A DNA stretch of 64,000 nt, taken from Rhizophagus irregularis (lineage: Eukaryota > Glomeromycota > Glomeromycetes > Glomerales > Glomeraceae). A program made the position numbers and the translations under genes. This document shows positions 1 to 64,000 of this stretch, one piece after another. Where the stretch lies: assembly GCF_026210795.1 (NCBI RefSeq), contig NC_089451.1:1100001-1164000 (forward strand), in the 5' to 3' direction. The notes below the pieces were generated by a model. It was not told the DNA's origin and ran no database searches. It saw only the letters and a list, made by a program, of their open reading frames with translations. Numbering within the stretch: the stretch's first letter is position 1; the number at the start of each line of letters is the position of its first letter.

Positions 1-2127
1 TAGGACGTTAAACAAACTATTAAATTGGAGCAGCCTAATTATAATGATCTAATCGTTTAAAATTGATATTTAGAGGTTTGATAAACAGAAACCTTGACAA
101 GAGCGACAAAAAAAAATGACCACTAAAATTGTCAATCAGACACATCACGTTACAGTCGTACGAACATTAGAATTTTCTCATATTTATTTTTATATTTAGT
201 ATTCTTTTATTTGGTATTTTTATATAAAAAAAATCCTTACAAAAATAAATATTTATAATTATGTATTTTTTTCTTCATGTGTATACTAATGTCATAAATA
301 TTTAAAAATGTGATATTTATCATGTAAAAATAAAGTTTGTGATACATTGTCTATTTTGAATATATTTTGGCTATATGACCTTAGCGGGTGAAAAATTACT
401 TTTTTTTGGTCTATTATTTTCAGTTTTGCTAAGTTTATACTTTTGAATAATCTGTACACCCGTTAAATTACATATAAGTTATGGAAAATAATTATTTAAA
501 TATTTTAATTTTAGATTATTCGCAGTTATTTAATGAAAGTTAGAGAGATTCTTCTTTTCGAATATTGTATAATTATATCTAAAATTAATTAAAGGCTGAT
601 GTAAATAAACAATTAAAAGAAAATAATAAAACAAAGAATGACATTAATATTCTGACGTGATTATTATATATTATTAGATGATTAAATTATATTATTCTAT
701 ATAATAGTCTAATAGCGGCACGTACTGAATAATTATTATAGAATACAAATATTTAAATACTTATGATTTCATTCATATTTTAAAATCTTACAGTTGGAAT
801 TATATGATTTACTCACATTAAAAATAAGTAAAATAAGATACGTTATACATTAAGTTAGATTTTACAATTTAATAGTCCAAGATTAGTTTATATCTTTAGC
901 CTATTTATGGCACCAAAATATATTACTAGAAAATGGAAACTGTTAAAATCTGTCACAACTAAAGGACTAACAGTTATGCACATGACTTAGTTCAACAAAA
1001 AATGCTAAAGAAAATTATGGTTAACCTTTTTAGTAATAGTAATAGTAGTAATACTGGTCATGACGAAATAGCAAATAAAATTTTTAACAAGTCTATTACA
1101 ATTATATAAAAATGCGGTACATATAAGTTACAGTAGTAAATTTAATCAATTTTTCAACCATCATATTAAGATAACTACACATTTTTTCCTGATGATTATG
1201 TAAAATTCGGAATGTTGAGTGATTATATTTATCGATAATCTCTTCCATTTTATTTAATAAATGTAATAACATCATGATTCTTTTAATAATTCATGGATAA
1301 ATTCGGTAGTAATTATTCAAATTATGTAACGTCTCAAATATGTATATTTCTATTATTAAACTAATCAATGATTTATATTCCTAGGAAATGAAAAAAAATT
1401 TATGTAAGAATTAGTATAAGATTTTTATATACTCGCGTTCGTGTAAGAACTCTTTAATTACCTAACCGAATTCTATCACCTGCAAGGACGATTTTAACTT
1501 GCGCCCGGGGTCTAGGTTAAGCTTCCTCCCCCTGCAAACATGCTAATTAATTAATCTCTTTAAATAAACAAATGATATTAAGAGAGTAATGTAAGATAAA
1601 AAAAAATTCTGGAATATTGGTTAATAATATTTGTGTAATTAATCAATTGATTCTTATTGAAAAAAATGCAAGTTCTTAATAATGTTTGCTTGATCAAAAA
1701 ACTTTTAAGTAAAATATTTATAAAAGTTTATCAAGTTCGTGTATATAATTTTAAAATAGTTTGAAAGCCTTTTGGTGATTTTTATAATTTAAATTATATA
1801 AGCCAGGACATTATTGTAAATCCTTTGCTGAAGAGGAGCGGTAAAATATTATACTCATATGTTGTACGCGATCACATGAAATTTTGCATCACTATTATAT
1901 GTAATTAATTTTCAAATTTTCCATAGATCAGATGACTGATTAACGTATTGATGTTAATTCATCTTTTTTTAAATATAAATCAAAGGTCATATAACATGCA
2001 AATTGTCCAAATTAGTATTATGTCATTGTACAAATATTAAATATTTTCGCTTCTTTTTTTGTTCATATTTTCTATTATTTTTACATATATTTGATATAAT
2101 TCTTCAAATAACTCATTAGTCATTAGA
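1..2127. other. AT-rich stretch without a recognisable gene
   Basis: No open frame, RNA gene or terminal-repeat element could be supported on either strand. The only compositional break is a short GC-richer patch near 1485-1540. Confidence 0.6.
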
Positions 2128-3333
2128 ATGGAAAGAATTTAAACTCAGTGATTATGTAATTGATCAAATAAAAGATTCTGACTGGATATAACTGAAGAAC
2201 AAGGATCGTTAATAGATGAACTAATATCAAATGAAGAATTAAAAGCCTATTATATAAGGTAATGGCTTATGAGAAATTATAGTTTGCTTATAAATTGTTT
2301 TCAACAAAATTATAAAAAATTAGACTAGTGGAAATCATGAGGTTGATATGAATTACTAATCCGAAAAGCATAATTAAAAGCTAAAAATAGGTATCAAACG
2401 ATAGAGTGGATTGAATATTATAAATTGTAAATTTGAAAATGTTGAATATTTGGCAGTAGTACGATTTGAAACTGTTTTAAAGCAATTTGGAAAGATGAAC
2501 CTATTTTGGGATGGTATTATAACAATAATCAATAGGAAAGAATTAGTAGTGAAACCAAATTTTGCTCTAGAATGTTTATATAACTCAAAGCATCACGGCT
2601 CAATTTTTTAATGAGACAAGATATTTTTTCATTGATTTATTATTATTAATATTGGTCTTTATAAATGTTAGCTTAGCAATTGATTTTCTTTTAAGGTTGA
2701 ATCAAATAATTTAGCATGTGAAACTTATTTGAATTGGTAGTTCATTATTTTTGCATTATTAAAGATCCAGTAATCAAATAATTTTATAATGGTAAGAACT
2801 AAGGTATATTTAATTAATAATTTTATTTACAGACTTGGAAACGAAAGTTGCGAAGTCTGCAGGGTATTGCAAATGGTCTTAAAAATATTCAAAATTGTGG
2901 ATTAGTTCATCATGATTTCATAATGGAAATATATTAAGCGATTTTGATGAAAATGCTTATAATACCGATTTGGAATTATGTCAATCAGCCAATGTAAAGA
3001 CTTCTTAAGATAGTAATAAAAAGTATAGAGAGTGTTACCTTGCACAGCACCTGAAGAGGAAATTAATATGCCTCAAGTAAGTGATATTTATGGATTTGGA
3101 ATTATTGCATATGAAATTTGTACAGGAATCATGATATGGCACATGGTGAACTCTTGTCCATAAAAAATTTTTGTCAAGGATTAGTAAGAGTAACATCAAT
3201 TATGAAATTCCTCAATTTAATTGGCTTGCATATATTTCCTGAGTATAAAAATGAAATAAAAAAGCAATTTATAAAAACAATTGAAATTAATAAAAAACTA
3301 TCATCACTTCTTTTGATTGTGCGATATAGGTGA
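2128..3333 (+). pseudogene. Dead TKL-type kinase copy
   Basis: This is a degraded copy of the kinase family seen intact at K1-K7. From an ATG at 2128 the reading resembles the family start (E-F-K-L-S-D-x-V-I-x-Q-I-K), but stops and indels follow at once. Recognisable blocks are the EWIEY stretch near 2405, the kinase N-lobe near 2440-2600, the catalytic-loop region V-H-H-D-F near 2908, and the alphaF region (SDIYGFGIIAYE) near 3080-3117. The lysine loop and the DLG motif are scrambled. Short open frames at 2411-2611 and 3118-3333 are fragments of this copy, not separate genes. No conserved kinase-type upstream block is visible before it. I infer an old duplicate under no constraint. Confidence 0.85.
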
Positions 3334-4584
3334 ACCACGTCAAAATGTCAATCAACACCTGACGTCCTGACGTCGACGCGCGTTAGTTATCAACTGACGC
3401 AAATCGATATTTATGTCATGTGATAAGGATTTTAAGTTTAGAAAAAATTTTAAACTCAAGGCCTGAGGCATATTATAAAATCTTTATTGCTAATTGATCT
3501 ATCAACTAGTAATAAACTGAATTTCACTTTGAAGCTTCCAATGATGATAATTCTCTTTTACTGAAGTAAACTACCATTCTTTTTTTTACAATTAGTTTAA
3601 ATTTAAACTCGCCAATAGAAGGATTTTCAGGATTAGATATGCTAGATACTGTATTTTTCGTTAATTATTTGAAGATCTTAACCTATCATATGCACTAATA
3701 TTACATTTGGTACAAAATAACAATTGAAAATTTTTGACTAAAGTCTGAATTATGACCATAATTTTTGTCTTTAAGATTCACATATCTTTTTTGTTGGATC
3801 AAATCTACTGGAGTAAAAATAAGTTTTTCTGTTTTTTTGGACTTTCTATTTTATTAATACAGCTACAAGCCGAATATGTATTATCACAATGAAAGCAAAA
3901 GCACAACTATAGCAAACGCTTTGCGAGTAATTTCGTGAACTTATTAAAACTTCATCCATTATTTTTATTATTTGCGTAAAAATCTGTTATGATGAAGGCT
4001 TCACAACGTAATGAATATGACTAATATGTCGTTGAATGACTAAAAGAAATAGGTTGTAGTCGGTTATTATGGACCTTAGTTGTTAATAAATCAACATAAT
4101 TACATCTGGAATTAAATTAACATTTTCTTTTAAGTATGATTTTTGAAAATATGAAATGATTCAAGTCAACTAACGATGTTGGCCAACATTTATTAATGAA
4201 CTTTTTTTTTATTTTTGGGATTCACTCTGATATGTTTCTTTCCAAGATATATATAAGACTACAAAATCAAATATGTAATCTCCAATGTTAGATATCTCCT
4301 ATGATTATCATGTTATAACTTATAATGTTAAACTTGAAAGTCAATATATATACAGTATATATATATAAAATGTAATCTATTTACATTGTTATGATTTTAT
4401 AACATACATATAATTCATTTTGTTTAATTTATAAAAACTTTATTTAAAAGATTCAAATAATAATAAATATATTCCGATAAGATATACAAATTGTAGTGAT
4501 AAAGAAAATAAATAGTAAATAATAGATAAAATAAAGAAATTTATATTCTGAATATTTGTAAATTTCCTTCCTTTTCTTTTTTCT
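3334..4584. other. Intergenic, including the 3' flank of K1
   Basis: No gene was found. A GC-rich patch with CCTGACGTCCTGACGTC lies near 3358-3385. From about 4440 upward the sequence is the transcribed 3' flank of K1 and matches, in reverse complement, the 3' flanks after K2 (about 19020-19200) and K3 (about 26560-26720). An AT dinucleotide-rich patch lies near 4345-4370. Confidence 0.55.
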
Positions 4585-6306
4585 TTAGTTGTTTTCATCT
4601 ATAAGAACGAATTATTAAAGTAATTGTTAATATTATTATTAGTAAAATTAATCATGTAGAAGCAAGTTAATGTAAATAAGTACCTAGGTTGAGTTTAGTG
4701 AAATCTATTGCTTCTATGGATTCTAAAATATAAAAAAATAATTGTACATTAAAAGTATTTCATTGAATACTTTTGTAAAATGAGCTAAATTCATTAATTA
4801 CCTGAATATTCTCCAAATGAATTATCATCATCTTTATTATCAATAGCATTTTTTGGTTCTGGAAGATCTTTAAAGTCTAAAAGCCTACTTGTATAAACTG
4901 CTTGAGGATTTGTAGTATATGAAAGAGTAGTACCATTATATGGTAATGAAGTAGGAGTAAACTTTTCATTAATTCTTTCCGCTTCTTCAACTTGCTTTTT
5001 GATTTCACTATCATCATCATCATTGCTATCAACTAATTTATTATATAAATTGTAATATAATAAATCATATAATTCTCGTGCTTTAGGTCGTTTTAAAGGA
5101 TCAGCATCCCAACATTGCTTAATTATGTCCAAAATTAGTTGAGGAATTTTATAATTGGATTTTGGCCTATGCCCTCGACAAATGCTAATGGCTAAGATTT
5201 TATCATGAGCAATATCATGATAAGGAGGAAGTCCTGTACAGACTTCATATGCAATAATTCCAAATGCATAAATATCACTTTCTTGAATATATTCTCCTCC
5301 TCTCAAAACTTCAGGCGCTACATAAGGTAATACTCCATAAATTTTTTTTTCATATTCATTTTGAGAAGATTTTATATTTGCTGGTTGGCATAATCCTAAA
5401 TCAGTAATAAAAGTCCAATTATCATCTTTTAACATATTACCACAATGAAAATCATGATGAATTAATCCTTTTTCATGAATAGATTTGAGGCCATTTGCAA
5501 TATTTTGTAAAATATTTAACTTATCTACCCACTTTATTGAATTAAAACTATTATTTAAATATTGTCTTAAACTACCATCTTTTGCATATTCTATTACCAT
5601 CATAAAATTATTAGATTCTGGATCTCTAGTAATACCATAACATCTAGTTACATAACCAATAATCTTAGTATGTGATTCAATCTAAAAAAGATTCAAAATA
5701 ATAAATATTAGTAAGTTTAACATTTATAATGGAACAATAGTTTTGAAAATGATATACAAATAAGTAACCTACTTCTCTTAAAAATTCGGATGTAATATCC
5801 TGAGAATTGTGTAAACATTTTAAAGCAACCGGAAAATTTTCATATTTTATATTCCATTCTTTACTTCTCTCCCATTGATTATTTTTAGAATCCCATTTTT
5901 CTATATATCCATCTTTCCAAATTGCTTTATAAATAGTTCCAAATCCTCCTTTGGCCAAATATTCAACATCTTCAAATCTATCATATTCAATCCACTCTAA
6001 AATTTCGTTTTGTATTTCTGCTTTAAGTTGTGTTTTTTGAATAAGCTTATCAACTTCATCATTTCCACTAGTCCAATTTTTGAAATTTTGTTGAAAATGC
6101 TTAGCATTACATGACTTACACCAATTACTACCAGTATTAAGTTGCTTACATTCTTTGCATAAACCATTCTTTTTATAACGCTCTTTTAATTCTTCATTTA
6201 ATATTAGTTTATCAATTAACAATTTTTGTTCATCTGTTAAATAGTAATATCTACCAAAATCTTTTATTTGTTCAATTACATCATCACTGAGCTTAAATTC
6301 TTCCAT
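4585..6306 (-). CDS. K1, zinc-ribbon TKL-type protein kinase, 4 exons
   Basis: Predicted non-RD protein kinase of about 488 residues. My splicing gives exons 6306-5773, 5681-4802, 4722-4684 and 4598-4585, with phases that agree and GT..AG ends throughout. The order of domains is a short helical N-terminus, a C-x2-C...C-x2-C zinc ribbon (about residues 50-65), a linker ending E-W-I-E-Y, then the kinase domain. Visible kinase motifs are the glycine loop KGGFG, the beta3 lysine in VALK, the alphaC glutamate in FLRE, HHDFHCGN (Asp and Asn kept, Arg of HRD replaced by His), DLG in place of DFG, APE and SDIYAFG. The tail carries the family block NPQAVYTSRLL. All catalytic residues are present, so activity is plausible. 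The substrate is unknown. It is closest to K2 and K3. A conserved upstream block precedes the ATG. Confidence 0.88.
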
Positions 6307-6478
6307 GTTGCTTTATGTGTTAAACAGAGTAAAAAGATTTTTTTTTTTTAAAAAAAAAGGGGGCAACCTCATATTACGTATTACAGTTGCACAACAGTGA
6401 TCGACAAATCATATTTTAATTTGGGTCAAACAAAGGTGTTAAAAAATCAGCTGATGATCACAAAGTCACGAATAAATC
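6307..6478 (-). promoter_or_regulatory. Conserved kinase upstream block of K1
   Basis: In reverse complement this region matches the blocks upstream of K2, K3, K6 and K7. It has a CAGCTG palindrome (6448-6453) next to GATCA, a GATCACTGTTGTGCAACTGTAA core, a T-run/A-run step and a TTTACTCTGTTTAA element close to the start codon. Conservation in non-coding DNA suggests a promoter/5'UTR. The bound factor is unknown. Confidence 0.65.
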
Positions 6479-7423
6479 TTGATAAAAAATTCTTTTTTTA
6501 TAGATTCTGAAAGAAATTTAGGAATACAGACATCTAGTTTCAAGATTAATATTTTATTATCATTTGTTATTACCATTATATTGTACAAATTATTGCTATA
6601 CATAGACTTGAAGCAACTAACAGCAATTGTGTAACATATTTATAAAAATAATTTCCTTAGGCAGTTTACATGAATAAACTTTTAGACTTTTAAAAATCTT
6701 TTGGTGGTCACGAATATTATTGTTAAATAATGATGATAATTCATTTGAAGAATATTCAGTTAATTTTGGTGTAAACAAATTGATTAATAATTATCTTTTA
6801 TAGGATTCATCAAAATAGATTTTATCAAATAAATATCGGTTCTAAAGGGGATAATCTTTAATTATAATGATTCATTTACTATATAAATAATTAATTAATT
6901 TATATTTTGTCATTTATGTTTAAATAGACCAAAGCAAGTAAATATGATAGTTGGAAAATATTTTTTGCAATTTTGTAGTAATTGCATCTTATCTATTTAC
7001 TAGCTTCGCACTGGGATCAATAAACTTATTTCCAGAATATTATTTGTGTGCACAATTATATGGTTTAAGATTCTTTAAATTTATTAAATTATCGACAAGA
7101 GAAATTTCTTTCTGACGATCTTTCATCCAAAATTATACAAGAAAGTTTTTTTCAAAAAAAATTATTAATAAACGATATATAAATAAGAAACATAAAAAAA
7201 ATATAGTCATTTCCATCAAGAAATGAGTTTAGCACAGACTTTCTTAAGGAAGTTCGAAAATTTTTAATAACTAGTTTTCGAGGAATAATAAAATACGCAA
7301 AAAGAAACTATGAAGTAAAAATAGATGATATATATCCAAACGTCAAAACCAACCGGCTTTTTTCAAAGATATAATTTCTTCCAGTGAAATTATATGATAG
7401 TAATGTAAAAAGAATTGGGTCTT
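6479..7423. other. Intergenic, no gene seen
   Basis: AT-rich sequence without a supported gene. Near 6997-7022 a reverse-strand string CCCAGTGCGAAGC followed by TAGT resembles half of a Helitron 3' hairpin, but the second stem arm is missing. Confidence 0.5.
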
Positions 7424-8600
7424 TTAATGAAAAACTGACTTCGACGATGGCTGCAGAACTGCGGGACTGCGGGAAGCGTAGCAAAAGAAAAAAAAATGGC
7501 TGAAATTAGAATGAATTAAAAATTCGTCTTTAAACAAAGAAATTAATATGGTGAAACAGAAACTAGAACAAGAAAGGAAAGAGGGAGCAGATCGGCAGGT
7601 ACAAAAGAGAAAAGAAAAATCCACGTGATCAAAAGATGAACAAACCAGTAGAAATTCCACTCTCGACCACGGGGATTATTGTTCAGCACACGTGAAATGT
7701 TCTTGTACGATATTCCAGAGAAATATTTGGAATCAGCGATTCACCAACTCAGGATTTTAAGTAAAGTTAGCTTGAAAACAAAGAAAAATATCGACAGTAA
7801 AAATTCAAATTAATTTGACAGATGAACTTGAGGAAGTGTTTAGGAAAAGTATAAATCTAACGATAGGATCTAACGAAAAAAGACAAAAAATGTCTTAATA
7901 TAAGATGGTTCCCCAGGGAGCTTAAAAGTAGTAACAGATATTAAACAACTTTGTAAATGGAAAGCGTATAATTATTTAAATGACGTATATAAATATGGTT
8001 ACACATTTACTGTAGTTTTGGAAAAATGAATTTGAAAATGAACAGCAAAGAAAGGAAGCATAGATAAATCAATTGAATTAAAGGGCTTGAAAAAGCATGG
8101 AAAATCTACGGAAAAGAAATGAGAAAATTTAAATAAAAAAACGAAACATAACGTGGATTAATCCTGTTTTAAAAACAGCTAAAGTGGATACTACATCAAT
8201 TCCAGAGTACGATAAAGAAAGAATTAACAAGGTTGATGAAATTGTTTAATGGTAAAAAAATTTAGACGAATGTTTCTTTGGAATTAGTACCGGAACACAT
8301 CGCAATTTCAAAATTGATAAATAATTACACTAGGGAGCCCAATCAACCATCAATGATTCCAATTGTAGATTCCGATATTGGTAATAAAAAGATTGAGTTG
8401 ACAGAAGTCTTTCTTTACAACGAAATAAATGAGACTAAATGACTTTCCACAGATAAAAGAAGAAAAGAAGACAAAGCCACTGTGGAGGTCAAAGAAGGTA
8501 AAAAACGGTCTTTAGAAGAAAATGACGAAGAGACTCAAGATAAAATTTCTGAGAGATTTTTAGATAAAAAAGGAAGTAGTTCTATTTAGGATAAGTTTAG
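7424..8600 (+). pseudogene. Relic of a dispersed ORF family (possible LINE ORF1-like)
   Basis: The region is richer in GC than its surroundings and reads as broken coding sequence on the plus strand, with stops and frameshifts every 20-60 codons. Recognisable pieces are a lysine/glutamate-rich stretch (7500-7620), an M-F-L-Y-D-I-P-E-K segment near 7700, K-I-Q-I-N-L-T-D-E-L near 7805, and D-I-K-Q-L-C-K-W-K near 7938. The FLYDI and I-K/Q-I-N/K-L segments recur in the same order in the relic at 20023-21480 (minus), so both come from one repeated family. I recall similar proteins as abundant repeats in Rhizophagus, possibly a non-LTR ORF1, but cannot confirm this. An open frame on the opposite strand is an antisense shadow. 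Confidence 0.55.
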
Positions 8601-9831
8601 AGTAAAAGATAAAATATAGAATAGTATAATTTGTTTTTTTTTAGTTAGGGTCCGATTAGTATAGTACATTTGAGAATAGATCGAGGTCAATTAGCTACTA
8701 CATATCCTGGGGGGACGAAAAGATATATAGGGTATGGGGTAAGGAGGGAGGACTTAGGTCCAAATTCAATGTGTACTGTATGTAATTTTATGTTCTTTAT
8801 CATATAATTAAATAAAGTATTACGTTTACCCTAAAAAAATTTGATTAAATTATCTACCATAACATTCGGAATAAGGATTTATGAAATTTATTAAAAAACG
8901 TGACATTTATTCTATTTGAAACCACTAAAAGATTTGTTGACCGTTGTTGTTTAAAAGAGGAAAAGGCTTCTGTTAAAAAAGGAAAGGTTCTGATTAAAAA
9001 AGGGAAGGGTAAAATTTACAGCAGTGAATCAATGCCAAAATGGGTAGTGGGATTCCAAAAAAGGAAACCAGTCTTAGAAAAATTTTATGTTAACGTTATG
9101 TTAACGTTAACATTAACGTTACATTTCATATCGAAATGAAATGAATTACTAACATTAACCCACGCCCACCCACCATCCGCAGGACCAAAAGAGCATTTAT
9201 ATCATTTTTTTGTTGTCAAAAAAATTGTGGGATAAAGATAAAGAAGTCTCAAGGTTAACACTGGCTATTTTTGGAAAACTATATTAAATAATTTTACTGG
9301 ATGTGACGGATCGGCTGGTATAGTAACCTTTTTCTTTTTAGACTTTTTTAGCTATATTTTTTTTTCCTGATTACTAATCCCCAGCCAAGTTATTTTTAGA
9401 AAATTTTTTTTTCCTTTCTTAAGTTCGGTCAGGGTGCATGAGTGATACCGGAAAAATGTGGGTTCACAGCATACCGCAGCAAATCAGTAGGTATGATAAT
9501 CTTTTTTTGACGATTTTTTATTTTTTTTTTATTTTTAATTTTGATCAGAGACCATAGATAGTACCAAAACAATCTGTATAAATGCATTGTGGCAGATCAG
9601 TGGATACTAGAATTTCTTTACTAATGATTTAATTTATTATTAAAAAAAAATTTATATTATAGTATTTAATTAAATAGAACAATACTATTGTATTGTAAAT
9701 ATAGAATAAAAAAAAAATAAAATTGCTTTATTGCGAATTATTATTGTGTAAATTTTTTATAAATTTGAAAAAAAGAAAGCGGTAGTTTTCAAGTTTATCA
9801 TTGCAAAAAAAAAAAAAGAAATTTAATAAAA
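8601..9831. other. Probable 3' part of the relic, then intergenic
   Basis: From 8640 to 8790 the sequence is unusually G-rich (CCTGGGGGGAC and GGTATGGGGTAAGGAGGG), and an AATAAA-like signal follows near 8811. This could be the 3'UTR of the dispersed repeat. The rest to 9831 has no supported gene. An open frame of about 79 residues at 8900-9139 ends inside a GTTAAC repeat and has no family resemblance, so I do not call it. Confidence 0.4.
9087..9123. repeat. GTTAACGTTA palindromic repeat
   Basis: Several overlapping GTTAAC / TTAACGTTAA palindromes occur back to back, and the cluster can fold on itself. The same GTTAACGTTA string recurs inside the MITE near 31140 and 31230 and near 23150. Confidence 0.6.
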
Positions 9832-11137
9832 ATGCCTTCCTCAGTTACAGTTTACTTTGCTATCAGTGGTGATTTTTTTGGTAGTATTTTATAATCTTTT
9901 TAAATAATATTAATAGGAATTTTTGACATGTCATGTAAATATCATATTTAATAACATATATATTAATAAGTCTATTAACAAGTATAATATTTAATATTAA
10001 TATTGTAACTAATATAAAAGGATAATTGTCATATATTACAAAATTATTATTTTTTTACATTTCATTGTAATATGATATTTTAATATATATTAAATTATAA
10101 TAGCAATTATATTGTCAATTATTACAAAATATACATTATAGGATTATTATATGGTAGTGAAAAAAATAGGCACTGATAGCTAAGTATGTCAAATTAAATC
10201 AAAAGGCAAGATGGAGGATTCATCAATGGTCTAGCAAGCTATACATTTGAGCCAGGAAAAACTAAAATTTTTCATTATGGTTATTATAAAAAGCAAGTAT
10301 CTCTGTTTTTGTATGATTTACAAATTGCAGCACTATTATGTGGTAAATGCGTCTTTAATCGTGGAATTATGTATGTAAGTGTTGAATACCCCATAATAAT
10401 TATAAAATGTTTTTATTATAAATTGTAAATAAAAAAAGAAAAATTTAAATTAAAATAAATATTAATTTGTTTTATTATAGTTATTAGTTTCTGCAGCCTT
10501 CAAATTACCTCAAACTGGAAATTATGATGATAATTTGCTTCCATATGGGCCTTATGCATCTTTTGTTGGAAAAATTTACGAAGCTGTTGTACAACATGAG
10601 AATGACTGCAAGTTTGGGGTTAATTTATTAGAATACAACAACTTTAGCTTTGGCAATAAGGAAAGGATGGATTTCAAAATACAGGTCGTCTATGAAGCTG
10701 GACCCAATTCACGCTTTAAAAAGATCATTGCACCAAAACTAAATGTTGAAAAACTAGTGTATATTTCTGGATTTTTTGATTTAAATGAAAATGAGCTTCC
10801 ATTTGTTGAAGCGAAAAAAATTGATTTATTAGATGATTACTCTAATAATTTGTCTCAAAACCAGTCAAATATTAATGTCCATTCAACTTTTTCACGTGCC
10901 AACAAGTTTAGAAGTAATAAACATATAGTCCAGCCACTTGTTTAGGAAATGAAGGCTTCAAGTAATACCGAGATCACAAATAATGATGAACAAATGCAGG
11001 ATGTTGTTATCAAAAAAGAAGATTTATCTTTACAGCGATTAAAAAAGGCTGCTAAAAAAACTAATGTTAGAACTAGATCACAGAAAGAAAAGCAGAAAGA
11101 TGATATAATTTTAACAGAATCAGAAGAAAATGCATGA
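9832..11137 (+). pseudogene. RPA1-like OB-fold gene, broken by a MITE
   Basis: The ATG at 9832 opens a frame (MPSSVTV) that is interrupted after 22 bases by the MITE at 9855-10184. Joining the TA flanks continues it as YVKLNQKARW. One frameshift follows. The frame then runs from about 10212 (GGFINGLASYTFEPGKTKIF) to 10374, has a GTAAGT..TATAG intron 10375-10480, and continues from 10481 (LLVSAAFKLPQTGNYDDN). An in-frame TAG at 10943-10945 is followed without frame change by a basic tail to the TGA at 11135-11137 (RLKKAAKKTNVRTRSQKEK). The body (G-K-I-Y-E-A-V, then K-L-V-Y-I-S-G-F-F) looks like an RPA1-type single-strand-DNA-binding OB fold. I infer this from pattern, so the family name is moderate confidence. 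Three separate lesions make a working product unlikely. Confidence 0.6.
9855..10184. mobile_element. Mariner-like MITE, 330 bp, TA target duplication
   Basis: The ends are CTTTGCTATCAGTG at the left and CACTGATAGCTAAG at the right, near-perfect inverted repeats whose similarity extends into a run of Ts. TA flanks both sides (9853-9854 and 10185-10186). There is no internal coding potential. The element lies 22 bp after the start codon of the RPA-like gene. Confidence 0.85.
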
Positions 11138-11387
11138 TATTTCAATGATTTATACGCAATAGTATTTTCTTTATTTTCATAAAACATCTGTTGTTTGTTT
11201 AGTTATGGTAATTATAATTAGGAATTATATAATACTATAGTTTAACACCCATTCTACCTAAAATAATTTTTTATTAATTAAGTATACAGTATATAAAATA
11301 AAAATATATTTGTTTCGTAATAAAATTAATATTAGCTTTTATTCATTGTTAATTAAAAACTAAATAAAAAAATTGATGATTGGCGAA

Positions 11388-11613
11388 TTATCGTGACAAT
11401 AGATCGGAATAGTGAAATTTTTGCACGATATTTTTTTTTTTTGTGACAATAGATCGGAATAATAAAATTTTTGCATGATAAAAAAAAATATTTTTTTTTC
11501 GTGATAATAGATCGGAATAGTGAAAATTTTTTGCATGATAAAAAAATTTTTTTTTGACAATAGATCGAAATAATGAAAATTTTTGCACGATAAAAAAATA
11601 TTTTTGACAATAG
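11388..11613. repeat. Minisatellite, about 51-58 bp unit, 4.3 copies
   Basis: Copies start at 11394, 11445, 11503, 11556 and (partial) 11606. Each has GACAATAGATCGGAATA, a short AT segment with TTTTTGCA(C/T)GATA, and a poly-A/poly-T block of variable length. Three overlapping minus-strand open frames over this block are by-products of the repeat. The array directly abuts the surviving PIF1-like coding fragment. Confidence 0.9.
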
Positions 11614-11910
11614 ATTTTTAGATTCAATTATAATGGGCAACCTGCTTCAAGGTATCAATTTCCTATTCAAGATGCCTATGTATTGACAGTTCACAAAACA
11701 CAATCTTTAACATTACCAGATATTACAATATCATTAGACTCACAGATGTTTGCACCTGGCCAGTCTTATGTTGCTATCAGCCGTGCAAAAACATGGGATT
11801 CCTTAACAATAACTGCACTTGATTTTGATTCAATAAAAACAGATGAACAAGTTATAGTAGAATATCAACAATTGCAACATAAATATAATAAATTGTTATC
11901 ATCTTTTTGA
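11614..11910 (+). pseudogene. PIF1-like helicase C-terminal fragment
   Basis: An open frame of about 98 residues encodes the last part of a PIF1-family DNA helicase. It has R-Y-Q-F-P-I-Q-D-A-Y, then LTVHKTQSLTLP (helicase motif V region) and FAPGQSYVAISRAKTWDSL (motif VI, with SRA-K in the arginine-finger region). It ends at a natural stop. Everything upstream, including the Walker A and B ATPase motifs, is missing, and the frame begins at the edge of the minisatellite. This is therefore a decapitated copy. The neighbouring RPA-like relic may be unrelated or part of the same old insertion. I cannot tell which. Confidence 0.75.
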
Positions 11911-13084
11911 TTTTAGCAATCTAATCAGTAATAATATTTTGCACTTTTATTTTTTAATATATTATTATTTATTTTTTTAAACAAATAATAACAATAATAA
12001 ATACCATTCTTTATTATATATCTATATTTAAATCACTTAACATTACAACTCTATCTCACATAAATTTTTTTGAAGCTCCCTGTTATGTGAAAAGTTATCT
12101 TGTTCTTATTAAAAAAAAATTTTTGCTTGAAATAAAAACATGTTCATAAATACAACGAAACGGAAAGATATTTTTTACATTTAATTAATTTTTTTTTTCT
12201 TTTTTTTCTTTTTTTAGAGTTTAGTCATCTTTGGTTAGGCTTACGTTTATTTGTTCAATTTTTATTGCGATTTCTATTACTTTTGTAATAATAGTACATA
12301 TTAGATTAAATCAGCCCTCTGTATTTAGACTAGATTGAACTTGAGGTCTGCGGTTCTAGATATTTCGATTATTAATATGTACTTGTACTGTACAGATTTT
12401 AATAAAGGAATGATATTATTATTTTTTTTTTTTGTTTTCTAGTTTTGCAAAAAGATCGGTCAATGATTAGAATTATTTATATTTTAAATATTAATTTAAT
12501 ACGCAATAGACTAGTAAACGTACAACTGTTTATTACGATACTTTATTATACAAGTAAATTGACCAATAAGGTAGCAACTAACTTTCTTAATAAATAAAAA
12601 TATCTTTTTTAAATTAAAATTTTGAGAACACTCGGACGGTTATATCTCTTTTAACTGTTTATTCATTATTTTCTTTCGTTAACAACGTATGAAGTGTACC
12701 AGCAGGATACAGAAATAATATATACATCATTTTTTGAGGCCGTACTACAAAATTAGTTACATTTAATTATATGGGCGGCAGTTTAAAAATTTGTTTTAAG
12801 CAAATGCGTTTAAGAACTGTTTAAAATCTTCAATACAGAATTTATAATTCTTTACCAAAATGTTGACACCGATCAGAACTGAAAGTGACTTAATGGTTAA
12901 GCTCGTTATACCTCAAATCTCAACCTGAAATTTTTGTTTTATGTTACTTTTAGTCATTAACACTTTTTTACATCAAATACTATTTAAAATAAATAAAAGT
13001 AATTAATCATATACCCTTTATTCATGTAAATACAATTATAAATATTTTGATATAAATAATTTATGAAAAAAAATAAGTTTTCTT
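11911..13084. other. Intergenic, no gene seen
   Basis: AT-rich with T-runs near 12190-12220 and 12421-12434. Its right part is the 3' flank of the Smr-Sel1 gene. No RNA gene or terminal-repeat element was identified. Confidence 0.5.
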
Positions 13085-14539
13085 CTAACGAATTTTTTCA
13101 AAATTTTCTCCAGTTTCAACATAACCATATTTACATTCCTTTCTATAGTATTCCAAAATATCTTCAATATTAGTATCTTCATTAATGAGTTCTTTGTCAT
13201 TTAATCTATTAAGGCGATATTGTGCGGCATGACTATAATATCCACGTCTCTGTCTGGCGGCCTTTGAATAAAATTTAACAGCTTTTTCATAATCTTCTGC
13301 TTTTTCGTAATATTCGCCAAGGTATGTTTGCCCCATATCCAATTTTTCTGCCGCTTCTTTCAACAGTTTAAGCCCTCTACTTTCATCTTTTTTATTATTA
13401 ATTAAGATTCTTCCTAGTTTTGCTTTTGCATACAAATTATTGCCTTCAACAGCCTTTTCAAATAATTCTTCTGCTTTCTTTTTATTTTCTTCAATTTCAT
13501 TTTTTATACTATCATAAAAATTATTTTCGTAAAGCAATCCAAGTTGATACGCAGATTGACTATCCTTTAAACCAAGAGATTTTTGATACCATGTTTCTGC
13601 ATTCTTTAAATGTAATGGCTTAATAGGTTTATTACTAATTATTAAAGAGGAAAAATATTCCAATAATCCTGTTTTTTTTTTCTCAATTTCATTATTATGA
13701 AACAATGTAGCAACATTTCTCATTGCTATCCTAGCAATATTTTCATCTTTCGTTTTTTTTGCTATCTTTTTGAAATATTTTTTAGCTTTGGCCGGTTTAT
13801 AATCTTTTGGTTTAGTTAAACCAATAGAATATATAGCTCCTAAACATAATTTTGCTTCAAATGAACCTAAACTTTCAGCTTTTAAATATAAATCTTTAGC
13901 TTTTAAATAACATTTATTAGTTTTATTATAATTTCCATCATTTACTTCATTACTTTTCATATAAAAACCTGCTAATGATAATTTATAATTTATGTCTTTT
14001 TTCTTTTTAGATTCTGCTTCCCATTTTTTCAAAGTTTTTTCACTAATTCCAGTATTCATTTCTTTTTTGATAAATACTTCATAACTTCCCAATCCTTTTA
14101 CGGGATCTTCACTTAGTAAATGTCTAACACTTTGTATCCATTCAGGAAATCCATTAAACATTTTTCCAGTCCATTCTCCCATTTTTTTCCTTCCTTTACC
14201 AGTAATGAAAAGAATTGAAGTATTATTTAAATAGGGAGATTCTTTAATTTTAGTTAAAACTAAATGTTTTCCTTCATTTAATATCATTGTCCCATGTAAA
14301 TCGATTCTAGCTGTAGAAAATGGAATTAATGATTCAGAGTTACCAATCAAACATTCATAATAACCCAAAAATGCATCTTCTATTTTTTTAAGTTTATCAT
14401 TTGGTACAAAACCATCACTATCAGAAGATTGACTTAAAATACTTGGATCTCTGGAATCGGTAAATTGACTTTCAGTTTTAATGGAATGAGTATATGCATT
14501 TGAAATAATAGCAGATTCAGTATCAGAACCTGAAGACAT
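13085..14539 (-). CDS. Smr-like domain plus Sel1-repeat protein, single exon, 484 aa
   Basis: This intact, intronless frame runs from an ATG at 14539 to a stop at 13085. After a Ser/Asp-rich N-terminus (about 1-50) comes a segment with R-I-D-L-H-G-T (about residue 78) and, roughly 35 residues on, L-F-I-T-G-K-G-R-K. This LDxH...TGxG pairing is the signature of Smr domains (MutS2/Cue2 type nucleic-acid nucleases). From about residue 190 to the end the chain is Sel1/TPR-type helical repeats (YKLSLAGFY, AKLCLGAIYSIG, SAYQLGLLYE, AKAKLGRIL, MGQTYLGEYYEKAEDYEKA). Sel1 repeats are protein scaffolds and are strongly expanded in these fungi. The fused Smr-like module is the unusual part. Whether it keeps nuclease activity is unknown. 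It lies alone, with no shared promoter visible. Confidence 0.85.
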   Translation of the reverse strand: MSSGSDTESAIISNAYTHSIKTESQFTDSRDPSILSQSSDSDGFVPNDKLKKIEDAFLGYYECLIGNSESLIPFSTARIDLHGTMILNEGKHLVLTKIKESPYLNNTSILFITGKGRKKMGEWTGKMFNGFPEWIQSVRHLLSEDPVKGLGSYEVFIKKEMNTGISEKTLKKWEAESKKKKDINYKLSLAGFYMKSNEVNDGNYNKTNKCYLKAKDLYLKAESLGSFEAKLCLGAIYSIGLTKPKDYKPAKAKKYFKKIAKKTKDENIARIAMRNVATLFHNNEIEKKKTGLLEYFSSLIISNKPIKPLHLKNAETWYQKSLGLKDSQSAYQLGLLYENNFYDSIKNEIEENKKKAEELFEKAVEGNNLYAKAKLGRILINNKKDESRGLKLLKEAAEKLDMGQTYLGEYYEKAEDYEKAVKFYSKAARQRRGYYSHAAQYRLNRLNDKELINEDTNIEDILEYYRKECKYGYVETGENFEKIR

Positions 14540-15047
14540 GTTAACAGCCTTGTTTTCAATCTTGACGCTTGAAAATCTTTTATTGTACTGAATTTAAAAT
14601 AAAAAAAAAATGGTTTAATATTGTTTGAAACGCCATGTTTAACAGGACTAACAATATTTAGTTTTATTAACTTTTTCTTTTTTGAGTTATCGTTATGAAA
14701 ATCTTTCGGATAATTCCATTTGCGGTCAATATTTATCAAAGGCGCAAAAAAATTACCTCCCTGTATCACTGTCACGACTGCATATTTTACGTTACATATA
14801 AGAGGTTATTAAGAAAGGAATATCGTACAGGAAATTTTGTATCATAAGCCTGCTGTTTTGTTTGTTAAGGTAAAGGTTACACAAAATGTCAACGAAACCA
14901 AAAAGATCAAGTATTTTTTAATTTAATTTAAACTGTTTATAAATTATAATAGATAAATAGACAGAAATCTTTTTAGATTTACCTGAAATTGATGACAAAA
15001 AGTTTATGAAGTTTAAACTTTATTTATATTTTGATAATTTCTTTCAT
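14540..15047. other. Upstream region of the Smr-Sel1 gene
   Basis: No separate gene is supported. A minus-strand open frame here overlaps the start of the Smr-Sel1 gene in another frame and has no recognisable domain. Confidence 0.5.
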
Positions 15048-15972
15048 AGTTCTAGATTTTCATTTAATAATTTTAAAATTGACAGATCTTGGTATCATAT
15101 ATAGTTAGAGTGAATACAATATTAAACGTTAACAATATTGGAAACACTTAATAAAATAAAACTGGTTGATTTACAAATTTGTCATTTATAGTTTATTTAA
15201 CTTGATTTAACATTATTGACGTATGTAAATATAGTTAAAAAATGAGTCAAATTGTTGTATATCATAAATTAGTTTCAAGGGATAAATTTTTATGGGAAAA
15301 ATAAACTAATTTGTAAATAGAAAACATTATAAAAGGAGTACAACATATTAACTAAGGAACTTTAATTTTTTTCAAATAAAGAACATTTGTATTCTTATTA
15401 ATAAACTAAATGTATTAATAATCCCTTAACTATTGAGCTTTACAGGGCGTAAACAAATTTGCCTCCAATATTCATTTTACATCTAATTTACTGTATTAAG
15501 TAACTAAGTAACTCTAATATTTATATAATGGACCTTTAAATTTCAAAAAGTAGAAAATATTATCAATTTTTTGGTTCTTCATCTTGACAATCTCTTAAAA
15601 CGTTGCCGTAGTTATAAATATTTATATCAAAAATGTAGACTTTAATAGAACTTACGTTAATTATTCATAATATAAAAAAGTTTAATCTAACTTTATTTTA
15701 ATAGTAAATCAATAGCCATCTATTATTAAGATCTTAATACACGAACGTTGCTTATTACAGTAATATGCTGCGCCACAACTACAACTTCGTTCAACTTTCA
15801 ATTTATTTAACCCTTTAGTATTTTTTGTTGTATCCTTCCTTAGAATTACTAGTAGAAATAAATTTATTTTTGTTTTATTCACAATATTTTGAGTACAAAA
15901 TTTATTGAGTTACTATATTTTAAAAACATTTACGTCATTAGCCAAAAACTCAAAAAAAAAAAAAAAGTTTAA

Positions 15973-16728
15973 GGGTAGAGTACACCTATTTTATCATTTT
16001 TTATTAATTACCGTGGCTAATTATGTCACATGTAAAATGATCGGCATATACAAACGAAAGAAACATAAAATTTAATAAAGAATAAAGTAAAATTGCTAAT
16101 TTTCCTTTAAAAAAATACCACAAAAAACTAACTACTTCGTTGAGAACCTATCTTATAGTAAACTAATATTTACAATCAATAATTTTGGCGTAATAAAAAT
16201 AAAGAACTGAAACTAATATAAAGATTAAATATATCAACTAATCTATCAGTTATAGCACATTAAAATAGTCTTTTGTTTCATGTATTTTATAACCTATGTT
16301 TAAAAAAACAAAAATATTTTATTAACTTAGAAATAGTAATTATAATATATAATATTTTCTTTTTTTCATTTCTGAGAAAATAAACAACAAGATAAACTTA
16401 CTTTTTTTGGTTTTTATAATAATTTTTTAATATAATATAAGAGTTTTAGTTATAGTTACTTAAAACAAACTAGAAAATTGGCAGACTTTTTAGAAAATTG
16501 GCAGTTTTACTCAACTTCATACGAACATAAAAGAATCTTGGTAAAATTAAACGAACTTTAATTTTTATATCATGAATATTATTGGTTCCAAATAGCTTAC
16601 ACAAAAAATATGAAAAAGGTTTGGCACAAATTGCCATTTTTTTATTAGACCGATCTTCTCTTGTATTACTTTGAAATTGACATTCCATCACGTGACTATT
16701 AAAATTAATTATAGTGTGTACTCTACCC
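15973..16728. mobile_element. piggyBac-like non-autonomous element, 756 bp, TTAA target
   Basis: Terminal inverted repeats GGGTAGAGTACAC / GTGTACTCTACCC are flanked by TTAA on both sides (15969-15972 and 16729-16732). The paralogous segment at about 23931 reads GTTTAAATACTATA without the insert, giving an exact empty site. TTAA duplication with GGG ends is the piggyBac hallmark. No transposase is present. The 73-residue minus-strand frame inside (16470-16691) has no recognisable domain. Confidence 0.9.
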
Positions 16729-17163
16729 TTAAATACTATATTTTTTTTTGACTAAATGTTGGGCGCACTTCTTAGAAGTAATGCTCTCTTAGAATAGTTC
16801 TTCCGACTTTACATAAAATAAATAAATAAATAACTATATTTTTTTTTGGAAACACTAAAAAAAAAACAAATCTATTATTAATAAAAGTTCATGTTATATA
16901 AAAAAAAATGTTTTAAATAATAGAAATAAATTTTTAATTTTCTGGTTTTATTACAATTTTTTTTTACCAACAGTTAAAATTTCCTATTAAACTACTTTAA
17001 AGATTAAATAATTACTGTAAATTATACTTTCATTTATTTAATGATTAAATAACTTCTTAGTTGAATCACAGTAATTCAACCATAAAAAGAATATCACTAT
17101 CAATAACAGAATGCATTAAAAGATATATAATTGATAGATTAAAAAATAAAATAATGCTTTTTT

Positions 17164-17337
17164 GTGTAACAATATTTTTTATTTTGTGATCACCAGCTGG
17201 TTTTTTAACGCCTTGTTTGACCAAAATTAAAATAAGATTTGTCGATCACTGTTGTGCAACTGTAATACGTAATATAAGGCTGCCCCTTTTTTTAAAAAAA
17301 AAAAACCTTCTACTCTGTTTAAACACATATAGCTGGC
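17164..17337 (+). promoter_or_regulatory. Conserved kinase upstream block of K2
   Basis: Contains TTTTGTGATCACCAGCTGG (CAGCTG at 17194-17199), TGTCGATCACTGTTGTGCAA from 17240, a T-run followed by an A-run, and TACTCTGTTTAAACACATA just before the ATG. The same order and spacing occur before K1, K3, K6 and K7. Confidence 0.65.
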
Positions 17338-18925
17338 ATGGAAGAATTTACGCTCAGTGATGATGTATTTGAACAAATAAAGGATTTTAATAATCGGAAA
17401 TTAACAGATGAACAAAAATTATTAATTGATAAGCTAATATTAAATGAAGAATTAAAAGAACGTTATAAAAAGAATGGTTTATGCAAAGATTGTAAACAGC
17501 CTAAAACTGATTCGTATTGGTGTCAGCTATGCAATGCCACACGTTTTCAACAAAATTTCAAAAATTGGACTAGTGGAAATGATGAAGTTAATAAGTTTAT
17601 TCAAAAAACACAACTTAAAGCTAGAGAAGATAAGGAAATTTTAGAGTGGATTGAATATGATAGATTTGAAGATGTTGAATATTTAGCTAAAGGAGGATTT
17701 GGAACTTTTTATAAAGCAACTTGGAAAGATGGATATATAAATGGATGGGATTCTGAAAATAATCAATGGATGAGAAGCAAATATTTGGATGTGAATTACG
17801 AAAATTTTCCAGTTGCTCTAAAATGTTTACACAATTCTCAGGATATTACATCCGAATTTTTAAGAGAAGTAGGTTACTTTTTGTATATAACTTTCAAACT
17901 ACTGTTTCATTATAAATGTTAAACTTACTATTATTTATTATTGTGGATTTTTTTTTAGATTGAATTACATATTATGATTAATTCAGATTGTGTAACTAAA
18001 TGTTTTGGTATTACTAGAGATCCAGAATCTAATAATTTCATGATGGTAATGGAATATGCAAAAGATGGTAGTTTAAGACAATATTTAAATAATAGATTTA
18101 ATTCAATAAAATGGGATGATAAGTTGGATATTTTACAAAGGATTGCATATGGCCTCAATTCTATTCATGAAAAAGGATTAATTCATCATGATTTTCATTG
18201 TGGTAGTATGTTAAAACGTGGTAGTGAAACTATTATTACTGGTTTAGAATTATGCCAACCAGCAAATGTAAAATCTTCTCAAAATAACGAATATGAAAAA
18301 AAAGTATATGGAGTATTACCTTATGTAGCACCTGAGGTTTTAAGAGGAGGAGAATATACTCAAGCAAGTGATATTTATGCATTTGGAATTATTGCATATG
18401 AAGTATGTACAGGGCTTCCTCCTTATCATGATATTGCTCATGATAAAATCTTAGCTATTAGCATTTGTCAAGGGCATAGGCCAAAATCCAATTATAAAAT
18501 TCCTCAACTAATTTCAGACATAATTAAACAATGTTGGGATGCTGATCCTTTAAAACGACCTAAAGCAAATGAATTAAAGAGTTTATTATATAATTTATGG
18601 ATTTCAAGTTGTAATTGGAGTGATGATGAATTAAATAAGCAAATTGAAGAAGCAGATAAGATTAATGAAAAGTTAACTTCTACTTCATTATCATATAATG
18701 GTACTTCTCTCTCATATACTATAAATTCTCAAGCAGTTTACTCAAGTAGGCTTTTAAACTTTAAAAATCTACCAGAACCAAAAAATGCTATTGATAATAA
18801 TAAAGATGATGATAATTCATTTGAAGAATATCAGGTAATTAATGTATTAGCTTATTTTACAAAAGTATTCTTGAAATACTTTTAATTTACAATTATTTTT
18901 TTGTTTTTTGAATCTACAGAAGTAA
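17338..18925 (+). CDS. K2, predicted pseudokinase of the zinc-ribbon TKL-type family
   Basis: Exons 17338-17868 and 17959-18834, then a short last exon 18920-18925, giving about 470 residues. The zinc ribbon is intact (Cys 49, 52, 62, 65), as are the glycine loop (about 118-122) and beta3 lysine (162), with the alphaC glutamate in FLRE. The catalytic loop reads H-H-D-F-H-C-G-S: the metal-binding Asn (position 260) is Ser. The DLG motif of its sisters reads G-L-E, so the magnesium-binding Asp (272) is Gly. Losing both metal ligands predicts a catalytically dead kinase, although the frame is open. The C-terminus is also altered: one base is missing in the TATTCAG donor context and the usual TAG acceptor is TTG, so the tail ends early (Y-Q-K-stop) or reads through to 18885. 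It could act as a scaffold or be an early pseudogene. Confidence 0.8.
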
Positions 18926-20022
18926 TAGATTTTACCAAACTCAACCTAGGTACTTATTTGCATTATATTGCTTTCTACATGATTAATTTTACTAATAATA
19001 TTAACAATTTACTTTAATTCATTCTTATAGATGAAAACAACTAAAGAAAAAAGAAAAGGAAGAAAATTTACCAATATTCAGAATATAAATTTCTTTATTT
19101 TATCTATTATTTACTATTTATTTTCTTTATCATTATTACAGTATGTGTATTTTATTGGAATATATTTATTATGATTAAAATCTTATAAATAAAGTTTTTT
19201 ATAAATTAAACCAAAAACAAATAGGATGATTTACTATACTGTACTGTATATTATAAAATTATGATGAAGTAATAAATTACATTTTTTATACTTTTTTTCG
19301 ACTTTATAGTTACATTTTCAAATTTAACATTATATAGTTTAACTCTTCTAATATTCCTTGTATATTCATTTTTAGAATTCTTGAATTTGAACATGATATT
19401 TATGATTAATAATTTAATATTGCTCGATTGTACTATATGTCGAATTGTCAGAGCATGTTGTAAGTGATAAAGTTTTTCAATTTAATTTATGTTTTTACTA
19501 CCTGAAAAAACAAACATATTTACTCATTCATGTACTGTACCTTGCTTTTCTTATTAAGAAATATTTTAAAAACTTTTTTTTTGGGTAAATCATTAAATAT
19601 TATTTGTAAAAGATGCAGAACTTATAAAAGAAAAAATTATTAAACTACCATTTGTGAACATCGAATAGATACCACTTCTGTCATCTGTTATACTTCTAAT
19701 ACTTCTCAGCTACAAACAGTTATTGACCCTCACCTTTAGTCAGTTGTTGTATTAAAAAAAAACTAACAGTTAATCCCTTTTATACTGTTGAGCCAAAAAT
19801 TAAATTAACTACTCTGAAAATAAATAAAAATTTTGTAATGGCTGTGCTATGTCGCTATTTAATTTGATATCGTGGTACTCCACATACATTTGTTTTAAAG
19901 AAATAAATTTCCTACTATCTACGATGTTAGCAAAACCACATACACGAAGACTATTCTAAAAATTAGTTGACAAAACCCTCCTTTCCATCGATAACCTATA
20001 TTTTCCACAGTCTTTCCTTTAA
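18926..20022. other. 3' flank of K2 and intergenic DNA
   Basis: The first 600 bases match the 3' flank of K3, including the remains of the last two small exons (18920-18960 and about 19031). Nothing else was seen to 20022. Confidence 0.55.
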
Positions 20023-21480
20023 TTATTCCTTGCTCACTCTCTTCATTTTATCTTCTTTCACAAGTCGGTTCACCATCTTCTGGTTATTTGTGTCAAATTC
20101 TTTAATCTCCTCTTTTGTTGGGATTTTGTTGGAATGTGTGATGAAAGCCGGTATGAGTTTTTTCTCCACTTCCTCTACTAGTTGAATAGTTACTTTACAT
20201 TCGTTAATATATTCAATCACGTCATCCTCTGTCAGCAGGGATTCCCTTAGTTTCTTGAGGAAATTAACGATGGGTCGATTGGTCCAGACCTCCGCATCCA
20301 ATACGTCATCAACACTTATTTTGCTCAACACATCATCGTTCTCCTCTTGTTGATCGTCCTGGAATTCATCTATAACCTTTATGATTTCTTCTGGTTCAAC
20401 TGAAGGACGTATTACTTCCTCCTTTAATTTATCTAAGGCCCATTCATGACGTCCTTGGATCTTGTCCGATTTTACCGGTCCAAGTGATAAATTTCTCTGT
20501 TGCTTCACGAAAAGAGTGAGTGCCTGCCTTAAGTGTACCCTGTAAAAAAAAATTGTCCGGAAATTGTAGCTAAAAACATCCGGAAAATGTCCGTGTGCCC
20601 GGAAAACGTCCAGAAAATTGCAATATTCCGGACACTTTCTGGACGCTGGGTCTGAACCCTCCTAGACATTTTCTGGACATTTTCTGGAAAATGGAGATTT
20701 TCCAACGTCCGGAATATTGCAATATTCCGGACATATTCCAGACAAATAAACATTTTCCGGACGTTTTTAGCTACAATTTCCGGACATTCTTTTTTTATAT
20801 GGGTATCTTCCAGGTCCTTTTCAACTTGCAATAAGTCAAAACTTTACAGGATCTTGATTTTTATCATTTTTGAGAGCGTAATTTTTGGGTATACTGTTAG
20901 AAGATTTTTAGGTATTTCGATTCGTCCTCCCAGATCATCTTCCATTCCGCTTCTGATACATCCTTCCACAATTGCCATCTGTCTCGTTCTTTTCGTTCTT
21001 GTCAACTTGCCATCGTACCATCTAATATATGTTCAACCGACTATAAAACTGTGAAGTTTCCATTCGTAAATGACTTTTCAAAACAGTCTTGTAGTTTAAT
21101 CTTTATTCTGACCGTCTGATATTTGTATTGCTTTTTGATCGTTATCGAATATATTTTGTCATTGATCTTCTTTACCGTTTCTTGTATTTGAATCTCTGTC
21201 CATCTTTTCAAAATGTCGTACAAAAAGATTTCTCGAACATGATGTTCCTTTTCCTTTTTCTGTATTTTTTTGTACATCTGTTGGCGCTATCTTTGTTCGA
21301 CAAAAGCTCTCTTTCAATTCCCTTTTTGACTTCGTCCACGTGTTTCTTATCTGAGTGCTGTGCCTGTCGCAGCCATCCTCGTTATTTTTCCCAAGCCTGG
21401 TTGTGTTTTTTCATAGTGTTCATACATTATCATATTGTCACAGACTTTTATTAGCAGCTCCATGAGTTCTACTTTTGTAT
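20023..21480 (-). pseudogene. Second relic of the dispersed ORF family, split by a MITE
   Basis: Read on the minus strand, coding-like blocks follow each other with frameshifts. V-E-L-M-E-L-L-I-K-V-C-D-N-M lies at 21470-21420, and H-S-D-K-K-H-V-D-E-V-K-K-G-I follows to 21280. R-E-I-F-L-Y-D-I-L-K-R-W then runs through to K-Y-Q-T-V-R-I-K-I-K-L (21235-21070). Next come R-W-Y-D-G-K / K-E-R-D-R-W-Q, then a MITE, then an open frame of about 160 residues (20508-20023) rich in Glu, Asp and Lys. Removing the MITE at its TA joins the flanks in frame (R-T-W-K-I-H-L-R-Q-A-L-T-L). The IFLYDI and IKIKL blocks match the relic at 7424-8600. The base composition is clearly less AT-rich than the surroundings. 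The last 160-residue part is not recognised. Confidence 0.55.
20538..20803. mobile_element. MITE, 266 bp, long TIR, TA target
   Basis: Left end CCCTGTAAAAAAAAATTGTC and right end (reverse complement) CCCATATAAAAAAAGAATGT lead into a shared inner arm (GTCCGGAAATTGTAGCTAAA continuing ~15 bp) with one mismatch. TA flanks both sides (20536-20537 and 20804-20805). The interior is itself full of TCCGGA half-palindromes, so the whole unit can fold as a hairpin. Open frames across it on both strands are artefacts. Confidence 0.85.
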
Positions 21481-22341
21481 TCGTATTTTTACTTAATTCG
21501 CCGAAAAGCTTGCTTTCGTTATTGTATCATCGAAGTTATGACTGATACTGTAGGTCTCTCTAGTACTTTTACGACCTATGTTTCTAAATTTTTTTGACTG
21601 TTTGCAACTTGTTTCCTTGTAAAACTTTTTAAAAACTCTTTTTGTATTAGTATCATTTCCATATTTATGAAGGATATATAAAAAATTTTTCAAAACTTCC
21701 AAAAAAAATTTCTGCAGATTTATAGTAAAATTTAAGGAGTTGAAAGAGTTTTTTCAAATATTTAAAAATCTTCAATCATTTATTTTATAGTTAAATAATT
21801 TATCCTAATTTCATAATGAATAGATTACGTTCGATGATACCCTATAAAAAAATTCTGGAAAAAACTCATTTTTCTAGTTTTTATTCCGAAGAAATTCAGA
21901 CACGTGATTATTTTTCTGAAAAATTTTTTATAGGGCTAATATTTATTAATTAAGAAATTATAATTTTGAAATAATTTATTTTCTTATTAATATAGCGATA
22001 TCTTTTTATAATTAATGTCCATAGATAGTAGTTAGAGATGTTAAATGGTTCAACTAGTTCGGTTCGTGCAAACTACTAGTTTCAGGTCACGAACTACATG
22101 AAACTTGGCAAAATCTGGTTTAAAACTATTATTTTCCTAATTTGGAGCATAAATTTGGATATTTTACAATACTTTTTTTTAATGTAAAGTTAACTCTTAA
22201 ATAATGAAACTCTAGATGTTTTTTCTAAAATGACACGTTATCGTTTAATAACTAGTTTTAGCTAACTATATCGGTTTGAGCATAAGCTGGTTTAAAACTG
22301 GTTTGGAATAAACCACATACTGCAACATCCCTATCCTTTAA
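21481..22341. other. Intergenic, with a 96 bp CCCTATAAA element
   Basis: No gene is supported. A palindromic mini-element lies at 21840-21935, and the rest is AT-rich. Confidence 0.45.
21840..21935. mobile_element. Mini inverted-repeat element with CCCTATAAAAAA ends
   Basis: Left end CCCTATAAAAAAATTCTG and right end (reverse complement) CCCTATAAAAAATTTTTCAG enclose only about 60 bp. No convincing target duplication was found. The terminal motif equals the ends of the Plavaka-like element at 43030, so it may be a minimal derivative mobilised by that system. Confidence 0.5.
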
Positions 22342-23431
22342 TAGTTCTAGATTTCGTTTATACAATTTAAAATTGATAGATCTCGATATATATAGTTAGA
22401 GCGAAATAAAAAATACATAATGATTATTGAACAATTAGTCAAAAAAAAATAATCCTCTTAATCAGATGATTGATTAATAAATTCGATGGAATATGTGATA
22501 ATAATGAAAAAAATATTTAAAGAATTCAAACATCATTTAATAAATAAACTAATTTTTTTTTTTGATTTTTACGATATAATATATATGGCTTTATTTTCTA
22601 ATAAAAATAATATGATAAAAAAAATGCAATATTTTCTACCTTTCGAAATTTAAGGGTCCATTATATAAATATTAAAGTCACTGAGTACAATAAATTTAAA
22701 AATTAGATGTAACAATTGTAACATGAATTTTGGAGGCAAATTTTCTTTATTTGAAAACAATTAAAATTCATAATTATGCTGTACTCCTTTTTATAATATT
22801 TTCTATTTACGAATTAGTTCAATTTCCCATATAAATAATTTATTCCATGAATCTAATATACTACAACTTGACTATATTTACGTACTGTCAATAATGTTAA
22901 ATAAATCAACCATCAGTTTTAGTGGATCTTAATATTATATACTGTATAATGGTCAGGTGATGAAAAAAATTTTTTACTATGAGTTGTACACATTTTTTTC
23001 AGTATGATAATGTCAGTCGGCCACTATAATAGGAAATAAAATTCTGACTGGCATTATAAAAATTATCTAAAAAAGGAAAAATTTTCATGATCTTTTAAAT
23101 ACGCAAACTCAAATGACCCTTTTATATATATTTCTGGGTCCTTCAATATTGTTAACGTTAATATCATTGTATCCCTTCGTAAAATATTGTGATTCAGCCC
23201 AAAACATTCTCAGATAAGTTCATCATAAACGCGTGAATCTGTTAATATCAAACTTTAGTCTTTCATTGGCAATCTCGTAAAATAGTTATATCAAAAAATG
23301 TAGATTTTTAATAGTCTTTACGTTAATTACTCATATTATAAAAAGTTTAAGCTAATTTATTTAATAGTAAATCAATAGCTATTATTAAGAAGCCGTGTGA
23401 AAATCTTAAAACTTGAAATGTTGCTTATTAA

Positions 23432-23650
23432 AACATTAACCCCAGTGACACCCAAAAAAATTCCGCAATAGTAAAATTATTCATCACACATGTCACGTCC
23501 CTCTGTGTTTCCATTTTCTATAAGTATCTGAGTGACAGTTTTTTCGGTTAGTCAAAATCATATTTGTCACGCCTTAGTCGTTACTGTTTATTCACGTGTT
23601 ACTGCATAGTTCCGGCCCTGTGCGGAATTTTTTGGCAGATTTTCGGGTGT
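23432..23650. mobile_element. GC-richer MITE-like insert (ends uncertain)
   Basis: The arms (left CCCCAGTGACACCC then AAAAAATTCCGCA; right TGCGGAATTTTTT then GGGTGTCATAGGGG) form an inverted repeat absent from copy 1 of the duplication near 15745. The insertion point is in a TTATTA context, but I cannot fix the exact target duplication. No coding potential. Confidence 0.6.
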
Positions 23651-24002
23651 CATAGGGGCATTTTATTAATACGATATGCTGTGCCACAACTACACTTCGT
23701 TCAACTTTCAATTTATTTAATCCTTTAGCATTCTTTGTTGTATCTCTCCTTAGAATTCTATAGTTTGATAATAGTATTATTTATTTTTCTAAGCAAATTA
23801 TGATATTTTAAAAATTTTATTTCACTAATTTTTTGTTTTATTCACAATATTTTGAGCACAAAATTTATTGAGTTACTATATTTATTTTAGAAACATTTAC
23901 ATCATTAGCCAAAAACTCAAAAAAAAAAAGTTTAAATACTATATTTTTTTAGAAACACTAAAAGAAAAAACAAATCAATTATCTATAAAAGTTCATGTTA
24001 TA

Positions 24003-24422
24003 CAGAAGGCCTACAGTAAGAATTTTTTTTTAAATGCTTGATGATCTTCAAATTGCATAAAAAGTCAAATTTTCTAACAAATTTCATTCAAAATTTTTTT
24101 ATTTGATAGCTAAATAGCATAGTTTTTAAATATCAAAAATAAATAGTTAAATAGTTTTAAAATATAAAAAAATTTCTGAATGTAAAGCATAACAACTTTT
24201 TATAATTATATTACACATTAATTACTATATTTAAATAACTTTTGGAATTTCAGTCTTTTAATTAATATATTTTTTAAAAGCTATAATTGATTAGTTTTTA
24301 AATAAAATAAATTGATTACAATATATTGAATTTTGACAAACTTTTATATATCTTAAAAAATGTTATTTACTATAAATTACTTAAGTAATTTTAAAAATCC
24401 GGTAAATTACTGTAGGCCTCTG
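24003..24422. mobile_element. Mariner-like MITE, 420 bp, TA target, with empty site
   Basis: Ends CAGAAGGCCTACAGTAA and TTACTGTAGGCCTCTG are flanked by TA (24001-24002 and 24423-24424). The paralogous position in copy 1 (about 16893) reads GTTATATAAA with a single TA and no insert. The interior is AT-rich and non-coding. Confidence 0.88.
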
Positions 24423-24677
24423 TATAAAAAAGATGTTAAAATAAAAATTTTAATTTCCTGGTTTCATTACAATTTTTTTTTTACCAACAGTTGAAATTTC
24501 CTAATTACTTTAAAGATTAAATAATTGAATTATACCTCCATTTATTTAATGATTAAATAATTTCTTAGTTGAATCACAGTAATTCAATTGTAAAAGAATA
24601 TCACTATCTAACAGAATGCATTAAAAGATAGATTAAAAAATCTTATAAAATAATTATCATTTATCACTTGTAGTTGC

Positions 24678-24866
24678 TTTTTTGTGTAACAATATTTTTT
24701 ATTTTGTGATCACCAGCTGGTTTTTTAAGTTTTAACGCCTTGTTTGACCAAAATTAAAATAAGATTTGTCGATCACTGTTGTGCAACTGTAATACGTAAT
24801 ATAAGGCTGCCTTTTTTTTTTAAAAAAAAAAAATCCTTTTACTCTGTTTAAACACATAAAGCTGAC
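24678..24866 (+). promoter_or_regulatory. Conserved kinase upstream block of K3
   Basis: Same elements as before K2: CAGCTG at 24714-24719, GTCGATCACTGTTGTGCAAC from about 24778, T-run/A-run, and ACTCTGTTTAAACACATAAA before the ATG. Confidence 0.65.
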
Positions 24867-26572
24867 ATGGAAGAATTTAAGCTCAGTGATGATGTAATTG
24901 AACAAATAAAAGATTTTAATTATAATGAATTAACAGATGAACAAAGGTTGTTAATTGATAAGCTAATATTAAATGAAGAATTAAAAAAACGTTATATATA
25001 TTATGGTTTATGCAAAGAATGTAGACAGCCTAATACTAAGAGTGATTGGTGTAAGTCATGTAATGCTAAGCATTTTCAACAAAATTTCAAAAATTGGACT
25101 AGTGGAAATAACGAAGTTGATAAGTTTATTCAAAAAACACAACTTAAAGCTAAAGAATATATGGAAAATTTAGAGTGGATTGAATATGATAGATTTGAAA
25201 ATGTTGAATATTTGGCTGAAGGAGGATTTGGAATTATTTATAAAGCAATTTGGAAGGATGGATATATAAAAAGATGGGATTCTGAAAATAATCGATGGGA
25301 GAGAAGCAAACATTTTGGTACAGATTATAAAAATAATTTTCCAATTATTTTAAAATGTTTACACAATTCTCAGGATATTACATCCGAATTTTTTAGAGAA
25401 GTAAGTTACTTATTTGTATATCATTTTCAAAAACTACTGTTCCATTATAAATGTTAAACTTACTATTTATTATAATGGATTCTTTTTTAGATTGAATCAC
25501 ATATTACGATTATTTCAGGTTGTGTAACTAAATGTTTTGGTATTACTAGAGATCCGGAATCTAATAATTTCATGATGGTAATAGAATATGCAAAAGATGG
25601 TAGTTTAAGACAATATTTAAATAATAGATTTAATTCAATAAAGTGGGTAGATAAGTTGGGATATCTAGTAGATATTTCAAGAGGCCTCAATTCTATTCAT
25701 GAAAAAGGATTAATTCATCATGATTTTCATTGTGGCAATATGTTAAGAGATGGTAATTATACTATTATTACTGATTTAGGATTATGCCAACCAGCAAATG
25801 TAAAATCTTCTCAAATTAATAAAAATGAAAAACAAGTATATGGAGTATTACCTTATGTAGCGTCTGAAGTTTTAAGAGGAGGAGAATATACTCAAGAAAG
25901 TGATATTTATGCATTTGGAATTATTGCATATGAAGTCTGTACGGGACTTCCTCCTTATCATGATATTGCTCATGATAAATTCTTAGCTATTAGCATTTGT
26001 CAAGGGCTTAGGCCAAAATCTAATTATAAAATTCCTCAACTAATTTTGGACATAATTAAACAATGTTGGGATGCTGATCCTTTAAAACGACCTAAAGCAC
26101 GAGAATTATGTGATTTAGTGTCTAGTTTATATCATTCAAGTAGACATTCGGATGATCATAAGATCAAAAAGCAAATTGAAGAAGCAGATAAAATTAATGA
26201 GAAGTTAACTTCCTCTTCATTATCATATAATGGTAGTACACTTTCATATACTACAAATCCTCAAGCAGTCTACACAAGTAGGCTTTTAAACTTTAAAAAT
26301 CTACCAGAACCAAAAAATGCTATTGATAACAAAGATGATGTTGATTATTCAGGTAACTAATGTCCTAGTTTATATTAGAAAAGGTATTCTTGAAATACTT
26401 ATAATTTACAATTATTTTTTTGTTTTCTAGAATCTATAGAAGCAATAGATTTTACTAAACTCAACTTAGGTAATTATTTACATTAGTTTGCTTTCTATTT
26501 CTAGTACATGATTAATTTTACTAATAATATTAATAATTACTTTAATTCGTTCTTATAGATGAAAATAACTAA
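24867..26572 (+). CDS. K3, zinc-ribbon TKL-type protein kinase, 4 exons
   Basis: Exons 24867-25400, 25491-26352, 26431-26469 and 26559-26572, about 482 residues. The architecture is as in K1: C-x2-C...C-x2-C ribbon, EWIEY linker, kinase domain and NPQAVYTSRLL tail ending in the short exons coding S-E-S-I-E-A-I-D-F-T-K-L-N-L-D-E-N-N. Catalytic motifs are kept: glycine loop EGGFG, beta3 lysine (in ILKCL), alphaC Glu, HHDFHCGN, DLG. The activation-segment APE reads A-S-E, a small departure. The third intron is supported because it restores the same tail as in K1. It is a predicted active non-RD kinase of unknown substrate. Confidence 0.87.
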
Positions 26573-27586
26573 AGAAAAACTAAGAAAAGGAAGAAAATAT
26601 ACAAATATTCAGAATATAAATTTCTTTATTTGTATCTATTATTTACTATTTTATTTATTATTATTACAGTATGTGTATTTTATTGGAACGATTAAAATCT
26701 TATAAATAAAGTTTTTTATACATTAAACCAAAATAAATAGGATGAATTACTATTCTGTATGTATGTACTGTACTGTATATTATAAAATTACAAAATTACA
26801 TTATTTAAGTTTTTTTCGACTTTATAGTCACATTTTCAAATTTTACATTATATAGTTTAACCCTTCTAATATTCCTTGTGTATTCCTCTTTAGAATTCTT
26901 GAATTTGAACGTGATATTTATGATTATCATTGCTCGATTGTTACGTTGTCATTATCTTTACTATATGTCGAATTGTCAAAGTATGCTGCAAGTGATAAAG
27001 CTTTTTAATTTAATTTATAATTAAACTACCTTTTGAAAAAAATAAACATACTTACTCATTCATGTACCTTATGTTTTATCGTTATGTTTTTTGCTTTTCT
27101 AGTAAATATTTTAACCTTTCCTTTGTATTACTATTCGCATGCCATGTATGCAGTATGAATGAAAAACCTTGTTAATTTTTTTATTGTTTAGAAAACTAAA
27201 ATATTCTATTATAATTTTTAATTATGTAAATTATGATAGACTAGTAACGTTTGTGTAGCTAAATTGTTATTAATTAAGAAATTATAATTTTTTTAATTAT
27301 TTTAAAAATAACTTCTTTTCTTACTAATATAGTGAATACCATTTTATAACCATTGTCCATTAGATAGTAATAATATAATAATTATTACCTGCTAACTAAT
27401 TAAACCATAAATTTATGGCATTATGTAGTTACTACTATACTGAAAACATATTTATGTAATTAATCAAATGAAGATTTGAGGTTAAATACTTTATTATTTT
27501 GGAAGCACTAAAGGAAATAAGCAAATCAATAAAATGTAATGTTATTAGAAAAGAATGATGTTAAAATGAATGGAAATTTTAATTTG

Positions 27587-27862
27587 TTAATTATCTTTTC
27601 TTTCATAAAACATAATTGATATAATGATTATTATAATATCACTAAGTTCATTCATAAATAATTTTCTTTTATATATTTTTTCGCCTAATAATGATGCAAC
27701 TTGTTTAGCCGTTATATACTGTATTAATTTTATTATATCTTTAGCTTTAGAAAAATATGTTAAACAATCATAAAGAATATTATCAGTAATTTGTACAGTA
27801 TAAAAGTAATTAACAAATAACAATGAAATAGTAATTTTGATACTAAATGATCGATAAGGCAT
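27587..27862 (-). CDS. Hypothetical small protein, 91 aa
   Basis: An open frame from an ATG at 27862 to TAA at 27587 has natural-looking codon use and a hydrophobic first third (I-S-L-L-F-V-N-Y-F), then K-A-K-D-I-I-K-L-I-Q and a hydrophobic isoleucine run before a charged end. I do not recognise a family. It lies in DNA homologous to kinase upstream regions, about 230 bp before a truncated kinase, in divergent orientation. It may be chance. Confidence 0.25.
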   Translation of the reverse strand: MPYRSFSIKITISLLFVNYFYTVQITDNILYDCLTYFSKAKDIIKLIQYITAKQVASLLGEKIYKRKLFMNELSDIIIIIISIMFYERKDN

Positions 27863-27956
27863 TTTTTTTGTGAAATTTATACAATAGAGTAATTTATTTA
27901 ATTTTTGTATTTTAAATTTTCGGTTAGAATTGTAATTTCTTAACGAATTTATTTTA

Positions 27957-28225
27957 GCTGATTTATCGAACGCCTTGTTTGACCCAAATTAAAATAAGAT
28001 TTGTCAACGTTTATAAGACTGTGGCCTGCGGCTTTTGATTTTTTTTTAAAAAAAATCATTTTTACTCTGTTTAAGCATAAAGCTGATATGGAAGAATTTA
28101 AGCTCAGTTATGATGTATTTGAGCAAATAAAACTATAAAAAGACTTAACTATCAGATTAACAGATGAACAAAATTTGTTAATTGATAAGCTAATATTAAA
28201 TGAAGAATTGAAAAATATTATAGAA
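27957..28225 (+). pseudogene. Truncated kinase copy: upstream block plus first exon start
   Basis: Part of the conserved upstream block (GCCTTGTTTGACCCAAATTA, then TTTACTCTGTTTAA) precedes an ATG at 28089 and MEEFKLSYDVFEQIK. A stop follows, and LTDEQNLLIDKLILNEELK is recognisable in a shifted frame, after which homology ends abruptly near 28220. Zinc ribbon and kinase domain are gone. Confidence 0.8.
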
Positions 28226-28740
28226 GGAATATTAATTTTTATAAATCAATTTATTAACGCAGTACGAGATAGGGAGAATTTCCTTTTTAGATGACAAAGC
28301 ATCAATGAATGAGATAATTTATGACGCAAGACCCGGTGACCCGAACAAAATATCCGGGACATACCCTTTTTGTGAAAGTCTCACATAGGAATCCTTATAA
28401 CTAATTTTTTTTTCCATGCTAAAAAGAGAATAATTACTATCTTTTGTAATAAAATCTTGGTTTTACAAATTTATTTGAAAATATTTTTGAAAATCATTAA
28501 ATTTTTTGTTAATAAAAACAATGGTCTTTTTATAAGAAAAAGATAGTAATAAAACTATTGTTGGTTTTATGTTAATAAAATGTTTGTTTTTGTTAGTATT
28601 TTGAGATAACTGCTAAATTATAAATACTGCCCTTTTTTGAGTTCGCATTTTCAAAAAAAAAAAATATATATTATATACATTATATATATTTATTTTTTTA
28701 TTATTTTTAATAATAATAAAGTAATCAATCATCTCTAAAA
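28226..28740. other. Intergenic, no gene seen
   Basis: It begins where kinase homology breaks off. A GC-richer patch (GACCCGGTGACCCGAAC) lies near 28331, and weak inverted similarity (ATTACTATCTTTT / AAAAAGATAGTAAT) lies near 28433 and 28540. The identity is unknown. Confidence 0.4.
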
Positions 28741-29150
28741 ATGGAAATGCAAATGCAAAATTCAATCAAATATTCAGTCGACCACAATTAAAATTTCCAA
28801 AAATATTGAGGTTGGAAAATTAATTGGTGGTAAAGGACGTAACCTAGAACCCATTTCTGAAAAGACTGGTACTACAAATTGAAATTAAAATAATTAAGGA
28901 TAAAGTTGGAAATAGTTCTTCTGGGAAAAGGATTTCAAATAGACAAGTTACTAGAAGATATTGAGACTAAAAATCGAAGAAAGGTATAGGAAAAAAGAGA
29001 AAATATGTTGGATTTTCAGATAATGGTAACCTCACACGCAACAGTCGCAACACCTAGAAATTTTGATAAAGATAACGATCCGAAGGAAAAAAGAAAAAGG
29101 TTTAAACGAAAGGACCGAAAAACGATAAGTAAGATATTACAAAATATATG
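28741..29150 (+). pseudogene. KH-domain relic
   Basis: The reading E-V-G-K-L-I-G-G-K-G-R-N-L-E-P-I-S-E-K-T-G (about 28808-28875) has the G-x-x-G loop and flanking helix pattern of a KH RNA-binding domain. One frameshift after T-G-T-T leads to I-E-I-K-I-I-K-D-K-V-G-N. Downstream is a Lys/Arg-rich tail interrupted by stops. It is a broken gene fragment without neighbours of related function. Confidence 0.5.
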
Positions 29151-30600
29151 AATTTGTTAATATTTTTTTTAATATGAAATACTCTTCGTCTTCTCCGATA
29201 AATATTTAGTCACGAAATAAGGAAAATGTCAAAAGAAATGTTCATATCAATCCAATTAATCCTTTTTTTTTCTTTTGTTTTAATTTTTATTATCAGTTAT
29301 CAATTATGTAATTTTTTTTTCACTCAATTATACATTCATTTATTATTGATTATGCATTTTTTTTTAGTTTTAAAACATTATTTTTTTACCCTCTTTTAAC
29401 CAAAATAGAATAGTATTCGAAAATCAAAAAACCAACTATTAACTCTCAGTATTCACTGTACGAAATTCAAATTTCGTCATTAGACAGTTAAAGCTTCTCC
29501 TTAAAAAAACTCCTTTATTTAGAAGCATAATATCATTAATTTTTTCATTTTATGAATCTCGAATATTTTTTTATGTTAAAAAAAAAAGTTGTTTTTATTA
29601 TCTACTATATCTAACCGTCTGGTCTGTTGGCCACATACTGTAATTGGTGAGAGAAGCTTGAAATCATGTGATCATTTAATACTAGATAGGATGAAACATA
29701 AATGAAAGCAAATACTTTTTGAAAATTTGTATATTTAACATAGTAAGTCCCTAGGATGTACAGTACAAAGTACAAACACCGTAAAATTTTTCGTATACCA
29801 GCAAAAATTACTAAGTATGGCTTTTTTTTGTATTCTAGTTTTAAAATATTATTCCGATTCATCATTATTAGATTTCCGTTCTGAAACATCGTTTAAAATA
29901 TTATGTGAAGTTACTAGATTATTCTTTAAGTGTCCTTGGTACTAACAATTAGATTCTGGAAAAATTAATATTCTTTAGTATAGCAACAATTAACTTCTAG
30001 ATGATCCGGATGTACCTTTAAGCGTAGCAATGATCTTCTGAAGATGCAATAAATGATTAGCTACAAATTTAACTATTCATTTTAAACATCAGTTTATATT
30101 TTAATCCGTCAAATGATACCTAACATTGAATTTTTTCATTCCAATAATATTATCAAATTTCAAATAACTATTTTTTTTTAGTTAAGGAAAATGTGAACCT
30201 GGTTTTGAGTTACAAATTCTTTGTAAAATGATGCACAAAAAAAAGTTTATTTAGATTATTAGTCTTTTTATTTATTGTATTTTGACCTATTCTAAAAGTT
30301 AAAGAAATAATATTTTGCCAGCAGTTAAATTTCCTTTTTCCTTTCATAAAGCATAATTAATTTAATATTATATTATACTATAACGAATCCGCTCATTAAA
30401 TAAATTATTAATTAAGAATGAATTAGAAAATATTATACTAATATTTTATATTCAAATCAACGTATTACAGTACTTCATGATCGTTGATAAAGCTAAATCA
30501 GTATTTAAATTTCAAACGCTTTGATTTGCTGATCGATTCTGTACGACCATAATATGCTTCTTGGCTTTTTCAGCATAAAATTGATGTCACATTATTAAAA
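29151..30600. other. Intergenic; right end resembles the K5 upstream region
   Basis: No gene is supported. At about 30208-30310 the sequence (GAGTTACAAATTC, then TTTGTAAAATGATGCACAAA) matches the DNA upstream of K5 at about 36710-36820. At about 30317 a piece resembling the K2/K3 upstream DNA (CCAGCAGTTAAATTTCC) follows. Confidence 0.5.
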
Positions 30601-31480
30601 GAAATTAACCAGTTGTGATGTATTTGAACAAATAATTAAATACTAGACATCGAAAATTAAAAGATGAACAAAGTTTGTTTAATCAATAAATTAATATTAA
30701 ACAAAGAATTAAAAGAAAGAATGGTTTATGTAAAGAATGTAAGCAGCCTAAAACTGGTTTGATTGGTGTAGATAATGTAACGCTAAAAAATCCAAAAATT
30801 GGACTAGTAACTCACAAGATATTATAGCCAATTTTTTAAGAGAAGTAAACTTTTTGTTTATTTATAATTTGTCCTTTATAAATACTAAACTGACTATTAC
30901 TTTTTATTATAGATTCTTAAATTGAATCACTTACTTCAATTAACGTATTTTGTGGTATATAAGCACCCCATTTTTTGCACTTAATGCCGGCCAAGATCCT
31001 CATAATTCTGGCTAAAATATTCATAATTCTGGCCGGGTGCTTATTTTTAGGGGCGTCCTTAACGTACATTCGTACAGTGGGGATTGCGATATTAACGTAC
31101 GAACCGGCCCGAGTTTAGGAGTTATGCACTTTCACGTGAAAGCGTTAACGTTAAGTCCGGCCAGTTCGTACGTTAATATCGTACACTCTCACCGTACACT
31201 AAGGAACCCCCATTTTTGAGGGTGCTTATTAACGTTAACAGCAAAATACGATAATTCAAGTTATTTAAATCGCATTATTAAAGGTCCAGAATCAAATAAT
31301 TTTATGATGATGGTAATGCAATTTTGGTAATGCAATCTGTAGGAAATGATAATTTAAAGCATCGTTTAAAGGATAAATAGAATGAAAGGTTTGAATATTA
31401 TACAAAGGATTGCAGAAGTCCTTAGTGATATTCATGAAAAGGGGTAATTCATTATTATTTTCATTGTGGTAATATAAAGT
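30601..31480 (+). pseudogene. Dead kinase copy interrupted by a MITE
   Basis: Fragments follow the normal order: C-D-V-F-E-Q-I near 30612, D-E-Q-S-L near 30664, the zinc ribbon half C-K-E-C-K-Q-P-K-T near 30733, the F-L-R-E splice junction near 30830, and an intron to about 30911. The second exon starts as I-E-S-L-T-S-I-N and is broken by the MITE at 30943. After the MITE it continues as S-S-Y-L-N-R-I-I-K-G-P-E-S-N-N-F-M-M. Later blocks are I-L-Q-R-I-A-E and H-E-K-G, a stop, and then F-H-C-G-N-I near 31460. The N-lobe with its lysine is largely deleted. Confidence 0.8.
30943..31251. mobile_element. Mariner-like MITE, 309 bp, TA target, nested hairpin
   Basis: Ends ACGTATTTTG and CAAAATACGA are inverted repeats flanked by TA (30941-30942 and 31252-31253). 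A second inverted pair ATAAGCACCC / GGGTGCTTAT lies just inside, and a 22 bp inner pair with one mismatch (GATATTAACGTACGAAC arms) lies near 31088 and 31155. Rejoining at the single TA restores the kinase exon frame. Open frames inside are spurious. Confidence 0.85.
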
Positions 31481-33442
31481 ATTGATTTTACTTATATTGT
31501 CTTAAAATTTATTAAGATGCTTCATGAAAAAAAATTTTGCAAATAAAATAATTATTGTTAATATAACTAAAAACCAACAAATTAAAATTTCTGCTCATTT
31601 AACGTCATTCTTTTAATAACATGACATGCTTTTTTATTTATTTCCTTTAGTGATTCCAAAAATAATATGATATTACAGTAAATCTTTGATTAATGATATA
31701 ATATATTTTCAAATATAGTGACTTAATAATGACATAAATTTCTTCTCACAAATACTACAATCATCACTTTAACTCAGTCAACAGGTTGCTTTTTAGAATA
31801 AGTATTACATTATTGGTGTACTTTATTATTATAAAAAAAACTCTGATAAACCCGGAACTGAATTAGGCCGCAGGCAACATAAATCTCACCGATTGCCATT
31901 GGAACTTACACATGACCCATAATAAGTATATCATGTGTTTAGCGTTACACAATTCAATTTATTTACTAAATGTCTAAACGTCAAGGAATATTTTATAGAA
32001 TTATTTAAATAATATTAAAATGATACACTAGTAACAGCACAAAAAATTGGTATTACGAATATTTTTTGATATATTTGGGGAAGTACTATACCCCTAAATG
32101 ATGTTTTTGCTTTAGAAAAATCATAAAAATTTTGATAATTTGCGAAATTTTACAGTATTAATTTAAGGGTGAATTTATTCCTCACCCCCAAGTCATAAAT
32201 TGTCAAAAATGTCAATACCTTAAGGAAGGCTACAAATACCATTTTTAAGTAAATTTGCAGAGCAGTCAAAATTACCTATCGGTCATGATTTTGAAGGCTA
32301 TACGTAGCTAATTATATTTATTTATTTTTTTTTTTGGTGCAAATTATATTTTTTATCAAAAAATTATGTTGTCCTTTTTGGAAATGATCGGCAAATGATC
32401 AGCAGACGTCAATTTTTATATGGGTGAGAAATAAATTTTTTCTTAATTCTATAATTAATTTCGACGGACTTTTATATATTAAATACTATTGCACTGGAAT
32501 GGTGTTTGCACTATCTTAAAAACACGTCACAACAATATAAATACTTCAAAAATTTGCTAGAAAAAGGTATTACATTACCTGGGTGTGTTTTCCAAAACCG
32601 GTAGGATCAAGGTGTGCAAAAAAAAAAACTAAAAAAGAAAAATAAAATAAAATATTTTTTTTTTGTTATTTTGTTAATTTGGTAAAGAAGAAAATAATAT
32701 ATTATTCAATAGTGTAAAAAAAACCTCGTAAAATCTGCAAAATTCGTGTATAAAAAAATCTCAACTAAAATATAAGGTGGAATGGTGACTTCCTCCAAGG
32801 TAAACAAGTTAAATTTTATATCGAACGATAAAAAAATTTTTTTTTGTGGCTTATTCACGTTTAATGTTATTGATTGGTGAGTCATCGTTACATTTAGACG
32901 TGACCTTGTGGACATCAAAATATGCCAATTAACGTAATTCATATAAAATCTGCGCCGGATCTACAAATTAATTTTGTACCGTGACCGGCAATTAATTAAT
33001 TTAGAATTTTTTTTTATCCGCTATTGTTCAAAATCATTGTTCGATTGTTAATTTCATTTACTTTTTATTTATTTCCTTTCTTAATTTATTATCATATTTG
33101 TTTCCATCATTACCTTCTATGATGGAATGTTTAATAATTACGCCAATACTTAAAAAATACTTCCGCTAGTTGATCATCATGCATCTCAACTAAATAAGTA
33201 AAGCTGATGCATTAATTGTATTACTAATCATGCATTTGCTCTTCGATAAAGTACTTCTGAATTTAAAACGAACTTTCCATAATAATTTGAAAATTCCATG
33301 AGAAATCTAGAAATACTTTCTGTATCACTGACAGAAAGTTCTATCTTTTCAAACTGTATCATTCAGATACAATAAAAATATAAATAAATATAAATAAAAT
33401 ACGTTCGAAATTTTCAAATCCTTTATTGTTATACATATTAAT
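31481..33442. other. Intergenic, with one probable MITE
   Basis: No gene is supported. Besides the element at 32170-32440 there is a short hairpin ACTTTCTGT / ACAGAAAGT at about 33315-33340, about 100 bp before K4. The 78-residue minus frame at 32706-32942 has no recognisable features. Confidence 0.45.
32174..32441. mobile_element. Probable MITE with CTCACCC arms
   Basis: Left AATTTATTCCTCACCC and right GGGTGAGAAATAAATT form an inverted repeat about 240 bp apart. TGATCGGCAAATGATC near the right end also occurs near the right end of the element at 39157-39788. Target duplication was not resolved. Confidence 0.5.
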
Positions 33443-36258
33443 ATGGAACTTGTAAATACAAATGATGAAAATTTTTTTGACCCAACACCAAGATTAAAAT
33501 CTAGTCCGATACCAATTCAATTTATTTCTTTTGGTTGTCAGCATAGTTGTGTTTATTGTGGAGAAAAATATATCGAGACGCTTCTTTGTTCTCGGCAAAA
33601 ATATTGCAAAAAATGTTTATCGCGTTATATTAATGATATAATTGATGATAATATATATTTTGAGATATATTATTACACAATAGACTCTGAATGTAATGGA
33701 CATGAGATAAATAAGATAAAAGTACCACAAAGTAATAAAGAATTCTGTGGAAATTGTTTGAGGATTTCATTTTTTAAACAAATAGAAGGATATTTTGATA
33801 AATGTTATCTTGATAACGATATTCTTGACATATACAATAAGGTAACTGAAAGGGAAAAACATTGTAAATTATGTGGGAAGTCATTATTTCAAGAAACGGC
33901 GGATAAATATATTATAAAGCAATTTAAATTATGCTCTGATTGTTATTTAATTTCATTTGAATGGGTAGAATCAACATTAGTTAAAAAGCAAATTTTAATT
34001 CTTTACTTACCATGGTGGCATAATACTTTGAGTTGTGACTTATGTTATTCATTATTAATATTTACATCAGATTGTCAAAAGCATTGTAGATATTGTCTCA
34101 TTTTTTATACTGGATGCAGATATTGTTTAACAACAAACATTATTTTTGGGCCTACAGGCCAATCTCAATGTAAAAAATGTAAAAGAATATCATTTATTAT
34201 AGACGTCATTGAATATAGAGATATCCTTTTTAATGAGACCATACATGGAGGCTTATATTTTGATAATATTGCAAATATTGTAAAAACCACTGAAAAATAT
34301 TTTGATCCAGTAATTCTAATATATTCTATGTTTAAAAAATATAATAGGGTAAAACCAATTAGGTGGATATCATATTCTCAATTTACAGATGTAAAAGAAA
34401 TGACAAAAGGAGGATACGGTATTATATATAAAGCAACTTTGTTAAGTAATAATGAAACTGTCATTTTAAAAAGAATTGAAAATTCTAATAATAATAATGA
34501 ATATTTCTTAAATGAGGTGAATATATTTAAATATTTTCGTGAGTGACTTTTACTAAATAAATAATTTAATCTTTAACCTTAATTAAATTTTTAACTTTAA
34601 TAGTTAAAATCAAATCAATATTTTTCGCAATCTATATATATAATTGAAGTTTTTGGCTATACAAAAGATCCTGAATTAAAGGATTATATATTAGTAATGA
34701 GTTATGCGTCAAAAGGAGATTTATATAAGTATTTACAAAAGAATTTTACAATTATTACGTGGTATGAAAAGCTAAGGATTTTACAGAAAATTTCAATGGG
34801 GTATTTATATTTTAAATGTGTTCATTATATTCTTAAATTTAATTTATTAATTTTTTTTTATTTAGACTTCGATATATTCATGGAAATAATTTTATACATC
34901 GAGATTTTCATAGTGGAAATATATTATTAGATGTATATGATAATTGGAAAATTGGGGATCTAGGATTATCACAATCTGCCGTAAATAATAAATCATCAAA
35001 TAATGATATATATGGAGTTATACCTTATATTGCACCAGAAATATTTAAAGGATCTGCATTTTCTAAAGAGTCTGATATTTATAGTTTTGGTATGATTATG
35101 TGGGAACTTACAACAGGTTGTAAACCTTTTGCTAATGTTGAACATGATATTCATCTTATTTATAAAATTCTTGATGGAGAACGACCCAAGATTACAAAAG
35201 ATACACCGGAATACTATGTTAGTTTAATGAAAAGTTGTTGGGATCCTGATCCAAAAAAAAGACCATCTATGAGCTACATTCAGTATAGTTTTGATAGTTT
35301 TTACCTTAGAGATAATATAGATTATAATCAAGCCGAAGCAATAAGAAAGAAACTGATAGAATCAAAGAAGATTGGTCCTGAATTTGCCGAAAAATGGCAC
35401 TCGGAGGCAATTTATACAAGTAGGCCACTAAGTGCTTTAATTTCTAAATTATCCACAAATTCATATTCAACAATTTCATTTGGTAATAAGCAAGGTATTA
35501 CTAAAAAAAATTAACTGTGATTAAAATATTAAATATATACAATAATCTTTAAAAATTTATGTTATTTACTTTAGATTATAATTATAATTATATTTCGAAA
35601 GAAAAAGAGCTTGATATAGACATTAAAAGGTATTTAAAGCTAGATTTTTAATGTATTATATTGTGTACTAATTAATTGATATTAATTTGTGATTTAGTTT
35701 ATTATCACAAAACATAACAATTCAAAATTCTTCAATCTCGTTAAAAAAGCGAAACAATAAGGAATTAAATCCTGAAACCCAAAGCGATAGTGGTAAATAT
35801 TTATTTGGCTTGACGATGTTTATTTTTTTTTCTTTTGTTTACGTTAATATTTCTTTTTTAATCAAATTTAAAATATTTAAAGTAGGAAAACGTATTAAAA
35901 CTAGCATAATCGCTTCTTTGAAGTCCAGGTGGTAATTGTAAACTAGTTAATCATAGACTTAGGATTTTTCACAAAAGTTAAATATTCTTTATATAAAAAA
36001 ATTGTGTATCAAACTATTGATTTTTACACGCTCAGTTTATAATAATTATCGTTCATTTTTAAGAAACATAATTTGCGTTTAAATAAATTAAAGAACCTAA
36101 CTTATTTGATTAACAAATATTTTGTAAATTCGTCCAATAAAAATTAAATTTTTAGTCAAGAGTCTTGCAATGAATTAATTTGTTACGATAGTCAAGCTTC
36201 TTGTGATGAATTTAGAATAAGTAATAACATTCAAACTAGCACGTATCATAAATTTTAA
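33443..36258 (+). CDS. K4, multi-zinc-ribbon TKL-type kinase, 7 exons, about 731 aa
   Basis: Exons 33443-34516, 34604-34800, 34866-35494, 35575-35629, 35698-35792, 35886-35928 and 36156-36258. All phases agree and the total divides by three. The first 280 residues carry several cysteine knuckles (CVYCGEKY, YCKKCL, FCGNCL, CKLCGK, LCSDC, CDLC, CRYC, CKKC), a family-specific zinc-binding N-terminus. The kinase domain follows: KGGYG glycine loop, ILK lysine, F-L-N-E alphaC Glu, IHRDFHSGN (a true HRD), DLG, APE, SDIYSFG. The tail KEKELDIDIK..., LKKRNNKELNPETQSD and GKRIKTS resembles tails I recall from other Rhizophagus kinases. Without the last four exons the gene would stop at 35514. It is the only RD kinase here. 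The smaller sixth exon and its GTGGTA donor are the least certain part. Confidence 0.8.
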
Positions 36259-36864
36259 TAATAATACTATAAATTTTAAGAAATTTTTTTTTTTATTTTA
36301 CAATTGTCTTATTATTTTAAAGCATGTGATTTCCGAAAAAGAGTATATTGTAGGGTTTCAATAAATGATATCAAAATATAATATTTTTCGCTCTTAAAAC
36401 CTGCATCCATAATTTTTGACATCATAATAAAGTAGTGTGAATATATATATATATATATTAGAATGAGAAAGAATTTGTACGTAACAGATAGAATACTTAC
36501 CACTTGATGACGAATGGTTTGTGCTATTTCTATTACATGATATGGTCTACATCAAATTTTTATCCTCTTTTCGATTCAGACCTTAATTTTAAAATAAACT
36601 TTTATATTTCATTTCAGTCTTTCAAGTTTCAAAAGTTTTTTATATAATTGATGTAGATGATTTAACGTAGTTGCGAAAATGTAGATCCTTTATATAACTC
36701 GTGATTTGAGTTACACAATACTTTGTAAAATGATGCACAAAAAAAAAAATTTATTTTTTTTGTCGGCTTAAATTTTTAATCCATTTTATTTCTTGCATTT
36801 CAGCCTATTTTAAAAGTTAAAGAATCTTTGTTATATATAATTTATTAAACACCCCATAATCCCC
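36259..36864 (+). other. K4-K5 intergenic, upstream region of K5
   Basis: Contains an AT repeat near 36440-36458 and, from about 36700, a block (GAGTTACACAATAC, then TTTGTAAAATGATGCACAAA) shared with the DNA before the dead kinase at 30601. The CAGCTG-type block of the other kinases is absent. Confidence 0.5.
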
Positions 36865-38254
36865 ATGGAACAAAATTATATCAGTGACAATATATTTAAA
36901 CAAATAAAAGATTTTAATTTTCGGATATTAACCGAAGAACAAGAATTAATAATTAATAAATTAATATTAAAAGAAGAATTAAAAGAATGTTATAAAAAGT
37001 ATGGTTTATGTGATGAATGTAAACAGCCTAATACGGGTAATATTTGGTGTCATTCATGTAATGCTAAACGATTTCAACAAAATTTTAAAAATTGGACAAG
37101 TGAAAATTCTAATATTGATAAATTAATTCAAGAATCTCAAATTAATGCACAAAATAATTGGAAAAAATTGGAATGGATTGAAAATGATAGACTTGAAAAT
37201 ATTGAATATGTTGCTAAAGGTGGTTTTGGAATGATATATAAAGCAATTTGGAAAGATGGATGGATATATAGTTGGAATCATGTAACAAGTAAATGGAATA
37301 GAGATGAAAGAAATACGATTTTTGCTTTAAAATGTTTAAATAATTCAACATTAGAATTTTTAGACGAGGTAAATATTTTATTAATTAACTTATAAATATA
37401 ATATGTTTTACTAATTGTTTATTATATAATAGATTAAAACACACCTCAGAATGAATAATTCAGAATGTATTATTAAAGTTTATGGTATTACTAAAGATCC
37501 TAAAACAAATAATTTTATGATGGTATTGGAACATGCAACTGATGGTAATTTAAGACAAAGATTAAGTAAATATTTCGATTCCTTTAGTTGGAGGGAGAAA
37601 ATTGGCATGTTAAGAGATATTGCGTTTGGTCTTAATGAGATTCATGAAGAGGAATTAATTCATCAAGATTTTCATAGTGGGAATATATTAAACAGTTTAC
37701 GTGATTCCACTACAAATATTACTGATTTAGGATTATGTAAACCAGCAAATAACAAATCAGAGAATTACGAGATCTATGGAGTATTACCATATGTAGCCCC
37801 CGAAGTTTTAAGAGAAAAAAAATATATCCAAGCAAGTAACGTTTATAGCTTTGGGATTATTATATATGAAGTATTTAATATATTACCTCCCTACCATGAT
37901 ATTGCTCATGATGAGTCATTAGCAATAAAAATCTGTCAGGGACAAAGACCAGGATTTAATATAAAAGTACCTCAATTAATAGAAGATATAACTAAACAAT
38001 GTGTAGACGCAGATTCATTAAAAAGACCAACTACAAAATATTTGAAAGAAATATTTGATCAATGGTATGATTTAGTCTATTATAAAAAAGACAGTGAAAT
38101 TTGTAAACAAATTAATGAAGCAGATGTATTTAATGAAAAACTTCCATCTTTTGCAAAATCTGAAAATTTTACATATACAATACATCCTCAAGCTATTTAT
38201 ACAAGTAGATTATTAAATTTTGACAATTTATCCGAACCAAAAAATGCTGATTGA
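36865..38254 (+). CDS. K5, divergent zinc-ribbon TKL-type kinase, 2 exons, 441 aa
   Basis: Exons 36865-37368 and 37433-38254, phase 0. The N-terminus keeps the family ribbon (CDECKQPN...WCHSCNAKR) and N-F-K-N-W-T-S. The kinase domain has KGGFG, ALK lysine, F-L-D-E alphaC Glu, HQDFHSGN, DLG and APE. Two positions nearly invariant in kinases differ. The alphaF Asp of SD-x-YSFG is Asn (S-N-V-Y-S-F-G), and the Trp of Q-C-W-D is Val. These weaken the C-lobe core, so reduced activity is possible though the metal ligands are intact. The beta2-beta3 insert is shorter than in K1-K3, and the tail stops right after S-E-P-K-N-A-D without the small last exons. Its upstream region differs from the other copies, so it is a separate sub-lineage. 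Confidence 0.87.
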
Positions 38255-38613
38255 TTATGATAGATTGGTAGTTCTGATTTATGATTTCATAAAATCACAT
38301 TTTAATATATTATAATTATTTGCGAAATTCTTATTTTTGTACGAAAATAATTAAATTATTTTATTTATTTTTATGACTATATGATAATTTGTCTTCATTT
38401 GTCTCTTATCATTAAACGCATAATATATATATTTCATATTTTATTATAAATAAAATTGTTATTCTACTTATATTTTATCACCATAAGTTTATAAAATATA
38501 CTTTTTAATTAGAATATAGGTCGATTTCCAATAAATTTTAAAAATAAATTATCTAATGCCATAAGTCATATGCAAATAACATGAATAAATGAGTCTAATG
38601 ACAAATACATGTA

Positions 38614-39089
38614 CAGTCGCGTCGGAAAGTATCGCCCGATTCAAATTTTATAGTAAAACATATAAAAAATTGAAAATTTCAGAAGGCTATATACATATTC
38701 AACTTTCTTTTAATAACCATTTCTAAATTTTATATCATTTTAAAGCCAATATCATATTCTTTAAAATATTGATGTTTGGATTTTGGGAAAGTTAAAATGC
38801 AAGAGCTATTTTATTTATAAGGTAAAAAAGTTTTTTTTTATATGTTTTAGATCCGAAAAATAAAATTTATATATAAAAATGAGCTGCATATATATTTATA
38901 TTTCTTTTATTAATTATTTCTAAATTTTATATCACTATAAAGCCAATATAATATTCTTTAAAATAACAATATTTGAACCTTGGGAAGGTTAAATTGCAAG
39001 AGCTGTTTTAATCTTAAAACTCAGTATTCATTTTTTATATGTAATTTACTATGTAATAGTGAATCGGGCGATACTTTCCGACGCGACTG
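38614..39089. mobile_element. Tc1/mariner-like MITE, 476 bp, perfect 30 bp TIR
   Basis: The terminal repeats are perfect over 30 bp, starting CAGTCGCGTCGGAAAGTATC at the left and mirrored at the right end. TA flanks both sides (38612-38613 and 39090-39091). The interior is a tandem pair of about 190 bp units, each containing TTTCTAAATTTTATATCA, AAAGCCAATAT and GGTTAAA/GTTAAAATGCAAGAGCT, so the element has an internal duplication. The GC-rich arms contrast with the AT-rich centre. Perfect arms suggest recent insertion. Confidence 0.92.
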
Positions 39090-39156
39090 TACAGAAGGTT
39101 TGCACTTATATAATCATGTGATCGAGAAATTTATTTGATAGACAACGCTTAATATA

Positions 39157-39788
39157 ACAGGGCGGACATCCCCATATTATCACGATATTGCCGATCATTT
39201 TGCCGATCACTTGTTCAATATTATCACATAAAAAAATACCGTTGAATTAATTTTTTCACAAATTCTACATAATAATGTATAAAATTTCGATTTTATTTAT
39301 TTTATTTTATTTATTGTTAATAAATTAGTTCTTAAAATAATTCATAAAGATTTTGTCAAATATCAGACATATATTAATTTTACAATAATTGTAAACATTT
39401 ATTTAATGATAACTTTCGGGTTATCAAAAATTATTCAGGTTTATTTTAACCACAAATTCTTGAATACCTAAATAGCATACTGTGAAAGTTTCAAGTTTGG
39501 CCCGAAGTTCTGTGGCTTGGCCCGAAGCTTCAAAGTCAAATTAGCAGATGATCAGCATATATGTGAATTATTGAAAATTTCAACCTAAGGCTAAATTTGG
39601 AACCACATTTTATTTTGCTACAATACTTTTATATTTAATTATTGATAACCTAAATTATTAAACAAAACAGTTAAATATAATTTTTAGAACATTTATGGCT
39701 TGAGATAAGGCTTCAAAGTTAATGTGATATCACATTTATTATGATCGGCAAATGATCAACATGTGATATAGGGTATGTCCGCCCTGTT
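39157..39788. mobile_element. Mutator-like non-autonomous element, 632 bp, 10 bp target duplication
   Basis: ACAGGGCGGACAT at the left is mirrored by ATGTCCGCCCTGT at the right. The flanking 10 bp GCTTAATATA is duplicated exactly (39147-39156 and 39789-39798). Duplications of 9-11 bp are typical of Mutator-like elements. The subterminal regions hold GCCGATCATTTTGCCGATCA (left) and TGATCGGCAAATGATCAAC (right). Inside, GGCCCGAAG occurs as a short direct repeat. No transposase is present. Confidence 0.85.
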
Positions 39789-39798
39789 GCTTAATATA

Positions 39799-41871
39799 TA
39801 AAGCATTATGGAGCGAATACGTATTTGGAACGACTAGCCGATACTGTAAATGATTCTTGGTACAACCATAACGTGACCAAAAGGATATTGTAATTCATAG
39901 AATAATTTTTATGGACATTGACAATGAATTTGGTCATAAATCGTATTTTAGGGGTTTCATTCTGATGATCTGATCGGGTCAAATACATGATAATCCGAAA
40001 TATATTTATAATAGACGATGTATCACAGACTTTATTTTCACATGATAAATGTCACGTTTTGAGTATTTTACAGAACATCGTATTAATAAATAATTTCGCG
40101 GTTTCGGTTTAATTTAAAATAAAATGATTGTTGAATGACAACTTCAATTATAAAAATGACTTGAAAATCTTTAGATAATGTAATATTCAGAAGTGTATAG
40201 ACGGAAAAAAAATAAAAATATAATTATTTTAGATATAAGAACAACTAAAAGCTTAACATATTACTAAAATTCCCTATTTCTCCTTAACAAAATTCTCTAG
40301 TTCAGTACAACGGCCAATATAAAAACTACCGAAATAAAATTTTGTTACCGTTATTATTTTCATCTAAAAAAAAAAGTATACAAACAAAAGAAATTCGTTA
40401 TAAATTTACCTGTTACCATTGATAAAAATAAAATTCGAATAACAAAAATTGTTAAATAATACTTGAATATTCCATGGATGTTATATCCTTTGATTATTTC
40501 ATTGGTACACTTACTATCTCATATTACTTTATCCATTCTAATGTGTTCATAGGATTAAATAAGTTATATCACTCGTGTAATAAAAAATAAAATCTTGCAT
40601 TATGTGCAATATCAATCAAATGGAAATTTTGTCATATTAATTGCATCAAAAAAATAAGTGTTCAAAATTAACTATAATGTTAATGATAGCATTAAAATTT
40701 TCTTTATATGGATTTCAAGACTTAAATGTAAAAATTTAAAGCTTTTAAAGGCCCTAAATATTTCAAATTATTAATTCCATAAATATAAATCTTAACTTTG
40801 TTATTCGGTTTCATATTAATATAAATTATAATACAGTTAATTCACGTGTAATTTATCTGAAATTACATTCGGAATTGAAATATCATAAATAAATGATCTT
40901 ACATTTTTCAGATTTTTCAGAAATTAATATTTTAGACTATTGTTTAATTATTATTTTTATATCTCAATTATCTCCTAAAGTTTTTATAGATAAAATGATT
41001 TGATTCAATTCAGATATACAGTATAGTAAATAAAAAAAATATATATAATTTTCTTTTATTTGGTGAAACATAAAATGATGATAAATATTAATGACTCTGA
41101 TATTTGAAACGGATCAAGAGTAATTAATTATATAAGAAAAATATGATAATTACGAGATCGAGATAAAAAAAAAATAGTTTATATCATGGGAATTAAAGTA
41201 ACTTTTAGTTACAGAAAATTTTATAATATCCTATAAAATGGATTGTGCCCCTACGTATATTTGACCTTCAACACTGAATTTACACATGATCGATTGATCA
41301 ATTGTTATGTCTAATATCAAGATAAGGTTACGAAATACGTCAAATTGATATCATATTTAGTAATCCGGTCTAAAAAGAAAATACCCAATTCGCAAAAAAA
41401 AACTGAAAAGAAAATAAACTTCGTTCCATTTAAAGTTAAGTATTCGCCAATATTGGTATTAGTCTGTTTTCACATACACACGCCTCTTTTTGCTGCATGG
41501 GGATCATTAAGCCCGCTCGGAAGTTTGGGTGGATTACTTAATTAGACAGAAAGGATGCTGGGATACTACGCCCCAGGAATTACTTGCAAATCCTCCGTAT
41601 TCAACATACGTGTAGGAGAGGAGTTTAGTGGAAAGAGTTTATTTCTGGGAGAGTATTGGTCTGTGTCGAGGAGGTCTACTATGCGTTAACACGAAAAGGA
41701 CTAGCTATAGTTATATATTAGGGATTGCTTCGAAGTGTCATGCATACATGCGTCCAACCGCGTGATTGCGACTGAATAGCTTGTACCTGGATGAAGGCTA
41801 CAAAAGAATATTGGTATATATGTCCATTAGTACTGTTAATTAACAAGAGACCTCTTTTTTTGCAACAATAG
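39799..41871. other. Intergenic, no gene seen
   Basis: AT-rich with no supported gene. From about 41500 to 41820 the composition becomes less AT-rich and coding-like, but no frame stays open, so this is possibly the decayed upstream part of the following relic. Confidence 0.45.
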
Positions 41872-43029
41872 ATGGACAAAACAGTCAATTTCACGCTTGA
41901 TCCAAACCTTTGCCAGCCAATTTCAAGAATTAACCAATTTTTCTCTCTAAGACACTCTTAATGAGATGGAATCGTTTTGAACTTTTTACAAATTTTATAT
42001 ATCATAATGAGAAACCTGATACGACATCTCAAGAAGTATTAGATATTTATAACCAAAATCTTATTGACATTATTACAATCAAAAATATCAATTATGATAT
42101 CGTTAATCATGTTCGTAGCAAAAGAATGTATGAGTTATTTATGTTCGGTCATAGTTTTCTTCCATTACCATCTAACAAACTTGCTTCCAAATGATCTTAT
42201 CAGCAAGTAAAATAGTTGAAAACTATTAGGGATTCATTACTAGATATAAGAAGTTCTCGGGCAAAAGTAAGTAGTACGAAATTCACTGCATAATTGGGAA
42301 ACACATGAGTCATTCTTTATTAACATAGTTTCTTTATTTTAGAAAAGGGTAAATATAACAGATGATACACGAGAAGATTTTCAAAACGTAAGAATAAATG
42401 ATCGAATGAACCAGAAATCTGATGTTTATGCTGTAAGATATAATTAGTGTTTGTCATTCTTATATACCCAATTGTGGTATTGATCTCATTCTTTCATAGG
42501 ATTGGAGTAGTGAGGTCAATAAAGCAAGTTAATCTGGACAATCGGAAATCACATCAGAACTGACATCAGAAGGATGAGGTATTGCCTTCACATCATAAGT
42601 AGATTGTTTAGTTATCACGATATTCAATTGAGACCGAATAGTTGCGTTCTTTTTTTTTTAGGAATCACAACTGAAGATCGCATATACGATGATTTGGAAA
42701 CAAGTGATTTACCAAGTAAGGCCGATAATAAAGATAGTGAAGAACCTCTCAACCCCAGCTTATTAGATAGGAATGATACGAAAGATGATAAGAATGATTT
42801 TTGGTGTTATTCAGACATTTAATCAATAACTTTTGGCTGTTCCTGTTATTATGCAAATGGAACTCAAATACCTCCTCATAAAATCACTGGGCATAAGTGA
42901 CAATAATCCTGACGAAGATATTTTCCAATCCACTGTATCTATTGGACAAAAGCGAAAATCATTTCCAAAGGTTAGAATAAGAATATAATAATAAATTTTT
43001 GTTATATAAATGTCGTCTTGAATTTTATA
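41872..43029 (+). pseudogene. Unidentified host gene relic, 5' part
   Basis: A string of exon-like islands on the plus strand, richer in GC than the surroundings. MDKTVNFTLDPNLCQPISRI begins at 41872, followed by a frame-shifted island (41961-42194). An exon K-R-V-N-I-T-D-D-T-R-E-D-F-Q-N-V follows near 42345, ending at a GTAAGAT donor. D-W-S-S-E-V-N-K-A-S near 42500 is followed by a stop, and an exon G-I-T-T-E-D-R-I-Y-D-D-L-E lies at 42661-42822. The last exon-like piece ends at a GTTAGAA donor near 42979, inside whose intron the big transposon sits. I do not recognise the family. Stops and shifts make it non-functional. Confidence 0.45.
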
Positions 43030-43126
43030 CCCTATAAAAAAAAAATGTGTTAAATTTGTATCAAAATTATGTATAATATTTTGTCTTATAAATGTCTGAA
43101 AATGCACCAATTTGTGTTAATAAAAA

Positions 43127-43308
43127 ATGCAGAATAATTATGTTAATTTTGTATTAAATCTGTGTTATATTTATGTTATTATTATATATAATAAAATGTG
43201 CAATAATTATGTTATTTTTATATTAAATCTGCGTTGTATTTATACTATTATTATACATAATGAAATGTGTGATAATTATATCAATTTTATATTGAATCTG
43301 TATTTTTA
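43127..43308. repeat. Left subterminal tandem repeat, about 69 bp unit
   Basis: Three copies (the third partial) start near 43130, 43200 and 43269, each with ATAATTATGTTA/ATATCA, then TTTTATATTAAATCTG and ATTATTATA. They lie between the left terminus and the stop codon of the minus-strand gene and may be transposase-binding subterminal repeats. Confidence 0.75.
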
Positions 43309-45333
43309 TTAAGTATTACTATTAGCTAACTTGTTGGCTATTCTTTTAGATCGTCTATTAGATTTTTGATTTTCTTGCGTATCCTCGCCTTGATCTGCTT
43401 CTTGCATACTCCTTTTGCTATTATTAACCTTTCGTCCATATTTACTTTTTTGAATTTCGGAATTATTAGAATTAACTATATCTTGTCTATAAAATTATTA
43501 TTAGTTAATAAAATTTCTATAAAATTTACTATTATATAATCTTTTACATACCGCATTTTTAAAATTCTTCTAGACTTTTTGGTATCCAATTTTTTATTAA
43601 TGGATCTTGAATCGTCTTTTTATTTTTTTAATGGAGAAAATTAATTCAGGTCGGCAATCATACTTTTAAAATATAAAATTATAAAACCTTACCTTTACAT
43701 TTATTGTCATTAGTATTTGAATTAGTATTTTTATTATCGTTTACACTATTTGCATCTTCATAATTAGTAGTATCAGTGTCTTCAACATTACCAGCATCTT
43801 CACCATTGTTAATATTGGCATCTTCATCATTATTAGTATCTGCATCTTCATCATTATTAGTATCTGCATCTTCATCATTATTAGTATCGGCATCTTCATC
43901 ATTATTAGTATCGGCATCTTCATCATTATTAGTATCGGAATCTTCATCATTGTTAGTATTGGCATCTTCATCATTATTAGTATTGGCATCTTCATCATTA
44001 TTAGTATTGGCATCTTCATCATTGTCAACAACATCATCATCATTAGTATTATCACTGTTAGTATTGGCATCTTCATCATTGGTAGCATCGGCATCTTCTG
44101 ATACTGAATCTTAATTAAATGGAGATTTAATATATAAATTAATAAATAATAATCAAATAATATATATTATATACATACCATGAATTTTATTAGATTTATT
44201 AGTCTTAGCTACCATCACTTTACTTTTCATAACACGAGAATGCTTAACATTCTTTGTAACTTTTCTTTCTACTTTACCTAAAAATATAAAATAAATAAGT
44301 AATAAACTTTAAAAAATTATGTTTAATCAACATACGCTGTTGATTAATAGCACGACGCATCATCATTTGAATAGCCCAATCACCAATTGATAATGGAAAA
44401 TCTGGATTATTTGATTTGTACTAAAATAATTTGTTATTACTTAATTGTTATTGTTATGTCAATTATAATATCATTAAACTGATATACCTTTTCAACCAAA
44501 TAGCGTTTTTTAGTCATACTTATCTTGCGATATTCTGGAGTATTTCCATTCCATTTTTCTGCTATAAATTCACGCATAGCACTCTCAAATAATAATGATA
44601 ATATTATAACAATGCATCATAGAATATTTGGATATAATTAAATAATATCTTAAACTTACTCTATACGATGCATAAACTTTATTATCAAGTGACAATAGCT
44701 TTGGCAGATCATACCATTTCAAGTTAGTTGGTTTTGCAATTGGTGTCTTCGTTTTCTTTAAAAAAAATGTTTAGTTTAATATTTGCAATTATAAATTAAA
44801 AAAAAAACCCTTACTTGAGAAATTGACATATCTTCAATATCACTTTCATTATCATTTATTTTCTTTTTATATTTTTTTAATAATATTTGTTCATTATTTG
44901 TTTCAGAATCACTAGATATAGTTGTTACTTTATTTGCTTGTTTGTTTTTGCGATGTTTGCGCTTCTTTAATACTTGCTTATAAGTTAACTCATCTGTCTC
45001 AGAATTTTCTGAAACATTAATAATTTTACGTGTTTTGTTATATTTGTATACTTTTTGATTATTTGAAATATTAGTTTCAGAGTCACTAATCTCCTTATTT
45101 GATTTTTTATGGTTATTAATATGTTTAGCTTTAGAATTTTTACCAATGCTTGCTACAGTTAAAGCTAAAGTTTTACTGGAGTTTTGGTCATTTTTAAGTC
45201 GTTCTTTTCGCAACCGTTCATTATCAGCTTTTAATATTTCTAGTTGACGTTTCATATAAGCCATTTCAGGATCACTTATTTCATCAACAAGTTTCTTTTT
45301 ATTTCGTATAGCAGGTTTTTTGTATTTTCCCAT
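43309..45333 (-). CDS. Transposon-carried accessory protein, 8 exons, about 517 aa
   Basis: Exons 45333-44815, 44755-44660, 44583-44488, 44420-44336, 44277-44179, 44109-43693, 43615-43552 and 43486-43309. Every junction is GT..AG with matching phase, and the stop is at 43309. The N-terminus is very basic with a short coiled coil (A-Y-M-K-R-Q-L-E-I-L-K-A-D-N-E-R-L-R), then Ser/Lys-rich low complexity (about 45-150). A conserved-looking core follows (about 174-265: K-W-Y-D-L-P-K-L-L-S, F-I-A-E-K-W-N-G-N-T, I-G-D-W-A-I-Q-M-M-M-R-R). Next is an acidic repeat of the octapeptide N-N-D-E-D-A-D-T (about nine copies) and a basic C-terminus ending R-R-S-K-R-I-A-N-K. No known enzyme fold is visible. A DNA-binding or chromatin partner of the transposase is my inference. 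It is divergent from the transposase across a repeat-bearing promoter. Confidence 0.72.
43805..44030. repeat. 24 bp coding minisatellite (octapeptide repeat)
   Basis: About nine tandem 24 bp units, GCATCTTCATCATTATTAGT plus four variable bases, lie within exon 6 of the minus-strand gene. Because 24 is a multiple of three, several frames on both strands stay open. The spliced minus-strand frame reading acidic N-N-D-E-D-A-(D/N)-T is the one that joins the other exons. Confidence 0.9.
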
Positions 45334-45408
45334 ATTTTAAAAATAAAAAAAATAAAAGTATTTATTTCAGTTGTTAAGAGATTTTGAAAGAAAAATAAAT
45401 ATATTTTC

Positions 45409-45608
45409 GTAAATATATTGTTTGACAAATTTAATATAGTATAAAGTATAAGCTATTTTATAGTTAATATTATACTTTCGTAAATATATTGTTTGACAAA
45501 TTTAGTATAGTATAAAGTATAAGCTATTTTATAGTTTGTTTGACAAATTTAGTATAGTATAAAGTATAAGCTATTTTATAGTTTGTTTGACAAATTTAGT
45601 ATAGTATA
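45409..45608. repeat. Tandem repeat in the divergent promoter
   Basis: Four copies of TTTGACAAATTTAGTATAGT followed by ATAAAGTATAAGCTATTTTA (the last partial). Two are preceded by CGTAAATATATTG. They lie between the start codons of the two divergent genes of the transposon, so they are a candidate shared regulatory or transposase-binding array. Confidence 0.85.
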
Positions 45609-45819
45609 TGAATTATTACATAATTATAAAATCACATCAAGTTCAAACAAATTCTAATATATGAAATACTTAATTAAAAAAAATATTAATCATATAAATT
45701 TTTTTTTCAATGTAACTTTAAATTTACAATTCTTTAATATCTTATATAAACCTTTTTTATAAGTTACAATTTTAATAATTAATAATTTGAATAAATAGTC
45801 CAAAAAAAGTAGTATTATT

Positions 45820-47562
45820 ATGGAGATATCTGATAATCATACAAATCAAGTTTATTGTCGATGTTCTTTATGTGCTGAAAATGGTTATGGTGGTGCTTGG
45901 GTCAGTAGAAACACTCGTTCTAGACATATGAAAACTGAACGTGCAAATCGGTATCAATATTCAAAGCCACTTAATTCAGAATTAACAAGTGACGATGCCA
46001 ATACTAGTAGTAGTACAGAAACACAAATGTCAATACTAGAAGATAATGAATATAATACTGATAATAGTACAGAAATACAAATACCAATAGAAGATTCTTT
46101 AAGGTTTTTTAAGTTATATAATTATTATAACTGCAATTTATTTACTTTATTAAATAAAATTTTTATCATTTTAGTGGTACTACTTCAGAAAATGATCATG
46201 TAATTTATGATTTGGATAATTCTTTTGAAAATTCATCTGATGAATTATTAAGCAGTTCAAGTAGTATGATGTCTTATGATGAAGTTTCAAGTGATTCAAG
46301 TTCAGTGACTGATATTTTACAACAAGGTATATTATCAACTTATTTTAACATGTAATAAAACTTTATTATCTATTAAATTAATTTATTTATTTATGGATAG
46401 AATATGATATTTCTGAAAGTTTATTATCAGCACTAAGATTTCTGAAAGTCAAAATTGAGCACAATTTAACAGATGAAGCATTTCAAGAAACTATGATGGC
46501 ATTTAATAGTAATCCGATCAGTTTACATACAGTTAAAAAGCAATTGAAATCTATTGTTCATATTGAACCTATTTGGATAGATATGTGTCTTAATTCATGC
46601 TGTGCTTATACAGAAAGTTATAGGAAATTAACCAAATGTCCAGTATGTGGATCTGAACGATTTCAACATAAAAAACCATGTAAACAATATTCATATTTTT
46701 CACTTATTGAACGCCTTACTATTCAATATAGAAATTATGATCGTGCTAAAGAATTACGTTATAGAACCAATTATACTTCACAAAAATTATATAAATGTAA
46801 TATTCAAATAGGTGATGTTTTTGATGGAGATCATTATAAAGAACTGGTACAAAATGGACATTTTCAGGATGAACGTGATGTAGCATTATTAGCTTCAGTT
46901 GATGGTTATCAAATATTTAGACAGAAGTCAGATGATTGCTGGATTTTGTTATTTATTTGCTCCAGAAATTCGAGTTAAAAAAGACAACTTTTTAATGGGT
47001 GCAATTATACCAGGTCCTAAAGAACCAAAAGATTTCAATTCTTTTCTTGCTCCTATTGTTTCGGAATTGCAGGAATTAGAAAGTATGATATTAATTTATA
47101 TATATTACATATATATACAAGAAATGGTTACTATATAGGATCAAATTGGATACGACGAAATGAAACTTGGGCACGTGTTAACTACTCAGTATTGGTAAGT
47201 AATTACTCAAAAATTGTTGTTATAAATGATGATTAATATTTAACTATTTTATTTTTTAGGTTTACTTGGAAGTTGACATATATTCAAATAATCAAAGACG
47301 TACACCTGTATTTGAAAAAAGGCCTTTTTATGGTAATATAGAATATTACCTTATGTATGAGTTCAATAATGAGAAATCTATGCTCGCTTATATCAATTGG
47401 ACTGCATCAGTATCAACAGATTCAGTTGGTTTAAAATATTTTACTAAATTTGCAGGTTATGATTTTATAGATGTTATTGCAGTTGAACGATGTGTTGGAT
47501 TTATTAAAGTGGATAATAAATATTATATAGTTGATAAAGAAGCAAATAATACAATTATGTAA
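45820..47562 (+). pseudogene. Plavaka-like transposase, frameshifted and core-deleted
   Basis: Exons by phase: 45820-46103, 46175-46326, 46401-47082, 47139-47194 and 47260-47562. The first exon has C-R-C-S-L-C...H-M-K, a zinc-knuckle-like start. Exon 3 carries C-P-V-C-G-S-E-R-F, then D-E-R-D-V-A-L-L-A-S-V-D-G-Y-Q-I-F-R and D-D-C-W, and after one frameshift near 46955 P-G-P-K-E-P-K-D-F-N-S-F-L. These are hallmarks of fungal Plavaka/tnp2-type transposases. It then jumps by a 56 bp intron-like spacer to the C-terminal part (N-W-I-R-R-N-E-T-W, then A-Y-I-N-W-T and V-E-R-C-V-G-F). The middle several hundred residues, where the catalytic core should lie, are absent. The protein cannot be an active transposase. 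Confidence 0.75.
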
Positions 47563-47845
47563 TAATATAACTCAGTTTTTATATAAAAATTACATATTTT
47601 TTATACAAGTTGAACAAATTACACATTTTTAACACAGTTTACTAAATCTAATACTATTATAACGTAATATAACTCATTTTTTACAATTACATAGAAATTA
47701 CATATTTTTTACACAAGTTGAACAAATTACACATTTTTAACACAGTTTACTAAATCATTCATTTTTTACAATTACATAGAAATTACATATTTTTTACACA
47801 AATTGAACAAATTACACATTTTTAATACAGTTTACTAAATCGAAC
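47563..47845. repeat. Right subterminal tandem repeat, about 95 bp unit
   Basis: Three copies of TTACACAAGTTGAACAAATT, then ACACATTTTTAACACAGTTTA, starting near 47563, 47662 and 47756. TTACACA also recurs singly up to the terminus at 47962. The left end has the reverse-oriented ATGTGTTAA near 43045. These are likely subterminal transposase sites. Confidence 0.8.
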
Positions 47846-47965
47846 TTTTTTAATAATGTTAAGAATTACATAACTACCACACAAATTGAGGAATTTTTAC
47901 ACAGAATATACACAAATGTAGACAGAATTAGCCTGTTTGTTACACAAATCATTTTTATAGGGATA

Positions 47966-49950
47966 GTGAGCATTTTTAGTAACTATCATTATCTGCTCCA
48001 CCTCATCAAATACATCAGTCGAATCAAGATATGGAAAAGGAAGTTGATATCAATTACAGTCGAACCCATGCAGATCCACAACTATTTCTTCCGAAACAAG
48101 TACAGCCAACTCACAAACTGTGGATATCATCAATGAATCTATGATAGAATTAGAGAAAAGAGCGAATGAAACGGTAGTTTTGCTTGATTTCATTGAGTAC
48201 AATCCTTTGTTTCTCTAAGTAATTATTGATGACTACTTACAGATTAAAAGGCTTTTACCATCTAAGGACCTGGAAGAGATATGGAAGTTGGTTATGGATC
48301 GTAGAGCGAAAAAAATATAAAAGTTCAGTGAGTATTTTCCATGTATGATTATGTGCAATTATTAATCTAGTAACAAATATTGTCAACGTCTTTTTGTAAA
48401 TTCAGAGCAATAGAATTAAGAATAATCGATTTGACGAACTGGCCAAGTCTTGAGTGGTCGCGAATTCTGAAGACTGAAGATAAAGCGAAATTATTCAGAA
48501 CGTGTTGGCAAAAATTATTAAAAGATCAAATTGATGAAACTGTAATTCATTTAATTGATGAAACCAGTTTGGTGATAATGCTTATATTTGTTATATTTAT
48601 TATTTGTACCATGGTATGAAAAAATGTTAATTCATAATGTTTATATTATAGAGAAATTTAAATGATTTGAAACAGTTAAAAGATAAACTATCAAACATTG
48701 GATCCGAAGATGGCAATTTATCGGCCGAAATTATTTCTTTTTTGTAAATCACTTAATACGCTTAATACAGAACAAAATAAATATCTTAACTTCTGTCATT
48801 TTTTTCTACAGTCATAAGTGTTACAGACGTAAAGTAAATATATTGTCTCTCCCAACATGAGAAAGAGACCATATATTAAGAATTATATCTCCTATCTTAA
48901 CTGATCTTTTGGAGGAATATGATAGCGGTCGTTTCCAAACATATTGGTACAGGACCCCGGATAATTATAATTGAGGTCATATCTTACTATGTTTTAAACT
49001 TTATTTTTCTTTTAACATGTAATTTTATTAAGTTAATATTATTTTTTACCATAGAAAAAAATGTTTCTTTTGAAGAGAAGAATCTTTTGATACCAAAAAT
49101 CTTGTAAATCTACTGATTAGAATTTGAGATAAGTATCGTTACACAGGCAAAATTTGGCAAAAAAATATACGCTTTTTCACTATCGGTATACATAGCAATA
49201 TACAAAAAAATAAAAATTACTATTATTAAATATTACTTTTTAAGTAACAAAATTATAGAAAATAGGAGGGCAATTATTATTACAAAGTTTTGTATCTATA
49301 GCTTTAAAAGTAAGTTCAGGATGACAAGGGTAAATTTTTAGCATAGAAGATATGACCTTAATTATAATTGTCCGGGGTCCTATTGGTACACTACCTGATA
49401 CCTGATTTTTTCTCTTCAATTAGATGTTAAAATTTTGTAAATACTTAGGATCGAAAAAATTAGATGCTGTTATAGAGTTACGCAATTATGGTATGAACTG
49501 GTAACTGCGGAAGTTGGCATCACTCAAAGAGCATGATGATCTGAAGTTTCGTGAGGATCATACAGCATTAAAAATAGAATTGAAGGACATACATGATAGA
49601 TAACTTCTATGATGTGCTTCATTTTTTAAAAAAAAGAAAGATTTAGCTGAAATCTTATTCATGGGAATCCAAGCAACTGGTATGAAGAATGTTTCGTGAT
49701 TTTTGTTAATTCATCTGAATGGATGTGTATTCACCCTCGTCTCAATGAAATTAATAGGTCAAAAGTGGGCAATATATTGTCTATTATATAATTATGACGT
49801 TAATTTTTGATTATTTTATCAGAAGTTGCTGAGTTAATTGTTCCAAAAACCATATTGGCAGCGGAAAGTTTATTGGGACCATTCATTAAAAATCTCTTTG
49901 GGTTTAGAGTGAGCTTTTTTATACTATTGATGCGTCTTTAACTTTTAATT
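47966..49950 (+). pseudogene. Unidentified host gene relic, 3' part
   Basis: Continues the gene interrupted by the transposon. A TTTTTAG acceptor at 47972-47978 is followed by exon-like islands: I-I-N-E-S-M-I-E-L-E-K-R-A-N-E (48130-48175), L-T-N-W-P-S-L-E-W-S-R-I-L-K-T (near 48430-48475) and K-D-Q-I-D-E-T-V-I-H-L-I. L-L-E-E-Y-D-S-G-R-F-Q-T-Y-W-Y follows at 48908-48950 and is cut by a MITE. L-R-N-Y-G-M-N and L-K-E-H-D-D-L-K-F-R follow near 49470-49550. Stops separate many islands. No family is recognised. Confidence 0.4.
48951..49381. mobile_element. hAT-like MITE, 431 bp, 8 bp target duplication
   Basis: Ends AGGACCCCGGA and TCCGGGGTCCT extend inward as about 45 bp of near-perfect inverted repeat (AATTATAATTGAGGTCATAT and its mirror). 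ATTGGTAC is duplicated on both sides (48943-48950 and 49382-49389). The duplication is 9 bp if the following A is counted. Eight bases suits hAT-type elements. It sits inside a coding-like exon of the host relic. Confidence 0.88.
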
Positions 49951-50640
49951 TTTGCCAAGTACCAACAAATGTTTGTATTAATATAGCACACATTATTGAT
50001 GCTTAACACAAAAATTACAAGAATGGTAATAGCTCGCCAATCTACACCTTCTCCACTTCTGAAACCCCAAAGGTTGACCGAGTGAAAAATGATATTTTTT
50101 ACAATCTTCGACGATATTTATTAAGATTAATAATCTACTGCGCTACTTATATAATGCTTTAACTATAGAGATTTGCGTTACAATTCGAGCAAAATTTAAT
50201 ATACATTGTGTGTTTTTTAACTCATGTATGTATGATATGACTGTATGCAGAGTGTTGCATCGGAAAATAGTGTTCATTTTAAAACTTTTTCTTGGTGCAT
50301 TCCGAAACGGAATTTACACGTGATTTTTCATTGCCTAAAATAATAAGTAATTATATAATAATTTACTAATTTCTGAAACATAAACGAAGTGGTAATCTAA
50401 ATTCTAACTAAGGATGAAAAGCCCGAAATCTTAACGTTAAAGCAGAAAGTTCGATAATGTAAAAAAATAAATTTTTCTGCGCAATTTTATCCATGCTCAG
50501 TTGCTACGGAAAATCTGATTGGTCGATCATCTCGTGATTTATAGAAACTCTAGAACTATTGAGGGAGGGATCTAATTAGCCGAATCCAAAAATTATTAAT
50601 GTGGTTTCACCCGAAGTTCTTTGAACAATCGAATAAAAAT
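49951..50640. other. Intergenic, no gene seen
   Basis: No supported gene. The composition is slightly less AT-rich near 50030-50090 and 50480-50570, possibly the last decay products of the host relic. Confidence 0.45.
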
Positions 50641-50686
50641 GAATTTGGAAATCTATAAAAAGAAATTTCTCGACGAAATTCTTTTG

Positions 50687-50840
50687 TGATCATCAGCTGA
50701 TTTTTTGATTTTGTCGATCACTGCTGTACGACTGTAATACGTTTTATAATGCCGTGGTTTTTTTTTTAAAAAAAAAATTCCCTTTTACTCTTTTTACTCT
50801 AGCTTAAACATAGAGTTGGTGTCATTTTTATTATCCAAAT
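50687..50840 (+). promoter_or_regulatory. Conserved kinase upstream block of K6
   Basis: GTGATCATCAGCTGA (CAGCTG at 50694-50699), TGTCGATCACTGCTGTACGA from 50712, T-run/A-run, and TTTTACTC...TTAAACATA. Same order as before K1-K3 with small substitutions. Confidence 0.65.
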
Positions 50841-52447
50841 ATGGAAGGATTTAAGCTCAGTGATGATGTATTCGAGTTAATAAAAGATTTTACTTATTGG
50901 AACTTAACAGATGAGCAAGAATTGTTAATTGATAAGCTAATATTAAATGAAGAATTAAAAGAACGTTATAAAAAGAATGGTTTATGCAAAGAATGTAAGC
51001 AGCCTAATACTGGTGAAGCTTGGTGTAAATCATGTAATTCGAAACATCTTCAACAAAATTTCAAAAATTGGACTAGTGGAAATAATAAAGTTGATAAGTT
51101 TATTCAAAAAACACAACTTGAAGGTAAAAGTTATAGAAATATTTTAGAGTGGATTGAATATGATAGATTTGAAAATGTTGAATATTTGGCCAAAGGAGGA
51201 TTTGGAACTATTTATAAAGCAATTTGGAAAGATGGATATATGGAAATGTGGGATTCTGGAAATAATAAATGGATGAGAAGCAAATGGTCGTCTGAAAAAG
51301 ATTATGAAAATTTTCCAGTTGCTTTAAAATGTTTGCATAATTCTCAGGACATTACAGCTGAATTTTTAAGAGAAGTAAGTTACTTATTTATGTGTAAATT
51401 TTAAGATATTGTTCTCTTATAAATGCTAAATTAGCTAATATTTATTATTTATGAATTCATTTTTAGATTGAATTACATATTGTTACATCTTCTTTTGGTG
51501 TTTATGTAAATCGCTGCTATGGAATTACTAAAGATCCAGAATCTAATAATTTTATGATGGTGATGGAATATGCAAAAAATGGCAGTTTAAGACAAATTTT
51601 AGATAATAGTTTTAATTCAATGTATTGGAATGGAAAATTGGATATTTTACAAAGGATTGCAAATGGTCTTAAAGATATTCATAGCCAAGGATTAATTCAT
51701 CATGATTTTCATTGTGGTAATATATTAAATGGTGTTGATAATTATACTTTTATTACTGATTTAGGATTATGTCGACCAGCAAATGTAATACCTTCTCAAG
51801 ATGAATACAAAAAAATGTTTGGAGTATTGCCTTATGTAGCACCTGAGGTTTTAATAGGAAAAGAATATACTCAAGAAAGTGATATATATGGATTCGGAAT
51901 TATTGCATATGAAGTCTGTACAGGGCTTCCTCCTTATCATGATATTGCTCATGATAAAATCTTAGCTATTAGCATTTGTAACGGGCTTAGGCCAAAATCT
52001 AATTATAAAATCCCTCAACTAATTTTGGACATAATTAAACAATGTTGGGATGCTGATCCTTTAAAACGACCTAAAGCAAATGAATTACATGTTTTATTGG
52101 ATAATTTAGAAACTAGTTATGATAGTGATGATGGTCATGAAATACAACAACAAGTTGAGGAAGCAGAAAGAATTAATGAAAAGTTTACTTCTACTTCATT
52201 ACCATATAATGGTACTACTCTTTCATATACTACAAATCCTCAAGCAGTTTACACGAGTAGACTTTTAGACTTTAAAAATCTTCCAGAACCGAAAAATGCT
52301 ATTGATAGCAAAGACAATGATTCATTTGAGTATTCAGGTAATTCATGTATTAGTTATTTTCACAAATTCTTGAAATGCTTATTAATATAAGATCATCTTC
52401 ATCTTACAGAATCCATAGAAGCAATAGATTTCACTAACTCAACCTAG
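50841..52447 (+). CDS. K6, zinc-ribbon TKL-type protein kinase, 3 exons, 480 aa
   Basis: Exons 50841-51374, 51467-52337 and 52410-52447. The family architecture is complete: ribbon CKECKQPN...WCKSCN, EWIEY, KGGFG, VALK, FLRE, HHDFHCGN, DLG, APE and SDIYGFG. The last exon reads S-E-S-I-E-A-I-D-F-T-N-S-T-stop. One A is missing relative to K1 and K3 (ACTAACTC against ACTAAACTC), which shifts the frame and ends the protein five residues early, so the fourth exon is no longer used. K7 has the same change. The catalytic set is intact and non-RD. Confidence 0.88.
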
Positions 52448-53355
52448 GTACTAATTTACATTAACTTTTATATGTTTAATTTTGTTAATAATATTTAACA
52501 ATTCACTTCAATAATTTCATTTTGATAGATGAAAACAACTAAAAGAAAGAAAAGGATGAAAATTTACAAATTTTCATAGTATATATTTCTTCATTAGTAT
52601 TTATTGTTATTTATTTTCTTTATTACTACTATAGTATATATATTTTATTGGAATATTCTTTTTACGATAGGAACTTAAATAAGTATTGAGAAGTATATAA
52701 ATATATAGGATAAATTAAATAAAATGTTAATGATGTAAAATCATAACAATAACTAATAAACTATATTGATATTTTTTTTTACAATCACATTTTAAAATTT
52801 AGCTATATAATGTGATAAATATAGAATAAGGAGATTCTCAAAATTTCCTGTAAGATAAAAAACATTGATTATGATATATTATTATACATAAACCCTAGGC
52901 TTTTATATGTATCTTGCAAAGAAACTAAATATATATTTTATTAATTGTAAATCAGAGTGATACGTCATTAGTTACTTAGTAGCTTGGATTATGTCATAAT
53001 GCGGTATTACAAACTTAAATTTTCAACATATACATACTGCACTAAGAATGAATGAAAGTTGAAATTTCTTTTACGTTTTAGTGATATGATACAATAAGCT
53101 GTAGTTGATGAAAATGTGAAAAAAATATATATATTTCGTTTGATACAAAATATGCAAATTTTCCTTTATAAACTATATGAATCTAGATCAGTGATCAGAT
53201 TGACACTATGGAGTTACGCCGTTACGCTGTTACGGTGTAATGCCGGAATTACCTAGTGAATCTATTAAGTGTGGGGCGCAGTATTATATTTAGTTTAGGT
53301 ATATAAAATTATAGAAATAATATTTTGTGTAATGTTACAAATGTAACATCCGTAA

Positions 53356-54527
53356 CGACGTAAAACTATTCTTGTGTTCACATTTATTTTTGGATTTGGG
53401 AAAGGGATTTATGTTCGGGATATACAGGGTTAGCGATCAAAAATGAAAGGTTTTTCATTTTTACAAGCCAGCGTAAAAGTTGAGAATGTAAAAGTTGTGG
53501 AGCAAGAGTTTGCACAACATTTTTGTTAAGTGAGCCAGGCTGCCAGGGTAAAAATCATGATAAGGAAAGATTTCATTTCAGAAATGAGGTTTGGAAAAAC
53601 ACAGAGAAAATATTCTTATGAAAATCATTTTCTAAATAAGGAAGAATTTATCATAGCACAATATGTTTAATTAATTTATAATTTAGGAATTAATAACTTA
53701 TTAAAAATATTATTAAACTAAGCATTATATCGATTTGTATTAACACATTTGTGTAATTTCGTATTATTAATAAAATCATCATTTTTGTTAAGACTGCGGG
53801 GCAACGTAAATTACTGCGGGCGTAGCTCTTACAACGGTCAGTGCCTTTTCTTCCAATTCTTATTTTTAATAATAATTATTTTTCCTAATTACCGTATTTT
53901 TTTGCTAAAAATTTTTTTATTTTTTCAAGTAATATAATCAAAATAAATGATTTTTTTTATTTGAATAAACATGTTTCGCATGATTTTTTAGTTAGGATAA
54001 ATATATTTTTTTATTTAGTAAAAATAAAATTGGTTTAAATTAAAAATTAATAAATTAATATAATTTTTAAATTACATAGATAATTTTTTTTAAATGATTA
54101 GTATAATACTTATTTAATATTGTTTATTTTCTTTTATTAATAACAAGTTAAACTACAATAAAAGTGTTCAAGAAAGAAAAAAATATTTTTATCACTTTAT
54201 TATTATATGAACCAATATTTTTTAATTGTAAATAAAAAAAAACTATTTCAACAAATAATCACTATCCATTTAATCAATAGATTATTTTATTTATATCTCT
54301 ACTTATTTATAGTATAATATTTTTATGTACATAATTTATTATCTGTTATATATATTTATTAAAAAACATTAATCCCGGTGCGAAGCAACGGGTGGCTGCT
54401 AGTAAAAAATTATAATAATTTAAAATCAGAATCATTAGCATAAATTTTGTAAAATAAATTATCAAATCCATGTACTATATAATATACAAATAATAATTGG
54501 TGCTAAAGCAATTTTTTTTTTTTGAAA
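53356..54527. other. Intergenic between the two duplication copies
   Basis: Beyond the duplication end the sequence is unique and AT-rich. A 62-residue open frame at 53749-53937 is hydrophobic low-complexity and not called. A Helitron-like end lies at 54374-54402. Confidence 0.45.
54374..54402 (+). mobile_element. Helitron-like 3' terminus
   Basis: CCCGGTGCGAAGCAACGGG folds into an imperfect hairpin (CCCG..CGGG with TGC..GCA inside). Six bases later comes CTAG, followed by T. A 3' hairpin close to CTRR followed by T is the Helitron end signature. A possible 5' end TCTCTACTTATTTATAG preceded by A lies at 54296, which would make a tiny element of about 107 bp. That is uncertain. Confidence 0.45.
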
Positions 54528-54645
54528 ATCTGTATTAGGGCTCCGCACGGGCCGGGTCGGGTCGGATTACCTGGTTAACCCGAACCGATATTTTTTTTCA
54601 GGTCGGTTCAGGTCGGGTAACCTGCTCTGACCTGACCCGACCTGT

Positions 54646-54846
54646 CTCTGTAAAAAATTTGATCCGTGTTTTATCTTTCCATGTTTTTTCCGTGAATGTA
54701 TCATTTTCATGGAATTAATAGCCTTAAATCATGGAAATTTTCATCTCGCTAACACGGATATCCGTGAATGTATCATTTTCACGGAATTTTTACGGAAGAC
54801 ACGGAGAAATAATGGAAATATTCGGATAAAAATTCCTTATAGGGTG
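54646..54846. mobile_element. Probable element nested in the hAT-like unit
   Basis: CTGTAAAAAATTTGATCCG and CGGATAAAAATTCCTTATAG form imperfect inverted ends around two direct copies of TCCGTGAATGTATCATTTTC. The ends resemble the CCCTATAAA-type termini seen elsewhere. Target duplication is not clear. Confidence 0.4.
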
Positions 54847-54907
54847 TTGACCGGGTACTTCGGGTAACCTGATTGCTTCGGGTAAACTGAAAGGTTTAAA
54901 GCGTAAT

Positions 54908-55437
54908 AAATTTATTAAAAAACGTTGCAAAACGTCGGTTTTTTAGATAGTTTAATTTAAAAAAAAAACGTTTTGCAATGTTTTTAATAAATTTTCAAAA
55001 AAACGTTTAGAAACGTTTTTTTTTATTAAAGAATTTATCAAAAAAAAACGTTTCCGCACCGTTTTTTATTTAATTAACAAAAAAAAGGTATGAAAACGTT
55101 TTTTTTATTAAATTTTCTATTAAAAAACGTTTTCGCAACGTCTTTGTTAAAATTTTTAAGAAAAAACGTTGCGAAACGTTTTTTTTAATTAAAATCATTA
55201 TAAAAAAACGTTGCGAGACGTTTTTTTTATTACACTCAATTATAAAAAAACGTTTTTGCAACGTTTTTTTCACTCAATTATAAAAAAACGTTTTTGCAAC
55301 GTTTTTTTCACTCAATTATAAAAAAACGTTGCGAAACGTTTTTTCTCTTAATTATAAAAAAACGGTGTGAATCGTTTTTTTATTAAATTATCTATTAAAA
55401 AAACGTTTCGCAACGTTTTTATTGCTTTTTAAGAAAA
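54908..55437. repeat. Array of about 11 AAAAACGTT...AACGTTTTT hairpins
   Basis: Each unit is a near-perfect palindrome of the type AAAAAACGTTGCGAAACGTTTTTT separated by AT spacers (often CACTCAATTAT or similar), with a period of about 37-60 bp. Loops vary (TGCGA, TTTGC, TTCGC). Two neighbouring units (about 55235-55310) are almost identical. The minus-strand open frame of 67 residues across it is a by-product. Confidence 0.85.
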
Positions 55438-55671
55438 ATTCGTGCGAATTTTTCTTTCTCCTAAGCATTGACCAAAATGTATGACGGGTCAACAGGTACC
55501 CGGCTGACACTGACCCGACCTGAGTCAGGTCATGAATTTGATGACCTGACCCGAATATTTCCGTTGGGTCACCCGATCTGTCAGGTCAGGTTGCGGAGTT
55601 CTAATCTGTATTACCAAATTTTTCTTTTTCTGTCAAAATCATAAAAAGAAATTTCTTAACGAAATTCTTTT

Positions 55672-55817
55672 GAGTTCATCAGCTGATTTTTTGATTTTGT
55701 CGATCACTGCTGTACGACTGTAATATATTATATTATGCCGTGGTTTGTTTTTTTTAAAAAAAAATCATTTTTACTCTAGTTTAAACATAGAGCTGTTGTC
55801 ACTTTTATTATCTAAAT
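55672..55817 (+). promoter_or_regulatory. Conserved kinase upstream block of K7
   Basis: CAGCTG at 55680-55685, TGTCGATCACTGCTGTACGA from 55699, T-run/A-run, and TTTTTACTCTAGTTTAAACA. Nearly identical to the K6 block. GTGATCA is degraded to GAGTTCA. Confidence 0.62.
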
Positions 55818-57385
55818 ATGGAAGAATTTATTCTCAGTGATGATGTATTTGAGCAAATAAAAGATTTTGAATTTTGGAAATTAACAGATGAACAAAGTTT
55901 GTTAATTGATAAGCTAATATTAAATGAAGAATTAAAAGAACGTTATAAAAAGAATGGTTTGTGTAAAGATTGTAAGCAACCTGAAATTACTCGTGTTTGG
56001 TGTCAATGCAAATTTCAACAAAATTTCAAAAATTGGACTAGTGGAAATAATGAAGTTGATAAGTTTATTCAAAAAATACAACTCAAAGCTAAAAGATACA
56101 AGGAAATTTTAGAGTGGATTGAATATGATAGATTTGAAAATGTTGAATATTTGGCCAAAGGAGGATTTGGAACTATTTATAAAGCAATTTGGAAAGATGG
56201 ATATATGGAAAAGTGGGATTCTAGAAATAATAAATGGATGAGAAGCAAAGAGTCATCGGCCAAAAATTATGAAAATTTTCCAGTTGCTTTAAAATGTTTG
56301 CATAATTCTCAGGACATTACAGCTGAATTTTTAAGAGAAGTAAGTTACTTATTTATGTGTAATTTTTAAGATATTGTTCTCTTATAAATGCTAAACTAGC
56401 TAATATTTATTATTTATGAATTCATTTTTAGATTGAATTACATATTGGTACATCTTCTGTTAGTGGTTATGTAAATCGCTGCTATGGTATTACTAAAGAT
56501 CCAAAATCCAAAAATTTTATGATGGTGATGGAATATGCAGAAAATGGTAGTTTAAGACAAATTTTAAATAATAATTTTAATTCAATGAATTGGAACAAAA
56601 AATTGGATATTTTACAAAAGATTGCAAATGGCCTTGAAGATATTCATAGCCAAGGATTAATTCATCATGATCTTCATTGTGGTAATATATTAAATGGTGA
56701 TTATAATTTTACTTTTATTACTGATTTAGGATTATGTAGACCAGCAAATGTAATACCTTCTCAAGATGAATATAAAAAAATGTATGGAGTATTGCCTTAT
56801 GTAGCACCTGAGGTTTTAATAGGAAAAGAATATACTCAAGAAAGTGATATATATGGATTCGGAATTATTGCATATGAAGTCTGTACAGGGCTTCCTCCTT
56901 ATCATGATATTGCTCATGATAAAATCTTAGCTATTAGCATTTGTAACGGGCTTAGGCCAAAATCTGATTATAAAATCCCTCAACTAATTTTGGACATAAT
57001 TAAAAAATGTTGGGATGCTGATCCTTTAAAACGACCTAAAGCAAATGAATTATATGTTTCATTATATGATTTATATTACGATTATAGGCATAATGATTGT
57101 GAAATCAATAAGCAAAGTAAAGAAGCAGATAAAATTAATAAAAAGTTTACTTCTACTTCATTACCATATAATGGTACTACTCTTTCATATACTACAAATC
57201 CTCAAGCAGTTTACACGAGTAGACTTTTAGACTATAAAAATCTTCCAAAACCAAAAAATGCTATCGAGTATTCAGGTAATCCATGTCTAGTTATTTTCAC
57301 AAAATTCTTGAAATGCTTATTAATATAAGATCATCTTTATCCTATAGAAACCATAGAAGCAATAGATTTCACTAACTCAACCTAG
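55818..57385 (+). CDS. K7, zinc-ribbon TKL-type protein kinase, 3 exons, 467 aa
   Basis: Exons 55818-56339, 56432-57275 and 57348-57385. It is a sister of K6 with the same early stop in the tail. The zinc ribbon is altered: the first pair C-K-D-C is normal, but the second reads W-C-Q-C-K-F, four residues shorter than W-C-K-S-C-N-A-K-H-F, so the spacing is C-x-C. The kinase domain is complete: KGGFG, VALK, FLRE, HHDLHCGN, DLG, APE, SDIYGFG. The stretch between kinase domain and tail is shorter than in K6. Predicted catalytically able and non-RD, with an ankle-deep change in metal binding at the N-terminus. Confidence 0.87.
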
Positions 57386-58388
57386 GTGTTTAATTTTGTT
57401 AATTATATTTAACAATTTACTTCAATAATTTCATTTTGATAGATAAAAACAACTAAGGGAAAGAAAAGGAAGATAATTTACAAATTTTCATATTATATAT
57501 TTTTTTATTAGTATCTATTATTTGTTATTTATTTTCTTTATTACTACTACAATATATATATTTTATTGGAATATTCTTTTTATGATAGGAACTTAAATAA
57601 GTATTGATAAAATTTATGAAGTATATAAATATATAGGATAAATTATATAAATGTTAATGATGTAAAATCATAACAATAACTAATAAACTATATTGATATT
57701 TTTTTTTACAATCACATTTTAAAATTTAGCTATATATATAATATGATAAATATAGAATAAGGAGATTCTCAAAATTTCCTGTAAGATAAAATACATTGAT
57801 TATGATATATTATTATACGTAAACCCTAGGGTTTTATATGTATCTTGCAAAGAAACTAAATATATATTTTATTAATTGTAAATCAGAGTGATACGTCATT
57901 AGTTATTTAGTAGCTTGGATTATGTCATAATGCGGTATTACAAACTTAAATTTTCAACATATACATACTGCACTGAGAATGAGTGAAAGTTGAAATTTCT
58001 TTTAAAAATTTCTCGGTGATTATACAAATTTATATAGCAAGTATATAAGCGTAAACCTGCGTTTTAGTGATATGATACAATAAGCTGTAGTTGAAAATGT
58101 GAAAAAAAAATATATTTCGTTTGATACAAAATATGCAAATTTTCCTTTATAATCTATATTTTTTTTTATATAATTTTTCTGTATTGTTTATTTTGTTTTT
58201 TAGACTTGAATCTAGATCAGTGATCAGATTGACACTATGGAGTTACGCCGTTACGCTGTTACGGTGTAATGCTGGAATTACCTAGTGAATCTATTAAGTG
58301 TGGGGCGCAGTATTATATTTAGTTTAAGTATATAAAATTATAGAAATAATATTTTGTGTAATGTTACAAATGTAACATCCGTAACGAG

Positions 58389-59519
58389 TTATCCTTTGTA
58401 TAAAAAAAATTAAGTTGGTTTGATAATAATATTAATTGTGCTTTAACTGAATTATTTACTTATTAATATTTCCTTTACCTACTAACGATAAAATAAATTT
58501 TTTAAAATTATGTTTATAATACAATCTTTGAAGATTAAATCAATCGTAGCAACAATATTACAAATGTGTATTATCCGATTGTTAAATAATCTAATCAACA
58601 ATTAAGTGAAAATCTGCATTTCAAAATAATTATAAAAAAATTTTTGCTTTGAAAACTTTTTAATTCGAGATTGTTATCAAAACTGGTATGACTTTTGACT
58701 AAAATTGATTATCTCCTTTTGGCATAAAAGACAATACATATACAGTGTCTATTACCAACATTGTTTGTTTCTACCGACCGTATACTTTGTAATATACATT
58801 TTTTGACATATTATATATGCATAATTTTATATTAAATTTAATAATGAATTAACACGAGTAGGTTTAACTTATTCTTAGTAATTAATTAATTTATTTTCGA
58901 TCAGATCTATTCATGTGACTCTAACCATCCTCTTGGCGTGGATGTTCTAAAATGATCAACGTCAGTATAGCATCGTTCGCACAGCGTAGATATTATAAAA
59001 AAAAAATACTTTTGTTTTTTTACTATTTTACTTTTATATCCTCTTCTCATTCCCAATCCTGGATAAGTGAAAAGAGGTAATGAAAATTACAAAGCATGAA
59101 AATTGAAAATTTACAATAGTATACAATATAAAAAAGAATTTTGCTCGTATAATGAAAAAGAAAAGAGAATAAAATTAAATTTAAAGTAGTATTTGGTAAA
59201 AAAAATTCATTTCTTCATAATTTATAATTTTATTGATTTTTATTTGAAATTTAAAGCTTATTAGGTTATTCAAATCTTAAATACTTATAATGACAAAGTA
59301 GTCGGAATACTATACATACCGACTATCATTCAATTAAATTTGAAAGGTAATAGTAACTGTCAAACATAATTAACCTATTATTATTCAATATCTAATAAAG
59401 TGATCAATAGTTTTATCTAAACCGTCCTCACGTGTCACAATAGCACGCAACACAATTTTATGGCCGCTTCATTTTGTTGGTCGCCCTATACAGAATTAAA
59501 TTTGTAAATGTTAATTTAA
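58389..59519. other. Intergenic, no gene seen
   Basis: AT-rich with no supported gene or element. Confidence 0.5.
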
Positions 59520-59780
59520 CCCTTTTTCAATATTCCTTGTTATATCTCTCTTTGGAATTATCGAATTTGAAAACGATATTTACTACGATCATGAGGTTTA
59601 TTGTCGCTTCGTCCACCTTTTATGTCAAACTGTTAAAGCAACTGTAAGAGTTTGTATTTTTTTCTGATTTAATTTATAATTTACTACCTTTCTTGAAAAA
59701 AATCAGCTTATTAACCTATTTAAATAACTTTATGTTTATGTCTTTCTTGGATAATATTTTAACTCTTTTTTATGTCATAC
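59520..59780 (+). repeat. Kinase 3' flank without its kinase
   Basis: ATATTCCTTGTTATATCTCT, a GAATTATCGAATTTGAA segment, TTTAATTTATAATTTACTACC and the following AAAAAAAT..CTTATT string match the 3' flanks of K2 (about 19350) and K3 (about 26865-27120). No kinase sequence lies upstream, so the gene was deleted or the flank was copied alone. Confidence 0.55.
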
Positions 59781-62615
59781 GCGTAACATATATGTAATAT
59801 AAAATAAAAATTCATTCATTTAGTTTTTATATATTTAGTTATTACATAAAATATTGTTAGAAAATAACATGATGTAATTATCATTTTTTTAAAAAAATAC
59901 ATGGTAAGCGTATTTCATATATAAAACTATACAAAACCAACAATATATAAGAAATATTTGGACCGTGCATGTGACTGGACGACATAGTAAGTAACGTGAG
60001 TGACGATCATTTTTCGTATTATCACGTGAGAAATTTTTATGGGGACGCTAGCATATTTAACTATGATTTGTCGCACGCTTTCTCACAATATATAATTCTT
60101 TGGATATTCTTTATTTTTTTTTTAATATCAAATTTAATATCTTTTTCCATAAATTCAACACAACTACAATCTTACATACTCTACATATTTGTTAATAAAA
60201 TACTTTTCAATCCTTAATGGTATATGGAGAATTCTATGGAAAACATAATCAAAAATATTATCTTCAAAAGGTAATTACATTTTCTTGAAGAAATTCGACA
60301 TTGAGAGTTTTGGCATTAATAGAATATGTAAGTACTGTATATACAACGTTAAATTTAGATTTTGGATATTAGTGACTCAATTTCAAATATCTATATTGCA
60401 GGGCTGAATCTATAATAAAGAGATTATTTAGAGTTTGCAAATTGTATAAATATATAGACAAACTAAATTAATATAATAATCTTACCCAAAAAAATCGCTT
60501 CTATTGAATTTTAAGAATATGTAGATAGCCATCGAAAATGTCATAATGATCCGAAGTAACAAATTTTAAAACTACTGCTATTACGAAACACTTATGTTAA
60601 AGTATTTATTCAATATACATAATAAAATATACGAATACATACTTTTTCAAAAATGATGTCTTAGTTGTATGAAAAAAGTACGTTACGAGTTATGTTCGGA
60701 GAACATAAAATGTTATGTTAAAAAAAGACACTCATTATTAAATAATAATAAATTAATTCTTTATTTTTAGATCGTATCCAAAAATTTATATAATTAATGG
60801 AAGACCATAAAAATAATAATATAAAGTCATCATTTCATTATTGTTTCAAAAGACTGAAAAATCAATTAAACTTTTTATGATTTTTATACCTGTATTAATG
60901 ACAAATAATCCCATATAAGTAACTTTATATATTTATAGTATGTATGTCTGTTTGTTGTACATACTTATTTATTTAGGTTTATGAATTGTGGAAATGTTGA
61001 ATTGAATCTAAAACTTTTAATGGAATTTATGAACAAAAGTAATCTTAAATTTGGTTATGAAGTCTCAATTTTTTTTACAATTTACTGCAAAATATTCAAT
61101 CAAATATAATAACAAATGGTATAAAAGATTCTTATAGACCTTCATTATATAAAAAAACCGAGAAAATCGCAAGGGTCACGAAAAAATCTTTTTTTTAATT
61201 TTGAAAATGCTAAAGATTTCTGACAAATATATATATATATATAATATGCCTTTGAAATTTTGACACAAATAAGCTTGAGATATATATATTTGAAATCTAG
61301 AATACTGTAAGATCGCTGTATTAAATAATAAAATAATAAAATAGTAAGTTGTTTTTTAACGTGAAAACATATCTAACACAAGTCCCGTGATTGTTGATCG
61401 CATCTTTTTGAAAACGGCTAATAAAATAGCCTACTGATAACCTTTATCTAAAAAAAAAATAAACTAGCTCTTTTTATAAAAAAAAATATTTTTTTAGGCG
61501 AAACTATTATTGAAAAAAATTACTTTTTTTCTTGTAGATACGAACTTCGGAATAAGGTGTAGGTAAGGTATTTAGCTAGAACTTGAGAGCAAGAAAGAAA
61601 TGTCAGTGATATTTCTAACGTTCCTTTTTGTAGGTACTTACCTGAACGCGATTTTGGCATGAAATAGAAAATTGGAAATCGGAACTGGAAGGTAAAGGAA
61701 CATCTCTAAGAAAAACTTAATTCTCATTTGTAATATGGACTCGTGGTATGTTCAACCTAATTTTGATCTATTTCTACTGCAATTAGTAATATGGAGGAAT
61801 CGTTAGTTAAAAGCTTTACTAACGTCCTTTCGTTTTCCTACCTTTAAAATTATTTTCGAAAATGGATTTAGTTTCAAAGGATAACATTAGGCGTGGTGAA
61901 GTGCAATAAAGTTGCCAATAAGACTAACCCAAAAAGCTACTTAGAATAAAAAATCTGGATACGTTTTTTAATAAATGTTTTTATACGATTTTGTTTTTAA
62001 AATCTGTTGAAAGGATACGGGAAAATACAGAATTCGCATGATTAGGACACTGAATTTATAATGTAATTATTGTTTTGTAATTGATAAATATAATTTCAAT
62101 AATTTTTATTATATAAAATGGCAACCATTTTATATAATAATCTGAAATGGCAAAATACTTCATGAAATCAATCGAGCTATACCATAGACAGTAAATCCCT
62201 GCGGATAATTTTTGTCTTCGATCGTGATATGAAAAACATCGCCCTCATTTTCTTAACATGCGATTCATTCAAAATTTCTAATTGTATAGAGCAACACCGT
62301 TCTGACGCTTAACATACTTGCTGAACTTGTTATTGAAAAAAACTTAAACTCCGAAAATATTTCACCTTGGTTGTATATTTCTCTTATCTCTAATAAAAAA
62401 AAAACTTCCAAAAAACCAATACGCTATAAAATAAAGGAAAGATGACAGTTTGGATAACAATAAAGAGTGTAAAATTTCTAAATTAACAACCTTTCATATA
62501 ACCTTTCTGTCTTTTTCTATCCTGAAAATTTTGGTCATATGATCGACACATTACATTATCCCTAGATCCCGAAAATATTTTTCTTTTCCAGTAAAATAAA
62601 CTTCTAAAAAAATAA
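59781..62615. other. Intergenic, no gene seen
   Basis: AT-rich. A hydrophobic 73-residue open frame at 59996-60217 has no recognisable features. An AT dinucleotide run lies near 61225-61243. Confidence 0.5.
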
Positions 62616-62771
62616 ATGGCAACTGAATTTAATAAATTAAACATCTCTGATAAAGATACTAATGCAATAAACTCCAAAAATTGCTCGTTTTGCAACAAAC
62701 CTTTTGCTAAAAAATTATGGTTTAAAGAATGTATTGATTCTTTAGAAAAATTAGCAGAAATGGTGTTATAA
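62616..62771 (+). pseudogene. Broken first exon of another zinc-ribbon kinase class
   Basis: From an ATG at 62616 the frame reads MATEFNKLNISDKDT..., then N-C-S-F-C-N-K-P-F-A-K-K-L-W-F-K-E-C, a C-x2-C...C ribbon like those opening many Rhizophagus kinases. It breaks after K-E-C, where a second C-x2-C partner and W-T-S-G-N would be expected, and stops at 62771 (51 residues). No kinase domain follows. The longer open frame on the minus strand (62483-62806) is its antisense shadow. Confidence 0.5.
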
Positions 62772-64000
62772 AAAATGGTAGAATTTGGATGATTGGTAGA
62801 AAACACAAATAGAATTGTATGGAGATTTGTAAAGAAAAAGCCTGGCTGATGTTCACTTCAATGTAATGTCCTATTTAATACGAGTTATTAAAATTCCGAA
62901 TGATTATTATAATACAATTTTATAGATCCGACATTATGAATTTTATGCAAGTACAACATTGATTTATTTTTATTGCGTCTCTATTATTATATTCAATTTA
63001 TGTAGTAAATTTATCCAAAGTAAAGTAAAAATAGAATATTTTACATACAATACGTACAGGTGCGTATTATGATAATCGAAAAATCGATTAATCATAAAAA
63101 TTTACATCGCATCAATAAAGTATCTACACTAAATACATGACTAAAAACTTAGTTATCCTAAACTAATCTAAAATTTTTGATTAGTACATAATAAAAACCT
63201 ATAACTCTTATCAGTGTAAATACTATAACCTAATATAAAAATATTATATATAAAATTTTTAATATTCATTTTTCTGCAACCGAATATCTAACAATCTAAA
63301 TTAATTTAATTAATTTTTATAAATGACTAATTATGAGAAAAAAATTATTTTTTTTTGTAGTTCTATGCTGATTCAACCTAAATTATTTACGATAGGTTGT
63401 AATTCTTTCTTATAGACCAAAATTTTTTCTGAAATTTTTATGATGATTTTTTTTTTTTTCAAACTAAAATTCTTTGTTGGGTGACGTCATTCAAAATTTC
63501 GTTGAATTTTTTTTTATTACTTATGAATTATTAATTATTAATACTAATAAAAAAAAGACTTAGTTACTATTCACATTATTATTGTTTTTATTTATTTGGT
63601 TGTTCCCAACCTCTATATTTTGAGATAATTAACTTTCTTACATTAAATTTTTTGCTATTGATTATATTGATGCGATCATCATGCATATTTGTATTTCTAA
63701 GCAGTCCAGGTTTGACTCTCCGCTTTATTTAAAATTATTTAAGGCAAAAATGATGATTGTAGACTATTGTTTAAACTATTTTTTTTTTACTTTTTTTTAA
63801 AAAAAAAACTTACTACGTGACGCAATAGTTTTTCTAAATCAGAGTAAAGATGACTCATATATTAAACTCTCACAATATAAATATTTTGTCATTGTAGACA
63901 TATCGCGTGATAAGAAAAATAATATAAAAGGGGACACCTTCCTAACAAAAAAGACACTACCTAATAAAAAAACTTTTACAAAAAAAGCTCTAACAGACAG
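62772..64000. other. Intergenic to window end
   Basis: AT-rich. No supported gene, RNA gene or terminal-repeat element. Confidence 0.5.

Follow-up and report, generated by a model that had tools for sequence, protein, structure and literature searches.

The window, a stretch of 64,000 nucleotides of the Rhizophagus irregularis genome (C23:1100001-1164000), contains a transposable element of 4,933 bp with two genes in head-to-head orientation. The reverse strand carries an eight-exon gene, referred to here as the partner gene, and the forward strand carries the remnant of a transposase gene. The features located are as follows, in positions of the window.

43030-47962, whole element, 4,933 bp, deletion derivative; similarity to other copies ends here, with terminal inverted repeats (TIRs), target site duplications (TSDs) and an uninterrupted target
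43027-43029, left TSD, ATA
47963-47965, right TSD, ATA
43030-43040, plus strand, left TIR, CCCTATAAAAA
47952-47962, minus strand, right TIR
43046-43308, plus strand, left subterminal region with 4 inward TGTGTNA and a 69-bp tandem repeat
47563-47950, minus strand, right subterminal region with 9 inward TGTGTNA and 85-bp and 29-bp repeats
43309-45333, minus strand, partner (accessory) gene, 8 exons, 517 aa, open in 4/4 copies
44815-45333, minus strand, exon 1: N-terminal region, short coiled coil (by eye), charged linker
44336-44755, minus strand, exons 2-4: conserved core domain, ~aa 178-268, as indicated by relatives in many elements, intron positions and selection between related families
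44755-44660, minus strand, exon 2
44583-44488, minus strand, exon 3
44420-44336, minus strand, exon 4
44179-44277, minus strand, exon 5: basic linker
43693-44109, minus strand, exon 6: acidic 8-aa repeat
43552-43615, minus strand, exon 7
43309-43486, minus strand, exon 8: basic C-terminal tail, RRSKRIANK
45334-45819, intergenic spacer that separates the divergent genes; tandem repeats of 71 bp and 47 bp at 45400-45608
45820-47562, plus strand, transposase remnant, in which the Cys/His N-terminus, a portion of Transposase_21 and the C-terminal exon persist
46956-46957, plus strand, site of an 11-bp deletion (frameshift), by comparison with L003, which has no such deletion
47116-47117, plus strand, point at which 1,565 bp of the core are deleted; L003 (C18) has the identical junction

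The partner gene and the element that carries it

The eight predicted exons of the partner gene could be found and joined as the first-pass annotation had described. Their phases fit, all seven predicted introns run from GT to AG, and a single stop at 43309 closes a frame of 517 aa. Exon 1 by itself comprises 173 open codons in AT-rich DNA. The acidic octapeptide repeat was recovered as well, with 9.6 units of 24 bp at 43794-44023 and a match of 94%. The basic tail of exon 8 resembles, by eye, the tails RRSRRLATSK and SGRISNQLRK of partner proteins from other families, noted in L021 (2681-2905, minus strand) and L032. The tandem repeats between the two divergent genes are a candidate bidirectional control region.

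The genome (146.7 Mb, 32 contigs) was searched at the DNA level for copies of the element. Four full-length copies were found with 96-100% identity, namely the window copy on C23 and copies on C18 (L003), C24 (L004) and C1 (L005), together with partial copies on C15 and C28. All four have inverted CCCTATAAAAA ends and are flanked by 3-bp TSDs (ATA in the window, CTT on C18, TAG on C1 and CCC on C24). Three joined flanking sites were made and two of them were searched, and an uninterrupted match was obtained for both. The joined flanks of the window copy matched C23:2747895-2748492 (95% over 599 of the 600 query bases); for the C1 copy, four places were matched at 98-99%. Given these uninterrupted sites, the TSDs and the ends, the window element is a genuine insertion of a mobile unit. 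The partner frame is open in every full-length copy with 517, 501, 496 and 496 aa, and exon 6 measures 417, 369, 354 and 354 bp, each a multiple of three.

The transposase gene was confirmed to be frameshifted and to have lost its core, due to the 11-bp deletion after 46956 and the 1,565 bp gone at 47116/47117. The C1 copy keeps the 1,565 bp missing from the window, and they hold exons with CRYC, HYILH and PIERVCG. Hence, the deletion takes the CxxC, HxxxH and Glu motifs out of the window transposase, and among the catalytic residues (assigned by eye) the first Asp region alone seems to be left. The C24 copy contains a hAT element in its first transposase exon (L004 2587-4569; zf-BED, and Dimer_Tnp_hAT at 2e-23). 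Furthermore, a frame change, which may be an assembly error, is common to the C1 and C24 copies; the related C22 element has one uninterrupted open exon over the stretch concerned. An uninterrupted transposase was found in none of the four copies of the window family in this assembly.

The C18 copy has the same large-deletion junction as the window, with different flanks and a different TSD. A single deletion and subsequent movement account for this best, and the deleted derivative apparently moved without its own transposase, on one made elsewhere. The earlier suggestion that the partner may be used in trans thereby gains indirect support.

TGTGTNA was found four times at the left and nine times at the right end, always facing inward and never in the opposite sense there, so that inverted subterminal motif arrays are present at both ends in the window family. 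None was found in the 4.2-kb interior, and the whole window contains 47 on both strands. Mononucleotide shuffles gave means of 0.1 (left) and 0.2 (right) and none out of 2,000 reached the observed count; as the motif was picked after inspection of the ends, these values are descriptive. No comparable inward array was found in the L020 family, which has the same ends and 3-bp TSDs in both of its two copies. Thus, the lineage as a whole does not share the motif, and the arrays are considered candidate binding sites in the window family.

Around the element, six protein kinase genes form a spread-out cluster (PK_Tyr_Ser-Thr, E 2e-32 to 4e-39). One lies on the minus strand (4794-5681) and five lie on the plus strand (17959-18885, 25491-26360, 37433-38254, 51467-52390 and 56432-57328), each preceded by an open frame of 184-211 aa. 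A further open frame of 502 aa at 13085-14593 (minus strand) gave a weak match to the Sel1 repeat.

A recurrent core beside related transposases

The first-pass annotation could not name a domain in the core, and library searches did not supply a name either. Pfam, NCBIfam and PDB chains returned no named family for the core, with rows at chance level only, and neither the 517-aa protein nor its core matched a Pfam family at E up to 10, Transposase_24 included. No DNA-binding family, Myb/SANT included, matched the core in the libraries searched; KilA-N was matched at E 0.036 by one of seven members. Pattern searches gave 11 matches in IMG/VR and 21 in a prokaryote genome collection, with none confirmed in either.

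Relatives were obtained from the genome itself. Partner exons 1-5 were used as query in a protein search of the genome, which gave 66 rows. Without the 25 rows that stem from the window family or fragments of it, 41 weak places were left (E 1e-6 to 0.73). At 26 of them, a divergent (head-to-head) transposase match was present less than 5 kb away (1.6-3.1 kb). The expected proximity is 0.0053 per locus in either orientation, which amounts to ~0.2 in total versus the 26 observed. By score and spacing, these 26 places fall into five families (L020 with 3, L021 with 1, L022 with 8, L026 with 13 and L039 with 1) and therefore are not 26 independent cases. The other 15 places comprise six with a divergent transposase 5.9-17.5 kb off, three with a same-strand and one with a convergent transposase, and five with none near. 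Counted from the transposases, 26 out of 78 places had a core match within 5 kb and 52 had not. The latter include four of the window family, omitted by design, and a further search lists cores near a few more of them (C19, C9, C12 and C1).

An alignment of eight families spans 87 columns (83 profile positions), and the residues L, L, Y, K, N, F, P, W, A, N and R are invariant in it. The weakest putative member is L033. It contains an intronless tnp2 transposase frame of 985 aa at 3863-6820 (plus strand) and a head-to-head gene at 3505-2300 (minus strand). This gene, with exons chosen by eye, scored 19.5 bits against the core profile, compared to 13.1 bits for the best shuffle among the matches listed (1,974 of 2,001 sequences), and may be very remotely related to the partner.

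The intron positions were compared over 12 loci. The donor after exon 4 has phase 1 and a corresponding position in all of them and splits the codon as C/GT in ten, as A/GT in L039 and as G/GT in L033 (placed by eye in the latter). The intron between exons 3 and 4, before the FP..DWA part, was present in 10 of the 12 loci, with the donor moved by ≤2 codons in L021 and L028. The splicing of the core is therefore supported by comparison, and introns 1 and 5-7 find their support within the window family. The core is a recurrent unnamed domain that can be traced through many elements of one genome. Inspected by eye, a family with this core that is present in many copies (L022 657 onward, L023 767 onward) has CCCTATGAAAAAAGCCTGTGTGA at its ends and subterminal repeats of its own built around GGCCGAATTTAGGAATTATTGTG.

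An exception to the pairing is a related core on C17 (L027, C17:4257247-4257656). Its three exons are open, and L027 and L041, which together cover 4249500-4260500 (11 kb), gave no transposase match around it. A transposon-like end, CATAGGG, was seen by eye 2.6 kb downstream at 4260304. The C17 core could represent a transposase-free derivative, a solitary partner gene or, given this downstream end, a remnant. Upstream, a CCCTAT..TATAGGG pair at 4252404 and 4253994 (~1.6 kb apart, TAT on both sides, by eye) seems to delimit a separate small element, perhaps a non-autonomous relative. L025, too, had no transposase match in its 6 kb, but its core shows decay.

Selection on the core and decay of older copies

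For the core, pN was lower than pS in all 36 family pairs, with pN/pS between 0.23 and 0.86. Pairs with dS near or below 1.1 and protein identities of 60-71% were close enough for dN/dS. The lowest ratio was obtained for L019/L020 with ~0.13 (dN 0.15, dS 1.13; Fisher 6e-9), followed by L021/L028 with 0.22 (dN 0.18, dS 0.81; Fisher 1e-5) and L021/L030 with 0.28 (dN 0.26, dS 0.92; Fisher 1e-4), all Fisher values being based on rounded site counts. In L028, a member of one of these pairs, the frame is broken in exon 2, and a stop is present in exon 3 of its near-twin L029. Pairs including the window showed 31-40% identity and pN/pS of 0.50-0.86; they are distant and their dS is unreliable, therefore the conclusion on selection concerns the lineage and not the window copy. 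Judged by these substitution patterns, the core is under purifying selection between related families, mainly families other than that of the window.

A comparison of dN/dS across genomic copies had been suggested as a check of the annotation. It was informative between the related families, with the core ratios given above, and the four young copies offered too few changes. In exons 1-5 of the window family, each of the six pairs differs by 0-2 synonymous and 1-3 nonsynonymous changes, which is too few for statements on selection. The partial copies have changed further. Compared to the window, the C15 fragment differs at 18/256 exon positions (7.0%) and 7/151 intron positions (4.6%), and the C28 fragment at 15/211 (7.1%) and 8/198 (4.0%), respectively, with gaps in both exons and introns of each fragment. 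Their exons changed no slower than their introns, as expected of dead copies. Neutral decay of copies, which the first-pass annotation had named as evidence against its reading, was thus found in these two fragments.

The distances of core and transposase among seven families were not significantly correlated (Mantel p 0.07; 0.24 without L033) and, therefore, co-divergence of the two is unproved.

Classification and proposed role of the partner protein

The Pfam matches of the transposases are Transposase_21 (tnp2) and DUF4218. PF02992 was matched at E 1.1e-10 by the exon of the C1 copy, which is present in interrupted form in the window, and at E 1.3e-24 by the relative L033. Between the second D and the last E, the C1 copy has, by eye, CRYC as C(2)C and HYILH as H(3-4)H, followed by PIERVCG; the corresponding motifs of L033, also by eye, are CRFC, HYLLH and PMERLCG. 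By these features, the element is placed in the CMC/CACTA-EnSpm superfamily in the broad sense and appears TRC-like with regard to its ends and Pfam domain. TIRs starting with CCC, a TRC trait, are present in the window family and in two other families, in which they start with CCCTATRAAAA. The initial description as a second gene in a CACTA-related element with a dead transposase agrees with Transposase_21, the TSDs and the deletions.

Three closer assignments were not borne out. The element is not CACTA sensu stricto, as its ends are CCCTATAAAAA (CCCTATRAAAA in the two other families) and not CACTA/CAC. Plavaka, which had been named as an option, was set aside because the Pfam lists contain Transposase_21 and DUF4218 and no Plavaka family, and the ends are CCC..GGG and not TGT or CATCA. 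Membership of the partner in the TNPA family by sequence (TNPA/TNP1, Transposase_24) was not supported by any Pfam match at E up to 10.

In its organisation, the element resembles maize En/Spm with TNPA and Tam1 with TNP1. A second protein without transposase domain stands beside a tnp2-type transposase, subterminal repeats are inverted, and deletion derivatives move in trans. The partner also diverges faster, since the window and six relatives have 16-35% identity in the core and 49-56% in the transposase stretch. According to the accessible text of PMC2613891, TNPA binds the subterminal repeats of Spm, the proteins can also operate in trans, on deletion derivatives, and TNPA carries the suppressor function. 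Whereas the same strand yields TNPA and TNP1 by way of an alternative transcript, the window's partner is a separate head-to-head gene; its protein is without any Pfam match, and the ends are CCC and not CACTA.

TRC elements (SmTRC1 and animal and fungal relatives; DeMarco 2006, PMC1636069) share Transposase_21 and TIRs starting with CCC. In the part of that paper available, a TNPA-like role is proposed for the small second TRC protein, which is an alternative splice product there, in contrast to the separate gene that recurs across families here, and this protein is reported as not found in other animal or fungal elements. TSDs are 3 bp here and 2 bp in two insect TRCs. Plavaka (CMCT clade; Kojima 2025, PMC12730594) is likewise a fungal EnSpm relative with C(2)C and H(3-4)H. 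However, as far as the accessible sections of this survey go, its ends are TGT..ACA or CATCA..TGATG and not CCC..GGG, most of the clade has CA..TG ends, and no such partner gene is described. The same sections contain the two-protein Harbinger/Nuwa elements, in which a separate DNA-binding protein (a Myb/SANT partner) also accompanies the transposase. Those elements have another transposase, though, and the window core has no Myb/SANT match. CMC-EnSpm families are named in the accessible parts of the R. irregularis surveys PMC11075540 and PMC8647823, and Plavaka too in the former, in whose main text, as available, the term 'accessory' is absent. A literature search of titles and abstract beginnings found no paper describing such a partner gene.

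The partner gene is likely to encode the second, TNPA-like protein of a two-gene, head-to-head CACTA/EnSpm-related transposon, with the window copy as a trans-mobilised deletion derivative. The protein is probably DNA-binding. It would dimerise via its N-terminal coiled coil, bind with its core to the inward-facing subterminal TGTGTNA arrays and draw the two element ends together for a transposase that is provided in trans. The window copy lost its own catalytic core and would have been mobilised by another copy. Its open partner frame would reflect a young insertion and a protein kept functional across the lineage, and not use by the host.

Youth by itself has almost an even chance of being a sufficient explanation of the open frame. 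The partner gene would then be a passenger, currently without a role in trans, in a dead element that inserted recently. Divergence between the copies is low (18 mismatches between the window and L003 in an alignment of 4,953 columns), and the older C15 and C28 fragments show no constraint. In addition, chance could explain why the transposases have four lesions and the partner gene, which is shorter, has none (length-based estimate ~0.19). This accounts for the window copy, but not for the selection and the repeated pairing across families. It is unlikely, though conceivable by analogy with the suppressor activity of TNPA (PMC2613891, as available), that the derivative acts as a repressor and damps its family by giving partner protein without transposase. 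A form that kept the partner gene and lost the catalytic core occurs at two sites, as such a repressor might, yet these are the only two copies of the deleted form found.

Use of the partner protein or a relative by the fungus for its own regulation, also raised in the first-pass annotation, is very improbable. A 1.5-kb open frame beside a dead transposase and the open C17 core without a transposase match might suggest it. However, the window gene exists in four near-identical copies inside transposable units and its older fragments are unconstrained, therefore co-option by the host is not supported, and the C17 core may be a remnant in view of the end downstream. Transposons of this kind can carry captured genes, but a captured host gene fragment as cargo can practically be dismissed, as the core recurs head-to-head in several families with 47-61% identical transposase stretches, which is unexpected for cargo.

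The window element itself is an ordinary deletion derivative, and the new part is the traceable partner core, which is under selection between related families. More tentatively, and with somewhat less than an even chance, this core could be an undescribed DNA-end-binding domain and the obligate, separately encoded partner of a whole two-gene, CCC-ended tnp2 lineage in this fungus, in which partner-only derivatives would have spread as mobile regulators (repressors or helpers) of the family.

CACTA-type partner proteins are reported to share little similarity between elements in the accessible parts of PMC2613891 and PMC1636069, whereas one core is traceable here. With core, transposase and intron positions followed across families, the co-evolution of a second protein with the ends becomes directly testable. 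In R. irregularis, two thirds of the transposable elements are given as unclassified in the available text of PMC11075540, and the core could serve as a marker for annotating such elements.
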